64,000 nt of DNA from Desulfovibrio mangrovi (GTDB taxonomy: Bacteria; Desulfobacterota; Desulfovibrionia; Desulfovibrionales; Desulfovibrionaceae), in assembly GCF_026230175.1 (NCBI RefSeq), contig NZ_CP104208.1:2232001-2296000 (forward strand). The letters run 5' to 3'. Positions 1 through 64,000 of the stretch are shown piece by piece. How positions within the stretch are numbered: the first letter of the stretch is position 1; each line of letters starts with the position of its first letter. Under the pieces are notes generated by a model. The model saw only the letters and a program-made list of their open reading frames with translations, was not told the origin of the DNA and searched no databases. The position numbers and the translations under genes are program-made.

Positions 1-243
1 CAATTTGGATTCAGAAATCCTACCCGACATAGACGTTCTTAACCTCCTGATTTCATCTATGATTTCGACAAAGGTTGCGGCAAGACGTATCGCTTTTGGA
101 CGCGCCTGTCGCAAGTACTGTGTACCAAGCGACTTTCGCACCTCTTTTCGCCCAAAGTACGGGACGACATCTTCGGGCAAACGAATCCTGAAATATAGAC
201 CACTTGGACGCTGAAGCAAGTAGGAGGGAGCAGAAAATGACAC
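1..243 (-). CDS. Tyrosine recombinase/phage integrase, N-terminal part (cut by window edge)
   Basis: An 81-codon frame with no stop enters from the left edge on the minus strand and starts at GTG 243, with GAGGTG seven bases upstream. The start of the protein reads LYFRIRLPEDVVPYFGRKEV (about residues 16-35), followed by RKSLGT and ARPKAIRLA. This is the pattern at the N terminus of many tyrosine recombinases (DUF6538-like, before the SAM-like core-binding domain). The catalytic domain lies outside the window. The 3' end of tRNA-Ser is 100 bases away and points toward the gene, the usual layout for an element integrated into a tRNA gene. The family call rests on the N-terminal pattern only. 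Confidence 0.7.
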   Translation of the reverse strand, partial: MSFSAPSYLLQRPSGLYFRIRLPEDVVPYFGRKEVRKSLGTQYLRQARPKAIRLAATFVEIIDEIRRLRTSMSGRISESKL

Positions 244-342
244 AGGCTTGCACCTCGCATTGTGTACCACCAAGGTGTCCCAAGGTAGTCCAGCTGCCGT
301 ACAAGCCTGAAAAAGATTGCCATTTAAGGCATTTAAGAGCGA

Positions 343-434
343 TGGCGGAAGGGGTGAGATTCGAACTCACGGACGTCGTAAAACGTCGGCAGTTTTCAAG
401 ACTGCTGCAATAAACCGGGCTCTGCCACCCTTCC
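343..434 (-). tRNA. tRNA-Ser(TGA)
   Basis: The minus strand folds as a class II tRNA. Acceptor GGAAGGG (434-428) pairs with CCCTTCC (353-347), the discriminator is G, and CCA is encoded (345-343). The anticodon loop is CTTGAAA with anticodon TGA, a long variable arm follows, and the T loop is GTTCGAATC. Its 3' end faces the truncated integrase, so it is a likely attachment site. Confidence 0.97.
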
Positions 435-464
435 ACATATAAAGAACCGGTGCGGCCATGCCGC

Positions 465-493
465 GCGGGAAGGGAGATATATATGCTTCCCGC
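465..493 (-). terminator. Hairpin downstream of the hybrid kinase gene
   Basis: GCGGGAAG (465-472) pairs with CTTCCCGC (486-493), 52 bases after the stop of the minus-strand kinase. There is no clear U-tract on the minus strand, so termination is only probable. Confidence 0.35.
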
Positions 494-545
494 AAAAAGT
501 GCAAGGCCGGAAGCTGCATCCTTCCTGCCCTGCCTGAATATTACG

Positions 546-2249
546 CTAGCCCTGATTCTGCAGCAGATACTTCAAAATCAGACTGAGCAGGTTATCTGAA
601 TTGATGGGCTTGCCGATGTAGTCATTCATGCCCGCCGCAAGGAACTGTTCACGGTCCCCCTTCATGGCATGGGCGGTCATGGCAATAATCGGAACGCCCG
701 ACGGCGTCTTGAGCCCTTCGGCAGCACGCACGGCCTTGGTGGCGTCCATGCCGTCCATTTCAGGCATAGCTATGTCCATCAGTATAAGATCAAATTCCTT
801 TTCCCGGAGAGCCGGAATCACCTCGGTGCCATCAGAAACAACCTGCACCTCAAAGCCCTGTTTCTTCAGGAATTTTTCGATATACATCAGGTTGACCGGA
901 TGATCCTCGGCAACAAGTATCCTGCCACGGCAGACTGCTGCGGGGCGTTTCTCAGTACCCCCAGCCTTTCTGGCAACAGGCTTCTCTTCCAGATAGGCAA
1001 GCTGGAAGGGAATAATGAAGCTGAAACGGGCACCTTGTCCGGGCAAGCTGCTCAGTTTGATTCTGCCGCCCATGAGATCCACGAGACGCTTGCATATGGC
1101 AAGCCCGAGACCTGTTCCCTGATGCCTGCGCGAAAAAGAGCCGTCCGCCTGAGCGAAGCTGTCGAAAATGCGTTCCTGATGCGCCTCCAGAATCCCCGGC
1201 CCCGTGTCCGTCACGGAGAACTCGATCTCTACGGTGTTGTCGGGAAACTCCTGAATAAGCTCCACTCCCAGTTGCACCTGACCGGATTCGGTAAACTTCA
1301 ACGCGTTGTCCAGCAGGTTCACAAGCACCTGACGCAGACGAAGCGGATCTCCCATCAATCCATCCGGCACGGAATCCGGCACGGAAAAACGGAAGTCCAA
1401 TCCACGTTCTTCAGCACGGTGCACAAACATGGTGTGCAGGGCCGAAAGGCGCTTGCGCAGACGGAAGGCTTGATTATCCAGTTCAATGACACCGGCTTCG
1501 ATCTTGGAGAAATCAAGAATGTCGTTAATGAGGGCCAGCAGGGATTCGGCCGAGTTCTGTACAGATTCAAGATACTCGCGCTGCTCCTCGTCCAGCTCGG
1601 TGTCCATGGCAAGATCAAGCATGCCCAGCACGCCGTTCATAGGCGTGCGTATCTCATGGCTCATGGAAGCAAGAAACTCGCTCTTGGCCTTGTTGGCAGC
1701 GTCTGCAGCCTCTTTGGCCACGCGCAGTTCCCGCTCCATTTTGCGGGTGGCGGTCACATCACGCACATACTCCGCCACCATGGAAAAATCTTCTCCGGTC
1801 CGGACAACCGGAAACACGGTTATGGAACGGTATTCACGCGTCTGGGGGTTATAAAGCTCAATGACTTTCTGCTTGCGCGTTTCAAAGACTTCTTCAACCT
1901 GACACTGGTCGCAGTATTTCTCTCCCCTGAAAAAACAGCCGAAGCAGACGGTTCCGTCTCTGTCGCCGCCGCGGTTTTCCCAGTAGGTGTCTTCCTCGCT
2001 CCAGTTGCTGAACACCACGTTTTCCGCCCGGTCATGCACCGTCAGCTTGTCAGGAATGGCATTCAGAATATCCTCAAGAAGCTGCCTTTCACGCTGCAGG
2101 CTTTCCACCTGCTCTTCCAGCCGGACGTGAGACGCACGCAACGCCGCCAACTCGACGCGCAACGCATCCAAGTCTGACGAATCCTCACCCACGGGGGACA
2201 CAACTCCTGCGCCCGCCGCTCCGGCAATGTCACCTTTAACAACACTCAT
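546..2249 (-). CDS. Hybrid sensor histidine kinase (PAS, HisKA, HATPase, receiver)
   Basis: Predicted 567-residue cytoplasmic hybrid kinase with no membrane segment. Order: coiled coil (about 25-60), PAS domain (about 60-170), HisKA with [10 protein letters not shown] (H near 196), HATPase with DNALKF and the DTGPGI and GTGLGL boxes, and a C-terminal receiver with phosphorylatable Asp in [12 protein letters not shown]. The PAS domain carries a cysteine pair of pairs, CFGC and CDQC, that could bind metal or sense redox state. Such hybrids normally pass phosphate to a separate Hpt protein, and none is nearby. The gene is divergent from rfbC. The first in-frame ATG at 2249 is used; the exact start is uncertain. 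Confidence 0.9.
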
Positions 2250-2552
2250 CGTTTCTAGTCCAATCCCTTGCCACAGTATGCGGGCGAGACTACCCCGTAC
2301 CCCTTTTCGCCATCACGCCCCCCGACGTTCCGTTGCATACGAAGCGCATCCATGCGTACACGACGCGATATTCGGCAATCCTTATACCTATGCACACCAC
2401 TCTTGGGAAGAGGGGAAACCATTTTTTTGCAGACCTATTACGCGCCACCGCCTCTTTTCAACAGAAGGTGGTTCATGTACAATCTACACAGCTATTCATT
2501 CTGGCACGTTACCCGTGCATTTCACCATACACCACTTGCCAAGGAGACGGGC
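2250..2552. other. Divergent intergenic region, no gene seen
   Basis: About 300 bases between the divergent kinase and rfbC. It contains an alternative in-frame ATG for rfbC at 2475 but no protein-like frame of its own and no clear hairpin. Confidence 0.5.
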
Positions 2553-3104
2553 TTGCAGATTGTACAAACCGGCATTCCCGGACTGGTTATTCTGGAACCC
2601 AAAGTTCACGGAGACCACCGCGGATTCTTCATCGAAACGTTCCGTCGGGATACACTCCAGAATGCGGGGCTGCCCTTCGACTTCGTGCAGGACAATCATG
2701 CCCGCTCCGAACAGGCCGGGGTTCTGCGAGGGTTGCACTTCCAACTGCCTCCGGCCACGCAGGCCAAACTGGTCTGGGTTACCAGCGGATCAGTCTTTGA
2801 TGTGGTCGTGGACCTGCGCGCCGGTTCCCCCACCTTCCGGCAGTGGTACTCGGTGACCCTTTCCGCACAGAATTTCAAACGCCTGCTCGTTCCAAGGGGA
2901 TTTGCACACGGCTACATGACGCTGGAGCCGGGAACCGAGTTCCAATACAAAGTGGATGCTTATTACGCCCCGCAGATGGAATCGGGTATCGTATGGAATG
3001 ATCCGGACCTTGCCATTCCCTGGCCGGACATCACCCCGATTCTTTCTGAAAAGGACAACCTCCTGCCGAAGCTGGCTGAGTTCAACACGCCGTTCACGTT
3101 CTGA
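2553..3104 (+). CDS. rfbC: dTDP-4-dehydrorhamnose 3,5-epimerase
   Basis: RmlC-type cupin that epimerises dTDP-4-keto-6-deoxyglucose on the dTDP-rhamnose pathway for surface polysaccharide. Visible family motifs are GDHRGFFIETFR, the catalytic-histidine region GVLRGLHFQ, KLVWVTSGSVFDVVVDLR, VPRGFAHGY and the end-region IVWNDPDLAIPWP. I use TTG 2553 because AAGGAG lies six bases upstream and the product is 183 residues, the usual family length. An ATG at 2475 with AAGGTGG upstream would add 26 residues that are not part of the family fold. No other rml genes are in the window, so the pathway is completed elsewhere. Confidence 0.92.
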   Translation: MQIVQTGIPGLVILEPKVHGDHRGFFIETFRRDTLQNAGLPFDFVQDNHARSEQAGVLRGLHFQLPPATQAKLVWVTSGSVFDVVVDLRAGSPTFRQWYSVTLSAQNFKRLLVPRGFAHGYMTLEPGTEFQYKVDAYYAPQMESGIVWNDPDLAIPWPDITPILSEKDNLLPKLAEFNTPFTF

Positions 3105-3208
3105 TGACGTGATCCTCGCATGGTGGACAGACGCCCGACCCGCAACAACGCGTTAAGCCATGCCCCCCCACTGCGGCATATCTCTTTGCGCGCACAAAAG
3201 CTGGCCAC

Positions 3209-3510
3209 TATATCATATTAATAGATACAAATGCGCAGCCACGCGCCATCGCAAGCGATGCAGGCGACATTTATCCTTGTCCTGACAGGGTGTTAGAAAC
3301 AGGTTTGAGATTGTATCAAACAAGGACAAGAATCCACTTATTCCCGAAACCCCACGACCTGCCCCTCGGCAGACAATTCTCAGGCGCACCGGCATCCGGA
3401 TGAAAATCTCTTGGAGATTATCTGGATAGGTGCGCTGTATTTTTACGCGGGAAACGCGCCCCTCCTCCAAAACGGTTTTCCGGAAGAATGGCTTCCAATT
3501 TTCTACTTTC
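3209..3510 (+). ncRNA. Candidate structured RNA or structured leader upstream of qrc
   Basis: The 550-base gap before qrcA holds several stacked inverted repeats. CATCGC/GCGATG lies at 3247-3260. CTTGTCCT/AGGACAAG (3276-3283/3323-3330) encloses GTTTGA/TCAAAC. A long stepped hairpin at 3385-3436 has arms GCGCACC/GGTGCGC, then ATCCGG/CTGGAT, then AATCTC/GAGATT. CGCG/CGCG is at 3447-3459 and GGAAG/CTTCC at 3483-3497, followed by a T-rich run. TTGCGC (3186-3191), 17 bases, TATATC (3209-3214) could be a promoter. It matches no riboswitch class I know. It could be a separate small RNA or part of the qrc leader. Confidence 0.28.
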
Positions 3511-3655
3511 AATACATACAGCCAGTTACCACGGCAGGCCCTGAGTTCGTGAATTATTTCACCTTGACACAGCAATTGGCTTCCGCTTAGGTAATGGGCG
3601 TGGCAATTGTGGGCATTTTTTTTAATTTTTCAAACCAGCTATGAGGCGAAGGGTT

Positions 3656-4285
3656 ATGGCGGACAGGCATTTACATCCTGCCAACGGGAACAGCGCGTCC
3701 AGCCAGTTTGGCGGCGCAGCCCCGTTCTTCGTAGGTCTGGTAGTGGCACTCATCTTGGGCTGGTGGGCGTTCCCGCAGATGCTTTATTCTCAGAAGCATC
3801 AGCCGGTACGATTCAGCCATAAGGTGCATATGGAGGGCGCAGGCATGGAATGTTCATCCTGCCACTTCCTCCGTGAAGACGGCTCTTTTGCAGGTCTCCC
3901 CACCACGGAAAGCTGTGCTGAATGTCACAGCGAACCTCTGGGCAGCGACCCTGAAGAAGCTCGTTTCATTGAAGAATACGTAAACACCGGCAAGGAAGTT
4001 GAGTGGCTTGTCTACCAGAAGCAGCCGGACAACGTATTCTTCAGCCATGCGGCTCACTCGATGAATTCGTGCAATACGTGTCACGACTTTACCGAGACCG
4101 AGCTTTGTTCTACGTGTCACCCCAATGTGGCCGAAACGGACGAAGCCCCGGTTTACTATGAAAACAAGCTGACCAAGTACAGCAAGCAGACCATGAAGAT
4201 GTGGCGCTGCGAGGAATGCCATGCTCACCCTGAGCATTACGGCACCACTCGTTCCAGCAACGCATGTTATGTCTGCCATAAGTAA
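3656..4285 (+). CDS. qrcA: Menaquinone reductase, multihaem cytochrome c subunit QrcA
   Basis: First gene of the Qrc complex, which takes electrons from periplasmic cytochrome c3 and reduces menaquinone. The roughly 209-residue protein has one N-terminal membrane segment (PFFVGLVVALILGWWAF) that anchors it to the periplasmic face. It has six CXXCH haem motifs in order: CSSCH, CAECH, CNTCH, CSTCH, CEECH, CYVCH. This agrees with the hexahaem QrcA described in Desulfovibrio vulgaris. I prefer ATG 3656 (GAGGCGAAGGG upstream) over ATG 3641, which has no ribosome binding site. qrcB follows 14 bases after the stop. Confidence 0.95.
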   Translation: MADRHLHPANGNSASSQFGGAAPFFVGLVVALILGWWAFPQMLYSQKHQPVRFSHKVHMEGAGMECSSCHFLREDGSFAGLPTTESCAECHSEPLGSDPEEARFIEEYVNTGKEVEWLVYQKQPDNVFFSHAAHSMNSCNTCHDFTETELCSTCHPNVAETDEAPVYYENKLTKYSKQTMKMWRCEECHAHPEHYGTTRSSNACYVCHK

Positions 4286-4299
4286 AAGGGGTGGTTTCA

Positions 4300-6369
4300 A
4301 TGGCAGTTGATAGAAGAGGTTTTCTCAAGTTCGTCGCCGGTGTCAGCGCAGGCGTTATGGTAACTCCCATTCCGTGGAAACTGCTCGACGACGCTAGTAT
4401 TTGGACCCAGAACTGGCCTTGGATTCCCTCCAACGTCGACGGCGCGACCAGCTACGTCTCCACCGTGAGCAAGCTGTGTCCCTCCTGCGTCGGCATGAAG
4501 GTCCGTCTGGTGGGCGATCGTCCCGTACGCATCCTCCCCGACGAGAATCATCCGCTTTCCAAGGGCGGTATCTCCCCCCTGGCTGTTGCTGAAGCACAGA
4601 TGCTCTACAGCCCCGCACGCGTTAAGCGTCCTTTGAAGCGGGCTGCAGACGGCGCATATGTTGCCATCAGCTGGGAAGAAGCCGATGCGCTGCTGGCTGA
4701 AAAGCTCGGCGCCGCAAAGGGCAGCATCGCATGTGTGTCCGGTGACGAAACCGGCAGCATCAACGAAGTGCTTTCTTCCCTCGCCGTTCAGGCGGGTTCC
4801 GGCAACTTCTACCTGATGCCCACCGAGGCACAGCCCGCAGCCAAGGCTCTTGCAGCCATGGGCGGCAAGGGTCAGCTCGGTTACGACATCGAAAACAGCG
4901 ACTACGTTCTCGCCATCGGCGCCAACGTACTCGAAACCTGGGGCCCGGTTATCAGCACCCGTGCAGCTTACAAGGCAGCACGTCCCCATGGTGAAGATCC
5001 CGCTGTCCAGTTCGTGTTTGCAGGTCCGGTGCAGAACAGCACCGCCGCAGGCGCTGACCAGTGGGTTCCCATCAAGGCCGGCACCGAAGGCGTTTTCGCC
5101 CTCGGTATTGCGCATCTGCTCATCAAGGCCGGGGCAACGGCCGATGCAGCTGATTTCAGCGCATTCAAGAGCCTTGCTGAAGCCTACACCCCCGCCAAGG
5201 TTGCGGAAATCACCGGCACCAACGCCGACCAGCTCAAGGCCGTAGCCGCAGCACTGCTGAAGGCACGCACCCCGCTGGTTGTATGCGGCTCCGACTTCGG
5301 TCAGGGCACCGGCGCCGGCACCGTCATGGCAGGCATCGCAGTCAACATGCTGCTCGGCGGTCTGAACCGCAAGGGTGGCCTTAAACTGCTGCCCGTTGCC
5401 GAGCCGGTAGTTTCCTCCGCCATGTCCCGCGCAGAGATGATGGACAAGGACTTCGTTTCCTACATGTCCCGCATCAACGCAGGCAAGGAAAAGGCCCCCA
5501 AGGCCATGGTCTTCTACGAAGCCAACCCTGCCTACGCTCTGCCTCAGGCAACCAAGATGTCCGAAGTGCTGGGACAGGTATCCTTCAAGGTTACCTTCAC
5601 CACCTTCCTTGACGAAACCGCAATGCTCTGTGACCTCGTGCTGCCCGTTCCCATGGGCCTCGAGCGTCTGGATGACGTGGCGACCCCCTACGGTTACGGT
5701 CAGGCGCTGTACTGTCTCGCACGTCCCGTGGCTCCCATGCCCGCAAGCGTCAAGCCCGCAGGCGACTACATCGTCGCTCTTGCCGGCAAGCTTGGCTGCT
5801 CGCTCGGCGTCAGCTCCTGGGAAGAAGTGCTGCAGGCCAAGGCCAAGGCCATGGATGCAGATTGGGACAGCCTGATGGACGGCAACGTCTTCACCAGCGA
5901 TGCAACCGTAAGTGCCAACCTCTCCTTTGCCGCAGACCTTCTCGCCAAGAGCGTGAACGTCAAGGCACAGGAAGGCAACTTTGCTGTTGCACCTGTTTTC
6001 AAGCTCGGCATCGGCACCGCAAAGACTGCCATCCCGCCGTACAACAACAAGCTCATCCGCCGCTGGGAACTCCAGGGCAATGAGCTGTACGTTGCGATGA
6101 ATGGAGCAACCGCCCGCAAGCTCGGCGTGATGATGCACGACAAGATCGTCATCAGCAACAAGAGCGGCAGCATCAATGCCCGCGTGAACATCTTCGAAGG
6201 CATCATGAACGATACCATTACCGTTCTGATGGGCCTCGGCCACACCGCCTTCGACCAGTTCAGCAAGGGCAAGGGCGAGAACGTCATGCAACTGCTGACC
6301 GTCGGTTTCGAAGCAGGAACGGGCCTTTCCGTCTGGAACATGGCCGGCGTCACTATCAGCAAGGCATAA
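4300..6369 (+). CDS. qrcB: Menaquinone reductase, molybdopterin-oxidoreductase-like subunit QrcB
   Basis: Large periplasmic subunit of Qrc, about 689 residues, of the molybdopterin oxidoreductase family. The N terminus MAVDRRGFLKFVAGV is a twin-arginine-type signal or anchor. Only one CXXC (CPSC, near residue 60) is seen where catalytic relatives have a four-cysteine cluster site. From family knowledge, this subunit is regarded as non-canonical and probably without an active molybdenum site. The C-terminal MopB-type beta-barrel domain begins near RRWELQGNELYVAMN. Start ATG 4300 is preceded by AAAAGGGGTGG. A 1376-codon antisense frame covers this gene and is a codon-bias artefact. Confidence 0.95.
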   Translation: MAVDRRGFLKFVAGVSAGVMVTPIPWKLLDDASIWTQNWPWIPSNVDGATSYVSTVSKLCPSCVGMKVRLVGDRPVRILPDENHPLSKGGISPLAVAEAQMLYSPARVKRPLKRAADGAYVAISWEEADALLAEKLGAAKGSIACVSGDETGSINEVLSSLAVQAGSGNFYLMPTEAQPAAKALAAMGGKGQLGYDIENSDYVLAIGANVLETWGPVISTRAAYKAARPHGEDPAVQFVFAGPVQNSTAAGADQWVPIKAGTEGVFALGIAHLLIKAGATADAADFSAFKSLAEAYTPAKVAEITGTNADQLKAVAAALLKARTPLVVCGSDFGQGTGAGTVMAGIAVNMLLGGLNRKGGLKLLPVAEPVVSSAMSRAEMMDKDFVSYMSRINAGKEKAPKAMVFYEANPAYALPQATKMSEVLGQVSFKVTFTTFLDETAMLCDLVLPVPMGLERLDDVATPYGYGQALYCLARPVAPMPASVKPAGDYIVALAGKLGCSLGVSSWEEVLQAKAKAMDADWDSLMDGNVFTSDATVSANLSFAADLLAKSVNVKAQEGNFAVAPVFKLGIGTAKTAIPPYNNKLIRRWELQGNELYVAMNGATARKLGVMMHDKIVISNKSGSINARVNIFEGIMNDTITVLMGLGHTAFDQFSKGKGENVMQLLTVGFEAGTGLSVWNMAGVTISKA

Positions 6370-6381
6370 GGGACGATCGTC

Positions 6382-7146
6382 ATGCAAGCAAAAGAATTCA
6401 AAGTAAAATGGGGGATGGCAATCGACATCGATAAGTGTACCGGTTGCGGTGCCTGCATGGTTGCATGCCAGGCCGAAAACAACCTGTCGCCCATCGAAGA
6501 TGCCTCCAACAAGATCAAGGTGATGAACTGGCTGGTGGTTTACGAGCTCAGCAACAAGAAGCCTTTCCCTGAGCACGATGTTGCCTACCTGCCCCGCCCC
6601 TGCCAACAGTGCGGTACCCCGCCCTGCGTATCGGTCTGCCCCGTTATCGCAACGGACAAGAACGAAGAAGGCGGCATTGTCAGCCAAATCTACCCCCGCT
6701 GCATCGGCTGCCGGTACTGCATGGCTGCGTGCCCCTACCATGCACGCTACTTCAACTGGCTTGACCCCGTGTGGCCCGAAGGCATGGAAAAGGCCCTCAC
6801 CCCCGACGTATCCGTACGTCCCCGTGGTGTGGTCGAGAAGTGCTCCTTCTGTCACCACCGTTTCATGATGGCCAAGGACAAGGCTATTGTAGAAGGTCGC
6901 GATCCCGAGGCTCTGGCCGACGGCGAATACGTGACTTCCTGCACCGAAGCCTGTCCCAACGGTGCCATCGTGTTCGGCGATCTGAACAATCCCGATCATC
7001 AGGTATATGAACTGGCACGCTCCAAGTATGCCAGCCGTCTGCTTGAGCGCCTCCATGCCGACACTCAGGTGTACTACATCAGCCGCCGTGAGTGGGTACG
7101 TCGCCAGCTCGACAACTACCTGGATAACGAAAAGGTCAAGGGGTAG
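6382..7146 (+). CDS. qrcC: Menaquinone reductase, iron-sulfur subunit QrcC
   Basis: 254-residue ferredoxin-like subunit that carries electrons between the cytochrome and the membrane subunit. Cysteine clusters in order: CTGCGACMVAC (about 16-26), CQQCGTPPCVSVC (about 73-85), CIGCRYCMAAC (about 106-116) and CSFC with a later CTEAC (about 154-190). This arrangement is of the DmsB/PsrB/NrfC type with four clusters. There is no signal peptide, so it is probably exported with the Tat-signal-bearing QrcB. It lies 12 bases after qrcB and six bases before qrcD, clearly one operon. Confidence 0.95.
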   Translation: MQAKEFKVKWGMAIDIDKCTGCGACMVACQAENNLSPIEDASNKIKVMNWLVVYELSNKKPFPEHDVAYLPRPCQQCGTPPCVSVCPVIATDKNEEGGIVSQIYPRCIGCRYCMAACPYHARYFNWLDPVWPEGMEKALTPDVSVRPRGVVEKCSFCHHRFMMAKDKAIVEGRDPEALADGEYVTSCTEACPNGAIVFGDLNNPDHQVYELARSKYASRLLERLHADTQVYYISRREWVRRQLDNYLDNEKVKG

Positions 7147-7152
7147 AACACC

Positions 7153-8415
7153 ATGGAAAAGAACTACTCTCTTCCCGCGGATCATGATCTCTTCCCGGAA
7201 GGCGCGCAGCGCTGTTCCCTGATGAAGTTCACGGTCTGGATGGGCTTGGTCGGCGTTGTCGCTGTCTGGGGTCTCTATGCCGCGTATAAGGTGCTCAGCA
7301 CCGGTCTTGGCGTAACCGCTCTGGACGACTACTTCGGCTTCGGTCTCTGGATCACCTTCGACCTTGCCGTCATCGCCCTTGGCGCTGGTGCCTTCTTCAC
7401 CGGTCTGCTCAGATACATCCTGAACATCGACCCGTTGAAGAACATCATCAACCTGACGGTTATCGTAGGCTTTATCTGCTACTCGGGCGCCATGCTCATT
7501 CTGGTACTCGACGTAGGTCAGCCGGTCCGCGCATGGTTCGGTTACTGGCACGCAAACGTACACTCCATGCTTACAGAAGTTATTTTCTGTATCACGTGTT
7601 ACCTTATCGTGCTGATCATCGAATACGTACCGCTCATCCTTGAACAGAAGCAGCTGAACCGCATTCCCCTGCTGCATCATATCGCGCACAACCTGCACGT
7701 TATGATGCCCCTGTTCGCCGGTGTGGGCGCGTTCCTCTCCACCTTCCACCAGGGTTCTCTCGGCGGCATGTACGGCGTGCTCTTCGCCCGCCCCTATGTC
7801 TTCCGTGACGGCTTCTTCGTATGGCCCTGGACCTTCTTCCTGTTCGTTATTTCCGCTGTTGGCTCCGGCCCGGTATTCACCGTGCTGATTGCCACCCTGA
7901 TGGAAAAGATGACCGGCAAGAAACTGGTAAGCTGGGATATCAAGTCCCTGATGGGTAAGATTGCCGGTTCCATGCTGTTTGTGTACCTGATCTTCAAGTT
8001 CATGGACACCTACGGCTGGATCGCACACATCCTTCCCAATGCAGGTCTGACTTACGACCAGAACTTCTATGGCAATATCTACGGCCAGTGGCTGCTGTGG
8101 GCTGAACTGGGTGTATGCGGCGTTCTGCCCTGCATCATCCTGCTCGTACCCAGCCTGCGCAACAACCCTGCGCTGTTCTACTCTGCCGCCATTCTGGACT
8201 GCATCGGTGTAACCATCAACCGCTACGTCTTCACGGTTCAGGCTCTGGCTATGCCGGTTATGCCTTTCGACACCTGGGAAACGTATGCACCGAACTGGGC
8301 GGAATGGGGCTCCAGTGCTCTGGTTGTCGCTTACGGCGCCATCGTACTCTCGCTCTCCTACCGCTACCTGCCGGTATTCCCGCAGGAGAAAAAGCTGAAT
8401 GCGACCAAGGCATAA
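7153..8415 (+). CDS. qrcD: Menaquinone reductase, NrfD/PsrC-type membrane subunit QrcD
   Basis: 420-residue integral membrane protein with about ten hydrophobic segments, of the NrfD/PsrC family that binds the quinone. Examples are FTVWMGLVGVVAVWGLYAAY (near 25-45) and IVGFICYSGAMLILVLDV. The family-typical GVGAFLSTFHQGSLGGMYG segment is in the middle. It completes the four-subunit Qrc set. The stop is followed by two hairpin terminators, so the operon ends here. Confidence 0.95.
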   Translation: MEKNYSLPADHDLFPEGAQRCSLMKFTVWMGLVGVVAVWGLYAAYKVLSTGLGVTALDDYFGFGLWITFDLAVIALGAGAFFTGLLRYILNIDPLKNIINLTVIVGFICYSGAMLILVLDVGQPVRAWFGYWHANVHSMLTEVIFCITCYLIVLIIEYVPLILEQKQLNRIPLLHHIAHNLHVMMPLFAGVGAFLSTFHQGSLGGMYGVLFARPYVFRDGFFVWPWTFFLFVISAVGSGPVFTVLIATLMEKMTGKKLVSWDIKSLMGKIAGSMLFVYLIFKFMDTYGWIAHILPNAGLTYDQNFYGNIYGQWLLWAELGVCGVLPCIILLVPSLRNNPALFYSAAILDCIGVTINRYVFTVQALAMPVMPFDTWETYAPNWAEWGSSALVVAYGAIVLSLSYRYLPVFPQEKKLNATKA

Positions 8416-8453
8416 CGCCTGAGTCACATATACGGTTAAAGCTCAAAGTAGTT

Positions 8454-8545
8454 GAACCCCGGCACGGCCCCCACCCGTCCCGGGGTTCTTCTGTTGGTAT
8501 AGGTAAAAAGAGGCCGGTCGCCTGTGGCGACCGGCCTTTCTCTTC
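8454..8545 (+). terminator. Tandem terminators of the qrc operon
   Basis: First hairpin: GAACCCCGG (8454-8462) pairs with CCGGGGTTC (8480-8488), followed by TTCTG. Second: AGGCCGGTCGCC (8511-8522) pairs with GGCGACCGGCCT (8526-8537) around a TGT loop, followed by a T-rich tail. The second is a canonical intrinsic terminator. Confidence 0.85.
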
Positions 8546-8732
8546 ATGACGCTAACAACCAATGGTGCCCTTAATTTATATTGGGGAAACGAAACACACA
8601 TCACATCATACGGACTGACAATCTATGCGTGGGCGGAATGTCAATGCCTCCCACGATACCAATGCCATCCTCCAAAGATCATGAACAGCATACCTGAACA
8701 GCCGACGGCACTGGATCGAGCGCTTCGCGCTC

Positions 8733-9728
8733 TTACATCGTCCACCAGAAGTAGAGACATGCCATAAGGGCGATGGAGAGCGCTCTGAGCACCTGATTGA
8801 ACCCGATAAGGAAAAGCGCCAGTCTGGGCTTGAAAATGCCCGCATAAGATGGAAACTGGTGTCTGAATGCCCGCATGGGAGAGGAAAGAATATTGCCTAC
8901 CAGCAAAGTCAACACGACATCGCGTGGAGTAAGGGTTCCTGCATGTAAAAGCTGGCCTGCTGCAGCGAGAGCCGCCGCAAACTCAGCAGCAAGGTGCAAA
9001 AGCACCACGCTGAGCCCTGCCGGATTGAGAAAGCTCAAGGCCCCCACGTTGTCCTCCATTACCCTCTGTACCGTAGTAAAGCCTCCCGTCCTGTTCAGCG
9101 CGTAGATCAGCACGTAAACCGGAATGGTGATGTACAGAATACGCGGCAAGCGCTGCAGCAATCGCTGCCAGCTCTTGCGCAGTGCCTCCCTCCAACCGCT
9201 GCTGCGCTCTTCTTCAAGTCGGCAGGTTATGCAGCCTTCCGGTAACGGGGGCAACATGATGCGCCCTGCAGCAACCGTCCCCAACGTACGGAGAATTGCC
9301 GCAGCAAGTACGAGTCCCACATAAGTGAAGGCTGCATCGCCGATGAAGGGAACCGCCATGAAGAACATGGTGGGCAGATGCAGAAAGAACGCCGGAGTAC
9401 TGTTGAAAAGATTGGCGAACACCAATTCACGACGCGAAATTTCGCCCTTTTCATAGCTGCCGGCCAGCATTGTATTTGCCGTGATGGTTGAGAAGAAAGC
9501 CATGGAAAATGAGGCTCCCGAAATATCGCGCAAATGCCCTATACGCACCAAGGGAGTGGCAATGCGTGCCACCCCGTGCGTCCAGTTAAAAGCTTCGATG
9601 ATATTTCCGAGCATGAGACCGGTCGCAATGAAGGAGACAAGCCTGAGAAGAGGCTTTAACAGACCTGGCCACACCACAGCCCAATCTGAAAGCCCCAACT
9701 GATGCACGAGTGTCATGAATTGTTCCAT
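8733..9728 (-). CDS. Gate/nucleoside-recognition-domain membrane protein
   Basis: About 331-residue polytopic membrane protein. Two Gate-like halves are visible, one around GASFSMAFFSTITANTMLAG and one around LAAEFAAALAAAGQLL followed by VLTLLVGNILSSPMRAFRHQ. A cytoplasmic loop with CITC separates them. Proteins of this kind are common in sulfate reducers and their substrate is unknown, so I give no transport function. The start is uncertain: ATG 9728 has GTGAGG directly in front, ATG 9716 has GAGG 12 bases upstream, and the longest frame (9758) has no ribosome binding site. A short GAGCGC/GCGCTC hairpin follows the stop (8718-8732). Confidence 0.75.
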   Translation of the reverse strand: MEQFMTLVHQLGLSDWAVVWPGLLKPLLRLVSFIATGLMLGNIIEAFNWTHGVARIATPLVRIGHLRDISGASFSMAFFSTITANTMLAGSYEKGEISRRELVFANLFNSTPAFFLHLPTMFFMAVPFIGDAAFTYVGLVLAAAILRTLGTVAAGRIMLPPLPEGCITCRLEEERSSGWREALRKSWQRLLQRLPRILYITIPVYVLIYALNRTGGFTTVQRVMEDNVGALSFLNPAGLSVVLLHLAAEFAAALAAAGQLLHAGTLTPRDVVLTLLVGNILSSPMRAFRHQFPSYAGIFKPRLALFLIGFNQVLRALSIALMACLYFWWTM

Positions 9729-9810
9729 CCTCACAGAATACGCCCCTGCGGCAGGCATGTAAACAACCGACCGGACGGAACTTTCGCGTCAATTAACAAA
9801 CTATTATCCC

Positions 9811-9851
9811 ACAAAAAAAGGCCATGCGGCGCACAATACGCGGCATGGCCT
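9811..9851 (-). terminator. Intrinsic terminator of the PilZ gene
   Basis: On the minus strand AGGCCATGC pairs with GCATGGCCT (9843-9851/9820-9828) and is followed by seven T residues. It lies 23 bases after the PilZ stop. Confidence 0.85.
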
Positions 9852-9874
9852 ATACGAAACAAAATGGAAAAGCC

Positions 9875-10534
9875 CTACAGGAAGGTGGAAACCGTCTCGA
9901 TATATTCCTGCAGGCGTTTTGCAACGCCATCTTCAAGGCCCGAGAAAGCTGCTCCCACTGTCATAGTGGACTTGTCTATCTCCACATTGCGGCAGATGCA
10001 GGACAAAGTGGAATCCTCTCCGGCAAACAGGTTGGCCTTGATGACCAGCATCTCCTCCGTGGCGAGCTTGCGAATGCTATCAGAGCTCTTCACCTCGAAG
10101 CAGAGCTTGCAACCTCCCGCGGAAAGATCGACGATGGCGGCCTTCTGCACTCCGTGAGAGGAATGAATCTCGGCAGGAATAAGACACTTCAAGCGCTTGT
10201 ATGAACGCAGTTCATACTGCTCAAGCGTATCGGGGTATTCAACGAACACCAGAGCCGACGGCTTGGTAATCTGCGTGATGACGTGGGTCTTGAACCCGAT
10301 GATGGTGCCCTGCAGCATGTAGCGTATGGTTAGCGCTTCACCGGGCATCATGCGATTCCGGATACCGGGAACCATGGGCATCTTCAGAATCAGGTATTCA
10401 TAAGGATTCAGCCCGATAAGCTCCGTACCGTGCTTGCCGTCCGAGCCGTTCAGGCTCATCAGCATTCTGGTGCCGAGCTTGATGTCGAGCTTCATCCCGA
10501 TATTTCTTATACGCGCGGGCAGCGGCTGCTGCAT
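9875..10534 (-). CDS. PilZ-domain protein, YcgR-like (c-di-GMP receptor)
   Basis: About 219 residues. The N-terminal half (to about 105) looks like a YcgR/PilZN-type beta domain (GTELIGLNPYEYLILKMP). The C-terminal half is a PilZ domain with the c-di-GMP motifs RSYKRLKC (RxxxR-type) and VDLSAGGCKL (D/NxSxxG), so ligand binding is probably intact. Proteins of this layout act as flagellar brakes or other c-di-GMP effectors. Start ATG 10534 is preceded by GAGGAG at ten bases; a GTG and an ATG lie just upstream in the same frame. It stands alone with its own terminator. Confidence 0.85.
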   Translation of the reverse strand: MQQPLPARIRNIGMKLDIKLGTRMLMSLNGSDGKHGTELIGLNPYEYLILKMPMVPGIRNRMMPGEALTIRYMLQGTIIGFKTHVITQITKPSALVFVEYPDTLEQYELRSYKRLKCLIPAEIHSSHGVQKAAIVDLSAGGCKLCFEVKSSDSIRKLATEEMLVIKANLFAGEDSTLSCICRNVEIDKSTMTVGAAFSGLEDGVAKRLQEYIETVSTFL

Positions 10535-10757
10535 GTTCACATCACTCCTCAGGACTGGCATATCGCCTCGATTCCCATTTCATAGCCACCCCAACCGGAT
10601 GCATGCAACAAGAATCGCACCATTTATAATTTTACCTCCGGCACCCACGGCTCGTCTGAACGCACCATGCCGGATAGGCAATACTGCCATCCCTGTGCGA
10701 CCCCACAGAATGCCTTTCTGCCAGCATATCTGATGATCGCCTCACTCACGAAAACAA

Positions 10758-11222
10758 TCAGGCAACGTGTCCGGGATCTTCCGGCTGGCCCTTGCGCTCC
10801 GCCTCGGTACGGGCAAGCACATCGCATCGCTCATTCTCGGGATGCCCGCTGTGCCCACGCACCCAATGGAACTGCACGGCATGCAGTTTGAGGAGCGGCA
10901 CGAGGCGTTCCCACAAATCCTTGTTCTTCACCGGCTGTTTTCCGGCAGTCTTCCAACCATTCTTCTGCCAGTTTACCAGCCATTTCTTCTCAACCGCGTT
11001 ACGGACGTACTGGGAATCCGTGTACAGATCAACCTTGCAGGATTCTTTCAGAGCGCCAAGTCCTTCAAGGACAGCAAGAATCTCCATGCGGTTGTTGGTC
11101 GTGAGCGAAAACCCTCCGGACAACTCCTTCTCCACGCCATTGCAGCGCAAAATGGAGCCCCAGCCACCGGGACCAGGGTTGCCGAGGCAGGAACCATCCG
11201 TATAAATCTGAACTTGTTTCAT
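10758..11222 (-). CDS. rnhA: Ribonuclease HI
   Basis: 154-residue RNase H1 that cuts RNA in RNA-DNA hybrids. The acidic active-site residues are in place: D in [13 protein letters not shown] in [14 protein letters not shown] in [12 protein letters not shown], and the C-terminal [16 protein letters not shown] with the catalytic His and last Asp. Length equals the Escherichia coli enzyme when started at ATG 11222. The frame continues upstream to 11279, but those residues do not belong to the family. Confidence 0.96.
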
Positions 11223-11369
11223 ACTGTCATGCACACCTTTATCCTGCCCGCATTCATCCCAAATGAAGACGACAGGCACTATCAGGGGGCAGAACTGACA
11301 CCGCCCCGCCCCCTGGAAAATACATCAAACGAACGGCCATACCGGCCGGCATTCCACATGCGGCACGGT

Positions 11370-11864
11370 CTAGCCGCCCATATCCAGCCACAACTGCGTC
11401 AGCGCCTCGGCCAGGCCCTGCTGCCATTGATCCTTTTCGAAATACGGGCCGAAGTGCTCATTCTGCAACCGGTACATATACTCATCGCCCAGCGCCTTGC
11501 GCAATAAGGTGGGGAATTCGATCAGCACCTGCCGCGTCTCGGGATTGATTCCTATGAACAGCGTCTTGTTGTCCAGATCCGGCAACACCACGGGAGATTT
11601 GCGGATCTGAAGACGCAGCTTGATGCCATAGGTTTCCTTGAGCTCAGCGGCAAAGTCACGCAAGGCCTCTCGCTGATCTCTGGAAAGAACATTGGCCTCG
11701 TCCCACACGGCACCACGCGAGTTTACCTCGCGGAGGTTGGCCCCAATCTGATACCAGAAGGCCACCCCGACCAACGCCACCACCGAGAGCAGCAGCACGG
11801 AACGGAGGAATAGCTCCGATCCACTCTCCGCCTTGATGAGCGGTCCGCCTGAGCGAAACAGCAT
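11370..11864 (-). CDS. Membrane-anchored TPM-domain protein
   Basis: 164 residues with one N-terminal membrane segment (LFLRSVLLLSVVALVGVAFWY). The rest resembles a TPM domain, from AVWDEANVLSRDQREALRDF to EALTQLW. TPM domains are found in membrane-associated proteins of poorly known role, some with phosphatase activity. The start codon overlaps the stop of the aldehyde oxidoreductase gene (ATGA), and GGAGG lies just upstream, so it is translated with that operon. A role in membrane association of the oxidoreductase would be pure inference. Confidence 0.7.
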   Translation of the reverse strand: MLFRSGGPLIKAESGSELFLRSVLLLSVVALVGVAFWYQIGANLREVNSRGAVWDEANVLSRDQREALRDFAAELKETYGIKLRLQIRKSPVVLPDLDNKTLFIGINPETRQVLIEFPTLLRKALGDEYMYRLQNEHFGPYFEKDQWQQGLAEALTQLWLDMGG

Positions 11865-13642
11865 CAGCCCTCCTCTCCGCCGGAGACAACGGGCGCAGCA
11901 GCGGCCATATCCAGAATGGCCTGTGCATATCTGGTGCGGACGTCATCCATATAGCCAACGTCAATGCCACCCTTCCATGTGACCACTTCCGTATAGCGCT
12001 TGGGGATGCGGACTGCATGCACATCAAATCCGGTGCGGCACTTCAGGTTCCAGCGCAGGGCCTGCATGGCCTTGCCTGCGCTGCCGAGATTGGCCGCCAC
12101 GTCCGGCAGCCCCACCGATTCAAGGCACTCCCCGATGCGCTCCGGACCATACGATGCCCGCGCGAACATGCAGGAGACCATGCTGTTGATGAGGATGCGC
12201 TTGTACTCGTCATCCACGAGGAAGTCCACCGCCTTGCCCGCGTCCTTCTCCTTGGCGCTCTGATCCCATGAATAGCCGCCCGAATCGAGATGCGAGTGCC
12301 GGAATCCGTAGGCCTGCGACACAAAGAAGACTTCACCGGTGGCGTAGCCTGCCATTTCCTGTCCCAGAACGCAGGCGTAATCGGAGCCGCCATAGACGTC
12401 CGCCGCCTTGAGCGTACCCGTTCCGAGCACACGATAGAATTCGTTGCTGCCCAATGCAAGATGACGCAGGGCATCCAGAAAGCCCTGCACCTCGCCGAAG
12501 CGGACGGGCACGATGGTCTCCGCCTCAGTCAGCACGCCCTTGTCCACGGCCTCTGCCACCCATGCCAGCGCCACACCGGAGCTCATGCAATCCAGCCCCA
12601 GCTTTTCGGTCTCGTCAAGCAGGGCCAGCACATCGGAGGCATTGGTCAGCCCCAGCATGGTGCCCTGCGAGAAGATGGACTCGTAATCGTAGGAAACCTG
12701 CTTATAGAGGAATTCATGGTCGCTGGCGAACTGCTGCCGTAACAGGCCGATATGAATGCAACCCACGGGACAGCCTGCGCAAGCCGTCTGGCGCAGCAAG
12801 AACTTGTCGGCAAAAGTCTCGCCCGAAACACCGTCAATGCGCTCGTCATACGTCTTCTGCAGGTTGTTCCACGGCAGGGCCTTCAGCTCGTTCAGGGCCA
12901 GCAGGTTGGCCGGAGTCCCAAGGTCGTGATACTTGCGCATCTTGTCCGTGGCGGTGATGTCCTTGTAGACCTCGCGCATGAGCTTGGCATAGGCGTTTCC
13001 ATCCGGCAGGGGGAACGCGCCGTCCCCCTGCACCACAATGCCCTTGAGATTCTTGGCACCCATGACGGAGCCTGCTCCGAGCCTGCCGAAATGACGGAAG
13101 GAATCCACGTTGATGCAGGCGTAATGCACGCCGCGCTCGCCTGCAGGACCGATGCGGATGCAGGACCGGTGTCCGGAACTGCTTTTGCCGAATCGGCGCA
13201 GGTACTTGCCCGCGGAGAATACATCCGCCCCGCGCAGATAGTTCACATCGTGCACATCCACGGTACGCGCGCCCACAACCAGAGCAGAAAGACCACGGGC
13301 CGCGCCGGTAACCATCAACGCGTCATAGCCTGCAAACCGCAGGGACAGGGCCAGCCTGCCGCCCGCATGGCTCTCTGCCCACTCGCCCGTGTACGGGGAA
13401 CGGAAGCCGCAGACCACCTTGCTCATAAGTGGAAAAAAGCCCGTAAGCGGCCCCACGGCAAAGATCAGGGGCTGACGCGGGTCAAGCGCGGGGGCTTCAT
13501 GAAGGCCGTAGGTGGCATACAGAGCTGCGGCAAGACCGCTGCCCCCCAGATGCTCGGCCCTGCTGCCAAAGCGCAGAACGCGGGAGCGTCCCGTTTCCAG
13601 ATCCACATGCAGCACGCGGGAATAGGAATGATCAGTACGCAT
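11864..13642 (-). CDS. Aldehyde:ferredoxin oxidoreductase (tungsten AOR family)
   Basis: 592-residue AOR-family enzyme, expected to interconvert aldehydes and acids using a tungsten or molybdenum bis-pterin cofactor and one [4Fe-4S] cluster. Visible are the N-terminal domain (HVDLETGRSRV, LGGSGLAA, GPLTG), the pterin-binding AESHAGGRLA region, GRLGAGSVMGAKNLK, and the cluster motif CAGCPVGC near residue 285. The gene overlaps the upstream ferredoxin gene by 11 bases and the downstream TPM gene by one base, so the three are tightly coupled. Substrate cannot be read from the sequence. Confidence 0.92.
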   Translation of the reverse strand: MRTDHSYSRVLHVDLETGRSRVLRFGSRAEHLGGSGLAAALYATYGLHEAPALDPRQPLIFAVGPLTGFFPLMSKVVCGFRSPYTGEWAESHAGGRLALSLRFAGYDALMVTGAARGLSALVVGARTVDVHDVNYLRGADVFSAGKYLRRFGKSSSGHRSCIRIGPAGERGVHYACINVDSFRHFGRLGAGSVMGAKNLKGIVVQGDGAFPLPDGNAYAKLMREVYKDITATDKMRKYHDLGTPANLLALNELKALPWNNLQKTYDERIDGVSGETFADKFLLRQTACAGCPVGCIHIGLLRQQFASDHEFLYKQVSYDYESIFSQGTMLGLTNASDVLALLDETEKLGLDCMSSGVALAWVAEAVDKGVLTEAETIVPVRFGEVQGFLDALRHLALGSNEFYRVLGTGTLKAADVYGGSDYACVLGQEMAGYATGEVFFVSQAYGFRHSHLDSGGYSWDQSAKEKDAGKAVDFLVDDEYKRILINSMVSCMFARASYGPERIGECLESVGLPDVAANLGSAGKAMQALRWNLKCRTGFDVHAVRIPKRYTEVVTWKGGIDVGYMDDVRTRYAQAILDMAAAAPVVSGGEEG

Positions 13643-14111
13643 CGTTCACCCCCTTGCCATCAGCCGGGGAATCGGAAGCCTTGCCGGAGCCTGTCGCATG
13701 CACCGACTCCGGAGCATCTGCCAGATCAAGACAGCCATGCGGACAGAAGGCCACACACCTGCCGCAATGAATGCACAGGTACGGAGAATTCGTTTCGGGA
13801 TCCATATAGATGGCGTCCACCGGACAGGCATCGGCACATTTGCCGCAGCGTATGCACAGTTCGCGCTCCTGCTTGACGCCGCCGCCCTTGCGCTGAGTCA
13901 GCGAACCGGTCGGGCAGGCCTGCGCACAGGGAGCGGGATCACAGCCCACGCACAAGTGCGCTTCAAAGCCGGTGGAAAGCCCACCCGCTGAAGCAATACG
14001 AATACCTGCGGTATTCCAGGATAATTTCTTGTGAACAAGCCGGGCGCACGCCAGTGAACAGGAATGGCATCCTATGCAGCGCTCCATCTTGTTGGCACGC
14101 AATAACTTCAT
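13632..14111 (-). CDS. Multi-cluster 4Fe-4S ferredoxin, AOR partner
   Basis: 159-residue electron carrier with several CX2CX2CX3C sites: CIGCHSCSLAC (about 12-22), CVGCDPAPCAQAC, CIRCGKCADAC and CIHCGRCVAFC. This predicts about four [4Fe-4S] clusters, as in DmsB-like ferredoxins. It has no signal peptide. It is the first gene of an operon with an AOR-family enzyme and is the likely electron acceptor or donor for it. Start ATG 14111 has AAAGGCGG upstream. The C-terminal 30 residues are cluster-free and of no recognised type. Confidence 0.9.
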   Translation of the reverse strand: MKLLRANKMERCIGCHSCSLACARLVHKKLSWNTAGIRIASAGGLSTGFEAHLCVGCDPAPCAQACPTGSLTQRKGGGVKQERELCIRCGKCADACPVDAIYMDPETNSPYLCIHCGRCVAFCPHGCLDLADAPESVHATGSGKASDSPADGKGVNDAY

Positions 14112-14147
14112 GCTAGCCGCCTTTTAACCCGCGCCACGCGCGGCAGG

Positions 14148-15536
14148 TTATATGTGTTCAGACGCTTCGGCTATCCAAGCCTTGAGCGGCGTTTCAATCA
14201 TCAAACGTATCTCTTCCAGCCGTTCCGCCGTCTGCGCCTCAAAGCGCAGCACCAGCACAGGCTGTGTATTGGAGGCCCGAACCAATCCCCACCCGTCGGG
14301 GAAATTCAGCCGGACACCGTCTATCACTATAACATCATCGCAACGTGCACGGAAATATTCCTGCGCACGATCTATCACGGCAAATTTCACGGCATCGGGA
14401 CAGGCAACATGCAGTTCCGGCGTGCTGAAGGCCCGGGGCCACCCCGGCAGCTCGGTCAACGGCTTCTGCTGCGCGGAAAGGATGGCCACGATGCGCGCTG
14501 CCGCGTACACGGCATCATCAAACCCGAACCAGCCCTCATTGAAAAACATGTGGCCCGACAGTTCGCCAGCCATGGGGGCATCCTCTTCCAGCATCTTGGC
14601 CTTCATGACGGAATGCCCTGTTATCCACATCATGGGCCTGCCGCCGCAATCGCGAATATCATCAAACAGGCGGTGCGAGCATTTCACGTCGCCTATGAGC
14701 AGGCTACCCGGCAAACGGGACAGCACATCCCGGGCGAACAGGCAGTACAACTCGTCGCCGAGCAGCAACCGCCCCTCCGCATCCACCAGCCCGAGCCTGT
14801 CGGCATCGCCGTCAAGTCCGATGCCCGCATCCGCCCCGCTCTCGCGCATGCGCCCGATAAGGTCCTGCATGTAGGCCTCTATGGTCGGATCGGGGTGGTG
14901 GTTGGGAAAATCACCGTCCGGCGCACAGTACATCTCCTCCACCTCGCATCCCATGCGACGCAGGATCTCGGCACATACCTCACCACCGGCACCATTGCCG
15001 CCGTCAACCACAACCTTGAACGGGCGGGCGAGCCTGTTGCGCTCCAGCACCGCATCCATATAGGCCGGAAGAATGTCGTGTTCACAGCCGATGCCCTGAC
15101 CAACGGCAAAGTCGCCGGAAGCCATGATCTCGTATATCTCGCGGATGGCCGTGGTATGCACGGTGCCGCGTCCGGACCAGACCTTGAATCCGTTATACTC
15201 CGGCGGATTATGGCTTGCCGTGATCATGACTCCGGCCAGCCGGTTCAGATGCACGATACCGAAATAAAGCAGGGGGGTGGCCACCATGCCCAGCACGGTC
15301 ACGTCCACACCGGTGGCGAGCAGTCCGCGGATCAAGGCCCGCTGGTAGGCAGGCGACGAATGCCGGCAATCGTATCCCACCACGGCATCCCTGTGTCCGC
15401 GCCGCAGAAAAAACGTACCGATGGCCATGCCAAGGCATTCCACCCATTCCTCATCAAAATCCATCCCCACGACACCACGAATGTCATAGGCACGGAACAC
15501 GCTATCACGCACTGGTTTCATATTTCGGGGAGGCAT
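14148..15536 (-). CDS. Phosphomannomutase/phosphoglucomutase
   Basis: 462-residue alpha-D-phosphohexomutase of the AlgC/ManB type that moves phosphate between C6 and C1 of mannose or glucose. Four signature regions are present: the phosphoserine loop GVMITASHNPPEYNG (about residues 100-114), the metal loop GLDGDADRLG, the sugar loop GELSGHMFF, and the phosphate loop RASNTQPVLVLRFE. Together with rfbC it could feed cell-surface polysaccharide. Start ATG 15536 is the longest; ATG 15521 (MKPVRDSVFRAYDIRG) is also possible. It is divergent from hflK. Confidence 0.93.
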   Translation of the reverse strand: MPPRNMKPVRDSVFRAYDIRGVVGMDFDEEWVECLGMAIGTFFLRRGHRDAVVGYDCRHSSPAYQRALIRGLLATGVDVTVLGMVATPLLYFGIVHLNRLAGVMITASHNPPEYNGFKVWSGRGTVHTTAIREIYEIMASGDFAVGQGIGCEHDILPAYMDAVLERNRLARPFKVVVDGGNGAGGEVCAEILRRMGCEVEEMYCAPDGDFPNHHPDPTIEAYMQDLIGRMRESGADAGIGLDGDADRLGLVDAEGRLLLGDELYCLFARDVLSRLPGSLLIGDVKCSHRLFDDIRDCGGRPMMWITGHSVMKAKMLEEDAPMAGELSGHMFFNEGWFGFDDAVYAAARIVAILSAQQKPLTELPGWPRAFSTPELHVACPDAVKFAVIDRAQEYFRARCDDVIVIDGVRLNFPDGWGLVRASNTQPVLVLRFEAQTAERLEEIRLMIETPLKAWIAEASEHI

Positions 15537-15582
15537 CCTGAATAAAGTTTTGACAGTTGGCGTCTATTTGCTGTGATGCGTC

Positions 15583-15611
15583 TTGACCTATCACAGCAAC
15601 TGCCATATTTT
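15583..15611 (+). promoter_or_regulatory. Putative promoter of hflK, placing the start site at the start codon
   Basis: TTGACC (15583-15588), a 17-base spacer, and TATTTT (15606-15611). The expected transcription start is about 15617-15620 and hflK ATG is at 15621. No Shine-Dalgarno sequence lies before the ATG, so the message may be leaderless. Confidence 0.45.
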
Positions 15612-15620
15612 TCATGCATT

Positions 15621-16706
15621 ATGAACTGGGATTGGGAAAAACTGCAAGAAAAACGGCAAAGGCAGTCCGGTGGCGGACAGGGCCCCGGCCCCGGTTGGGG
15701 TCCCGGAGGTCCTAACATCGACCCCATCGGCGACAGCCTGAAGAAGCTTCGGGGCTTCAAGTTCCCCGCGGGCAAACTTATAGTTGGCCTGGTCTTTCTT
15801 CTTTGGCTGGCTTCAGGCGTATTCATCGTGGAGCCGGATGAAGTGGGTATCGTGCTGCGATTCGGTCAATATGACCGCACCGTGGAAGCCGGCCCCCATT
15901 ACCATCTCCCCTTCCCGATAGAAAACGTCTACAAACCCAAAATCACGGAAATCCGCCGTGTGGAAGTGGGCTTCCGGTCCATTGAACGCGGCTCCTCCTT
16001 CCAGCAGGGCTCGTTGCGCTCGGTCAAGGAAGAATCCCTGATGCTCACCGGTGACGAGAACATCGTGGATGTTCAGTTCATCGTGCAATATCAGATCAAG
16101 GATCCCGTGGAGTACCTCTTCAACGTCACCCAGCAGGGCTGGACCGTGAAGAGCGCTGCAGAAGCGGCCATGCGTGAAATCATAGGCCACAACGTCATCG
16201 ACAACGCGCTGACCAAGGGCAAGACGCAGATTCAGAGCGACTGCCGCGATCTGCTGCAGGTCATTCTGGACCGTTACGGCGCGGGGGTCCGCGTTGTGGC
16301 CGTGCAGATGCAGGACGTGCATCCGCCCAAGGAAGTCATCGATGCGTTCAAGGACGTTGCCAGCGCCCGTGAAGACCGCAGCCGAATCATCAACGAGGCG
16401 GAAGCCTACAGAAACGAGCTGCTCCCCAAGGCCCGCGGTAATGCCGCACAGATCGTGAACCAGGCGCAGGCCTACAAGGAAACCGTGGTCAAGAATGCAG
16501 AAGGTGAAGCCAACCGCTTCCTTGCCGTTCTGCAGGAATACAACAAGGCCAAGGACATCACCAAGAAACGCCTGTACCTTGAGGCCATGGAAGAAATCCT
16601 CGGCAACTCCGAGGTGGAAAAGCTCATCATGCCTGAAAAGGGACTCTCGCAGGTGGTACCCTACCTGCCCCTCGACAAGCTGAAGACGAAGAAGGGAGGC
16701 GAGTAA
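15621..16706 (+). CDS. hflK: FtsH protease modulator HflK
   Basis: 361-residue SPFH/prohibitin-family protein. It forms with HflC a membrane complex that modulates the FtsH protease. Layout: a glycine/proline-rich cytoplasmic N terminus (SGGGQGPGPGWGPGGPN), one membrane segment near residues 55-75 (GLVFLLWLASGVFIV), then the SPFH domain (PDEVGIVLRFGQYDRTVEAG) and a C-terminal coiled coil rich in Ala, Glu and Arg. Start ATG 15621 (MNWDWEKLQ) is the typical family start, although no ribosome binding site precedes it. hflC follows after two bases. Confidence 0.95.
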   Translation: MNWDWEKLQEKRQRQSGGGQGPGPGWGPGGPNIDPIGDSLKKLRGFKFPAGKLIVGLVFLLWLASGVFIVEPDEVGIVLRFGQYDRTVEAGPHYHLPFPIENVYKPKITEIRRVEVGFRSIERGSSFQQGSLRSVKEESLMLTGDENIVDVQFIVQYQIKDPVEYLFNVTQQGWTVKSAAEAAMREIIGHNVIDNALTKGKTQIQSDCRDLLQVILDRYGAGVRVVAVQMQDVHPPKEVIDAFKDVASAREDRSRIINEAEAYRNELLPKARGNAAQIVNQAQAYKETVVKNAEGEANRFLAVLQEYNKAKDITKKRLYLEAMEEILGNSEVEKLIMPEKGLSQVVPYLPLDKLKTKKGGE

Positions 16707-16708
16707 TC

Positions 16709-17557
16709 ATGTCCAACAAATCGCTCACCCTTATCATCAGCCTGTTCATCGGCCTGGTGGTCGTGTTCCAGTCCGCATTTACCGTGCACCAGACCCAAAA
16801 GGCTCTGGTTCTGCAACTGGGTAAGCCTGTGGGCGGGGTGCGTGAACCCGGCCTGCATTTCAAGCTGCCCTTCGTGCAGAACGTCATCTACTTCGACGCC
16901 CGCGTGCTCGACTATGATGCACAGCCTGCCGAAGCCCTGACCAAGGACAAGAAGGCGTTGGTGCTGGACAACTATGCCCGCTGGCGCATTACCGACCCGC
17001 TGCGCTTCTACCAGACGGTGCGCACCATTCCCGGCGCACAGGCCCGACTGGATGACATCGTCTACTCGCAGTTGCGCGTATTCCTGGGCCGGTACACCCT
17101 GACCGAAGTTGTCTCATCCGAACGTAGCGCCATCATGGAGATGGTGACCAAGCGCTCGTCCGAGCTCATTGCCGACTACGGCATCGAGATCATCGACGTA
17201 CGCATCAAGCGCACCGACCTGCCGCCGGAAAACCAGCGCGCCATCTTCGGTCGCATGCGTGCGGAACGTGAACGTCAGGCCAAGCAGTACCGTTCAGAGG
17301 GTCAGGAAGAATCCACGACCATCAAGTCCACTGCAGACAAGGAGCAGGCTGTTATCCTCGCCGAGGCCAGACGGCAGGCTTCCATCATCCGCGGTGAAGG
17401 TGAAGCGCTCTCTACCAGAATCTTCGCGGAGGCACTAAGCAAGTCTCCCGAGTTCTACGAGTTCCAGCGTTCGCTGGAAGCGTACAAGAAAAGCCTTACA
17501 GGCAACACCCGCATCCTCCTTTCACCGGATGATCCGTTCCTGAAGTTCCTTAAGTAA
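16709..17557 (+). CDS. hflC: FtsH protease modulator HflC
   Basis: 282-residue SPFH-domain partner of HflK. One N-terminal signal anchor (LTLIISLFIGLVVVFQSAF) puts the SPFH domain in the periplasm. The family segments TQKALVLQLGKPVG, EPGLHFKLPFVQNV, IDVRIKRTDLPPEN and the repetitive RMRAERERQAKQYRSEG helix are present, and the end is the usual FLKFLK. GGAGGCGAG lies upstream of ATG 16709. It is translated directly behind hflK and followed by a strong terminator. Confidence 0.96.
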   Translation: MSNKSLTLIISLFIGLVVVFQSAFTVHQTQKALVLQLGKPVGGVREPGLHFKLPFVQNVIYFDARVLDYDAQPAEALTKDKKALVLDNYARWRITDPLRFYQTVRTIPGAQARLDDIVYSQLRVFLGRYTLTEVVSSERSAIMEMVTKRSSELIADYGIEIIDVRIKRTDLPPENQRAIFGRMRAERERQAKQYRSEGQEESTTIKSTADKEQAVILAEARRQASIIRGEGEALSTRIFAEALSKSPEFYEFQRSLEAYKKSLTGNTRILLSPDDPFLKFLK

Positions 17558-17582
17558 GCATTAGCTTACAAATTCAATAGAT

Positions 17583-17622
17583 ACGCGGCAGAGAGCTTAT
17601 AGCATTCTGCCGCGTTTTTTTA
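17583..17622 (+). terminator. Intrinsic terminator of hflKC
   Basis: ACGCGGCAGA (17583-17592) pairs with TCTGCCGCGT (17606-17615) around a 13-base loop, followed by a run of T. Confidence 0.9.
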
Positions 17623-17778
17623 TTTCGGAGACGTAGAGAAACGATATGTGTAACATACGCAAAGCACAGTAAATTCTGAAAGAAATAGAGCCATACACAT
17701 TGGCATTTGATAACATCATAGTTTTTGTATATGGTAATGTGCGTTTGTGTGTGCACTAACAACACACTACAACGGTCG

Positions 17779-18043
17779 AAAAAAGAATTAGGATTCCGTC
17801 AACGGAATCCCTGACCATGAAGTCAGGTTGTTTTTACGAGGATGTTTCGTGCCCTGTTTGCATGCCTTCGAATGCAAGACGATCACAGGGACTGGCGGAG
17901 ATACCACTTCGAGGAAGGACGAAACGGAGTACAGGGTGCACCAGAATTGTTGGTGCATACGACTCACCGTCATGAGGCGTCCCCGTACTGAATCGAGCCG
18001 GTACTGTTGCATTTCGCGGGCGCAAGAACAGCACAACTTCATA
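17779..18043 (-). ncRNA. Candidate structured small RNA, about 265 nt
   Basis: This gene-free stretch has promoter, folded body and terminator on one strand. Stems, in window coordinates: GTTTCGT/ACGAAAC (17844-17850/17919-17925) encloses CCCTGT/ACAGGG (17852-17857/17885-17890), TTGCAT/ATGCAA (17858-17863/17872-17877) and CTTC/GAAG (17907-17917). AGTACAGGG/CCCCGTACT (17928-17936/17981-17989, one mismatch) encloses TGCACCA/TGGTGCA (17937-17943/17951-17957) and CTCA/TGAG. CTGTT/AACAG is at 18004-18031. CCTGAC/GTCAGG (17810-17827) precedes a hairpin GGATTCCG/CGGAATCC (17791-17810) followed on the minus strand by TAATTCTTTTTT. It resembles no RNA family I can name. An 84-codon minus frame covering it ends inside the terminator and does not look like a protein. 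Confidence 0.5.
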
Positions 18044-18049
18044 GCACAT

Positions 18050-18077
18050 CTTATATAAGAAAAAACATTCTGTCAAC
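18050..18077 (-). promoter_or_regulatory. Promoter for the candidate small RNA, overlapping a palindrome
   Basis: On the minus strand TTGACA (18077-18072), 16 bases, TATAAG (18055-18050). The -10 lies within a perfect 12-base palindrome TCTTATATAAGA (18049-18060), which could be an operator shared with the divergent S24 regulator. Confidence 0.5.
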
Positions 18078-18129
18078 AGGTCACTGCCTTTCCTTCCGTG
18101 GCATTGCCGTGACAGGCGGGAGAAATCAC

Positions 18130-18825
18130 GTGTCTACCTTTGATGAAGTCTTTGAGCGCATCAAGCTCTCCACCCACACCAGAACTCAGGTTGAGTTGGC
18201 AGAGGTACTGGACATCCGTCAGTCCAGCATTTCCGATGCCAAGCGCCGTAATTCCGTACCCTCCGACTGGTACATGAAGCTTTTCGAAAAGTTCGGTCTG
18301 AACCCCGACTGGTTGAAGAAGGGCGTCGGCCCCATGTACCTGCGCACAGAACAGGGCTATGAGCCTCTGGAAGGTCCCGCCGCAGGCCGCGTGTTCGAAG
18401 ATTCCGCCAAATTCGGCGATCCTGACGCCCGCAACGCCGTAGTCACAATCCACTCCATGCAGTGCGATACCGACGAAAACGGTCAGCGTGTACTGAAGGG
18501 CATCGGCAAGCTTTGCATTCCCCAGTCCTTTGCAGGCACCAATATTCAGGTGCTGCGTATGGAAACTTCCGGCATGGAGCCCCTTATCCACAAGGGTGCA
18601 TACGTAGGTCTGGACTCAAGCCAGAAGAACGTACTTTCCGGTGAAATTTACGGCGTATTCGTCCCCTACGAAGGCATTTCCCTGAAGCGCCTCTTCCTGG
18701 ACGCCGCCAACAACCGCTTCATCATGCGCAGCGAGAATCAGTCCCACCCCGAACAGTACCTGCCCGTGGAAAAGCGCTCCGAAGCCATTCTCGGCCGAGT
18801 GGCTTGGGTTTTACAAACTTTGTAA
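18130..18825 (+). CDS. CI-like transcriptional regulator (HTH plus S24 domain) lacking the catalytic serine
   Basis: About 231 residues from GTG 18130 (GGGAG seven bases upstream). Residues 1-70 form an HTH domain (TRTQVELAEVLDIRQSSISD) and the C-terminal 120 residues an S24/LexA-like domain. At the usual GDSMEP site the protein has ETSGMEPLI: the residue before Met is Gly, so the self-cleavage serine is missing. The lysine region SLKRLF is kept. The protein probably dimerises and binds DNA but does not cleave itself. It could be a domesticated prophage regulator or a housekeeping regulator. Its neighbours are hflC and, divergently, the candidate RNA. Confidence 0.85.
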   Translation: MSTFDEVFERIKLSTHTRTQVELAEVLDIRQSSISDAKRRNSVPSDWYMKLFEKFGLNPDWLKKGVGPMYLRTEQGYEPLEGPAAGRVFEDSAKFGDPDARNAVVTIHSMQCDTDENGQRVLKGIGKLCIPQSFAGTNIQVLRMETSGMEPLIHKGAYVGLDSSQKNVLSGEIYGVFVPYEGISLKRLFLDAANNRFIMRSENQSHPEQYLPVEKRSEAILGRVAWVLQTL

Positions 18826-18855
18826 GCAATAAATACTTACAATTACGCAACGCAA

Positions 18856-18891
18856 CGAAAAAGGGACGTTCCATGGAACGTCCCTTTTTCG
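18856..18891. terminator. Bidirectional terminator between convergent genes
   Basis: A perfect 36-base palindrome. Arm AAAAAGGGACGTTCC is mirrored by GGAACGTCCCTTTTT, giving a U-tract in both directions. It serves the S24 regulator and the RND operon. Confidence 0.9.
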
Positions 18892-18911
18892 TATGCATTT
18901 CAGCCTGACAA

Positions 18912-21900
18912 TTATGCAGGCTGCTCTTCCGTTTTTGCAGAACCATCCCCCACAGCCGCCTTTCCGGGCTTGCGCTGTTCGCGCCTGCGCTGACGCCGCA
19001 CCCGCAGGCTGTCCTGCAGCGAGCAGAGAACTGGCACAACCAGCAACGTCAGCAGGGTTGCCACCAGCAGGCCAAAGATAACGGCCACTGCCATGGGCCC
19101 CCACCACTGCGCGGATTCAGACTCCGTGATTAGTTCCATCTTGAAGAAGTCAAAGCTCACACCGATGGCCATGGGCAACAGCCCCAGAATGGTGGTTATG
19201 GCCGTAAGCATGACAGGACGGAAACGGGTTGTGCCCGCCCGCAGCAGAGCCTCTCTGGTTTCCATACCTGCCTTTTTGAGCTGCTCAAAGTAGTCAATGA
19301 GCACGATGGCGTTGTTCACCACCACCCCGGCAAGGGATATGACGCCCACACCGGTCATGATGATGCCGAACGCCGTTCCCGTTATAAGCAGGCCAAGGAA
19401 CACCCCGATGAAGGACAGCACAACCGACGTCAGGATGATGAAGGGGGTAAGCATGGAATTGAACTGGGCCACAAGCACCATGAAGATGAGGAAGATGGCA
19501 CCGATGAATGCCTCGGTGAGAAACTCCTCAGCCTTGCGCTGTTCTTCCTGCTCGCCGCCGAAGCTATATGAGTAGCCCCGGGGCCAGCTCAGGGTCTTGA
19601 GCTTGCTGTCCAGCTCGCGGATGATATCGTTGGCCAACCTGCCGTTCACGTCGGAGGAAACGGTAATCACCCGCTTCTGGTCCTTGTGGTTGATGGCGCC
19701 AAGACCGCTTGCCAGATGGATGTCCGCCAGCGTGGTCAGGGGCACGGGCTCGCCGTTGGGGCCGGAAACCGTGATGCGTCGCAACGCCTCGATGGACTGA
19801 CGGTCTTTCTCGGGCAGCTTGGCGATGATATCATACTCGTCCTTGCCTTCGCGGTACACGCCGACCTTGGCCCCGTTGATGGCAGCCTTGACGGTATATG
19901 CCACATCATAGGTATCAAGTCCGAGCAGGGCGGTCTTTTCCTTGTCCACGCGAATCTGAATCTCCGGCTTGCCGTCCACGAAGTTATCCTTCAGGTCCAC
20001 AATGCCAGGGATGTCGCGCATGATGGTACGCACCTGCTCGACAATCGATCCCAGCACCTGCATGTCGGCACCATAGATTTCAAGGCTGACCGGGTCACCG
20101 GTAGGCGGACCTTCCTTCTCTTTTTCCACGCGCAGCTCAGCACCGGTAATCATGGCGGCAAGACGCTCACGCACCTCCGCCACCACGCTTGAAGAATCCC
20201 TGCTGCGTTCGGCAATAGGCTTGAAGTCAAGCGTCACTGAGCCGAGGTGGGTACCGGTTCCGCCGCCGCCAAAATCGCCGCCCGTGCCTGCGCCGCTGCT
20301 GCCGATGACAAATCGCACATCGTCATATTCGGACGAAATGCGCTCAATGACCCGCACCTGACGGTCCGTGGCATCAAGGTTGGTCCCCACGGGCAGCTTG
20401 ATGTTCGCATAGGCGCGCTTGGGCTCCGTATCAGGGAAGAACTCCACCCCTTTGCCGAACATGCCGAAGGCCATGGTGGAACCTATGAACATGGCAAAGG
20501 AAAGAGCTATGACCAACCAGCGATGGTCCAGCGACCATTCCAGCAGCTTGAGGTACACCCTGCGGGAACGGGACGTGGCCTCCGAACCGTCATCCGCAAA
20601 ACGAGGCGGCTTGGCCGTCTGGTACCGGGCAGAAAGCACGGGGTTGACCACCAGTGCCACGAACAGTGAGCCCATAAGCGCCAGAATGACCGTTTTGGGC
20701 AGAAAGGACATGAAACCGCCCATGATGCCCGGCCAGAACACCATGGGGAAGAAGGCCCCCACCGTGGTCAGCGTGGAGGTGATGACAGGCCATGCCACTT
20801 CACTGGTGCCGTCCATCGCCGCCTGAAAACGGGATTTGCCTTCCTGCATGTGGCGGTAGATGTTTTCGACGATAACGATGCCGTTATCCACCAACATACC
20901 CAGCGCAAGGATAAGCGAAAAGAGCACAACCATGTTCAACGTGATGTCCAACACCCTGAGCATGGCAAAAGTGATGAGCATGGACAGGGGAATGGCCACG
21001 GAAACAAACAGTGCCGAACGACCGCCGATAAAAATGAGCACCACGCCCAGAACCAGCAGCAGACCGGAAAGGATGTTGTTTTCAAGGTCGGCCACCATGT
21101 TGCGGATATCTTCCGCCATGTCGGCGGTAAGACTGATCTTCAACGTGGGCGGCAGAAAGTCGCGCATTTCCTCCACAACGGCAGTGACCTGATCGTTGAT
21201 GAAGATGATGTTCTCACCGCTACGCTTGACGATCTGCAGCGTCACCGCATTCTCGCCATCCAGACGGCTCAACGTCTCGGGGTCCTTGTAGTGATCCCGA
21301 ATGGAGGCCACATCGCGCAGATACACGGGCCTTCCGTCACGGACAAAGGCAACGATATTATTGATCTCGGAAGGATTCTGAAAATCCTCCGGCACACGTA
21401 CCTGATAACGCGCGTCGCCGATATTCATGGAACCGCCGGGCATGTTCACGTTGCCCCGCTCCACGGCCTTCAGCATCGTGGTGAACGGAACATTGTAAGC
21501 GCCCACCCGGTCCAGATCGAACTCGACGTGAATCTCACGCTCAAGCCCGCCGATGATGCGGGCATCCAGCACCCCGGGAATGGCCTCGAATCGATCCTCC
21601 AGCTCTTCAGCAAAGACCTTGAGCCGCTTGAGGCTGAACGGACCGGAAAGCACAACCTGCAGGATGGGCTGGTCCGAGAAGTTCATTTCACTGATGATCG
21701 GATCATCCTCAAGATCCGACGGCAGGTCGCCCTTGGCCTGATCCACCTTGTCGCGCACCTTCTGCAGTGCATCATCAATATCCACGCTGGGCAGAAACTT
21801 GATGGCAATGGTGGATCTGCCGTCATCGGACTGGGATGTCAGCTCTTCAACGCCTTCCAGCCCCTTGAGCTTGCGCTCCAGCGGAATGGTGATGAGCTTT

Positions 21901-22079
21901 TCCATATCCTCCGGCGCCACACCTTCATAATCAGTACTCACGAAGATGTAGGGAATCTGGATATCGGGCGCTGCTTCGCGGGGCAACTTCACATAGCTGT
22001 AAAGACCGGCCACCACGATGAGGACAAGCAGCACCATGACCAGAGACTGGTTCTTCAATGCCCCTTCGTTCAGAATCAT
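18912..22079 (-). CDS. RND family efflux pump, inner-membrane transporter (HAE1 type)
   Basis: 1055-residue AcrB/MexF-like permease with 12 expected membrane segments and two large periplasmic loops. Seen are the N-terminal ALKNQSLVMVLLVLIVVAGL segment, the TM4 proton-relay aspartate in LALGMLVDNGIVIVENIYR, the repeat segment VISLAGVVVNNAIVLIDYFE in the second half, and FRPVMLTAITTILGLLPMA. It is a full-length tandem-duplicated RND pump. Its ATG overlaps the stop of the adaptor gene by four bases. No outer-membrane TolC-type gene is adjacent, so a distant one must be used. Confidence 0.93.
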   Translation of the reverse strand: MILNEGALKNQSLVMVLLVLIVVAGLYSYVKLPREAAPDIQIPYIFVSTDYEGVAPEDMEKLITIPLERKLKGLEGVEELTSQSDDGRSTIAIKFLPSVDIDDALQKVRDKVDQAKGDLPSDLEDDPIISEMNFSDQPILQVVLSGPFSLKRLKVFAEELEDRFEAIPGVLDARIIGGLEREIHVEFDLDRVGAYNVPFTTMLKAVERGNVNMPGGSMNIGDARYQVRVPEDFQNPSEINNIVAFVRDGRPVYLRDVASIRDHYKDPETLSRLDGENAVTLQIVKRSGENIIFINDQVTAVVEEMRDFLPPTLKISLTADMAEDIRNMVADLENNILSGLLLVLGVVLIFIGGRSALFVSVAIPLSMLITFAMLRVLDITLNMVVLFSLILALGMLVDNGIVIVENIYRHMQEGKSRFQAAMDGTSEVAWPVITSTLTTVGAFFPMVFWPGIMGGFMSFLPKTVILALMGSLFVALVVNPVLSARYQTAKPPRFADDGSEATSRSRRVYLKLLEWSLDHRWLVIALSFAMFIGSTMAFGMFGKGVEFFPDTEPKRAYANIKLPVGTNLDATDRQVRVIERISSEYDDVRFVIGSSGAGTGGDFGGGGTGTHLGSVTLDFKPIAERSRDSSSVVAEVRERLAAMITGAELRVEKEKEGPPTGDPVSLEIYGADMQVLGSIVEQVRTIMRDIPGIVDLKDNFVDGKPEIQIRVDKEKTALLGLDTYDVAYTVKAAINGAKVGVYREGKDEYDIIAKLPEKDRQSIEALRRITVSGPNGEPVPLTTLADIHLASGLGAINHKDQKRVITVSSDVNGRLANDIIRELDSKLKTLSWPRGYSYSFGGEQEEQRKAEEFLTEAFIGAIFLIFMVLVAQFNSMLTPFIILTSVVLSFIGVFLGLLITGTAFGIIMTGVGVISLAGVVVNNAIVLIDYFEQLKKAGMETREALLRAGTTRFRPVMLTAITTILGLLPMAIGVSFDFFKMELITESESAQWWGPMAVAVIFGLLVATLLTLLVVPVLCSLQDSLRVRRQRRREQRKPGKAAVGDGSAKTEEQPA

Positions 22080-23212
22080 CGCACGTTCACCTTTGTACCG
22101 TCTTCAACCTCGGTATGGCCGACAATGATAAGCCTGTCACCAGGGACAAGGCCCTTCAGCACCTGCACCCTGTCGTCTTCAATGACCCCCAGTTCAACAG
22201 TGCGCGCCTGCGCCACGCCATCCTTTTCAACGAACACTATGCGCTCGCCGCCCTTGTCCTGCACGCAAAACAGGGGAGCAGTGACGGCATCGGCAAGCGC
22301 GCGGCGGACAAACGAAGCGCGGGCGATCATGCCGGGCCTGATCTTGCCTTCCCTGTTGTCCACGACCAGACGCACCTGAAAGGTTCTGGTGGCGGTATCC
22401 GCCTTCCATGCCACAAAGTCTATGGTTCCGATCCACGCTTTGCCAGGATAGGTGTCCACACGCACTTCAGCCTTCTGGCCTTCGGCAAGGAAACGTACGT
22501 CCGCTTCAGGCACATTGAAATTGACGCGCAGGGTGCTCACGTTCACGATATCCGCCACGGTAGCGCCTTCGCCCACATATTCGCCGGGATCCACGTAGAC
22601 CTTGTTCACCACGCCGGAAACAGGCGACGAGGTAATGCCGTAGTTGAGGTTCACTTCAGCCTCGCGAAGGTTCGCCTGAGCCACGGTCTGCTCGTTCTCT
22701 GCCTGCTCCAGTTCCTCGCGGGAAAGCACCTTTCGGGCATACAGGTCACGTCTGCGGCGCAATTGCTCTTCAGCTAGCTTGAGATTCGCCCGGGCACGGT
22801 CCAGCGCCGCCTGCAGTGCGGAAAGGTTGATCCGCACGACCTGCTGACCTTCCTTCACCATCTGCCCTTCGGTCACCCCTACCCATTCAACAACACCCGC
22901 CCGCTCTGCAGCCAGCTTGATGTCATCAAGCGCCTCGGTCTCGCCGGGCAGAATCAGCATATCCTGCATGCGAACCGGCACCACGGTTTCCACCTTCACG
23001 TTCACCACATATTCGGGCTTGGGAGGCAGATCCGGCGTATCCGCCATGGCTGAACTATTGCCAACCTGCGGAGCAGCCGTTGCCGTCCGTGCAGAAGTTT
23101 CCTCCCCGGATGCCGCAGAACTGTCATCACAGCCGGTCAGCAGGCCCGTCAGTCCCAGAAACGCGGCTAACAGCACCCCAGCCGCAAGAGGTTTAATTCG
23201 CATTACTCGCAT
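22076..23212 (-). CDS. RND efflux periplasmic adaptor lipoprotein
   Basis: 378-residue membrane-fusion protein. The N terminus carries a lipoprotein signal with lipobox LTGC (Cys near residue 28). Next come a barrel-sandwich/lipoyl half (ERAGVVEWVGVTEGQMVKEG), an alpha-hairpin coiled coil (about 105-165), the second lipoyl half (SSPVSGVVNKVYVDPGEYVG), a beta-barrel domain (LRVNFNVPEADVRFLAEGQ) and a membrane-proximal domain. It joins the inner-membrane pump to an outer-membrane channel. The gene overlaps both the TetR gene (ten bases) and the pump gene (four bases), forming one operon. Confidence 0.93.
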   Translation of the reverse strand: MRVMRIKPLAAGVLLAAFLGLTGLLTGCDDSSAASGEETSARTATAAPQVGNSSAMADTPDLPPKPEYVVNVKVETVVPVRMQDMLILPGETEALDDIKLAAERAGVVEWVGVTEGQMVKEGQQVVRINLSALQAALDRARANLKLAEEQLRRRRDLYARKVLSREELEQAENEQTVAQANLREAEVNLNYGITSSPVSGVVNKVYVDPGEYVGEGATVADIVNVSTLRVNFNVPEADVRFLAEGQKAEVRVDTYPGKAWIGTIDFVAWKADTATRTFQVRLVVDNREGKIRPGMIARASFVRRALADAVTAPLFCVQDKGGERIVFVEKDGVAQARTVELGVIEDDRVQVLKGLVPGDRLIIVGHTEVEDGTKVNVR

Positions 23213-23961
23213 AACAACTGCTCCGAGATATGTTTGACCCCACCCAGAGAAAACAGGGTGATATGTTGTGCCACAACCGCCAATTCGTCAGGGGTGAAGC
23301 CCCTGCCGCCCCGCTCCGCGAGAATCTTGGCCCTGTTGGCGTTGTACATCAGTATCTGCGCTACGATGGAGCGCACCATAAGCACGAGGGTTTCTCTCTC
23401 CACCTTCGCACCGGCAGGTGCCGACCGGCTGACAAGCACTTGCAGAATCGGAATCACGAACTCGCCAACGGCCTTGCGATGCGCATCCGCATACTGTTCA
23501 AACGGCGGCATGGGATGCATGAAGGCATCGGAAAGCATCTCGCCTAACCCCTTTTCCTCATCCCGGCCAGTCGCCAGCAAGATTCGACACAAAAAAGCGA
23601 AGACGAAGCCGAACAACTTGTCCTCTGCATCCGCATCCTCAGGCACACCGCCATCCATCGGATACATCTGCAGCAAATCCTCCAGCACCGAAGAAAGCAC
23701 CGCAGCCAACAGCCCGTCCTTGCTGCCGAAATGGTAATTCACGGCAGACACGTTGGCCCTTGCGGCATGGCAGATGTCCCTCACCGTAGCCCCTGCGCCC
23801 TTTTCGGCAAAAACTCCCCGGGCAACCTGCAGCAGTCTGCGCCGGGTCAAGGCTTCTTCAGCTTCCGCTCTGGAGGAAGGCATGCCGCAACACGCACGGT
23901 GGCGTTCAAACACCTCGCGCGCCGTCTTCAGCAACCGATCACACAAACACTGTTTTTCCAT
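23203..23961 (-). CDS. TetR-family repressor (CecR-like) of the RND operon
   Basis: About 252 residues from ATG 23961 (AGGTGG upstream). An unusual 45-residue cysteine-containing N-terminal extension (CLCDRL, HRACCG) precedes the TetR DNA-binding domain (about 45-95: TRRRLLQVARGVFAEKGAGATVRDI and ANVSAVNYHFGSKDGLLAAV). The C-terminal domain resembles the DUF1956/CecR ligand domain. As first gene of the efflux operon with a palindrome directly upstream, it is probably an autorepressor relieved by a pump substrate. The longer frame to 24051 would read through that palindrome. Confidence 0.88.
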   Translation of the reverse strand: MEKQCLCDRLLKTAREVFERHRACCGMPSSRAEAEEALTRRRLLQVARGVFAEKGAGATVRDICHAARANVSAVNYHFGSKDGLLAAVLSSVLEDLLQMYPMDGGVPEDADAEDKLFGFVFAFLCRILLATGRDEEKGLGEMLSDAFMHPMPPFEQYADAHRKAVGEFVIPILQVLVSRSAPAGAKVERETLVLMVRSIVAQILMYNANRAKILAERGGRGFTPDELAVVAQHITLFSLGGVKHISEQLLCE

Positions 23962-23972
23962 GGCACCACCTA

Positions 23973-23991
23973 TTTCAAACAGTGTTTGAAA
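23973..23991. promoter_or_regulatory. Putative TetR operator
   Basis: Perfect inverted repeat TTTCAAAC-AGT-GTTTGAAA, 12 bases upstream of the TetR start. A second, shorter match AAACACTGTTT lies at 23945-23955 inside the first codons, and TTGTAA/TTACAA (24041-24059) lies further upstream near the likely promoter. Confidence 0.55.
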
Positions 23992-24223
23992 CAAAGAATA
24001 CACCATGTCAAGCTGCAAGGTTCCGTACACCTGTAAAAGTTTGTAAAACATTATTACAAGATAGCGCGCACCAACATCAATTTCTTGACCGATCTTGCTA
24101 TGTTGCCTCCCGCCGCAATACGGTTTTTCGTCCTCGCAGGCTGAGAGAAAGGTTGATCAAAAACCCCAAAGTGCCTTAAGATACACTATAATCACGTTCG
24201 CAATCCGGAGGCCTCGCGAGAAC

Positions 24224-25876
24224 ATGACAGACGAAGTCGAAAACGATCAGCACAGCTGCAGCCCCGAACCCTTCTGCCAGTTCATCGACTTAGCCGGAGA
24301 CCCGGACTATCCCGCAATGGCCGGAACCCTGCTGGGCGTCGCAACCAATCTTGCCCCCTTTGCGGCCGGCAAGGCCGCCAATGGCGAGGCGCCCGGACCT
24401 CCCTTCTACTCTGTGGACATGACAACCCGAGAAGTGCGGGCAACCGCTCCCGGTCTCATGTCCATGCTGGGCGGTCAGCTTCAGATCTCTCCCCTCGTGC
24501 ATATTTCCAAGGACGCGCTCTCGGTTCAGGCTACGGTCTACGCCACCGGCTTTCAGGGGCACCCCATCCTTCCCATCGTCTATCAGCAGGCCACAAAAGA
24601 CCTGAAGGTTACCCTGCCCATAGACATGCACCGGCTGGATGAGGCCCTGCACCGGGCGCAGGAGACGGGCGTTCCGCAAAAACTGGTACTGTGCGAAGGC
24701 ACTGCCCCCAAGCACGGTGTAAACGGACGGCTGGAGCGCCTGCTGACCGAACGGGAGAACGTGGGAAAGGAATCGGAAGACGGCTCCATCAATTTCCGTG
24801 ACCGCGGCGCACACCCTCATGTTACTGAAGGAACGCCCATTGCCCGCTACCATCCGCCAACCAAGGGAGTGCGCGGACTGGACGTGTTCGGCAACGAACT
24901 TCCCGCCCGGGATGGAACAGACAGGCCGGTCCGGACAGGCGACAACATCCGTGAAGTCGAGCAGGAAGACGGCACCATTCTTTACGAAGCCACAACAACG
25001 GGTCTGGTGGACGTAAGCACGGGCAGCATCGGAGTCTCCACTGTCCTGCAGATTGCCGGGGACGTGGACATGACCACCGGCAACATCCTCGTGGAGACAG
25101 GTTCCGTACATATCAAGGGAACCATCCGCTCAGGTTTTTCCGTCACCGCCGCCAGCCACATCATCGTTGACGGCGTAGTGGAAAGCGCCATGGTCACCTG
25201 CGGCGGAGACCTTGAAGTACGGGGCGGCATAACCATGGAAGGTCGCAACCTCATCCGCACCGGCGGCACCATTCAGGCTGCCTATGCACATGACGCCGTA
25301 CTGGAGGCAGAAGGCGACGTATCCATCAACGGTGGCATCATCAACTCCTTCATCACCACCAAAGGAGCCATTTTCGCCACCAAGGGAAAAGGGATTGTCA
25401 TGGGCGGCTCCCTCATTGCAGCCCGCGGCATAGATATCCTTGAATCCGGATCGGACATGGGCACGCAGACGGCCCTGACCATAGCACTGGACATTCCTGA
25501 ACTGGACACCCTTACACGGGAGCAGGATGCCATCCGGCGGCAGCAGCAACGCCTGGACCAGTGGCTCGGCAGCGGCACGCCGCGCGCCATACTCCTCAAA
25601 ACCCCGGAAGGAGACCGGCGCATTGTGGCCGAAATGCTCAGAGTTCGCGCACGGCTTGAGGAGCGGCTCAAGGAGATCCACACGGAACTGGGCAGGCTCA
25701 AGGCGCTGAATAACCACTCCCTTGCCCGCTCCCCGATCACAATCCGCAAGGATGCCCATCAGGGCACGCGTATCAAGATCGGGGACAGGGCCATCAGGCT
25801 CGACAAGCCCAACTTTGCCGTCAAATACCAGTGGACTCCGCAGGAACGGCAGGTACAGGAAATATCACTCATCTGA
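24224..25876 (+). CDS. FapA/DUF342-family polymer-like beta-helix protein
   Basis: 550 residues. The N-terminal 200 residues are FapA-N-like. The centre (about 205-420) is the FapA/DUF342 domain with its repeated beta-helix character: GVRGLDVFGNELPARDG, then successive VETGSVHIKGTIRSGFSV, HIIVDGVVESAMVTCGGDLEV and SINGGIINSFITTKGAIFATKGKG. A C-terminal coiled coil follows (about 435-500). Family members are cytoplasmic proteins linked to flagellar assembly or cell polarity, and the biochemical role is unclear. The response-regulator gene starts 11 bases after the stop, so the two are co-translated. ATG 24224 has GGAGG at 12 bases. Confidence 0.85.
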   Translation: MTDEVENDQHSCSPEPFCQFIDLAGDPDYPAMAGTLLGVATNLAPFAAGKAANGEAPGPPFYSVDMTTREVRATAPGLMSMLGGQLQISPLVHISKDALSVQATVYATGFQGHPILPIVYQQATKDLKVTLPIDMHRLDEALHRAQETGVPQKLVLCEGTAPKHGVNGRLERLLTERENVGKESEDGSINFRDRGAHPHVTEGTPIARYHPPTKGVRGLDVFGNELPARDGTDRPVRTGDNIREVEQEDGTILYEATTTGLVDVSTGSIGVSTVLQIAGDVDMTTGNILVETGSVHIKGTIRSGFSVTAASHIIVDGVVESAMVTCGGDLEVRGGITMEGRNLIRTGGTIQAAYAHDAVLEAEGDVSINGGIINSFITTKGAIFATKGKGIVMGGSLIAARGIDILESGSDMGTQTALTIALDIPELDTLTREQDAIRRQQQRLDQWLGSGTPRAILLKTPEGDRRIVAEMLRVRARLEERLKEIHTELGRLKALNNHSLARSPITIRKDAHQGTRIKIGDRAIRLDKPNFAVKYQWTPQERQVQEISLI

Positions 25877-25887
25877 CGGAGGCTCCC

Positions 25888-27042
25888 TTGCTGGCGCACG
25901 AAAAGATCCTGTTCGTGGACGACGAACCCAACATTCTGGCAACCTTCCAGCGCAACCTGCACAAGAAGTATGTCATTGAGGTAGCTCCGGGGCCTATGGA
26001 AGCTCTGGAGATGGTCCGCACCAAAGGCCCTTTCGCCATGGTGGTTTCCGACCTCAAGATGCCGGTCATGGACGGCATTACCCTGCTGGAACGCGTTCGC
26101 GAACTTGCTCCCGAGACGGTACGCATCATACTCAGCGGACAAGGAGACTTTGACGCCGCCATAGACGCCGTGAACCGCGGAGCCATTTTCCGTTTTCTCA
26201 CCAAGCCATGCCCGCCGGACATCCTTCTCGCCGTATTGCGCGACGCCATTAAACAGTACCGGCTCATCACGGCGGAAAAAGAACTGCTTCGGGGCACCCT
26301 GCTCGGCAGCGTAAAGGTTCTGGTGGATGTGCTTGGCCTTGTCAGCCCGGAGGCGTTCGGCCGCTCAGAGCGCATTCGCACCCTTGTGGGCGAACTGGGC
26401 AAACGAATGAAAGACCCCAATCTATGGCAGCTTGATGTAGCCGCCATGCTCTGCCAGTTGGGCTGCGTGGGCCTGCCGGAGGAATTGCTGGAAAAAGTGA
26501 TGCGTGACGAGCAGCTTGGCGCAGAGGAACAGCAGATATTCCGCATGCATCCCGACATCGGTGCAAACCTGCTTTCCAATATACCACGTATGGCTCCGGT
26601 GTCAGAGCTTATCGCCCACCAGCTTGACGACTTCTCGGAGACTACGCCGCTCGGTGCACGCATTCTGCGGGTTGCCCTTGCCTTTGACCGGCTGGAACAG
26701 CAGGGGATTTCCGCACGCGAAGCCGTGGACCAGCTCATAGCAGGCAACACCGCCGGCAGCTACGACCCCGCAGTGCTTGCCGCACTCAAGGCGCATATCA
26801 CCGAGCAACTCGGCGGCGAAATCAAACCAACCCGTCTGGAGCATGTAGAGGCCGGCATGGTGCTGGCCGAAGATCTGGTGAATGCCGAAGGAACTGTGCT
26901 GCTTCTCAAGGGGCAAAGCATTTCAGACAGCGCGCTCAAGCGCCTCAAGGCCCTGCCGGATCTGCTCAAGATCAGCGGACCGATCCCCATCCTTGTCGCC
27001 CTCAAGCCCGACGAAGCACCTGCCGCCAGACCGGGAAGCTGA
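25888..27042 (+). CDS. Response regulator with degenerate HD-GYP-like output domain
   Basis: 384 residues from TTG 25888 (GGAGG five bases upstream; the open frame extends to 25831). The receiver is complete: acidic pair in FVDDEPN, phospho-Asp in VVSDLKMPVMDG, Lys in FLTKPCPP. The second domain follows HD-GYP architecture but has LCQLGCVGLPEELL where active enzymes have LHDIGKIGIPD, so the metal-binding HD pair is replaced by Cys-Gln, and the GYP motif is absent. It keeps RMHPDIGANLLSNIP. It is unlikely to hydrolyse c-di-GMP and may act by binding partners, possibly the adjacent FapA protein. Confidence 0.88.
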   Translation: MLAHEKILFVDDEPNILATFQRNLHKKYVIEVAPGPMEALEMVRTKGPFAMVVSDLKMPVMDGITLLERVRELAPETVRIILSGQGDFDAAIDAVNRGAIFRFLTKPCPPDILLAVLRDAIKQYRLITAEKELLRGTLLGSVKVLVDVLGLVSPEAFGRSERIRTLVGELGKRMKDPNLWQLDVAAMLCQLGCVGLPEELLEKVMRDEQLGAEEQQIFRMHPDIGANLLSNIPRMAPVSELIAHQLDDFSETTPLGARILRVALAFDRLEQQGISAREAVDQLIAGNTAGSYDPAVLAALKAHITEQLGGEIKPTRLEHVEAGMVLAEDLVNAEGTVLLLKGQSISDSALKRLKALPDLLKISGPIPILVALKPDEAPAARPGS

Positions 27043-27089
27043 TCGTTCCGCCCCACGCCCGGCCAGACGGGACGGCGGGACGGACGGCT

Positions 27090-28016
27090 TCAGCGTCGGG
27101 CCATCCACCAGCGTTTTACCGCACTGCGCAGCAACCGGAGAGGATGAAAGGTTTCCGGCGTCAATGAACCGGGAAAACGAAACGTCGTGGCATCAATATC
27201 CGCAGGAGAGAGTAGCGGAAAGCTCAGGTTCTCCGCAAATGCCCCCACTGTGCCGCGACTCTGCAGCTCTCCCCATAGCGGTATCATCGCAGGCTTTGCC
27301 CCCAGCATCGTATATACGGCCGAATCAAGAGCCACGGCTTCACGGGACGCGCCCACCACTCCCAGTGTGCAGGCATCACCGCCGGACGGCCCTATCCTGT
27401 CCATGGCCACAATGCCGTCCACCAAAGCAGCTGTCTGCGGAAGCGCCGCCGCCACCTCCACCAGCATGGCCCGGAAGGCATTGCCCTTGTCACCGTGCAC
27501 AGTGTGCGCCAAAGCCTTGCGCACGCCTGCCACGCAGCCGAACATGTTCTTCACGGCGCACGTGACGCGCATCTGGGTATGCGCCTTAATTCTGGGAACG
27601 GAGAGCAACGCATCCGTTTCCAGCGCATGCCGTGAAATGCCCACCGTCATACCGAAGGGCAATTGTACGTTAACAGGAACATCAAGCGTGATAATGGGAA
27701 CGCCCAGAGGCGCCAACGCCTCTGCAAGACCTATGGCCTGCGCAACTTTGGCCGCGGATCCGAAGGCAGGCGAATCCCCCACCGTTACACGGCAGCCGCA
27801 GTCCATCAGATAGGTGCATGCGGCGCGCACCACCTGCGGGTGGGTGCAGCACAATCCGCCGGGCTCAGCCTTGAGCAGGTTGGGCTTGACCAGCACACGG
27901 CTTCCGGCCGCAGGACGGTAGCCGCAGGCATCCAGTACCATGTGCACCGCCTGCTCCACAGCTTCCGGCAGGTAGTCGTGACAGCGTGCAAGTGCAACTG
28001 AAAGACAGTCACTCAC
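27090..28016 (-). CDS. DUF362-domain protein
   Basis: 308 residues from GTG 28016, with GAGGAG upstream and a four-base overlap with the preceding stop (GTGA). Motifs of the DUF362/COG2006 family are VLVKPNLLKAEPGGLCCTHP, GDSPAFGS, PRIKAHTQMRVTCAVKNMFGCV and DGIVAMDRIGPSGG. The family is often fused to ferredoxin domains, but this copy has no ferredoxin part. Function is unknown. Co-translation with a rhodanese-ferritin protein suggests a role in sulfur or iron metabolism, which is inference only. Confidence 0.82.
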   Translation of the reverse strand: MSDCLSVALARCHDYLPEAVEQAVHMVLDACGYRPAAGSRVLVKPNLLKAEPGGLCCTHPQVVRAACTYLMDCGCRVTVGDSPAFGSAAKVAQAIGLAEALAPLGVPIITLDVPVNVQLPFGMTVGISRHALETDALLSVPRIKAHTQMRVTCAVKNMFGCVAGVRKALAHTVHGDKGNAFRAMLVEVAAALPQTAALVDGIVAMDRIGPSGGDACTLGVVGASREAVALDSAVYTMLGAKPAMIPLWGELQSRGTVGAFAENLSFPLLSPADIDATTFRFPGSLTPETFHPLRLLRSAVKRWWMARR

Positions 28017-28888
28017 GCCTTGGGCTCCTCAAACGCCGCCATTCTGCTCATGATAAGACGGGCGTGATGCTTTTCCTGCGAGGCGAGATCAAGAAAGATG
28101 AGTTCCGCATCAGCACCCAGCCCGAAAGCGCCGTTGGATGCCGCAGCCTGACGGGCAAGCGTGCGGTACAGATCGTAGGCGTTCAGCTCCACCTCAAGGG
28201 CCAGATCGGCAAGCTCTACACATTCGCCCTGAATGGCGCCACGAATCCACGGCTCCAGTTCATCCACAGTCAGGCCGCCTTCGAGTACGCGCCCCTGCAA
28301 CGTGTCGAAAAGCACTTCAAACGGCGGCAGTTCGCCCGAATCATCGGTCCAGTAGCGGCTCAGGTACCTGTAGACCATGCGGGCATGCGCCTCTTCCACA
28401 CCGATGAGCTTATCCATGAGATTGCAAAGAGCGGTTCGCTGCGAGGAGGCACGAACCATGGTGTACATGGTATGGGCCGCCTTCTCCAGCTCCAGCGCTT
28501 TCATCAGCAACTCGCTGGCAGATCGGACACCGGCGAAGACCTCCACCCGCGGCAAGCTGCCAATGGAGCCACCTTCCCACGCCAGAATCCCGCCATGCAG
28601 ATGCATGATGCTACCGCGAATCACGCCGCTGTCCTGCGCTATGAGCGCAGCAGCGGCAGAGCGTGCCCCGCTCTTGCAGTAGAACACCAGATCCTGCTCT
28701 GCCGGAAGCTCACCCAGCCGTGTTTCCAGCTCGGAAACCGGAATCAGCTGGGCTCCGGGCAGGTGCTCCTGCCGATACTCCTGCGGCTGGCGCACATCTA
28801 CAAGGGTATATGCGCCCTCTTCGTGTTCCGCCATGAACTTGCGCAACTCTTCGGGCGATATTGCCCGCACTGCACGTGGAATTTCCAT
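28013..28888 (-). CDS. Rhodanese-ferritin-like fusion protein
   Basis: 291 residues. Residues 1-110 form a rhodanese domain with the active-site loop FYCKSGARS, so the sulfur-accepting Cys is present. Residues 125-280 form a ferritin/rubrerythrin-like helical domain with iron-ligand-type Glu and His residues (ALELEKAAHTMYTMV, LIGVEEAHARMVYRYL, ALEVELNAYDLYRTLA, DLASQEKHHARLI). The combination links sulfane-sulfur handling with a possible di-iron site. GAGGT precedes ATG 28888. It is the first gene of a two-gene operon with the DUF362 protein. Confidence 0.88.
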   Translation of the reverse strand: MEIPRAVRAISPEELRKFMAEHEEGAYTLVDVRQPQEYRQEHLPGAQLIPVSELETRLGELPAEQDLVFYCKSGARSAAAALIAQDSGVIRGSIMHLHGGILAWEGGSIGSLPRVEVFAGVRSASELLMKALELEKAAHTMYTMVRASSQRTALCNLMDKLIGVEEAHARMVYRYLSRYWTDDSGELPPFEVLFDTLQGRVLEGGLTVDELEPWIRGAIQGECVELADLALEVELNAYDLYRTLARQAAASNGAFGLGADAELIFLDLASQEKHHARLIMSRMAAFEEPKA

Positions 28889-29006
28889 ATTACCTCACAA
28901 GCGTCAGGATTTCAGAGAGTTATCTAAAAACACAGTACACAAAGCAGCGAAAAAAGTAACCACCCTCCAGCCCGAATTAAAAAAATAGTGCCTAATTTGA
29001 AATTTT

Positions 29007-29036
29007 TTGTTGACGACACCGGCCACAGCATATAAA
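29007..29036 (+). promoter_or_regulatory. Putative promoter of tRNA-Pro
   Basis: TTGTTG (29007-29012, also readable as TTGACG at 29010) and TATAAA (29031-29036), 18 bases before the tRNA 5' end. Confidence 0.5.
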
Positions 29037-29053
29037 CACCCTCTTCGCAACGT

Positions 29054-29130
<77 letters not shown>

Positions 29131-29144
29131 TTACCGCGAACCCT

Positions 29145-29180
29145 CAGCCCCTCGAACGAAAGTTCGAGGGGCTGGTTCTT
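29145..29180 (+). terminator. Terminator of tRNA-Pro
   Basis: CAGCCCCTCGAAC (29145-29157) pairs with GTTCGAGGGGCTG (29162-29174) around a GAAA loop, followed by GTTCTT. Confidence 0.8.
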
Positions 29181-29263
29181 AGAAGGCCACCCCACACGGG
29201 ATGGAATTCGCAATGCGAGTCTCCGGCACGATCATAGTGACCGTTGAGACTGATCATATATAG

Positions 29264-29339
29264 GCTCTTGTAGCTCAGTCGGCAGAGCGCGTCCTTGGTA
29301 AGGACGAGGTCAGCAGTTCAATCCTGCTCAAGAGCTCCA
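29264..29339 (+). tRNA. tRNA-Thr(GGT), hub of the cassette array
   Basis: Acceptor GCTCTTG pairs with CAAGAGC, and CCA is encoded (29337-29339). The anticodon loop TTGGTAA gives anticodon GGT. It is the only complete member of a family of six tRNA-Thr-derived sequences across the next 9.6 kb. Confidence 0.97.
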
Positions 29340-29347
29340 TAAAATCT

Positions 29348-29383
29348 AAGCCCCTGCTTATGAAAATAAGCAGGGGCTTTTTC
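29348..29383 (+). terminator. Terminator of tRNA-Thr (type T1)
   Basis: AAGCCCCTGCTTA (29348-29360) pairs with TAAGCAGGGGCTT (29367-29379), followed by TTTC. A diverged version of this hairpin follows the repeat copy at 31893. Confidence 0.85.
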
Positions 29384-29393
29384 ATATGCAGCA

Positions 29394-29431
29394 ACCGCCC
29401 TGATTTCGAATGAAGTCAGGGCGGTGTTTTT
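29394..29431 (+). terminator. Recurring terminator-like hairpin (type T2), copy 1
   Basis: ACCGCCCTGA (29394-29403) pairs with TCAGGGCGGT (29416-29425), with loop TTTCGAATGAAG, followed by GTTTTT. Near-identical hairpins recur at 33091, 35545, 37029, 37854 and 38815. Confidence 0.8.
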
Positions 29432-29708
29432 GTTTCCGGATCACGACATTCAGACTTGTCCCGAACAAATCGGATTTGCAGAGCCACGATTCAAAATCGA
29501 TCAACCTACTATGCTAATCTTTATGACAACAAGCCTCAGATCACAGCAATCAGAATTTTACATCATCCAAAATACTCCGAGGAATCCAGATTATCTTACT
29601 AAACTTTGACACCATAAACACCATGCGCTAAAAACTATCGGAAAGCACTTACCGAGCCCCCCCGCTCCATACCACCTTACAATGACGCCTTCAGAGGATT
29701 CGATAGCC

Positions 29709-30116
29709 ATGCCATCAACAGATCACCCTTTTTTTGACTTCAGAAATGCTGTCGAACAAATAGCCACCCCTGAAGTTGAAAGAAAGCCACTCCTCCCAAT
29801 ATTTGAAGCAATACATAATTCTATTCAATCTATACAAGAAGCCAACAGAGACCATGGTAATATCACAATTGATATAGTTAGAAACCAAAACGATCTCGAC
29901 CCAAAAGCTATTACAACCATATCAATAAGTGACAATGGACTTGGATTTACGACTCAAAACAAGAATTCTTTCGGACGCCTGTTCACAACACATAAAAAAA
30001 ATAACTTCAACTGCAAAGGAATTGGCCGCTTATCATTTTTTCTGCATTCTATGAAGTCAACATCGACAGTATCTTCGAAGAAAATGATACTTTTTTTGAA
30101 CTCAAAACAACATTAA
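29709..30116 (+). CDS. Hsp90-like (GHKL) ATPase, N-terminal part of a frameshifted defence-type gene
   Basis: The frame holds a GHKL ATP-binding fold: the N box IFEAIHNSIQSI (about residues 27-38), the G1 box ISDNGLGF and the G2 box CKGIGRLSFF. After the G2 box the reading frame goes out of register at a run of six T (about 30036-30041). The correct continuation (FYEVNIDSIFEEND) is in the frame used by the next entry, so one extra T would join both into a protein of about 660 residues. Start ATG 29709 has AGAGG upstream; ATG 29682 is an alternative without a binding site. Base composition is far more AT-rich than the backbone. Confidence 0.75.
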   Translation: MPSTDHPFFDFRNAVEQIATPEVERKPLLPIFEAIHNSIQSIQEANRDHGNITIDIVRNQNDLDPKAITTISISDNGLGFTTQNKNSFGRLFTTHKKNNFNCKGIGRLSFFLHSMKSTSTVSSKKMILFLNSKQH

Positions 30117-30301
30117 CTGATAAGAACTTCAGCAACATCACCAAAATTACTCCGAAGCAAACAACTCAGAAAGCCTACAACACGAGGATAACACTCAAAA
30201 ACCCCACACCAAAGTTCAATGAATTTTATAAAATCACAACCGAAGCAATACATAATGAAGTATTAAATCACTTCCTTCCTTCACTGCTTTCAATAAAAAA
30301 C

Positions 30302-31684
30302 GTGAACATTGTTATAAATGACAATGGAACTTTTCACGTTGGAACAAACTCCCAAGATGTCAATTCTGGAACAAGTTTCATCATAGAGAACAATAAATTT
30401 GACATATACCACATCAAAAACAGAACCCCTCACAGATCAACCCACAAGATAATTTTATCAGCAGACGGAAGAACTGTAAAAGAAAGAAAGATTGACTTTT
30501 TGCCAAGTAGCAAAATTGGAGACAACGACGATAAACACTATATAAACTCAGTTGTTATATCTGAGTATCTCAACAAAAAACTCAATCACCAGAGATCAGA
30601 TTTTAACATAGCGCAATCAAACTCAATTGAACCTAGCTCTGTAACATTGGATAAAATATATGAAAAAGCTTTCGAGCAAGCAAGGTCATTCGCCAAAAGC
30701 AGCATATCTACACTTGAAGACACCCTCGATAAGTTCATAGACAAAACTTTTGAAGATTTACCACACCTTTCTTTTTTAAAGGACGACACATCGATACGAA
30801 ACAGCTTTAAACTTGGCGAAGACGAAAAAGCTATTAAAGAAAGATATGTTCGAGAATTTGCAGCAAAACAAGTTGAAAGCTTCAATTATGTAAAAACCAT
30901 CTCAAAGAAGTATGAAGACAAAGACATCCCAAACTTCGACACATTTAAAAAAGAATCATTAGAAAAATTAAACAATGGAATGAAGCTTAACCATGCCCCC
31001 CTTGTTTCATACATCAAATACAGAGACTTCGTATTAAATCTATACGAAAAACTTCTTGAAAAGAAAGAAGACGACAAGTTTCAACCAGAAGAAATACTTC
31101 ACAACCTCCTATTTCCAACAAAGACAGATAGCACAAACTGTGATGCAGATTATTTTAGACACAACCTATGGATAATTGACGACAGATATGCGCTATATGA
31201 CTTTTTAACATCAGACCTTTACGAAAAATCAACATTGGGAAAACCACACGAACGCGGTGACAAACGTTATGATATTTGTGCTGCATACTCTGACCCTCTC
31301 GGAGAAGATCACAACGTTTTTATAATTGAGTTAAAAAAGACAAGCCTCGAGTTAAGCGAGACTAACGATCCCATAGCTCAAATCAAAAACTATGTTCAGC
31401 GAATGATTCACCATAAAAAAACAAAGCACAACGGAAAGCGAATAACAATTACCGACTCGACTCAATTTTACGGAATAGTTCTTTGCGATATTTACTGCGA
31501 ATATTTTACAGATTACATGGAATCAGGACATAGCCTAAAAAAACGCCCTGACGGTAAATCCTATTACGGAGTCTTCCTTAAAGACAAATTCTTCTTAGAA
31601 ATTACTAATTATGAAAATTTACTATCAATCGCTCATGCAAGAAATAGGGTCTTCATTGACAAACTAAACCACAACGACGCCTGA
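30302..31684 (+). CDS. C-terminal part of the same gene, with PD-(D/E)XK nuclease-like motif
   Basis: The open frame continues upstream of 30302 to about 30040, matching the ATPase part. The middle (residues 60-300 from 30302) is helical and charged. Near the C terminus DKRYDICAAYSD followed by NVFIIELKKTSLEL fits the D...(E)xK core of a PD-(D/E)XK nuclease, and AQIKNYVQRMI follows as in many such domains. An Hsp90-like ATPase plus nuclease in one protein, AT-rich and at a tRNA insertion site, suggests an anti-phage or DNA-surveillance role, which is inference. Either the gene is broken, or it uses -1 frameshifting or slippage at the T run, or the run is a sequencing error. Confidence 0.7.
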   Translation: MNIVINDNGTFHVGTNSQDVNSGTSFIIENNKFDIYHIKNRTPHRSTHKIILSADGRTVKERKIDFLPSSKIGDNDDKHYINSVVISEYLNKKLNHQRSDFNIAQSNSIEPSSVTLDKIYEKAFEQARSFAKSSISTLEDTLDKFIDKTFEDLPHLSFLKDDTSIRNSFKLGEDEKAIKERYVREFAAKQVESFNYVKTISKKYEDKDIPNFDTFKKESLEKLNNGMKLNHAPLVSYIKYRDFVLNLYEKLLEKKEDDKFQPEEILHNLLFPTKTDSTNCDADYFRHNLWIIDDRYALYDFLTSDLYEKSTLGKPHERGDKRYDICAAYSDPLGEDHNVFIIELKKTSLELSETNDPIAQIKNYVQRMIHHKKTKHNGKRITITDSTQFYGIVLCDIYCEYFTDYMESGHSLKKRPDGKSYYGVFLKDKFFLEITNYENLLSIAHARNRVFIDKLNHNDA

Positions 31685-31740
31685 CACAAAGCCAGCCCCG
31701 ACTCCAAAACGGAAATTTTGGCTGTTCAATTTCAAATCGA
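31685..31740. repeat. Diverged hairpin repeat (type T3) ending the cassette
   Basis: From 31693 the sequence CAGCCCCGACTCCAAAACGG, then a decayed right arm and TGGCTGTTCAATTTCAA, matches 39651-39692 (CAGCCCCGACATCCAAAACG ... CTGTTCAACTTCAA) at roughly four of five bases. Confidence 0.5.
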
Positions 31741-31824
31741 TATCTGCACAAAAGCTATCTCATTAGGGTAGCAAAAATCTGGTTCAACGCCTGCCCGTTG
31801 TCGAAGAGGACGAAATGATCACCT

Positions 31825-31892
31825 TCGGCAGAGCGCGTCCTTGGTAAGGACGAGGTCAGCAGTTCAATCCTGCTCAAGAGCTCCATAAAATC
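31825..31892 (+). repeat. tRNA-Thr 3' repeat (R2), perfect copy of 29279-29346
   Basis: 68 of 68 bases match the intact tRNA-Thr gene from the D loop to seven bases past CCA. It lacks the 5' acceptor strand and a promoter-like region, so it cannot make a tRNA. It is the right-hand border of the ATPase-nuclease cassette. Confidence 0.85.
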
Positions 31893-31926
31893 AAAGCCCC
31901 TACTTACAAGCGTAAGCAGGGGCTTT
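31893..31926. terminator. Hairpin between R2 and trmJ (type T1 variant)
   Basis: AAAGCCCCT (31893-31901) pairs with AGGGGCTTT (31918-31926), with an inner CTTAC/GTAAG. It lies 12 bases after the trmJ stop and probably also ends that minus-strand transcript. Confidence 0.65.
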
Positions 31927-31938
31927 GAGCGCGGCGTG

Positions 31939-32730
31939 TTAATCTCGTGGGGCAGAATCGGAATCAGTGCCGCCCCTATCCTGACACTTAGGCAGTCCGG
32001 CTTTATCCGCCACCCAGCCTATCTGATTACAGATACCCATGAGCATGGAAAATTCGTGGCGGCGCAGGGCAATCTTCTGCAGGAAGCGGCGCACGGGGAG
32101 CATGAAGTAGTCTGGATTATTCTTACGCAAAAAGTCGATACGTAAAAGCGTGTCGCGCAGGGTGCGAATGACCATCTCCTGTTCGGCGTGCGTACACAGA
32201 GGCGACTGCGCGTCACTGGCGACGGACATAAGCGGGGCACGCGCCCCCACCTTGAAGCATTCATAGAGAACTATAAGCACGGCCTGCGCAAGATTCAAAG
32301 AGCTGGCCTGCGGGTTTACAGGGATGGTGAGCAGATGGTTGCAGATTTCCGTCTCTTCATTGGTCAGCCCCTTATCCTCCGGGCCAAAGAGCAGAGCAAC
32401 CTTACCACCTCCGGCAAGCTGCCCGGAGATCAGAGGGGCAGCCTTTTCCGGTGAAAGAATCTCACTGCGCCAGCCGCCCGTGCGGGCTGTAGTGCCGTAC
32501 ACCTGCGTATATCCTGCAAGCGCTTTGGCAAGATCATCCTCCACACGGATGGAACGAACCAGATCGGCCCCCTTAATCGTGGCAAGAGAATGGATACGAT
32601 CCATGTCCCAACGCTCTGGCTGCACCACGACAAGCTCATTCACGCCCATGTTGACGCAGGCGCGAGCGGCCATGCCAATATTTTCCGGGAAACGGGGCTT
32701 CACGAGGACGACGGCAAGATTGTCGAGCAT
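31939..32730 (-). CDS. trmJ: tRNA (cytidine/uridine-2'-O-)-methyltransferase TrmJ family
   Basis: 263-residue SPOUT methyltransferase that methylates the ribose of nucleotide 32 in some tRNAs. The N-terminal segment VVLVKPRFPENIGMAARAC carries the conserved Asn. The knotted SAM site is formed by VALLFGPEDKGLTNEE and LTIPVNPQASSLNLAQAVLIVLYE. The C-terminal helical extension after residue 175 is as in TrmJ rather than TrmL. It is GC-rich backbone-like coding and lies between two tRNA-Thr scars, so either it is the resident gene of the site or it was captured. Confidence 0.92.
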   Translation of the reverse strand: MLDNLAVVLVKPRFPENIGMAARACVNMGVNELVVVQPERWDMDRIHSLATIKGADLVRSIRVEDDLAKALAGYTQVYGTTARTGGWRSEILSPEKAAPLISGQLAGGGKVALLFGPEDKGLTNEETEICNHLLTIPVNPQASSLNLAQAVLIVLYECFKVGARAPLMSVASDAQSPLCTHAEQEMVIRTLRDTLLRIDFLRKNNPDYFMLPVRRFLQKIALRRHEFSMLMGICNQIGWVADKAGLPKCQDRGGTDSDSAPRD

Positions 32731-32985
32731 GACACAACTCTTTTAATACAGCTTTGGGTGACGGGAACTGGGCTCTGCCTGCCCCGTCCTTACAAGCCGC
32801 TGGGCTGCGTGTCTAGCAGCAATAAAAGCTCTGCCTGCGAAACACTCCCCCCATGAAAGCCCCCGACACCAGCATAGTGCAAACTCACGAGAATCGCAGT
32901 TCATCCCTCCAAATAGCCGCCGGAAACAACAGCCAAGAGATACGTTTCAAACGCGGAATACTCCAGCTGCCCCATCCCTCTCGGA

Positions 32986-33127
32986 ATGGAATTCGCAATG
33001 CAGGTCTCCGTACGATTACAGCGACTGTTAAGACCGATCATATATAGGCTCTTGCAGTTTAATCCTGCTCAAGAGCTCCACACAAATAAAACCGCCCTGA
33101 TTTCGAAAGAAGTCAGGGCGGTTTTTT
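32986..33127 (+). repeat. Repeat copy R3: tRNA-Thr upstream region, collapsed tRNA and T2 hairpin
   Basis: Bases 32990-33058 match the region upstream of the intact tRNA-Thr (shared ATGGAATTCGCAATGC, GATCATATATAGGCTCTTG). The collapsed tRNA follows and then T2 hairpin ACCGCCCTGA/TCAGGGCGGT (33091-33122) with TTTTTT. It is the only scar that retains the 5' flank of the gene. Confidence 0.8.
33048..33080 (+). pseudogene. tRNA-Thr pseudogene with a 43-base internal deletion
   Basis: GCTCTTG is joined directly to CAGTTTAATCCTGC and the 3' acceptor with CCA, so the D arm, anticodon arm and variable loop are gone. Both acceptor strands survive and the upstream flank is kept, so this was once a complete second tRNA-Thr gene. 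Confidence 0.85.
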
Positions 33128-33789
33128 GTTTTCCATCTTTCACCCACTCCACCACACCTCTTCAAACAACATCTCCCTTGCCTTCAGACGAGACAGAACA
33201 AAGATCGCCCCTACATACGCTGCCAATATTAGTCGACACATGTATCCAAAGCAGGGCTACTCCACACATGCCAAAAGCGCTCCCTACTTTTTATTGAATA
33301 ACAGTCATTTTTTACGCTTCTCGGAGTTCTTGTAGACCCCCCTAGATGAACGCAAGCCCCCACAAATAAAAAATGTAACAAGGGAATGCGATTAGCACAG
33401 GAGAAGCTTGAAGCCTGCCCCCTGCTGGTGTGTATGAAAAGGGGGTGAAGGAGGGGGCGAAGCCACGAGAGGCGACCTTGCACTATCCGCATGTCATTCT
33501 TTTGAATGATATAGGCCAGAGAATATATTGCGCCACACCACCCCATCTAACATCCTAATTTTATACAGTTTTAAATATTGGGTTCGACTTTTGCTTATGT
33601 GCCTACGCACGGACGATAGCATGGCCGATGTGTTCATTATCACACTTAAAAATGGGATGGATGTTTAACCACCCGCTCCTGCTGATTTTATCGTCACGGA
33701 TTTCTGAAACACCTAATTGGGGAATATAGCACTTACATACGTTTCATCAATAAACACATAACTTCCACAACAAACAATCAGGATATTTG

Positions 33790-35346
33790 ATGGTGAATGC
33801 AATGCTTATGAAGACAAACAATCAGTTTATCGACATTGAAGAAGTTAATTGGCTCACACTCACATCTGTTTCAAGTATTGATGTTGTAGGGAAAGTATTT
33901 TCATACAGAGGCAAAGTATTTCGAGCCATAAATGAAGAAATGACCGATTATGTTCACGAACTTTTTGATAAAAATATTGTTCGTAAACTTGTGGAACGAG
34001 GGCTTCTTATCGACACAAGACGAACAGAATTGCAGTTAAAGGATTATCCTCTGATTCTGTGGCATGAAAAGATCCCACACATAACAAAGCCTGCTTTTTG
34101 GCCTTGGGAATTCTATAGAAAGGCAGGAATGAAATTTATTGAGTTGAATGAAGTATTGATGAATTGGGGACTCGCAACTTGCGATGGGCATCAGGAAAAC
34201 ATCATGATGCACAACAACTGTTCACCAGTTTTTATCGATTTCGGATCTATCCTTCCTCTCAACATGTCCAATAATGGCCTAACATCCCTTAAACAATTCA
34301 AGGGATGTTTTTTTAACATGATGCTTTTGCGCGCCCAAAAACCAGAGCTAGAGAATATACTAAGATATATCTGCTACCATAAAGGATCTATCTTAGACAA
34401 TGAATATCAGGCTATTACCGGAGATCTGATTGAAGCACCATATCATGATAGAGAAATGTGCCTGCGCTTTTATAAAGCGCTACTACCAAAGCTTCGGTTC
34501 GAAAATACAAAAACTGTTTGGACTGGGTATCATAAAGAAAATGATTTCGACTTTGAAAAACTTCAAGAATCTGAAGACACACGTGCTTATACGGTCCTCA
34601 GATTGTTAAAGGCGAAGCAACCCAAAACGCTTGTAGACATAGCCGCTAATGCAGGCAAATTCTCACTCATGGCTGCTTGGCTTGGGGCTAAGGTTTATGC
34701 CTTCGATATTCACGGTGCAGCAATTGAGAAATTGTATTCGAGAGTTGCTGGGGAAGAGTCTTCTCTAGATGTCTCTGTGGGAGTTCACGGAATATACCGC
34801 GGAGATCGGTATAACTTCTGGCAATTGCCTCTTGCCGCAAAAGGGGAGGTGGCGCTGTCCTTGGCAATCTCTCACCACTTATCAATTACTCAGAAAAAGC
34901 CTATGAACTTTATAGCTCAAACACTGGCTGCGTATTGCGATAAAACCTTGATTAGCGAGTTTATGCCGTATGGACTTGGAAATACAAAGTACTATCCAGA
35001 TCCGTTCCCTGAAGACTATAGCTTGAGCAATTACCTCACCGCCTTTGACAGTTTGTTCGAGAGAGTTAAGGTTATTTTCTATCCAACACGGAAACATTGG
35101 TCTTTCAGGATTATGCTTGTCTTCGAAGGAAAGTTGACCTCTGGCGATTCCGCTCGGGAAATCGAAAAGTCATATTTCGTATGTCACACTGACAAACTTG
35201 ATCATGACGACTATATTTTGCGTGTGCTTTGCCCTGAATGCAATTCCATATTTCACGTTGAAGACAAAAGCCACATCTCTTGCCCCATGTGCAATGGCAA
35301 CACTGCATACAACCAAGATGAAGAACTGCTATTTTCATCTATGTAA
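33790..35346 (+). CDS. Kinase-like / SAM methyltransferase / zinc-ribbon fusion protein
   Basis: About 518 residues from ATG 33790 (AGGA eight bases upstream). The N-terminal half has a kinase-fold catalytic core pattern: CDGHQENIM then VFIDFGS (about 133-155), similar to the HxDxxxxN...DFG of APH/protein kinases, with Cys-Asp-Gly-His in place of the usual HxD. The middle (about 265-440) is a class I methyltransferase with motif I LVDIAANAGKFSLMAAWLGA and AFDIHGAA. This resembles NoeA-like nodulation methyltransferases. The C terminus has two CXXC pairs, CPEC and CPMC, forming a zinc ribbon. It is the only gene in its cassette, AT-rich, with R3 before it and R4 after it. The substrate is unknown. 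Confidence 0.8.
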   Translation: MVNAMLMKTNNQFIDIEEVNWLTLTSVSSIDVVGKVFSYRGKVFRAINEEMTDYVHELFDKNIVRKLVERGLLIDTRRTELQLKDYPLILWHEKIPHITKPAFWPWEFYRKAGMKFIELNEVLMNWGLATCDGHQENIMMHNNCSPVFIDFGSILPLNMSNNGLTSLKQFKGCFFNMMLLRAQKPELENILRYICYHKGSILDNEYQAITGDLIEAPYHDREMCLRFYKALLPKLRFENTKTVWTGYHKENDFDFEKLQESEDTRAYTVLRLLKAKQPKTLVDIAANAGKFSLMAAWLGAKVYAFDIHGAAIEKLYSRVAGEESSLDVSVGVHGIYRGDRYNFWQLPLAAKGEVALSLAISHHLSITQKKPMNFIAQTLAAYCDKTLISEFMPYGLGNTKYYPDPFPEDYSLSNYLTAFDSLFERVKVIFYPTRKHWSFRIMLVFEGKLTSGDSAREIEKSYFVCHTDKLDHDDYILRVLCPECNSIFHVEDKSHISCPMCNGNTAYNQDEELLFSSM

Positions 35347-35472
35347 AACTCCTACTGTTTCTTCATCCACTTGGCTAGTAGCACAGTCACTACAGTAGCA
35401 CTTTCTTGGAATAAACCCGTCATTTGGGACAGGAGCGCCAGTGCAAACTTCCCATAATATTTAACCAGCAAA

Positions 35473-35630
35473 GGACAGAGCGCATCCTTGGTAAGAACGA
35501 AGTCAGCAGTTCAATCCTGCTCAAGAGCTCCATACAAATGAAATCGCCCTGATTTCGAAAGAAGTCAGGGCGGTTCTTCTATTTCCAGACCACGACATTC
35601 AGACTTGTCCCGAGCAAATCGGATTTGCAG
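35473..35630 (+). repeat. Repeat copy R4: tRNA-Thr 3' part, T2 hairpin and 50-bp tail
   Basis: Bases 35473-35532 match tRNA-Thr from the D loop onward with a few changes (GACAGAGCGCATCCTTGGTA). T2 hairpin CGCCCTGA/TCAGGGCG follows, and then 35580-35630 matches 29431-29481 (shared CACGACATTCAGACTTGTCC). The match therefore continues well past the tRNA. The remaining 35347-35904 holds no gene. Confidence 0.85.
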
Positions 35631-35904
35631 TGCAGTGTTAAACGAATCAAGCAGGCCTGATTCTGCTTTGCCCCCCCCTTTCCAACTCCATGGAACACTC
35701 CGGAACTCCATCGCAGAGCAGTAGATATTTCTCCAGCTAGCGCAACCCCCTGCTTTCATATCACTTCATACACAGATGTTCTCCACCGAAAGACTCCGTG
35801 CCAGACTTCGCTCTTGACAATATAGCAAGCCCACCCTAATTCATCTCTATTGCGGATAACGAATATCCAGATTAGACACAATTAGCCTAGTAAGGAGATC
35901 TTAC

Positions 35905-36276
35905 ATGTTCAATGAAAACTTCATGACCGTGGTCGGCAAAGAAGGAGTCGTTTCCATCGTAACCTGTGACGACGAAGGAGCGCATGTTGTAAATACTTGG
36001 AATTCCTACCTTGCCTTCCCCGGTGAAAACCGGATTCTTATACCGGCATTCGGAATGAGAAAGACGCAAAGGAAGATGGAAAAAAACAACAACGTGCTCC
36101 TCACCTTGGGCTCCAAAGAGGTCGAAGGTAAAATGGGGCCGGGAACTGGCTATCTTATCAAGGCCACTGGCATCTTCAAAAACAGCGGGCCGGAGTTTGA
36201 CCTTGTAAAAAGCAACTTCTCGTGGGCCAACCGAGTCCTTGAAATCACTGTCTCTGAAGTGAAGCAAACCATTTAG
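35905..36276 (+). CDS. Pyridoxamine-5'-phosphate-oxidase-like FMN-binding split-barrel protein
   Basis: 123 residues with AAGGAG eight bases before ATG 35905. The fold pattern is a small flavin split barrel: VVSIVTCDDEGAHVVNTWNSYL, RILIPAFGMRKTQRKMEKNN (the flavin phosphate-binding RKT-type segment) and GYLIKATGIFKNSG. Proteins of this type reduce or oxidise small molecules with FMN. It is followed by an Rrf2-type regulator gene and both lie between R4 and R5, forming one two-gene cassette. The substrate is not predictable. Confidence 0.8.
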   Translation: MFNENFMTVVGKEGVVSIVTCDDEGAHVVNTWNSYLAFPGENRILIPAFGMRKTQRKMEKNNNVLLTLGSKEVEGKMGPGTGYLIKATGIFKNSGPEFDLVKSNFSWANRVLEITVSEVKQTI

Positions 36277-36465
36277 TCCGAACGCCTGTCATCAGCACGA
36301 GAGGCTCCCGAACCGTTCTCTGACCAGCAGCCGCTTTTCATGAAACGGAGGGAGCCATTCTCTCTAAAGGGTTCCCAAGCACTACATGCGCCTTAAATCC
36401 TTGCAGACCCTGCAAGCCTAGTGGTAGATGCCTAAAAAACATTCCACTTGATATCGGGGTATCAC

Positions 36466-36954
36466 ATGCAGTTCAGCGTCGGGGTGGAGTACGCATTCCA
36501 CTCATTATTTTATATGACGGACCTCCCGGAAGGGAAAACCATCGGCATAAAGCAGATAGCTGAATTGAATGCGATACCAGAAACATATCTTTCCAAGGTC
36601 TTCGCCAAACTGAGGAAAAGCGGGATCGTCAGGTCAGTACCCGGAGTCAATGGCGGTTACGAACTGGCCAGATCTGCAAGCGACATTTCGTTCTGGGATA
36701 TTATCGAAGCAATTGAAGGCCCTTCCTATTTCTTTCAATGCGCTGAAATACGAAAGAAAAACATCTTTACGGAACCTTCTGCCGAGTTTTCTTCCAAATG
36801 CCCCTGCCTGATCAAGGTGGTCATTCAGGAAGCGGAGGAACTGCTTAGAGAACAGTTACGCTCAAAATCTCTGCGCTGGCTCCGCGAAAAGGTATATAGC
36901 GACTTCTCAGACAACAAAAAGCTCGCAATCGAGCATTGGATCAAATCCGTATAA
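36466..36954 (+). CDS. Rrf2-family transcriptional regulator
   Basis: 162 residues from ATG 36466 (CGGGGT upstream; the frame also opens at TTG 36448). The winged helix is typical: GVEYAFHSLFYMTDL, TIGIKQIAELNAIPETYLSKVFAKLRKSGIV and SVPGVNGGYELAR. Three cysteines in the sensor loop (QCAEIR, then KCPC) fit an iron-sulfur-cluster or redox sensor as in IscR and NsrR. Its neighbour is a flavin protein, so it probably controls that gene in response to redox or nitrosative state, which is inference. Confidence 0.88.
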   Translation: MQFSVGVEYAFHSLFYMTDLPEGKTIGIKQIAELNAIPETYLSKVFAKLRKSGIVRSVPGVNGGYELARSASDISFWDIIEAIEGPSYFFQCAEIRKKNIFTEPSAEFSSKCPCLIKVVIQEAEELLREQLRSKSLRWLREKVYSDFSDNKKLAIEHWIKSV

Positions 36955-37028
36955 TCCCGCACAGCCGCCTGCTGGTCACACGTCAGCAGCACATGGCATT
37001 GAAAATGGCATCAGCCCATAAAACAGAC

Positions 37029-37059
37029 AGCCCTGATTTCGAAAGAAGTCAGGGCTTTT
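37029..37059 (+). repeat. T2 hairpin alone (R5)
   Basis: AGCCCTGA/TCAGGGCT with the diagnostic loop TTTCGAAAGAAG, followed by TTTC. No tRNA-derived sequence remains. It lies 75 bases after the Rrf2 stop and likely terminates that cassette. Confidence 0.8.
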
Positions 37060-37100
37060 CAACAGCCAGCTGGCTGGTGCTCCACAAATTGAAGACAGAA

Positions 37101-37502
37101 TCAGTTTGCCATTATTATCACGTTAGCTATCAACGTATGCAGGATTCCCCTCCCCTTTGGGATACATAGATATATAAATGCACAACAATTCATTACAACT
37201 GTTATCCAAAACGTTGTGCGGAAAGGTTGTTTTTTTGTTTTATGACGAAGCGTTTGTTGTGCAAAGAGCGCGCCCGGCCACCCACCAACTAAAGACAATA
37301 AATGCAATGTACTCTCAGGAACACGCCAATCACCTCTTTGGGCTGTTGATTTATCTACGGCGTAGACAAAGAAACTTACCAAGCTAGTCAAAATATAACC
37401 TGCCAGTATTTCTGGCATTAATTTTCCAGCAAACGCAAAGGCACCTATGATACCAAAAAACACAGCAATGACACCCAAATACAACTTATCCTTCGCTAGC
37501 AT
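37101..37502 (-). CDS. DUF1294 membrane protein
   Basis: 133 residues with about four membrane segments. The DUF1294 signature is clear: FFVYAVDKSTAQRGDWRVPESTLHLLSLVGGWPGALFAQQTLRHKTKK. Many homologues carry an N-terminal cold-shock domain that this copy lacks; instead it has an extra N-terminal hydrophobic segment (LGVIAVFFGIIGAFAFAG). Function is unknown. It is the only gene of its cassette and the only cassette gene besides trmJ on the minus strand. AAGGGG lies 13 bases before ATG 37502, so the start is uncertain. Confidence 0.8.
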   Translation of the reverse strand: MLAKDKLYLGVIAVFFGIIGAFAFAGKLMPEILAGYILTSLVSFFVYAVDKSTAQRGDWRVPESTLHLLSLVGGWPGALFAQQTLRHKTKKQPFRTTFWITVVMNCCAFIYLCIPKGRGILHTLIANVIIMAN

Positions 37503-38045
37503 AATATTTCATACCCCTTACACGGACCTAGTACCATCCGAATGCCCCTGTATTTCCGTGAATCGAGACTTCCGCATCGCTTCTGTCTTCTTTGTGGATA
37601 TACATTAACGACAATTGCTACTTTTAACAGATCCTATCATACGAGGTGATTACCCATAAGGCCATGATTAACCGGCGAATCAAATGCAGAAACAGAACGT
37701 TGCTTTGCTTTATGTCAGCTAATTGACTTGACCATTTTTCTGTAATCCGTCTCATACAACCTACATGCATTCAGGTATGGTTAAAAAGCGAAAGTATTTA
37801 ACTAGAACATGGATAGCAGTTCAATAATGCCCATGAGCTCCATATAATTGAAGCCGCCCTGACTTCTAGAGAAGTCAGGGCGTTTTTCTCTTCGACCTCC
37901 AACTCTACCCTCAGACGAAGTCAGCTTATTATTTATCCAATAGCTGGATTTACACATCCCGAGAAAGTATACTTCTATCTCATTCAGCCTGCAGTCGAGC
38001 CGGGACACAGGCAGCACGAGCCTCACGCATCCAAGAGGAGCATAC
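37503..38045. other. Gene-free stretch containing repeat copy R6
   Basis: Apart from R6 (37811-37888) I see no gene or strong hairpin here. Confidence 0.5.
37811..37888 (+). repeat. Repeat copy R6: decayed tRNA-Thr 3' end plus T2 hairpin
   Basis: GATAGCAGTTCAATAATGCC and ATGAGCTCCAT correspond to the T arm and 3' end of tRNA-Thr with several changes. They are followed by GCCGCCCTGACTT/AAGTCAGGGCG and TTTTT. It is the most decayed tRNA-bearing copy. Confidence 0.75.
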
Positions 38046-38660
38046 ATGACGCTGGAAGCAGCCATATCCACTTATGGCTATCTCGCCTTATGGTTAGGAA
38101 CCTTCCTCGAAGGCGAAACCATCCTCATTTTCGGCGGCCTTGCCGCTCATCAGGGTTACCTCAGTTTCCCCAAAGTGGTGCTGGTGGCCTTTGCGGGTAG
38201 CCTGATGGGCGACCAGTTGTACTTCTATCTCGGACGACGCCACAACGACTTCTTTCTGTCACGCTTTCCACGCTTGTTCGCCAGCATTACATACGCACGA
38301 AAAAGAACAGAGCACTATGAAACCCTGATGATTCTTTTATTCAGGTTCATCTATGGTATACGGACAGCAACACCGTTCATGTATGGAATGAGCAACGTCA
38401 ACGCTTCAAAATTTGCCATACTCAACGCAGCAGGCGCGATGCTATGGGCGATAGCCATTACAGCAGGCGGCTATTATTTCGGGCATGCCATTGAATCGTA
38501 CATTGGCCAAATCAAGAAATACGAATTGGAATTAGGAGCTGCAATCATTGCAGCAAGCGTCTCAATATCCATCTATCGACACATTGTAAGGCGCAAGAAA
38601 CATACGCACAGCAATGAGACAAACGACGATTCAACGGCCAAAACCAGAAAAGAAAAATAA
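38046..38660 (+). CDS. DedA/SNARE-associated family membrane protein
   Basis: 204 residues with AGAGGAG before ATG 38046. The protein begins with the conserved ALWLGTFLEGETILIFGGLAAHQG re-entrant region. The DedA motifs FAGSLMGDQLYFYLGRRH and LLFRFIYGIRTATPFMYGMSN (with the FxRFxPxxR-type Arg) follow, and there are four or five membrane segments. DedA proteins act in lipid flipping and membrane homeostasis. The charged C-terminal tail after residue 185 is unusual. It is alone between R6 and R7. Confidence 0.88.
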   Translation: MTLEAAISTYGYLALWLGTFLEGETILIFGGLAAHQGYLSFPKVVLVAFAGSLMGDQLYFYLGRRHNDFFLSRFPRLFASITYARKRTEHYETLMILLFRFIYGIRTATPFMYGMSNVNASKFAILNAAGAMLWAIAITAGGYYFGHAIESYIGQIKKYELELGAAIIAASVSISIYRHIVRRKKHTHSNETNDDSTAKTRKEK

Positions 38661-38749
38661 TAAACGACCAATCAGGTATCCATATCCACCTCCGGATAAT
38701 CACCGCAGAAAGACAAGCTGCACTACCAGAGTTTTTCAATCCAGCCCCC

Positions 38750-38856
38750 AGAGCGCGTCCTTACCTATAACAAGGTCAGCAGTTCAATCCCGCTCAAGAG
38801 CCCCAGCAAATGAAACCGCCCTGATTTCGAAAGAATTCAGGGCGGTTTTTTGTTTT
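38750..38856 (+). repeat. Repeat copy R7: tRNA-Thr 3' part plus T2 hairpin
   Basis: AGAGCGCGTCCTTACCTATA and AAGGTCAGCAGTTCAATCCC match tRNA-Thr with a rearranged anticodon loop, ending GAGCCCCAGC instead of GAGCTCCA. T2 hairpin ACCGCCCTGA/TCAGGGCGGT and TTTTTT follow. It is the last copy of the array and also stands 3' of the convergent gene at 38871. Confidence 0.85.
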
Positions 38857-38870
38857 CATACCCAACATCG

Positions 38871-39554
38871 CTAGCGCCCCCCGGAGACTCCTTTCACCCA
38901 ACCACAAAACAAATTCGGCACTGACTCGTCCAAAACATTATGAAGAACACCAGTCTTGGCAGTCACACCGTATAACTCCAGAAAAGCTGCATAATCATCA
39001 AACCACGCGCTTTCAGCAGAAAAAGAATGCACCAGCATCACAGCGTTCTTTGCACAAAACCGCTCTGCTACAATCAAGGCAGAAGCCGTCCGGTGCAACA
39101 ATTGATACCGCATCTTTTCTGAAATCTCCCCACGTATACGCAAGACGCTACGCAGGTAGGACAAGCGCTTCACCTTACCGGAAGTCGTCTCGGCAAGCCA
39201 ATCGCCAAGAGTTGGACCAAATGGCTCCGATACTTTTCCTTCAACCATAATCACAACGAGCCCACCGCTATTCCTTGCCAGCACAAAAATATCATTCTGA
39301 GACGGCCTGGCTCCACCCGGCAAGAAAACTTTATATTCAGGAACTGCAAAAAGGATTTCCAGAGAAGCAAACTCAGGCTGCGAACGCAACACCGCTTCAA
39401 CTTCAGCAGGAAAACCTTCCGCCATCTCCCAACAATACGCCAACTCTTTTGCCGAGCATCCCGTTTTCCATTGCTTATCCGGTTCCGCGAGCAACTGCCG
39501 CCAGTCATCCGGGCCAGTTGTCGGAACAAAAATTGACTTGTATTTGCCTACCAT
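38871..39554 (-). CDS. Uncharacterised protein with possible PD-(D/E)XK-like core
   Basis: 227 residues with AAAGGGG before ATG 39554. I do not recognise a named function. RPSQNDIFVLARN followed by LVVIMVEGKVSEPFG has the spacing of a D...ExK nuclease core (D near 88, E and K near 104-106). WLAETTSGKVKRLSYLRSVL follows, and MRYQLLHRTASALIVAERF is a helix seen in such folds. The gene lies just outside the last tRNA scar, and its transcript runs into the R7 T2 hairpin, which can terminate in both directions. It could be a further accessory gene of the same hotspot. Confidence 0.6.
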   Translation of the reverse strand: MVGKYKSIFVPTTGPDDWRQLLAEPDKQWKTGCSAKELAYCWEMAEGFPAEVEAVLRSQPEFASLEILFAVPEYKVFLPGGARPSQNDIFVLARNSGGLVVIMVEGKVSEPFGPTLGDWLAETTSGKVKRLSYLRSVLRIRGEISEKMRYQLLHRTASALIVAERFCAKNAVMLVHSFSAESAWFDDYAAFLELYGVTAKTGVLHNVLDESVPNLFCGWVKGVSGGR

Positions 39555-39650
39555 TGCGTCCCCTTTCCCTTATGAAAATCCGGCTTCAATTCTGGAATAT
39601 ACCACACCATAAAACAGGCATACAACCTCGCTCCCTCGCACCATGCAAAA

Positions 39651-39695
39651 CAGCCCCGACATCCAAAACGGACATCGGGGCTGTTCAACTTCAAC
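39651..39695. repeat. Hairpin repeat T3, better-preserved copy
   Basis: CAGCCCCGA (39651-39659) pairs with TCGGGGCTG (39675-39683). The element and 12 bases of its right flank match 31693-31736. On the minus strand it is followed by TTTTG. Confidence 0.6.
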
Positions 39696-39807
39696 GCGTC
39701 GTTTATCCATTCCAATCTTGAAGGTACTCAATTCAATACTTGATGAAAGCCGAGACGATTTATACCTTGTTCACACACACTCACCGGTTACGCTCAGGAG
39801 AAATAGA

Positions 39808-41037
39808 TTGCCAGCCTTCGACATGAGGACAGTCCTCGTCATATTTGTGCTCGTCAACTACATATGCGCCTTCCTGATGGTGCTTACCGTCAGGGTCAGC
39901 CAAAAGCGTTTTGACGGTGTAAAATACTTTCTGGCCAACTTCATCTTCCAGTCCGCAGGTATGACACTCGCCCTGCTGCGCCCCCACATCTCCCCGCTGT
40001 TTTCCGTCGTCCTTGCAAACGCGCTCATGTTCTCCGGCGTCATTGCGTTCTCGCTCGGAGCAGGCAAATTCACACATCGCCATATTTCGCGTGCGCCTCA
40101 CCTCATATACACGGCAGTCTTTCTAAGCGCGTATTGCTATTTCACCTATGTCATGCCTGACATACGAATACGAACCATGCTGTTCTCCGGCATGCTCATA
40201 CCGGTATTTGCCTTTATAGCGCATACGCTCCTCGCTCCCTCTGACAAAAAATTCGCCCCGCACTGCATATTCCCGGGCATATCATTCATTCTCTTCACGG
40301 CATTATACATATTCAGATTCTATTACGCGTTCAGCGGAAACGATATCAGCAACTATTTCAGCACGCACTCTCCGGATGCCGTTATCAACATACTCACAAT
40401 GCTTTTGAGCATATTGCTCATGTACTCCATACAGCACATGATAAGCAGCAGACTGTTTGCGGAATTCGAACAACTCGCCGCCGACCAATCGAAATTACTG
40501 GTTCAGATGGAGGAGATGGCAACAAAAGACCACTTAACCGGCCTATACAACCGAAGAAAAATTGAAGAAATTATCAAATATGAAATAGGACAATACAACA
40601 GATACGAAATACCGCTCTGCCTGATCCTGTGTGACATTGACCACTTCAAGGACATCAACGACTCCTACGGCCATGATGTCGGGGACACGGTGATAACCCA
40701 CACCACCAGGCTCCTTTGCGATAACAAACGCGACACGGACAACGCAGGACGCTGGGGAGGCGAAGAATTCATCATCGTCACCCCCCACACCTCACTTGAA
40801 CAGACCATGGTTCTTGCGGAACGGTTCCGCCGGACCATCGAATCAAGCCAGCCAGCCACTGCAGCAGGACACACGGTAACCCTCAGCTTCGGCATTGCCC
40901 AGTATAGCCGCGGCATGTCTGTAGAGGCGTTTATCAAACAGGCTGACAAGGCACTGTACCGCGCAAAGCAACATGGCCGGAACAGGGTTGAGGCGACATG
41001 TGCTCCCCCTGTTTGTACCGACCCGCTCCCTGCCTGA
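39808..41037 (+). CDS. Membrane diguanylate cyclase
   Basis: 409 residues from TTG 39808, chosen because AGGAG lies seven bases upstream; the open frame runs back to 39643 and ATG 39823 is an alternative. The N-terminal 215 residues have about seven membrane segments forming an unnamed sensory domain. The C-terminal GGDEF domain starts at DHLTGLYNRRKIEEI and has the active site RWGGEEF. An RDTD sequence sits five residues before GGEEF, matching the RxxD inhibitory site. It is therefore predicted to make c-di-GMP with product inhibition, complementing the PilZ and HD-GYP proteins of this window. Confidence 0.9.
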   Translation: MPAFDMRTVLVIFVLVNYICAFLMVLTVRVSQKRFDGVKYFLANFIFQSAGMTLALLRPHISPLFSVVLANALMFSGVIAFSLGAGKFTHRHISRAPHLIYTAVFLSAYCYFTYVMPDIRIRTMLFSGMLIPVFAFIAHTLLAPSDKKFAPHCIFPGISFILFTALYIFRFYYAFSGNDISNYFSTHSPDAVINILTMLLSILLMYSIQHMISSRLFAEFEQLAADQSKLLVQMEEMATKDHLTGLYNRRKIEEIIKYEIGQYNRYEIPLCLILCDIDHFKDINDSYGHDVGDTVITHTTRLLCDNKRDTDNAGRWGGEEFIIVTPHTSLEQTMVLAERFRRTIESSQPATAAGHTVTLSFGIAQYSRGMSVEAFIKQADKALYRAKQHGRNRVEATCAPPVCTDPLPA

Positions 41038-41231
41038 TACCCCCACCTACCCACTGAATGAGCGTACGAGAGGCTGGGGGGCAACAGACAGGTGCCATCA
41101 CCCTGCCGCATCTTTCACCGCGAACGCCCAGTAACGTTTTCCGCTTGCAATCAGCGCAGACATGGCTAGGCTCAATTACTGTTACAGAACACAGCCATAT
41201 TACAGCCCCCTCTTCAGCACAGGATTCCGCC

Positions 41232-41648
41232 ATGCATGACGCTTCGCTCCACAATTTTATCGAAAACGAGTTTCCCTTTCATCTTCTTCTCGGAGTACGG
41301 GTGGACCATTTGGGAGAAGATGCTGTCCGCCTGTACATTCCCTACAAGGATCAGCTCATCGGCCACGCCAACCGTTCCATGATCCATGGGGGAGTCATCT
41401 CCAGCCTTGTGGACATCTGTGGCGGTTTTGCCGTGTGGACGCATTGCAAACCGGAGGATCACATCGCCACTATTACGCTGAGCGTTGACTACCTGCGCCC
41501 CGCCAAACCTCTTGATCTGTATGCGGAGGCCAGAATACGGCTGCTGGGGAACAAGGTAGGCAACGCACATGTTGTGGTCTGGTCAGCGGGAAACCGGAAC
41601 ACGCACGTTGCCGAGGGACGCGGCGTATACAACATCAAACGGGGCTAG
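41232..41648 (+). CDS. PaaI-family hotdog-fold thioesterase
   Basis: 138 residues from ATG 41232 (AGGA seven bases upstream). The hotdog signature is clear: FHLLLGVRVDHLGEDAVRLYIP, NRSMIHGGVISSLVDICGG with the catalytic His-Gly-Gly and the Asp of the helix, SVDYLRPAK and ARIRLLGNKVGNAHVVVW. Such enzymes hydrolyse acyl-CoA thioesters in housekeeping. The frame extends upstream to 41058, but those residues do not match the family. Confidence 0.9.
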   Translation: MHDASLHNFIENEFPFHLLLGVRVDHLGEDAVRLYIPYKDQLIGHANRSMIHGGVISSLVDICGGFAVWTHCKPEDHIATITLSVDYLRPAKPLDLYAEARIRLLGNKVGNAHVVVWSAGNRNTHVAEGRGVYNIKRG

Positions 41649-41774
41649 ACGGATCTCTTCCATTGTGCCGATTCCAATACGGCATCCGTCCCGTATTCCG
41701 AGGCTCAGTCGGCAAAACGCCCCCGTGCCAAGCACAAAGCCGGAAGCACCACTCCGCTCGCGAGTTTGACACAA

Positions 41775-41813
41775 ACAAAGGGCCTGTTCACACATCGTGA
41801 ACAGGCCCTTTGT
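41775..41813. terminator. Bidirectional terminator
   Basis: ACAAAGGGCCTGTTCA and TGAACAGGCCCTTTGT form a 16-17 base-pair stem with short loop. It lies between the convergent thioesterase and lipoprotein genes. The rest of 41649-41967 holds no gene. Confidence 0.8.
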
Positions 41814-41967
41814 CATATCGCGAATGTCCCGTAGCGGGACAAAGAAAGGATGCACGCCGGACAAGGTCAGCGCAACACCACTACCGGTCAGCCTGCGGCA
41901 CCGCCACATACTCCCGCATCATACGTAACGCATCATCACAGGAGTAATGGCCCAGCCACCTTCGGGA

Positions 41968-43230
41968 CTATTTGAACAAAGCGGTTTGCACTTCCATATC
42001 CCACTGGGAGGAATCCTTTCCCATGGCGGCCTTACGGTAGTTGCGCAGGGCTTTCTGCGATCCCTTGCCGAAAAGACCGTCTATGGCCCCCTTGTAGAAC
42101 CCCTTGGCAGCCAGAGCCTGCTGAATCAGCTTTGCATCCTCGATATCTCGAGGGTTCAGCAACCGAACAACCTCAGGCTTGCGCTGCTCCAGCTTTTCTG
42201 AAACCCACTCGCTGTCCGGGGGTACCGACAGAGGTTGCATGTCCGCTGAAAGCTTCTGGTTGGAGAACATGCCCACCCGGGTCTGAGAGCCGACACCTTC
42301 ATATTCCTTTGCATACATGGCGTGAATGTAGAAGGGACGCAACGCATCGAAGAGCTTGCCTTTCCCCTGCACGATACCGACAACATGCCCTTCTTCAAAG
42401 AACTTGTAATGAGGTTCAATATCCGAGTTGCCCTGACTATTGGTCGAGCGGTTGACGAGCAACGAAAAGAAGGAGTGCGGAGACACTCTGTCCATGGTGA
42501 ATGCAAGAAACGCGTACTCGTCCTCCATTGACTTGGGCAGCAGTTCGGAGCCGCCCATCTTATCAAAGAAAGACAGGGCGTTATACTTTTCAAGATTTCT
42601 GGTCTCTTCCTCGGTCGCCATCATCGATATGCTGTTACCCATGGCAAACAGATAGAAATCCCTGAACGTATTCAACGTCGGGGCAGCTTCGGCAAGCGCC
42701 TTCCGCTTCACGAAAAACCCCGTAACGCTGGGATACTCCGTGAACACGGGAGAGGTGACGCAGTCCTGAATCACGATGGGCTTACCCTTTGCAAACACAT
42801 AGTCCACAAAAAAGCTGTCCGAACGGGTTTGTCCTATATCGTTCACAAACGTGAAGACACCCTGAAGGGCCACACTCACCTTCTTGCCCAGCGGAGGAGC
42901 AGAGGCAACCAGATCAATCTCGGTCAGCGCAACGCTGTATCCCTTGAGGTCCGCATAGGCATCGCGAACGTCATGTGTTCCTTCAGGACTAAACACAACG
43001 GCTGGCTTGGCGGGGGCCGGTTCTCCCCTCATGGCCCCCAGCAAGGCGGCAAGAACAACCTTCACATGGCCGGGAAGGTTCTCTGCTTTCATCACTTCCA
43101 CATCTTTCAAGTAGGCTTCATTATCAGCCGACTGAACCGGAACCGGGGCTGCGGGCTGCTTGGAAGAGACGCAGGCAGAAAGCGCGACCGACATAACCAG
43201 AACAAGACTAATTGCAGTAATACGAATCAT
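41968..43230 (-). CDS. Lipoprotein with C-terminal peptidoglycan-binding-like domain
   Basis: 420 residues. The signal peptide ends in lipobox LSAC (Cys near residue 20). The large middle domain (about 60-340) is of no family I recognise. The C terminus (about 365-415) has the PG_binding_1-like pattern DAKLIQQALAAKGFYKGAIDGLFGKGSQKALRNYR, which may bind the cell wall. It is the last gene of a three-gene operon after the glycine-rich coiled-coil protein (19-base gap) and the PD40 propeller. GGGAG precedes ATG 43230. Probably a periplasmic or cell-wall-linked partner of the other two. Confidence 0.75.
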   Translation of the reverse strand: MIRITAISLVLVMSVALSACVSSKQPAAPVPVQSADNEAYLKDVEVMKAENLPGHVKVVLAALLGAMRGEPAPAKPAVVFSPEGTHDVRDAYADLKGYSVALTEIDLVASAPPLGKKVSVALQGVFTFVNDIGQTRSDSFFVDYVFAKGKPIVIQDCVTSPVFTEYPSVTGFFVKRKALAEAAPTLNTFRDFYLFAMGNSISMMATEEETRNLEKYNALSFFDKMGGSELLPKSMEDEYAFLAFTMDRVSPHSFFSLLVNRSTNSQGNSDIEPHYKFFEEGHVVGIVQGKGKLFDALRPFYIHAMYAKEYEGVGSQTRVGMFSNQKLSADMQPLSVPPDSEWVSEKLEQRKPEVVRLLNPRDIEDAKLIQQALAAKGFYKGAIDGLFGKGSQKALRNYRKAAMGKDSSQWDMEVQTALFK

Positions 43231-43249
43231 GGCATTGCTCCCTGCTTGC

Positions 43250-44338
43250 TTACAAATGATACCCTGGCTTCATCGAGGAGGGACTGTAGTTGGGTGCGGA
43301 AGAAGGCGGCCCGGAATGAGTAGGAGCTTCCGCATCCGAAATTGCGCTCTGCAGCGCATCCATTCCATAGGCCTTGGAGAACTCCACCAGAGAATCCGCT
43401 ATCCCTGAGGTCGTGCTGGGAATCTTGCCCAACACCCTGCCGGCAATTGCCTGCAAGGTTGTTGCAGAAAGCGATCTTATAATGACTTCCTTCCAGGACT
43501 TGTTCTTGGAGTAGGCATCGGCCCCCGCACCAACCCCGGCGCCTGTCGCATCCAACACACCGCCTATGGCTATGAGCTTTGCGGCTTCCGCAGTGGTGAG
43601 TGTCGCAACACCGGCTCCCCCGATGGCAGAAGTTCCCACTATCGAAACCCATTTGACCAGTTCCATGCGCTTTCGATTTTTCTCGTGTTCGTCAGCCTCG
43701 TCCATAGCCGCCTGGCCCCGCTCAAGCAGCTTATCAATCATGCGTCGCTGATTTCTTTTTATATTCGCATCAGCCTGCTTTTTCACGGAATCGCGAATCT
43801 GCTTTTCACGGGAATCAGACAGAGAACCGTTCCCCGCTTCCGCACGTTCTGCATTTCGATCAGCAATAGCTATCTCACCCTGATTCTTATCAATTTCGTG
43901 CTGTTTCTTAATAACTCTCTTCCACATGTTGAAGTAGTCATTTTCCTTCTCGACGGAAGAGTCGCCATCCTGAATCTCCTTTTCAATCTGAGACATATGC
44001 TTCCGCATCAAATCCAGCTGCTTGCGCAGTTGCTCCCCACGGCGCCTGGTCGCTTCTGCCCGCCTCTTAGCCTCTTCGATCCGTCTCTCCAGATCTTCCT
44101 TCTGCAAAGGCGTGCCATAGGCCCTGACCAGATCAGCTTGTGAAAGCGCACCAAAGCCTTCCGACTTCTTCCCGCCGCTTCCGCCGCCATCGCCTCCACC
44201 TCCGGCACCACCACCGGCACCGCCACCTCCACCACCGCCGCCTCCGTCGCCATAGGCAAACGCGTGGCCGCTGTGCGCCAGAACCATCAAGACCACCAAC
44301 AAGCAACTCAACCCACGTAAAACACCTTGCTTCAGCAT
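43250..44338 (-). CDS. Secreted glycine-rich coiled-coil protein
   Basis: 362 residues with a signal peptide (LSCLLVVLMVLAHSGHAFA). Next is a low-complexity segment of almost pure Gly (about residues 30-55). A long coiled coil (about 80-220) is rich in Arg, Glu, Lys and Gln. A hydrophobic Ala/Gly-rich helical segment (VSIVGTSAIGGAGVATLTTAEAAKL, about 232-275) follows, and the C terminus is Pro/Ser-rich. No named family. The Gly-Ala segment could insert into a membrane. GGAGG precedes ATG 44338. It sits in the middle of the envelope operon. Confidence 0.7.
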   Translation of the reverse strand: MLKQGVLRGLSCLLVVLMVLAHSGHAFAYGDGGGGGGGGGAGGGAGGGGDGGGSGGKKSEGFGALSQADLVRAYGTPLQKEDLERRIEEAKRRAEATRRRGEQLRKQLDLMRKHMSQIEKEIQDGDSSVEKENDYFNMWKRVIKKQHEIDKNQGEIAIADRNAERAEAGNGSLSDSREKQIRDSVKKQADANIKRNQRRMIDKLLERGQAAMDEADEHEKNRKRMELVKWVSIVGTSAIGGAGVATLTTAEAAKLIAIGGVLDATGAGVGAGADAYSKNKSWKEVIIRSLSATTLQAIAGRVLGKIPSTTSGIADSLVEFSKAYGMDALQSAISDAEAPTHSGPPSSAPNYSPSSMKPGYHL

Positions 44339-44386
44339 ACTCCCTCCTCAACTGAAAACGGAATGTTTTGGGGCTCCCCCCCGAAT

Positions 44387-46093
44387 TTACCTTGTATTAC
44401 CTGACTTGACCTGTCTGCTCCCATCAAGGGGGAAACCGAATCGAACAGTCTGCAAGCCCGAACATGACTCCGGTACGAACTCCGGCACCATGACGGCCTG
44501 CCCCCCAGCGCTGTATCTGAACAACCGTATCGCCGGACTTGCGACGCCCTCCTCACTGACATGCGTAAGGAACAGCTCAGTCTCCGGCGAACGGGATTTC
44601 CCGGAAAACACCAGCCAGCGCCCGTTTGGCGACCAGCTGTGCCATGAATTCATTCCGTCGACATTACCTGCCAGAGGGCGGGCTTCACCTCCCCCGGCAG
44701 GTACAATCATCAGGCGGCTGCGTGGTTGCAACACAAGGCCCGTCGGACTCTGCGTAAAGACGATCCATTTGCCGTCGGGCGAATAGCGGGCGAAATAATT
44801 GCTCTTGCCATTGCCCGAAGCCCCCTTCAACGGCTCAGGAACCCCACCCTTCCCTTGATTGAACGGCACCGTCCATATATCGAATTGAATCGGATACTTT
44901 TTATTCAAGGCATGTATGCTGGAAGAAGAAGGCTCCCCCTTGACCTGTCCACTCAATACGGCCTGAAGCAGGGCATCATCGACGGGCGCACGCGAAAAGG
45001 CGAGGGTCCGGCCATCCGGACTGAATGCCGGAGCTGTCTGCACGACGCGGTCGTCGTTTGCCCCGCTAAGATCGAAGTGCTTCTTTGCGGCAGTATCGTA
45101 AACGCCTATGCGACCGGTCACCGGAAAAAACAGCTGAGAAAACGCCTTGTCTTCAAGGCTCACAAAAAGCGAGCTCTCTCCGATGGTCGAAGCGGCGAAC
45201 CTGCCGTCGTATGATAGTGCGGTGAACAATCCGAAACTATATTGCGCGGGAGGAGGCGTGGGACGGTTGTTCCATGAAATGACGTCCCCCTTGCCCACCA
45301 CCACATCCTTGGACGTTTTCACAAGGAGATAGCCCCCCTTGTCCCCGTCCACATCCACGTCCATCCCAAGTAACTGTCCCCCCGGTGAAAAGGCATGGCA
45401 ATTTCCGCAGATAGGAAGACCATCCATCACCTTGGCCGCACTTCCTGCGCTGGCAACATCCGCAAGCAACCATTGCGTATTTTCAGGATGTGCCTGACCT
45501 ACGGCAAAAGGAACGGGTTTGCGCAAAAAAAAGACACTCGCCCCTACAGGATCTTCGCTGAACGAAAAACGGGCAGAGACCTCTTGTTCAATGGTCCTTC
45601 CGTCCCACCCGCCGACAGCTGACAATGCCACACTGAAAGAACCTCCGGAAACTGCCTGCGCCTGTTCCCTGATCATACTCCAATGATGGGACTCCGGTAT
45701 CCACCGTTCATTCGAAGTCACCAGACTCAGAACAGGGGAGTCCCCCACAGAAACCGTAAGCAGCCATGCGTTGGGCTTATCACTGGCCACACTCCACCAG
45801 AACAGAGGCGACGCAAGATCCTTCGGAAATACTGTCCCCTGCAAAGGTTCAAGCAGTCTGATTCGCCCTCCGGCATTGTTTTCAGCACCGGAAGCTTGTT
45901 CCGGCACTTCTTCCGGTTCCTCTGAGCGATGAATGGATTCTGCAAAAGACTTTGCTTCTGATGCAGAAAACTCAGAGTAGGCTCCCTGATAGGCCCAAAT
46001 CCCGCCTGTTTCCGCGCAAACTGGAGAAACTGCAGACAACAAAATTACAACACCCGACAACATAACAAGAATCAAGAACGTTGAAATACGCAC
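44387..46093 (-). CDS. Periplasmic TolB/PD40-type beta-propeller with a CGNCH motif
   Basis: About 568 residues from GTG 46093, with GGGAGGGG upstream; the open frame runs to 46168. A signal peptide (FLILVMLSGVVILLSAVSPVCA) sends it to the periplasm. PD40 repeats are visible: TAPAFSPDGRTLAFSRA, YFARYSPDGKWIVFTQS and SWHSWSPNGRWLVFSGK. Near residue 215 PICGNCHAFSPGGQ contains a CXXCH motif, as in other PD40 proteins with an NCHxF sequence, and this could bind haem c. It is the first gene of the operon with the coiled-coil protein and the lipoprotein. Confidence 0.8.
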   Translation of the reverse strand: MRISTFLILVMLSGVVILLSAVSPVCAETGGIWAYQGAYSEFSASEAKSFAESIHRSEEPEEVPEQASGAENNAGGRIRLLEPLQGTVFPKDLASPLFWWSVASDKPNAWLLTVSVGDSPVLSLVTSNERWIPESHHWSMIREQAQAVSGGSFSVALSAVGGWDGRTIEQEVSARFSFSEDPVGASVFFLRKPVPFAVGQAHPENTQWLLADVASAGSAAKVMDGLPICGNCHAFSPGGQLLGMDVDVDGDKGGYLLVKTSKDVVVGKGDVISWNNRPTPPPAQYSFGLFTALSYDGRFAASTIGESSLFVSLEDKAFSQLFFPVTGRIGVYDTAAKKHFDLSGANDDRVVQTAPAFSPDGRTLAFSRAPVDDALLQAVLSGQVKGEPSSSSIHALNKKYPIQFDIWTVPFNQGKGGVPEPLKGASGNGKSNYFARYSPDGKWIVFTQSPTGLVLQPRSRLMIVPAGGGEARPLAGNVDGMNSWHSWSPNGRWLVFSGKSRSPETELFLTHVSEEGVASPAIRLFRYSAGGQAVMVPEFVPESCSGLQTVRFGFPLDGSRQVKSGNTR

Positions 46094-46741
46094 CAACCCC
46101 TCCCATTCTGTCCAACTAGACGTAAGGAGACCCCCTCCTGAAAGCGCAAGACACACTACGACGTACAAACATCAACCATCTGGATGCATAACCCCATACA
46201 GGAGTACAACCACTCAGCATAATAGTAAAGCACTCACCCTGCAGCAACGTAGCTGTTTTCAGCCAACCATATCTTGTTCAAGCAAGGCTTCCTTTCTTTT
46301 GCCTGCTCCAGCCCCCCCACGAACAGTATAATCAGCTGATTATACACACAAACAACACCCTCAACATTCCCCTTTAGGGAAATGAGAAAAAGCCTCTTGT
46401 GTAATACCCCGAATACACGTTGCTACGACGGACCATCATACAATCACCTCCTCTTGTCTGGGAGTTTTCCTGTAAGCAAGCCCGCTCCAGCCCCTTTCAT
46501 CCACGCTGTCCACCCGATTGCATCCTGCTGAAAGAACTTCACGATCTCCCCCTTGACCTTGCCCTTAAGGGAAACGCCACACTCAGCCTTGGTGTAAGCA
46601 ACAACAGACACAAGCGTCATGCGCGCACATTTTAGAGCAACACATCACAAAACACTGCGCCAACCATGCTTGCAGCCCTTGCAACAGGGACCAGCCGAAT
46701 TCAATGGCATTGTGCCAAACTCATACAACAAAGGACGATAC
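46094..46741. other. Divergent gene-free region with a 20-bp palindrome
   Basis: The region lies between the envelope operon and phoA. A perfect palindrome GTATAATCAGCTGATTATAC sits at 46326-46345. I see no protein-like frame and no obvious Pho box. Confidence 0.55.
46326..46345. promoter_or_regulatory. Perfect 20-bp palindrome, possible operator
   Basis: GTATAATCAGCTGATTATAC equals its own reverse complement. It lies 233 bases before the PD40 gene start and about 400 before phoA. No regulator gene is adjacent. Confidence 0.45.
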
Positions 46742-48334
46742 ATGAAAGTCACCAAACGCAGTCTCAACAGAATCGGCACCCTGCTGCTGTCAGCATCCTT
46801 GTTGCTGATGGCCACCGCAGCCTTTGCGGCAGCTCCCAAGTATGTGTTCTACTTCATCGGCGACGGCATGGGTCCCGTGCAGCGACAGGCTGCGCAGTAT
46901 TTCCACAAGATCGAAACCGGCAATCCTGAAGCCCGTCTGATCATGAACAGCTTTCCCATCTCGGCACTGGTAACCACCCATTCCGCCAACACCCTGATCA
47001 CGGACTCTGCAGCAGGCGGCACCGCTCTCGCCACCGGTTTCAAGACCACCAACGACATGGTTTCCAAGCTGCCTGACGGCACCGATGTGAAGACCATTGC
47101 CGAAGCCGCCCGCGATGCCGGTTACGCAGTCGGCATTGCCACCACCACCCGCATCACCCACGCCACTCCTGCAGCTTTCTCCGCACACAACGTGCATCGC
47201 AGCAATGAAAATGAAATCGCCATCGACCAGTTGAACTCCGGCTTCGACTATCTGGCAGGCGGCGGCTACCGCAACTTTGTGGCCAAGAACAACGCTGAAG
47301 GCCTCAAGTCCAAGCGTAAGGACGACCGCGATCTGGTAGCCGAGTTCAAGGCCAAGGGATACACCACCTTCATCGGCGACAAGAACCGCGACGCCTTCCG
47401 CGCCTACAAGCCCAAGAAGGGCGACAAGGTACTGGCTCCCGTTTCCTCCAGCGCCATGGACATGGAAATCGACCGCCGCAACAGCGGTGAAGCCGAAAAC
47501 GCCATGCCCTCCCTCGCCGAACTGACCGCCAAGGGCATTGAAGTGCTTGCCGCACAGGAAAAGCCCTTCTTCATGATGGTGGAAGGCGGCCGCATCGACT
47601 ACGCCGCTCACTGTAACGACGCAGCAGGCACCATCTGGGACACGCTTGCCTTTGATAACGCCATCGCCAAGGCCTACGAATTCTACAAGAAGCACCCCAA
47701 GGAAACCCTGATCGTGGTTGCCGCCGACCACGAAACCGGCGGCATGGCCATGGGTATCAGCCTTGATTCCAAGGGTTACTTCCTCAAGCTTAACGAACTG
47801 TTCAAGGTCAAGGTATCTGCCGAAGACGTGCTGATGTACGTCTACCCCCAGATGGTCAAGGACATCCCCGATGTCGCCGCACGCCAGAAGGCCTACTACG
47901 ATTACATTGCAGAAAACTTCGGTCTGAACGACCTGAATGCCCGCGAGCAGAAGATCATCGAATCCGCCATGGCTGTGGAAGACAAGAACCAGGGGCTGCC
48001 TGAAGAACAGCAGACCACCTACGGTTATGCCTACACCCCCACTATGATCGCCGTAGCCCACGTGGTTTCCGAGCGCGCCCGCATCAGCTGGACTTCCTAC
48101 GTGCACACGGCCTCTGTGATCACCCTGTCCGCAGAGGGCTTTGGCGCCGAGCAGTTTGCAGGTTTCAAGGACAACACCGACGTGCCCAGAATCATGGCCA
48201 AGATCATGGGTGCCAAGCTGTCCCCGATGGAACGTACTCCTTCCGCAGCCCTGCTGGGCGAGACCACCGGTCCGGCCAAGAAGTACTCTGAGATCCCCTT
48301 CGGAGAAACCCAGAACGTTCTCGGCAAGAACTAG
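46742..48334 (+). CDS. phoA: Alkaline phosphatase
   Basis: 530-residue periplasmic metallo-phosphatase with signal peptide (LLLSASLLLMATAAFAA). Active-site features are FYFIGDGMG (metal Asp), the nucleophile serine in ITDSAAGGTALATG (about residues 85-98), EGGRIDYAAH and ADHETGGM (zinc and magnesium ligands). The C-terminal HTASVITLSAEGFG supplies the last His. AAAGGA lies seven bases before ATG 46742; the frame opens earlier at 46619. It releases phosphate from organic esters. It is followed by a hairpin and a YibE/F-type membrane protein gene. Confidence 0.93.
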   Translation: MKVTKRSLNRIGTLLLSASLLLMATAAFAAAPKYVFYFIGDGMGPVQRQAAQYFHKIETGNPEARLIMNSFPISALVTTHSANTLITDSAAGGTALATGFKTTNDMVSKLPDGTDVKTIAEAARDAGYAVGIATTTRITHATPAAFSAHNVHRSNENEIAIDQLNSGFDYLAGGGYRNFVAKNNAEGLKSKRKDDRDLVAEFKAKGYTTFIGDKNRDAFRAYKPKKGDKVLAPVSSSAMDMEIDRRNSGEAENAMPSLAELTAKGIEVLAAQEKPFFMMVEGGRIDYAAHCNDAAGTIWDTLAFDNAIAKAYEFYKKHPKETLIVVAADHETGGMAMGISLDSKGYFLKLNELFKVKVSAEDVLMYVYPQMVKDIPDVAARQKAYYDYIAENFGLNDLNAREQKIIESAMAVEDKNQGLPEEQQTTYGYAYTPTMIAVAHVVSERARISWTSYVHTASVITLSAEGFGAEQFAGFKDNTDVPRIMAKIMGAKLSPMERTPSAALLGETTGPAKKYSEIPFGETQNVLGKN

Positions 48335-48344
48335 CCACAACCTT

Positions 48345-48370
48345 GGGGAGGGCGGGTCACCGCTCTCCCC
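48345..48370 (+). terminator. Intercistronic hairpin after phoA
   Basis: GGGGAG-G-GCGG with GTCA loop pairs with CCGC-T-CTCCCC. There is no U-tract, so it may attenuate or protect the phoA message rather than stop transcription fully. Confidence 0.4.
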
Positions 48371-48381
48371 CATTATCCGGA

Positions 48382-49563
48382 ATGCCCATGCCCGACCTGA
48401 AGAAACTGCTCGTTGAGCTTACGCTTGCTGTGGCCCTGATTGCCGGCCTTTTTTGGGTCGGACAATCATCCCTGTCCGATTCGGATGGAGAGAACGTGCA
48501 GGAGGTGACCGCAACGGTCCTCGCCGCAGACAACAGCGAAGTGCTGCAAGCCGGAGCGGGAGCCGTGGGCCCGCAGCACCTGCGCGTCATCATTGACGGC
48601 GGCATGTGGAAGGGAACCGAGACGAAAGCGCTCAACCACCTCAACGGGCAGCTGGACATGGACGAGATCTATGCACCGGGCGACCGCATTCTGCTTGCCG
48701 TGCACATTCAGGACGACAGCATTACAGACGCCCGCGCCATAAACTCCTTCCGACAGAACTGGGAACTGGCGCTCTTTGCCGTGTTTGCGCTGGCCCTGAT
48801 CGTTTACGCCCGTCTGATCGGCCTCAAGGCCCTTGTCTCGTTCGTCGCCTCACTGGGAGTGCTCTGGTATTTCTACATCCCCAACCTGCTCAAGGGCGCA
48901 GATCCGCTCCCTCTCAGCCTTGCGGTACTGGTGCTGCTCTCACTGGTAATCATCATTACCGTTGCAGGGGTGACACGGCAGGGAATAGCCGCTTTTCTGG
49001 GCACGGTATGCGGCATGGCCGTGACCCTGCTGCTGACGCTCTTCTTCGGCGACAAGTTCAATCTGCTGGGCATGACCACCCCCTTTTCCACCACCCTGCT
49101 TGTGCAAGGGGCATACGGGCTCAATTTCCAGCACATCTTTTATGCGGCTGTCCTGCTGGGTGCCTCGGGTGCGGCAATGGATATCGCCATGGACGTCAGC
49201 GCCTCCATGCACGAGATAAAAATGAAACGGCCGGATATCGGCATGAAGGAATTGGTGGAGTCCGGCTTCAATATCGGGCGCATGGTCATCGGAACCATGT
49301 CCACCACGCTGTTGCTGGCCTATTCCGGCGGCTATCTGACCATGCTGATGGTCTTTGTGGCGCAGGAAACCAGCATAGCCCGCATTCTGAACATGAAGCT
49401 GGTTGCGGCTGAAATCTTCAGGGTGCTCATCGGCAGCATCGGACTTCTCATCGTCGCCCCTGCCACCGCAATCATTGCAGGCGCCCTGCTGACGTACGAA
49501 TTCGGCAAAGCCAGACAGCCTGCCGCCACAGCCGACGCTGTGTACCAGACGGAAAATCGTTAG
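48382..49563 (+). CDS. YibE/F-like membrane protein
   Basis: 393 residues. One N-terminal membrane segment is followed by a periplasmic or extracytoplasmic domain of about 100 residues and then seven or eight hydrophobic segments. The YibE/F signature is clear: FFGDKFNLLGMTTPFSTTLL, AAVLLGASGAAMDIAMDVSASMHEI and GFNIGRMVIGTMSTTLLLAYSGGYL. Its biochemical role is unknown. It follows phoA by 47 bases on the same strand and may be cotranscribed. ATG 48388 is an alternative start. Confidence 0.85.
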   Translation: MPMPDLKKLLVELTLAVALIAGLFWVGQSSLSDSDGENVQEVTATVLAADNSEVLQAGAGAVGPQHLRVIIDGGMWKGTETKALNHLNGQLDMDEIYAPGDRILLAVHIQDDSITDARAINSFRQNWELALFAVFALALIVYARLIGLKALVSFVASLGVLWYFYIPNLLKGADPLPLSLAVLVLLSLVIIITVAGVTRQGIAAFLGTVCGMAVTLLLTLFFGDKFNLLGMTTPFSTTLLVQGAYGLNFQHIFYAAVLLGASGAAMDIAMDVSASMHEIKMKRPDIGMKELVESGFNIGRMVIGTMSTTLLLAYSGGYLTMLMVFVAQETSIARILNMKLVAAEIFRVLIGSIGLLIVAPATAIIAGALLTYEFGKARQPAATADAVYQTENR

Positions 49564-49612
49564 ACGCCGCAAGACGGCAAGAACCGCCCCACGGACAGAA
49601 ACGGCGGGCAGG

Positions 49613-49642
49613 AAAAAAGGACGGAAAAGTTCGTCACCGTCC
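49613..49642 (-). terminator. Terminator of the GNAT gene
   Basis: On the minus strand GGACGG and CCGTCC (49642-49637/49624-49619) pair and are followed by TTTTTTCC, 20 bases after the stop. Confidence 0.7.
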
Positions 49643-49661
49643 GCCCCCCCTGTCGTTATGG

Positions 49662-50249
49662 TTAAAGCGCCTTGATCCAGAATTGCATCACATGGTCGAC
49701 GCTTACTCCGTCCAGCTCCGGCCACGCCAGATTGGCGGTCACTCCTTCCATGCGCAAAAAGGCATTACGGAGCAGAAAGCGATCTATGGGAACATAGCCT
49801 TCCGGCTGCAAGGGGTGGTCAGGAGGACGAACAACGGTGGCGCAGGTGAGATACCTGAACTGCGGCATGGTGCGCACATGCTGCTCCGCCAGTTCCAACA
49901 GGGCTGTTCCGTGCCCGCCGCTGCGGAATTCAGGATGAAACAGCAGCTCACCGACATAGTACACTTCGTTCAGAGAGTATTCAGTGCCGGCAAAACAGGC
50001 CCTGAAATCCTCCATCTCATCCTGCAACGGGATACCGGTCACAGCACCGGCAACATGTTCCCCATGCCAGGCCAATATGGCAAAGGCGTTTGCCGACTCG
50101 GCATACACCTTCAGGTATTCAAGCTCGTACCGTTCTTCCCCGCTGTACAGATAGGGATACTCTCTGAATATGCGTATTCTCAGATTAGCGATGGAATCCA
50201 GATGAGGCAGTAATTCAGCCCCTTTCAAGAATTGCGTTCTGGTAATCAT
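49662..50249 (-). CDS. GNAT-family N-acetyltransferase
   Basis: 195 residues. The GNAT core is visible: AFAILAWHGEHVAGAVTGIPL, EVYYVGELLFHPEFRSGGHGTALLELAEQHV (acetyl-CoA pyrophosphate loop R-x-x-G-x-G/A as RSGGHG) and a late beta strand YLTCATVV. Many relatives act on small amines or protein N termini, and the substrate is not predictable. AGGAAAG lies before ATG 50249. It has its own terminator. Confidence 0.87.
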   Translation of the reverse strand: MITRTQFLKGAELLPHLDSIANLRIRIFREYPYLYSGEERYELEYLKVYAESANAFAILAWHGEHVAGAVTGIPLQDEMEDFRACFAGTEYSLNEVYYVGELLFHPEFRSGGHGTALLELAEQHVRTMPQFRYLTCATVVRPPDHPLQPEGYVPIDRFLLRNAFLRMEGVTANLAWPELDGVSVDHVMQFWIKAL

Positions 50250-50385
50250 AACGTTCGACTTTCCTGTAGCATCTCTATGAAATCCTCAGTACTGCGATGC
50301 ACATGCACCGCCGGATTGAAGCCGATAGACCGCTACAGCGTCACCTGTCAACAGGCCGGACAACATGCTGCGGCATACAAAAGAA

Positions 50386-50409
50386 CGCCTCCGGCCGAGA
50401 CCGGAGGCG
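50386..50409 (-). terminator. Terminator of the HD-GYP response regulator gene
   Basis: CGCCTCCGG and CCGGAGGCG form a 9-bp stem. On the minus strand it is followed by TTCTTTTG. Confidence 0.75.
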
Positions 50410-50447
50410 ATACATTTTCTCTCTGGCGATGCAGGGAGCAACTTTCC

Positions 50448-51878
50448 CTACTGCGCATTCTGGACCTGACGCTTGCCGTTGCGCTGGCGCTTCTGGCCAT
50501 TGGAGCCGCCCACATCGGAATCCTTCATCATAGTCATGAAGGCATCGACACAGTCCGGACAAAGATGCCCGCCCCGCATCTCCTTGATAACAACGGATGC
50601 CTCTTCGTAACTCATGGCCCTTCGGTACGGGCGGTTGCTGGTCAGGGCATCATACACATCTGCCACTGCAACAATGCGTGCATCCAGGGGAATGGATGAT
50701 CCTTTGAGCCCCAACGGATACCCGCTGCCGTCCATACGCTCATGATGGTACATGACGGCGTCCAGAATGGACTGCATGGAAGGAATGGGCTTCAGTATCT
50801 GCGCCCCCTTGAGGGGATGCGACCTGATGTTGTCATACTCCTCGTCAGAGAGCTTGCCCTCCTTGAGGAGCACCGAATCTGCTATGCCGATCTTGCCAAT
50901 ATCATGCAGCCGTGCCGCCAGCACGATTCTCTCCACATTGTCGGGAGGAAGCCCCATATGCTCTGCCAGACTTTTAGAGATGGAAGCCACTGATTCGGAA
51001 TGGCCCCGGGTATAGGCATCCCTCGCTTCAAGAGCCTGAATAAGACTGGCAATGGCGGAGAGAAGCATGGTCCGCTCCCGGGTAAGCCGACTCCGCTCCT
51101 GCAACAGCATCATGCCGTGGTCCGAAAGGAGTTTTTCAGCCAGCAGCACCACCTCTTCCACATTGAAGGGCTTGACGAGGTAGGCATCTGCACCTTTTTC
51201 CGACATCTGGCGAAGCATTCTGCGGTCCGAACTGCTGCTCATGGCCACAAAAGGGATGCTCTGGTACAGTTCCATGGCCCGCACGGCCTTGCAGAAAGTC
51301 TGTCCATCCATGACCGGCATGGCTATGTCCGAGAGAATAAGGTCCGGCTGAAACGAAGAGAGACGGGACAACGCTTCCCGTCCGTTTTCCGCCTCGACCA
51401 CACGAAAACCGGCCTGCGCCAGACTTCTACACACAACGGAACGAATGCTGTTCGAGTCATCCACGACAAGCACCCCCTTGCCACGAAGCAGCGCCGCCCT
51501 CTCAAGGGTGCGTTCAACCCGCTGGAGCAACTCGCTCTTGCATTCCGACTTAGCCAGATAGCAAACGGCCCCTACATCAAACCCCTTTGTAATATCCTGA
51601 TCAGACTCCAGGTTACTGAGAATGATGATGGGAACCCCCTGGGTGGTCGGGTCATCCTTCAACTTCCGGCAAAGAGATAGTCCGTCCATTCCGGGCATCT
51701 GGACATCGGTTATGATCAGGTCAAGATACTTGGAACAGGCGATCTCCAAAGCGTCAACACCATTCTCCGCTTCATATATCCGGGGACGCAATGCAGTCAG
51801 CTGGCTTTTCAAAAAATCCCGCGCCGACAAACTATCGTCCGCAATCAGGATACGAGGCTCGGCTTGCTCGGCAGGCAT
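50448..51878 (-). CDS. Dual-receiver HD-GYP response regulator (c-di-GMP phosphodiesterase)
   Basis: About 476 residues from ATG 51878 (GAGG seven bases upstream; the frame also opens at GTG 51884). Two receivers in tandem: ILIADDSLSARD with LIITDVQMPGMDG, and VLVVDDSNSIRS with LILSDIAMPVMDG plus a VKPFN lysine. The HD-GYP domain is complete, with ARLHDIGKIGIADSVLLKEG, HHERMDGSGYPLGL and ALTSNRPYR, so it should degrade c-di-GMP. This contrasts with the degenerate HD-GYP protein at 25888. Tandem receivers suggest two kinase inputs. Confidence 0.93.
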   Translation of the reverse strand: MPAEQAEPRILIADDSLSARDFLKSQLTALRPRIYEAENGVDALEIACSKYLDLIITDVQMPGMDGLSLCRKLKDDPTTQGVPIIILSNLESDQDITKGFDVGAVCYLAKSECKSELLQRVERTLERAALLRGKGVLVVDDSNSIRSVVCRSLAQAGFRVVEAENGREALSRLSSFQPDLILSDIAMPVMDGQTFCKAVRAMELYQSIPFVAMSSSSDRRMLRQMSEKGADAYLVKPFNVEEVVLLAEKLLSDHGMMLLQERSRLTRERTMLLSAIASLIQALEARDAYTRGHSESVASISKSLAEHMGLPPDNVERIVLAARLHDIGKIGIADSVLLKEGKLSDEEYDNIRSHPLKGAQILKPIPSMQSILDAVMYHHERMDGSGYPLGLKGSSIPLDARIVAVADVYDALTSNRPYRRAMSYEEASVVIKEMRGGHLCPDCVDAFMTMMKDSDVGGSNGQKRQRNGKRQVQNAQ

Positions 51879-52289
51879 ATCCACACCTCACTTTTTTTAC
51901 AGCTCACATTCCACAGCATAGCCTAATGCATTACGACAGCCATGTAATTATATCTTGCATCCTACGAAGGAGTTCTTTCTTCCCAATACATAACTATCCG
52001 AAGTACGGAACAATATTCGGACAACCCGCAATGCGTTCTCAGTTTCACCACAGGGCATGGCTATGGCAATCTGCCATCTCCCACCAGCAAAACGATTTTA
52101 CATTCCCTGACACCATCCAAAAGCCGCCAACAGAGGCAAAAGGTGCATCAAGAACTACCAAACTATATCAACTTCCCGTCGCCGCAGGCCACTTTACAGG
52201 GCTTGCCGTCTTACGTTATGAAAAAATAGGTATAATCTCCATTTTGCCCGCAATTCACTCCGTACATTAACAGACGGCAGGAGAAATCG
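51879..52289. other. Divergent gene-free region
   Basis: About 410 bases between the HD-GYP regulator and the binding-protein gene. I see one weak inverted repeat (TCCGAA/TTCGGA near 51993) and no protein-like frame. Confidence 0.5.
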
Positions 52290-53495
52290 ATGGAACGGCA
52301 CAGCCATATGAAACGCCCGACCAGGTGCAACCTTAGCGTCAATGGGATTGCCTTGTTACGGCTGTCTGCCCTTCTCCTCATGTCATTACTTCTGTTTACC
52401 GCCCTTCCTGCCCGGTCATCAGCACCCGCCCCAATCCTCATAGGCGCCTGCTTTGCAAAAACCGGAACCGGCGCCATGGAGAACTCGCCCAATTTCCGCA
52501 TTACCCAGCTTGCAGCAAAGGCCATCAACGCCGCTGGCGGAGTATTGGGAAGACCTCTCAAAATAATCGAGTTCGATACCATGAGCACACCTCTCGGAGC
52601 CAGACAGGCCGCTCTTGGTGCCATTGATGCCGAGGTCGTGGCAGTTGTAGGCCCGTCGTGGAGTTCTCAGGGCATTCCCATGGCAAAAGAGCTCCAGAAG
52701 GCCGGAATCCCCATGATCGGAACGACTACAACCGCAGCCGAGGTAACGCAGGTGGGCGATTTCATCTTCCGGACCTGCTACACGGACAAGCAGCAGGCAA
52801 AAGCGCTTGCCACCTTTGCCCGTCAGGACCTGAACGCCACCCGGGCTGCGGTTATGACCATAGCCGGCGACGTATACAGCGAAGGGTTCAGTGCAGCCTT
52901 CATCAGCAAATTCACTGAACTGGGCGGCACCCTGACCGTGCAGTCCCGCTATCTGCAGGATGCCATGGACTTCACCCCGCAGGTTAACGCCATTCTTGCA
53001 AACAAGCCGGACATCGTTTTCGCGGCAGGCTTCACCAGAGACTCCGGCCTGCTGCTGAAGCAGTCACGCAAATCAGGAATTGCCGTGCCCTTTCTCGGCG
53101 GTGACGGCTGGTCGCCGCTGGAGCGTTACCCCTATCTCAATCCCGCAGACGGCGATAACTACTATTCATCCCACTGGCACAGGGACATGGATACGCCGAG
53201 CAACCGTCATTTCATCGCGTTGCTGAAACAGGAACTGGGAGAAGAAGCCCCTGCCACCATAGATGCAGGCATACCCAACACTTTTGACGCGGTGGGCCTG
53301 ATCGCCGAAGCCATCCGCAGGGCGAAAAGCACTGAACCAGCAAAAATCAGGGACGCGCTGGAGACCATTGAAAACTATGAGGGAGTTACCGGAACCATTT
53401 CGTTCAGGACCTCCAGAGACCCTTTGAAATCCGTCATAATTCTCCAGATCACCAACAGAGGCGCAGAATTTGTCAAAGCAGTCACCTCCCCCTAG
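52290..53495 (+). CDS. Periplasmic binding protein of the branched-chain amino acid (LivJ) type
   Basis: 401 residues with a signal peptide (LLRLSALLLMSLLLFTALPARSSA). The Type 1 periplasmic-binding fold is shown by ILIGACFAKTGTGAMENSPN, AAKAINAAGGVLGRPLKIIE and AVVGPSWSSQGIPMAKELQKAGIPMIG. No permease or ATPase gene is next to it. A sensor histidine kinase gene follows 51 bases later, so this protein probably delivers a ligand signal to that kinase rather than to a transporter. ATG 52290 has GGAG upstream. Confidence 0.88.
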   Translation: MERHSHMKRPTRCNLSVNGIALLRLSALLLMSLLLFTALPARSSAPAPILIGACFAKTGTGAMENSPNFRITQLAAKAINAAGGVLGRPLKIIEFDTMSTPLGARQAALGAIDAEVVAVVGPSWSSQGIPMAKELQKAGIPMIGTTTTAAEVTQVGDFIFRTCYTDKQQAKALATFARQDLNATRAAVMTIAGDVYSEGFSAAFISKFTELGGTLTVQSRYLQDAMDFTPQVNAILANKPDIVFAAGFTRDSGLLLKQSRKSGIAVPFLGGDGWSPLERYPYLNPADGDNYYSSHWHRDMDTPSNRHFIALLKQELGEEAPATIDAGIPNTFDAVGLIAEAIRRAKSTEPAKIRDALETIENYEGVTGTISFRTSRDPLKSVIILQITNRGAEFVKAVTSP

Positions 53496-53546
53496 CTGCA
53501 GCGGTATCATTCCTTTCCCGAGTTGTCTGACCGCGGAGTATCCAGC

Positions 53547-55883
53547 GTGAGCAAGAGCATTACCAATCACCTGCATAGAGATGTGCTGACCACATTCATG
53601 GTCATCGCTTTGCTTTTCATCGCGCTTGGCGGTTTCATGCAGGTACAATGGAAAGACGACAACATTGATACCGTATGCCGTCATCTGGACACGATAATCG
53701 CCCGCGAGCAGAATGCCCTTGCCAATGAGCTGTTCGAGAGAAGGACACCGGCCTTAACCCTGCGCATAGGTGAAATCAGCATGGTGCAGGACGTGCTGGA
53801 GGTCACTCTGTATGATGCGCAGGGAACCCCCCTTGTCCACGCGACAAACGGCTCAACGACCATGACGCCGGGCCATCTCGAAAAACTTGATGTTTCCCTG
53901 CTCGACACCTCTCTGCCCTATACCTTCACCCACAACTTCAACACGCTGCAATTCCGCCGCCCCATAACAGCCATCGGCGAAACCCTTGGCTGGATCACAC
54001 TATCCTTCGACCTCAGCCAGTTAAAGCGTCAGGCCATCGGCTTTTTCGCCTTTTTCTTCTGCCTGCTGCTCATCACGCTGGCCTGCATGCAGCTTCTGCT
54101 GATCAGAAGATTACGCCATTCCGTAGTCACTCCCCTGAAGCAACTTGATGCCGCCATGCGGGAAATGGATGCCTCAACACTCTCCGTCTCCATTCCCAGC
54201 TTGGGGGCAAGCCGCGAAATCGACGTGCTGGCAGCCTCGTTTCAGGATCTCATTGCACGCCTGAACAACTCATATCTGGAACTCGACCGGAGCAAGGAGG
54301 CCCTCGCCCGGAGTGAAGAACGACTTTCCAGAGTGTTTTCAGCCACCTCGGATGCCATATGGGAATGGTCCTTCAAAACGGGCGAGACCTATTTCAGTCC
54401 CCGCTACTATGAAATGCTGGGATATGAAGACCAGGAACTGCCCATGACCTACGAAACATTCAAGGATCTGTGTCATCCGGATGATTTCCCCATGACAGAA
54501 CAACGCATGGCGAGCTCCTTGCAGACACATAACGCAAAATCCTACCATGCAGAGTTCCGCATGAGGGCCAAGGACGGAAACTGGCGCTGGATACTTTCCC
54601 GCGGCAGCGTCATAGAACGCGATGAAGAGGGCAATGCGGTCATGGTCTGCGGCACCCATACCGACATCACCCGCCGACGATACAACGAAGAAAAACACCG
54701 GCTTCTCTTTGAGGCCTCGCCGGAAGCCATTTTCATAATCAAGGATACGCTGATAACAGACTGCAACCCCAAGGCGCTGGAGTTCTTCCGCTGCACTCGG
54801 GACATGTTGCTCAACAGGCCCCCCGAGGACATCTCGCCTGCACATCAACCGGATGGGACGCCCACCCCGCAGAAGGTGCTAACCATTCTGGAACAACTAC
54901 AGCGAAACGGACCACAGACGTTTGAATGGCTGCACCGCCGATTCGACGGCACCCTGTTCTACGCGGAGGTCTCTTTGGCCGCCATGAACCTGCTTAACGA
55001 AATACATGCGATTGCCTTCATACGCGACATTTCCGAACGCAAACAGGTGCAGGACATAATGATCCAAAACGAAAAGATGATCTCCGTCGGCGGACTTGCC
55101 GCGGGCATGGCGCATGAGATCAACAATCCGCTTGGCGGTATTCTGCAGGGCGTGCAGAATATAAAACGACGCTTCCAGCCCAGCTTGCCCGCCAACCGCA
55201 AAGCAGCAGAAGCTACAGGCTGTGACCTTGAGGCCGTACAGAATTACATGCGGGAACGACGAATCGACATGCTCATGGCCGGCATTCAGGAATCCGGCCA
55301 GCGTGCAGCGGACATCGTTGCCAGCCTGCTTACCTTCAGCCGCAAGAGCGAGGGGGTGTATGCAACATGCAATATGATAGAACTGGTGGAACGAGCCATC
55401 GGCCTTACGGAATCCGATTATGACCTGAGGCGCAACTACGACTTCAGGAATATTGCAATCGTTCGCAACTATCCTCCGGAAGAATTCCCCAAGGTGGAAT
55501 GTGCGGCAACGGAAGTGGTGCAGGTGCTGTTCAACATTATCCGCAACGCGGCGCAGGCCATTGCCCGCCAGCCGGACAGGCCGGAAAAGGGAATCATCAC
55601 GGTATCGCTGTGCCATGACGATATTCAGTGCGCCATAGACATCACCGACAACGGTCCGGGGATGGATGCAGAGACCGCACGCCGCGTGTTCGACCCCTTC
55701 TTCACCACCAAGCAGCCCGGAGAGGGAACGGGACTCGGCCTTTCCGTCTCCTTCCAGATCGTGACCATCAACCATGGCGGTACGCTGAGTGTGGACTCCA
55801 CCCCCGGACAGGGCACCACCTTCCATGTCCGCCTACCCCTCAGGCATCAACTCCAGCGCACCCTGAATGACTTGATGGTGTGA
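53547..55883 (+). CDS. Membrane sensor histidine kinase with HAMP and PAS domains
   Basis: 778 residues from GTG 53547 (GGAG nine bases upstream). Order: membrane segment (about 15-35), periplasmic sensor (about 40-155), second segment (AIGFFAFFFCLLLITLACMQLLLI), HAMP (about 190-245), coiled coil, two PAS domains (about 260-385 and 390-510, first with a RAKDGNWRWILSRG-type PAC), HisKA with MAHEINNPLGGILQGVQNIKR, and HATPase with NIIRNAAQAI, DNGPGM and GEGTGLGLSV. No receiver is attached and no response regulator is adjacent. Pairing with the binding protein upstream suggests it senses a small ligand through that protein. Confidence 0.92.
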   Translation: MSKSITNHLHRDVLTTFMVIALLFIALGGFMQVQWKDDNIDTVCRHLDTIIAREQNALANELFERRTPALTLRIGEISMVQDVLEVTLYDAQGTPLVHATNGSTTMTPGHLEKLDVSLLDTSLPYTFTHNFNTLQFRRPITAIGETLGWITLSFDLSQLKRQAIGFFAFFFCLLLITLACMQLLLIRRLRHSVVTPLKQLDAAMREMDASTLSVSIPSLGASREIDVLAASFQDLIARLNNSYLELDRSKEALARSEERLSRVFSATSDAIWEWSFKTGETYFSPRYYEMLGYEDQELPMTYETFKDLCHPDDFPMTEQRMASSLQTHNAKSYHAEFRMRAKDGNWRWILSRGSVIERDEEGNAVMVCGTHTDITRRRYNEEKHRLLFEASPEAIFIIKDTLITDCNPKALEFFRCTRDMLLNRPPEDISPAHQPDGTPTPQKVLTILEQLQRNGPQTFEWLHRRFDGTLFYAEVSLAAMNLLNEIHAIAFIRDISERKQVQDIMIQNEKMISVGGLAAGMAHEINNPLGGILQGVQNIKRRFQPSLPANRKAAEATGCDLEAVQNYMRERRIDMLMAGIQESGQRAADIVASLLTFSRKSEGVYATCNMIELVERAIGLTESDYDLRRNYDFRNIAIVRNYPPEEFPKVECAATEVVQVLFNIIRNAAQAIARQPDRPEKGIITVSLCHDDIQCAIDITDNGPGMDAETARRVFDPFFTTKQPGEGTGLGLSVSFQIVTINHGGTLSVDSTPGQGTTFHVRLPLRHQLQRTLNDLMV

Positions 55884-55906
55884 TGCTGCCGAGCCGGAAA
55901 CACAAT

Positions 55907-55936
55907 ACGCCGCCTGTCAGAAACGACTGGCGGCGT
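55907..55936. terminator. Terminator between convergent kinase and mdaB genes
   Basis: ACGCCGCC (55907-55914) pairs with GGCGGCGT (55929-55936), with an inner GTC/GAC. A CTGTATTT tail follows on the plus strand. Confidence 0.65.
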
Positions 55937-55961
55937 CTGTATTTCGCGGAAGACCACCGTC

Positions 55962-56549
55962 CTAGCCGAAGAGCCGCTCCAGATGCGCCGTGTAGCGTCT
56001 GAAGTCCTCGTCCACTTTCGCATTCTTCAACACGTCATAGCAGACAAAGGTCTCCAACGGCGTCATGCCGAAGAACCGGTAGTTCATGTGCATAGGCCAA
56101 AACAGGTCGTCCACGTCCTTGCCCTGAAACAGGTACTGCGTGGCGTCGCCAAAGGCTTCACGCGGTGCGTTGAAGGTGAGGGAGAACATGTACCTCTTCC
56201 CCTGCATGGTGCCACCCGTACCATACTGCTGCAATACATCCGAACGGGTTCTGCCATCCCCTGTGCACAGCCTGCCGTCCATGCCCGCGGAGAACACCTG
56301 ATCCATATACTTCTTGCAGCTCCACGGAAATCCCATCCAGTTGACGGGAGACTGCACGATAACGACATCCGCCCACACATGCTTGTCCACTTCGGCACCC
56401 GGATCATAGTCATCCCGCATGGTGGTCACCTTCACCGCGTGCCCCAATGCGGAAAGAGTCTTCTGCGCAATATCCACCAGCGAAGCATTCAGCCTGCCTT
56501 CTGAAAAGGGGTAGTATTCATGACCATTGATGATGAACACGTTCGACAT
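55962..56549 (-). CDS. mdaB: NAD(P)H quinone oxidoreductase, MdaB-like
   Basis: 195-residue flavodoxin-like oxidoreductase. [21 protein letters not shown] forms the flavin phosphate region. [29 protein letters not shown] is the family core segment, and [12 protein letters not shown] and [21 protein letters not shown] follow as in MdaB. It should reduce quinones by two electrons in the cytoplasm. GGAGG lies eight bases before ATG 56549. A perfect palindrome lies 210 bases upstream in the divergent promoter region. Confidence 0.88.
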
Positions 56550-56759
56550 ATCTCATCCTCCGGTTTTGTATCGTCGGCAAGCGGCAGGTCGAAATTCCGT
56601 GCCGCAAGAAACGGTTCCCATGTTCCATCATGCACGGGACGGAAGGAAGGTCAAGACGGCAGCTGGAACTAATCCGCTGTCGATAGGCAAACGGACCTTT
56701 ACAGCCCGTAAAGCACAGTGACATCAAAGCCGCAAACAGCCCGGCTCAGAAAACAAGTT

Positions 56760-56779
56760 TTTACTGATATATCAGTAAA
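56760..56779. promoter_or_regulatory. Perfect 20-bp palindrome in the mdaB divergent region
   Basis: TTTACTGATATATCAGTAAA is its own reverse complement. It lies between mdaB (minus) and the receiver-like gene (plus), 81 bases before the latter. It has the size and symmetry of a dimeric repressor site. The rest of 56550-56860 holds no gene. Confidence 0.55.
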
Positions 56780-56860
56780 TTGTAGAACATTCAGATTTGG
56801 CACATTCCTTGTTATCCAACGCCTGCGGAATTTGCGGGGCTCAGACGACAGGGAGAGATA

Positions 56861-57271
56861 ATGGCCTTTCTACATGTGTTGCTTGCGGGAGAATGCGGCA
56901 ACAAACTCGATCAACTGGCAGCGGCACTTGCCGATCTGGGATATGATACGACCATGGTCACAGGCAGGATTGCGACCATGCAGTGCCTGTTTTCGAACAT
57001 CTATGATGTGGTGGTGCTGGACGAAAGCATAGCGGATGCGCACTGCCCGCACTGGCTACATCAAATCAAGGTGCTCTCCCCGCAAAGCCAGATCATCCGC
57101 CTGACGGCTACGGACGGCAAAACGGACGCGGTAACCCTTCAGAGCCCGCAGTCCATGGAAATATTCGAGCAGCTCCCCTGCCCCGTTACCGCGCAGCAGC
57201 TTTCCCGCTCCATTCTGAACGCCTGCACCTGCGGGCACCATGCACAGCCGGGCCTGCACCCCACGGGCTAA
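56861..57271 (+). CDS. Degenerate receiver-like protein
   Basis: 136 residues with GGGAGAG before ATG 56861. The fold pattern follows a CheY-like receiver: VLLAGECGNKLDQLAAALADLGYDTTMV, then VVVLDESI with an Asp at the phosphorylation position (about residue 51), and IIRLTATDG. The usual acidic pair after beta-1 is Gly-Glu, and the lysine before the last helix is missing (QLPCPVTA). It may therefore not be phosphorylated normally. A cysteine/histidine-rich C terminus (CTCGHH) is extra. It stands alone, divergent from mdaB. Confidence 0.65.
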   Translation: MAFLHVLLAGECGNKLDQLAAALADLGYDTTMVTGRIATMQCLFSNIYDVVVLDESIADAHCPHWLHQIKVLSPQSQIIRLTATDGKTDAVTLQSPQSMEIFEQLPCPVTAQQLSRSILNACTCGHHAQPGLHPTG

Positions 57272-57317
57272 CCCCGGGTATTTCCCTCTCCCCCCGGGCC
57301 CAAAGGCTTTACGAAGA

Positions 57318-57548
57318 CTGCAATAAAAGTTGCAATGACAACTTTTATTGCAGACGTAACCGCTGCAACTTATGACGCTCCCTCCCCCTGTGCGCCATGA
57401 CAATCACGTCAACAAAAGTTGCGACACTCCCCCTCCTCCCCTCTTGCCTCCGCTCATCAAAGGGCCTGCGAGGCATACCCAACCCCGTTTTGAGAATAAC
57501 CATATTCACCTGATATAACGTATATTTTCACGAAGAGTGCAACTTTCG
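57318..57548. promoter_or_regulatory. Inverted repeat and GCAACTTT half-sites upstream of the liv-type operon
   Basis: Arms CTGCAATAAAAGTTG (57318-57332) and CAACTTTTATTGCAG (57339-57353) are perfectly complementary around CAATGA. The core AAAAGTTGC/GCAACTTT recurs as single sites at 57365-57371, 57414-57422 and 57539-57546, all within the 374-base gap before the operon. There is no U-tract after the hairpin, so an operator array is as likely as a terminator. I see no gene in 57272-57645. Confidence 0.5.
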
Positions 57549-57645
57549 TTTCCCATTTCCAAGCTCCTGCGCACCATACAGCACATCTTGGCACAGTCCT
57601 TCCATTACGACCCGACACACCACTTGCTTCAGGAGGAACCCAAGC

Positions 57646-58299
57646 ATGTATGTCGGGTTGAAGATGCTGAAGAGCTTCATGCCGCAATCGCCGGATACGC
57701 TGGCGGAAAAAGCGGCGGAACTCATGGAAACGAACATGCTGTGGATGCTGCTTATCGTTCAGGATGACAAGGTGATAGGCTATGTCCGCAAAGAAGATAT
57801 AAGCGCCGCCATGCCGTCCAAGATGACCGGCCTGGATAAACACGAAATCAACTACCTGCTCTCAAAGCTGACCCTGCGCAAGATAATGCGCACCGACATA
57901 ACCACGGTCCGGCCGGAAACGGAGATCGAAACCGCCGCCGTGATCATGCGTGAAAAGAATGTTGCGGGCCTTGCAGTGGTGGATGCCAACGACAAGGTCA
58001 TCGGCTTCATCAACCGCACGGTGCTCCTCGACGTGCTGGCCGAGGAAATGGGCTACGGCACAACCGGATCACGCATCGTCTTCGAAGTGGAAGACCGCCC
58101 CGGCGTTCTGAAGCACGTTTCCACCCTCATCGACGAGATGGGCTACTCCATCATCGCGGCGGGCACCTTCAACCACGGTCCGCGCCGCATGGTGGTCATC
58201 CGTATAGACGCGGAAAACCCCTCATCCGTAGCCGCAGCGCTGCAGAAAAACGGCTACGACGTGGTCGGCCCCGAGGACTTCAGGCATGAGTGGGAATAA
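57646..58299 (+). CDS. CBS-domain pair plus ACT-domain protein
   Basis: 217 residues with AGGAGG ten bases before ATG 57646. Two CBS motifs (about residues 10-60 and 75-135: LRKIMRTDITTVRPETEIETAAVIM, AGLAVVDANDKVIGFINR) are followed by an ACT domain (about 145-215: IVFEVEDRPGVLKHVSTLIDEMGYSI). CBS pairs bind adenosine nucleotides and ACT domains bind amino acids, so this is a likely energy and amino-acid sensor. The next gene starts inside its last codons (14-base overlap), so it is made together with the transporter. Confidence 0.9.
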   Translation: MYVGLKMLKSFMPQSPDTLAEKAAELMETNMLWMLLIVQDDKVIGYVRKEDISAAMPSKMTGLDKHEINYLLSKLTLRKIMRTDITTVRPETEIETAAVIMREKNVAGLAVVDANDKVIGFINRTVLLDVLAEEMGYGTTGSRIVFEVEDRPGVLKHVSTLIDEMGYSIIAAGTFNHGPRRMVVIRIDAENPSSVAAALQKNGYDVVGPEDFRHEWE

Positions 58300-59083
58300 C
58301 GGCACCCTGCTTGAGGTGAAGGACGTCACCCTCACCTTCAAGGGACTCGCCGCCCTCTCCGGCGTCTCCTGTTCCGTGCAAAAGGGCAGCATCACCTCGC
58401 TCATCGGCCCCAACGGCGCGGGCAAGACCAGCATGCTCAACTGCATTTCCGGCCGGTACAGCCCCGATTGCGGGTCCATTGCCATGGACGGACGCGAAAT
58501 GCTCGGTACCAACGCCAGCAAGCGGGCAGGCTTCGGCCTTGCCCGAACCTTCCAGAACATCGCGCTCTTCAAGGGACTATCAGTGCTGGACAACCTGATG
58601 GTGGGCCGCCATTCGCGCATCGGCTACGGACTCTTGGCCTCGGTCTGCTACTTCGGCAAGGCCCGCAGGGAAGAGGCGCGGCATCGCGCCCGCGTGGAAG
58701 AGATCATCGACTTTCTGGGCCTCTCGCCCTACCGCCACCAGACTGCCGGGCACCTGCCGTACGGCATCCAGAAGAAGGTGGAGCTTGGCCGCGCCCTTGC
58801 TGCCGAGCCGGAGCTGCTGCTTCTGGACGAGCCCATGGCGGGCATGAACCTTGAGGAAACAGAGGACATGGCCCGCTACATTCTGGACATCAACGAGGAG
58901 TGGGGCATCACCGTATTCCTCGTGGAACACGACATGGGCGTGGTCATGGACCTCTCCAACCACGTGGTCGTGCTGGACTTCGGCCGGATTCTGGCCTGCG
59001 GCACCCCGCACGAGGTGCAGAACAACCCCAAGGTCATCAGCGCCTACCTCGGCGATGAGGACGCACTCTATCAGGGACGCTGA
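58286..59083 (+). CDS. livG: Branched-chain amino acid-type ABC transporter ATPase LivG
   Basis: 265-residue ATPase. Walker A GPNGAGKTS (about 40-48), Q-loop region GLARTFQNIALFKGLSVLDN, signature LPYGIQKKVELGRALA (a LivG/LivF-type variant of LSGGQ), Walker B LLLLDEPMAG, and H-loop LVEHDMGVVMDL. The C terminus PHEVQNNPKVISAYLGDED is typical of LivG. A second ATPase (LivF) is not in the window and may follow livJ. The gene overlaps the CBS-ACT gene. Confidence 0.93.
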   Translation: MSGNNGTLLEVKDVTLTFKGLAALSGVSCSVQKGSITSLIGPNGAGKTSMLNCISGRYSPDCGSIAMDGREMLGTNASKRAGFGLARTFQNIALFKGLSVLDNLMVGRHSRIGYGLLASVCYFGKARREEARHRARVEEIIDFLGLSPYRHQTAGHLPYGIQKKVELGRALAAEPELLLLDEPMAGMNLEETEDMARYILDINEEWGITVFLVEHDMGVVMDLSNHVVVLDFGRILACGTPHEVQNNPKVISAYLGDEDALYQGR

Positions 59084-59086
59084 ACC

Positions 59087-60997
59087 ATGGCGAACGCATA
59101 TCAAACCACCCTGCCCGCCCTGCTGCTGAAGAACGCCCGGGAACGCGGCACGCGCACGGCCATGCGCGAAAAGTATCTGGGCATCTGGCAGGCTTTTTCC
59201 TATCAGGAATATCTGCAGGTCACCTCCGAATTCGCCGCAGGCCTGAAGCAGTTCGGGCTCGGCAAGGGTGACGCCATTGTCATCATCGGCGACAACCGGC
59301 CCGAATGGCTGTGGGCCCAGTTGGCCATACAGGGCATCGGCGGTTACTCGGTGGGCCTGTATCAGGACTCCCCCGCCGAGGAGATCGGCTACATCTTCAA
59401 CCTTTCCGAAGCCAAGCTCGTGGTGGCCGAAGATCAGGAGCAGGTGGACAAGGTGCTTTCCATCCGGCACGAGCTGCCGCACCTGCGCCACATCGTCTAC
59501 CACGACCCCAAGGGACTTGCCGCATACGATGCCGAGGGACTTGTCTCCTTCGATCAGGTGCGCGAAGCCGGACGCGCCGACGCCGCCCGCTACCCGGAAT
59601 GGGCAGAAGCCATCCGGCCCGACGACCTTGCGCTGGTTGCCACTACTTCCGGTTCCACGGGCAGGCCCAAGCTGGCCATGCTCTCACACGCCAACCTGCT
59701 TTCCATGGCCTGGAACCTCGGCCAGTCCGATCCCAAGAAAGAGTCGGACGAGTTTGTCTCCTTCCTGCCGCTGGCATGGATGGGCGAACAGATGATGGCG
59801 GTCGCCTCCGCCCTGCTCTTCGGCTTCTGCGTGAATTTTCCCGAAGAGCCGGACACCGTGCAGGAAAACATCCGCGAGATCGGCCCCCACCTCATTTTCT
59901 CACCGCCCCGCGTATGGGAGAACATGGCGGCCAAGGTGCGCGTGCGCATCATGGAGACCACTCCCATCAAGCGCCGGCTCTTCAACCTGCTCATGCCGCT
60001 GGGCCTGCGCCATGCGGAAGCCGTGCTGAACAAGAGGAAACCGGGCATGCTGCTCTCCCTCGCCAACCGGATTGCGGACCTCTGTCTGTTCAGCGCCCTG
60101 CGCGACCGCATGGGCTTTTCGCGCATCCGCTCGGCATCCACAGGGGGCGCACCGCTGGGACCGGATACCTTCACCTTCTTCCACGCGCTGGGCATCAATC
60201 TCAAGCAGATCTACGGTCAGACGGAAATCGCGGGCATATCCTGCATCCACAAGGACGGTGACGTCAGCTTCGACACCGTGGGCGAGCCCATTCCCGAAAC
60301 CGAAATCATGATATCCGGCGCTGGCGAAGTGCTTTCGCGCAGCCCCGCCGTTTTCATGGGCTACCTGAAAAACGAGGAAGCCACGGCGGAAACCCTTGAG
60401 GACGGCTGGCTCAAGTCCGGCGATGCCGGGTACTTCAAGGAAAATGGCCAGCTCGTCATCGTGGACCGCCTGAAGGACGTGATGACACTGAAGGACGGCA
60501 CGCGCTTCTCGCCGCAGTTCATCGAGAACAAGATCAAGTTCTCCACCTACGTGCAGGAAGCCGTGGTCATAGGCCGCGACCGCGACTACATCACGGGCAT
60601 CATCTGTCTGGACGGCGACATTGCCGGACGCTGGGCCGAACAGCAGCAGATTTCCTACACCACCTATCAGGACCTTGCATCCAATCCGCACCTCTACGAC
60701 CTGATCGCGGACGAGTTGCAGTCCATCAACGACACCCTGCAGCAGGGCACAGCCATCCGCCGCTTCGCCCTGCTCTTCAAGGAACTGGACGCGGACGACG
60801 GCGAACTGACCAGAACACGCAAGATACGCCGCAAGGTCATAGAAGATCGCTACGGCGACCTCATCGCCTCGCTCTACAACGGCGCGGGCACCATGAACCT
60901 GACGGCACGCATCCGCTACCAGAACGGCACGGAGCGCACCATGTCCGGCCCCATAGCCATACGCGAACTCGGCACAGCCCGTACGGAGGCACGCTAA
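59087..60997 (+). CDS. AMP-forming long-chain acyl-CoA synthetase family ligase
   Basis: 636-residue adenylate-forming enzyme. The ATP/AMP loop VATTSGSTGRPKLAMLSH is near residue 185. Other motifs are FLPLAWMGEQ, IYGQTEIAGISC (A5 region), LKSGDAGYFKENGQLVIVDRLKD (A7/A8) and a C-terminal lysine region GELTRTRKIRRKVIEDRY. It activates a carboxylic acid to the CoA thioester. It lies between livG and livH (three bases after livG and a one-base overlap with livH), so it belongs to the transporter operon. That suggests the imported compound is a carboxylic acid activated on entry. Confidence 0.9.
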   Translation: MANAYQTTLPALLLKNARERGTRTAMREKYLGIWQAFSYQEYLQVTSEFAAGLKQFGLGKGDAIVIIGDNRPEWLWAQLAIQGIGGYSVGLYQDSPAEEIGYIFNLSEAKLVVAEDQEQVDKVLSIRHELPHLRHIVYHDPKGLAAYDAEGLVSFDQVREAGRADAARYPEWAEAIRPDDLALVATTSGSTGRPKLAMLSHANLLSMAWNLGQSDPKKESDEFVSFLPLAWMGEQMMAVASALLFGFCVNFPEEPDTVQENIREIGPHLIFSPPRVWENMAAKVRVRIMETTPIKRRLFNLLMPLGLRHAEAVLNKRKPGMLLSLANRIADLCLFSALRDRMGFSRIRSASTGGAPLGPDTFTFFHALGINLKQIYGQTEIAGISCIHKDGDVSFDTVGEPIPETEIMISGAGEVLSRSPAVFMGYLKNEEATAETLEDGWLKSGDAGYFKENGQLVIVDRLKDVMTLKDGTRFSPQFIENKIKFSTYVQEAVVIGRDRDYITGIICLDGDIAGRWAEQQQISYTTYQDLASNPHLYDLIADELQSINDTLQQGTAIRRFALLFKELDADDGELTRTRKIRRKVIEDRYGDLIASLYNGAGTMNLTARIRYQNGTERTMSGPIAIRELGTARTEAR

Positions 60998-61884
60998 TGG
61001 AATATTATCTTCAGCTTGCCATCAACGGACTGGTGGTCGGCTCCATCTACAGCCTTGTGGCGCTGGGCTTCGTCATCATCTTCAAGGCGACCAAAGTGGT
61101 GAACTTTGCGCAGGGCGAAATGGTCATGGCAGGAGCCTACGTCTGCTTCGCACTCACCGTGCAGTATCAGCTGCCCTTCCTGCTCTCCTTTCTGCTCACG
61201 CTGGGCTTTTCGCTGGTGCTGGGCATGGCCGTGGAACGCATGGTGCTCAGGCCGCTCATCGGCGAACCCATCATCTCGGTCATCATGGTCACCATCGGCC
61301 TTTCCTCCATTCTCAAATCGCTGGTGCAGGTCTTCTGGGGCACACAGATCCGCGTGTTTCCCCCCATCCTGCCGCAGGAGCCGTTCATGGTCTTCGGGCT
61401 GCCCGTAGCGCCGGTCTACATAGCCGCCTTCGTCCTGTGCCTGCTGCTCTTTGCAGTGTTCTCGCTGTTCTTCAAATATTCCTCCGTGGGCATCGCCATG
61501 CGCGCCACGGCGTATGACCAGCAGGCCGCGCAGTCCATGGGCATCGGCATCAAGAACATCTTTGCGCTGTCGTGGTGCATCGCCGCCGTGGTCTCGTCCA
61601 TCGGGGGCATCATTCTGGGCAACATCAACGGCATCAACTCCCAGCTCGGGCATCTCGGACTCAAGGTGTTCCCTGCGGTGATCCTCGGCGGGCTGGACAG
61701 CCTGCTCGGCGCGGCACTGGGCGGCCTGATCATCGGCGTACTGGAAAACCTGTGCGAAGGGGTTGCCCGCGAGCTGCTGAACCTCGGCGGCGTGAAGGAA
61801 GTGGCCTCATTTGTGGTGCTGGTCGTCATCCTCATGATCAAGCCGCACGGCCTGTTCGGAACCGAAGAAATCGAGAGAGTGTAA
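60997..61884 (+). CDS. livH: Branched-chain amino acid-type ABC permease LivH
   Basis: 295-residue permease with about eight membrane segments. LivH motifs are NGLVVGSIYSLVALGFVIIFKATKVVNFAQGEMVMAGAY at the start, GIAMRATAYDQQAAQSMGI and LKVFPAVILGGLDSLLGAALGGLIIGVLE. The ATG overlaps the TAA of the ligase gene. livM follows after one base. Confidence 0.94.
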   Translation: MEYYLQLAINGLVVGSIYSLVALGFVIIFKATKVVNFAQGEMVMAGAYVCFALTVQYQLPFLLSFLLTLGFSLVLGMAVERMVLRPLIGEPIISVIMVTIGLSSILKSLVQVFWGTQIRVFPPILPQEPFMVFGLPVAPVYIAAFVLCLLLFAVFSLFFKYSSVGIAMRATAYDQQAAQSMGIGIKNIFALSWCIAAVVSSIGGIILGNINGINSQLGHLGLKVFPAVILGGLDSLLGAALGGLIIGVLENLCEGVARELLNLGGVKEVASFVVLVVILMIKPHGLFGTEEIERV

Positions 61885-61885
61885 C

Positions 61886-62929
61886 ATGCAGAACTGCGGT
61901 CTCTTCTTCACCTCATACAACGGCGAAAAGCAGCTCTTTGCTTCCGGCTTCCAGAAGGTCTGCCTCGGCCTCTTCATGGTTGCCATGCTTGCCGCACCGC
62001 AGGTGCTCAACCTGTACCATGTCTCGGTGCTCAACCTGATGATGATCTCCGTCATCGCCGCCGTGTCGCTGAACCTGCTCACCGGCGTGTGCGGACAGAT
62101 GTCGCTGGGCCACGGCGCGTTCGTGGGCGTGGGAGCCTATGTCTGCGCGGCGCTGGCCGCCAAGGGGCTGCCCTTTGTGTTCTGCCTGCTGGGCGGCGGC
62201 TGCGTGGCAGCCGTGGTGGGCATGTTCTTCGGCATCCCCTCGCTGCGGCTCAAGGGCATCTACCTTGCCATTTCCACGCTGGCTGCGCAGCTCATACTGG
62301 AATACCTGTTCCTGCACATGGACTTTCTCACCGGCGGGGCCAACGGCATGGCCGTGGATTCGCCCTCGCTGTTCGGCTTCGCCTTCAATTCAGACACGCG
62401 CATGTTCTACCTCATCTTCGCCGTCACCACTCTGTGCGTGCTGGCCGTGAGCAACATCGTGCGCACCCGTTCCGGCCGTGCCTTCGTTGCCATACGCGAC
62501 TTCTACCAGTCTGCGGAGAACGTGGGCGTGGACCTCTTCCGGTTCAAACTGCAGGCCTTTGCCACCAGTTCGTTCCTTGCGGGCGTGGCTGGCGGTCTGT
62601 GGGCCTACTACACCATGTACATCACGCCAGAGCAGTTCTCCATCGCCCTGTCCATCAGCTATCTGGCCATGATCATCATCGGCGGCATGGGTTCCGTGCT
62701 CGGCTCCATCCTCGGCGCGGTGTTCCTCACCCTGCTGCCCGAGGCCCTGAACATGCTGACCTCGTTCATAGGCAGCTACGCGCCGGATATCAGTTCCATG
62801 ACAGCCCCGCTGAAGGAAGGCGTATTCGGCTTGACACTCATCCTGTTCCTCATCTTCGAGCCGGAGGGACTGGTGCGCAAATGGCGGCTCATCAAGGCGT
62901 ATTGGAAGCTGTATCCCTTTGCCTACTAG
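61886..62929 (+). CDS. livM: Branched-chain amino acid-type ABC permease LivM
   Basis: 347-residue second permease with about ten membrane segments. Motifs are SLNLLTGVCGQMSLGHGAFVGVGAYV, GVDLFRFKLQAFATSSFLAGVAGGL and YLAMIIIGGMGSVLGSILGAVFL. The N terminus carries about 25 extra hydrophilic residues before the first segment. A small inverted repeat TGTGCAC-CC-GTGCACA (62966-62981) lies between this gene and livJ and may adjust relative expression. Confidence 0.94.
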   Translation: MQNCGLFFTSYNGEKQLFASGFQKVCLGLFMVAMLAAPQVLNLYHVSVLNLMMISVIAAVSLNLLTGVCGQMSLGHGAFVGVGAYVCAALAAKGLPFVFCLLGGGCVAAVVGMFFGIPSLRLKGIYLAISTLAAQLILEYLFLHMDFLTGGANGMAVDSPSLFGFAFNSDTRMFYLIFAVTTLCVLAVSNIVRTRSGRAFVAIRDFYQSAENVGVDLFRFKLQAFATSSFLAGVAGGLWAYYTMYITPEQFSIALSISYLAMIIIGGMGSVLGSILGAVFLTLLPEALNMLTSFIGSYAPDISSMTAPLKEGVFGLTLILFLIFEPEGLVRKWRLIKAYWKLYPFAY

Positions 62930-63015
62930 CAGGACCCGGGAACGGCACAGACTACAAGGAAACAATGTGCACCCGTGCACATCACATTAATCAGCATGGA
63001 GAGGAGTAAACGACC

Positions 63016-64000
63016 ATGAAAAGAATCATGATGACGATGGCGCTGGCCACCGCCATGTTTCTGGCAACCACGATGGTGGCAACAGCGGCGCTGAAGGTCG
63101 GTGTGCTCTCCGACCTTACCGGTCCCACGTCCAGCGTGGGCGTGCCCTACGCGCAGGGCGTGAAGGACTGCATTGCGCACGTGAACGCCAACGGCGGCGT
63201 GAACGGCGAGCAGATCGAGATCATTCAGGTGGACTATGCCTACAACGTGCAGCAGGCCCTTTCCGCCTACAAGCGTTTCATGTCCGAAGGTATCGTGGCC
63301 CTGCAGGGCTGGGGTACCGGCGACACCGAAGCGCTGGTAAAGTTCGTCTCCCGCGACAGGATTCCGGTCTTTTCGGCCTCCTACTCGTCGCACCTGATGG
63401 ACCCCTCCGCAGCCCCGTACAACTTCACCGTTGCGCCCGATTATTCCACGCAGGGCCGCGCCGGACTCAAGTACATCAAGGACTCCTGGAAGGAAGCCCG
63501 CCCCCCGCGCATCGCCTTCGTGTATCCCGACAAGCCCTACGGCCACGTGCCGCTGCCCGCCATGAAGGAATACGCCGTCGAACTGGGCTTCGAAGTCACC
63601 GGTGACGAAATCCTCGACCTGAAGGCCATGGACGCCACCCCGCAGGTACTGGCCCTGAAGCAGCAGAAGCCCGACTTCGTCTGGGTGGGCGGCACCACCC
63701 CCAGCACAGCCGTATTGATGAAAGACGCCAGCAAGCAGAACTTTGGCGGCACGTTCCTCGTGAACATCTGGGGCAACGATGAAAACCTGCACCAGATGGC
63801 TGGAGCCGCCTGCGAAGGCAACCTCGGCATGCAGGCCGCTGCAGTCTACGGGCAGGATGTCCCCGGCATGGCACTCATCAGGGAACTGACCAAGGACCAG
63901 CCCCAGATGACCCACTACATCCGCGGATTCGTCTCCACGCTGGTCATGGTGGAAGGCATGAAGATGGCCGCAGCCAACGGTGGCGTGAACGGCGAAAGCA
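63016..64000 (+). CDS. Branched-chain amino acid-type ABC substrate-binding protein (cut by window edge)
   Basis: The open frame from ATG 63016 (GAGGAG 14 bases upstream) runs off the right edge after 328 codons. Signal peptide MMTMALATAMFLATTMVATA is followed by the Type 1 binding fold: LKVGVLSDLTGPTSSVGVPYAQGVKD, VNANGGVNGEQIEIIQVDYAYN and AYKRFMSEGIVALQGWGTGDTEAL. It is the solute receptor of the LivGHM transporter. The binding-pocket sequence differs clearly from the stand-alone binding protein at 52290. Confidence 0.9.
   Translation, partial: MKRIMMTMALATAMFLATTMVATAALKVGVLSDLTGPTSSVGVPYAQGVKDCIAHVNANGGVNGEQIEIIQVDYAYNVQQALSAYKRFMSEGIVALQGWGTGDTEALVKFVSRDRIPVFSASYSSHLMDPSAAPYNFTVAPDYSTQGRAGLKYIKDSWKEARPPRIAFVYPDKPYGHVPLPAMKEYAVELGFEVTGDEILDLKAMDATPQVLALKQQKPDFVWVGGTTPSTAVLMKDASKQNFGGTFLVNIWGNDENLHQMAGAACEGNLGMQAAAVYGQDVPGMALIRELTKDQPQMTHYIRGFVSTLVMVEGMKMAAANGGVNGES

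Follow-up and report, generated by a model that had tools for sequence, protein, structure and literature searches.

The region between hflC and an S24/CI-like regulator gene of Desulfovibrio mangrovi, within the 64,000-nucleotide stretch of DNA analysed here (the window), is probably transcribed from the plus strand as part of the regulator mRNA, in which it would form a long, structured 5' leader of about 200-390 nt, perhaps accompanied by an antisense transcript from the minus strand. This reading, a product of sequence comparison, draws on gene order, on conserved hairpins whose stems have changed, and on a plus-strand bias in two independent clades of relatives, all established by computation. 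The original prediction, made from the single sequence, had placed a structured RNA between these genes as a minus-strand unit with its own promoter, stems and terminator; that the region is folded, covaries among relatives and belongs to no Rfam family was borne out, but the strand and the gene model were not.

Upstream, the region is flanked by hflC (positions 16709-17557 of the window, plus strand), encoding the SPFH/Band 7 protease modulator HflC (NCBIfam TIGR01932, 255 bits; Pfam Band_7). Downstream lies the regulator gene (18130-18825, plus strand, with a GTG start at 18130), whose product combines a CI-repressor helix-turn-helix with a Peptidase S24 domain (Pfam PF07022 and PF00717). 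The two genes are separated by 572 bases and the folded region sits inside this gap. A hairpin 3' of hflC (17583-17615, plus strand; inverted repeat I2), in which CGCGGCAG...CTGCCGCG is invariant in alignment A1, is likely the hflC terminator and is kept across the window's clade. At the opposite end, the Shine-Dalgarno sequence of the regulator, GGCGGGAG (18115-18122, plus strand), is invariant in four species and is adjoined by a leader hairpin, GTCAC...GTGAC (18080-18113, plus strand), which carries UCCUUCC (18091-18097) in its loop. An 84-codon open reading frame on the minus strand was considered as a small protein and rejected; by eye, its frame is broken in the nearest relative, and the common ATGACGGTG/A start leads to dissimilar peptides.

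The 299-nt stretch first singled out folds at -95.4 kcal/mol vs. -79.3 +/- 5.0 kcal/mol (z -3.2) and is more stable than 200 of 200 dinucleotide shuffles. When essentially the same region was folded on both strands, the opposite strand gave -106.9 kcal/mol vs. -109.8 (z -3.4 vs. -3.7); stability thus leaves the strand undecided because the opposite strand folds about equally well. No family was found at the locus by a search of Rfam 15 at gathering cut-offs, and nothing convincing below them, in agreement with the earlier failure to fit 6S, tmRNA, RNase P or SRP RNA; the leader regions of 16 related loci were likewise without an Rfam match, and a literature search returned nothing on this locus. 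6S RNA is about 200 nt long and changes rapidly in sequence while its structure is kept, a likeness to the present region, but the single 6S match (RF00013) of this genome lies elsewhere, at 1930424-1930606 of the contig (87.1 bits), and none occurs here. The Burkholderia small RNA ncS025 (RF02869) resembles the two adjacent hairpins and T tail at 17827-17777 with 24.4 bits; its gathering score of 46 is far above this, and the E value of 0.04 refers to a search of 576 bases only.

A DNA homologue search of 288 genomes of the family returned one partial match, covering bases 1-75 of the query (minus strand), and relatives were therefore located by synteny of the flanking proteins; those found through a protein search belong to the Desulfovibrionaceae. 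In all 30 family loci examined, hflC stands next to the S24/CI-like regulator in the same orientation, with gaps of 156-1097 bases, the arrangement expected of a leader that precedes one and the same gene, on its strand, in different species. At the Desulfovibrio-type loci (L101-L116, group g18), only some 50 nt separate the end of hflC from the regulator, and hence the long leader is absent from them. The upstream regions of genus g37 aligned poorly; some 240 nt ahead of the regulator's start, its loci L083-L093 have a strongly conserved TTGACA followed by CGGGA...TCTCCCAAT...CGGGA, a block that resembles a promoter of the regulator itself overlapped by an operator. A cobalamin riboswitch was detected near the regulator of another genome (locus L005, 1227-1405, minus strand; 58.5 bits).

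The strand signal is clearest in two clades other than that of the window. With the six Halodesulfovibrio-type genomes (clade 2), the consensus fold of the alignment had a z of -9.4 on the plus strand and -4.4 on the minus strand, a strand difference (z -3.2) reached by 0 of 200 column shuffles. Their helices undergo changes on both sides, or G-U changes, when read on the plus strand, and the same helices read on the minus strand yield A-C mismatches. Invariant blocks GUC...GAG...UUGC and GCAA...UUC...GAC pair with each other and enclose four hairpins, after which a further hairpin stands beside the ribosome-binding site. The seven Nitratidesulfovibrio-type genomes gave z values of -5.3 (plus) and -1.9 (minus), with a difference of z -2.9 (2 of 200 shuffles), and part of their predicted structure extends into the start region of the regulator. 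A covariance model of the clade 2 structure (R1) found one copy per clade 2 genome, at this locus only, as expected of a cis element. The same model had no match in the window's clade; the clades may descend from one ancestral RNA or may have in common just the habit of a structured leader. Other elements were recorded near these leaders: a plus-strand sigma-54-like TGGCAC-N5-TTGTAT lies just upstream of the leader in 6 of the 7 Nitratidesulfovibrio-type genomes (loci L007-L012 and L016), with GTAACATGTTAC palindromes closer to hflC, and between hflC and the leader a minus-strand TTGTCA-N17-TATTCA-like element directed away from the leader is conserved in six genomes (L013-L019).

The window's own clade (clade 1) comprises four species: D. 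mangrovi, G150 (its nearest relative), G144 and G145. A whole-leader alignment of the four gave no consensus fold, the species being too diverged. Within this clade, 41-60% of four-fold degenerate sites differ and the gap has for the most part diverged to the same extent, for which reason the hairpins that were kept stand out. Conserved blocks comprise the ribosome-binding site, two TTGAYA-N15-TATAWG-like elements, TGACGGTGA and the hflC terminator. Hairpin G (17908-17923, plus strand) retains its loop, AGGAAGGA (GGAAGGA), while its stem is replaced in each relative, with UUCG/CGAA, CCAU/AUGG, UGUGCA/UGCACG and CCGCG/CGCGG serving in the respective species. Further downstream, a three-way junction (17928-17989, plus strand) is composed of helix E (17928-17936 with 17981-17989), hairpin A (17937-17957) and hairpin B (17959-17980); its stems covary in D. 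mangrovi, G150 and G144, the loop CCGUCA of hairpin B is invariant, and G145 is without helix E and hairpin A. The sequence ACTGTTGCAT (18003-18012, plus strand) recurs 3' of hairpin H-B in the clade 2 locus L013.

Read on the plus strand, the hand-matched helices of clade 1 comprise 74 Watson-Crick, 4 G-U, 1 A-C and 1 other cells, counts that lean towards structure because the helices were picked by eye before testing. A fairer measure is the shuffle test of hairpin B, which forms on the plus strand of G150, G144 and G145 (0, 3 and 0 of 300 shuffles) and does not form on their minus strand (25, 117 and 40). The D. mangrovi sequence itself counts against a plus-strand leader; its hairpin B forms on the minus strand and not on the plus, its helix E has an A-C on the plus strand where the minus has a G-U, and taken alone it leaves the strand undecided, with a lean of one pair to the minus strand. 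The plus-strand signal is shared by three of the four species of this clade, with the window itself leaning the opposite way. Covarying structure on the strand of the gene was in this manner found by alignment in two clades and by hand-matched hairpins in the window's own, and the compensatory changes that had been anticipated on the minus strand were not upheld: the relatives favour plus, and only the D. mangrovi sequence favours minus.

Several features of the minus strand had nevertheless been put forward as a transcription unit. Both hexamers of the proposed promoter, TTGACA-16-TATAAG, are present (18076-18071 and 18055-18050), but their spacing is 15, and a consensus promoter scan of the minus strand chooses TTGACA-17-TAAGAT instead. 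The nested arms also exist, with GTTTCGT (17844-17850) and ACGAAAC (17919-17925) enclosing CCCTGT/ACAGGG; their nesting is, however, not "hard to explain by chance", since a 7-bp helix around a 6-bp helix arises in 7.4% of shuffles, and the three relatives showed no such nested ACGAAAC/ACAGGG pair at the corresponding position. Similarly, the minus-strand hairpin with its T-rich tail was located (GGATTCCGTTGACGGAATCC followed by TAATTCTTTTTT, 17811-17790), but a sequence scan and comparison with relatives confined this terminator-like hairpin to D. mangrovi, none of the three nearest relatives showing a comparable minus-strand terminator in the vicinity. On the plus strand, a second terminator-like hairpin (CCTGACCATGAAGTCAGG-TTGTTTTT, 17810-17835) was by the same means also found in this species only.

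The 15-spaced hexamers form one half of an inverted pair. This genome has exactly two copies of TTGAYA-N15-TATAWG, as does that of G150; in each genome the two face inward as a pair across the gap, and the element is accordingly no general promoter layout here. The left arm (17707-17735, plus strand), conserved in four species, reads as TTGATA-N15-TATATG or, with the 17-base spacing of a fair promoter, as TTGATA-N17-TATGGT (or TATGAT), and may be a promoter and/or a long-range pairing arm. The right arm, TTGACA-N15-TATAAG (18050-18076, minus strand), is kept in four species, one of which has TCGACA, and is the partner of 17707-17733 in the inverted pair. The arms are complementary, with a plus-strand pairing probability of about 0.6 in D. 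mangrovi, 0.3 in G144, 0.26 in G145 (likewise 0.26 on the minus strand) and none in G150; they may be two convergent promoters or a long-range RNA helix. Elsewhere in the genus, TTGACA-N16-TATAAT recurs with similar spacers (e.g., TCGTTTGCTAGCTACG) in G142, G143 and G146-G149, apparently as a conserved strong promoter of some gene.

If the arms are promoters, two convergent transcripts could arise: the leader on the plus strand and, on the minus strand, an antisense RNA that would control the regulator by pairing with the leader. That 17707-17735 and 18050-18076 are both conserved and face each other, with terminator-like hairpins on both strands in this species, is consistent with this arrangement, which we nonetheless consider rather doubtful: the plus bias, the unconserved terminator and the restriction of the element to an inverted pair weigh against its minus-strand member, and the conserved blocks of clade 2 could just as well be the two sides of a single folded RNA. 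A minus-strand small RNA alone, running from about 18041 to 17779 and perhaps antisense to the regulator's leader, is unlikely. The conservation of its TTGACA-N15-TATAAG, its strong terminator in this species and the better fit of D. mangrovi's own three-way junction to the minus strand speak for it, against which stand the plus bias seen in two further clades and, within this one, in three species out of four, a terminator that is not conserved, and a 15-spaced element present in the genome only as this inverted pair. It is improbable that the structure belongs to a separate plus-strand small RNA ending ahead of the regulator; multi-branched and closed in clade 2, it could stand alone, but no conserved plus-strand terminator was found before the ribosome-binding site, and in clade 2 and the Nitratidesulfovibrio-type genomes the structure reaches that site. 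Finally, regulators of the S24/CI-like type frequently bind the control regions of their own genes and TTGAYA-N15-TATAWG is found only as a facing pair in D. mangrovi and G150, but it is very improbable that the elements are DNA-level operators with the hairpins as by-products of inverted repeats, given stems that change around constant loops, the opposite of a symmetric operator, and a strand asymmetry not expected of DNA sites.

Returning to a plus-strand leader of the regulator mRNA, transcription would run from around 17707-17740 into the regulator gene, and the leader would consist of a series of hairpins, including in this clade the three-way junction, with the last hairpin directly beside the ribosome-binding site of the regulator. 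Counting against this, the plus-strand terminator-like hairpin at 17810-17835 could halt a transcript from 17740 early. The leader would control translation of, or read-through into, the regulator in cis. As a guess with moderate sequence support, the GGAAGGA loop (17913-17919) may pair with the UCCUUCC loop (18091-18097) of the hairpin adjoining the ribosome-binding site, and this pairing could open or close that site. Complementarity between the GGAAGGA loop and the C-rich leader loop amounts to 7, 9, 6 and 9 pairs in D. mangrovi, G150, G144 and G145, with shuffle fractions of 0.05 (marginal), 0.004, 0.47 (weak) and 0.003, respectively; the joint fraction, 0 of 2000, treats the four species as independent, though they are related.

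Among known systems, the region is most readily likened to structured 5' leaders (riboswitches, ribosomal-protein leaders and RNA thermometers) in its location on the same strand directly upstream of a gene, its covarying hairpins and a last hairpin that adjoins the ribosome-binding site; unlike them, it has no Rfam match, and its sequence and fold shift fast even between species. Leader hairpins bound by CsrA have GGA in a hairpin loop, a freely changing stem and a position upstream of the ribosome-binding site, features that hairpin G appears to share; with just one such hairpin here, the likeness may serve as a lead only.

More broadly, it is possible, and proposed here tentatively, that at least three clades of the Desulfovibrionaceae carry a rapidly evolving family of structured leaders that detect some signal or bind a protein and thereby control the S24-domain regulator beside hflKC; in the window's clade, an antisense transcript would face the leader. 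The strand of such an RNA must be taken from relatives, given that wobble pairs indicate the other strand than the single sequence would suggest. If the leader reading is true, a concrete RNA and strand are offered for testing, and the region would represent an undescribed candidate cis-regulatory RNA of sulfate-reducing bacteria, tied to a regulator that is conserved with hflKC throughout the family.
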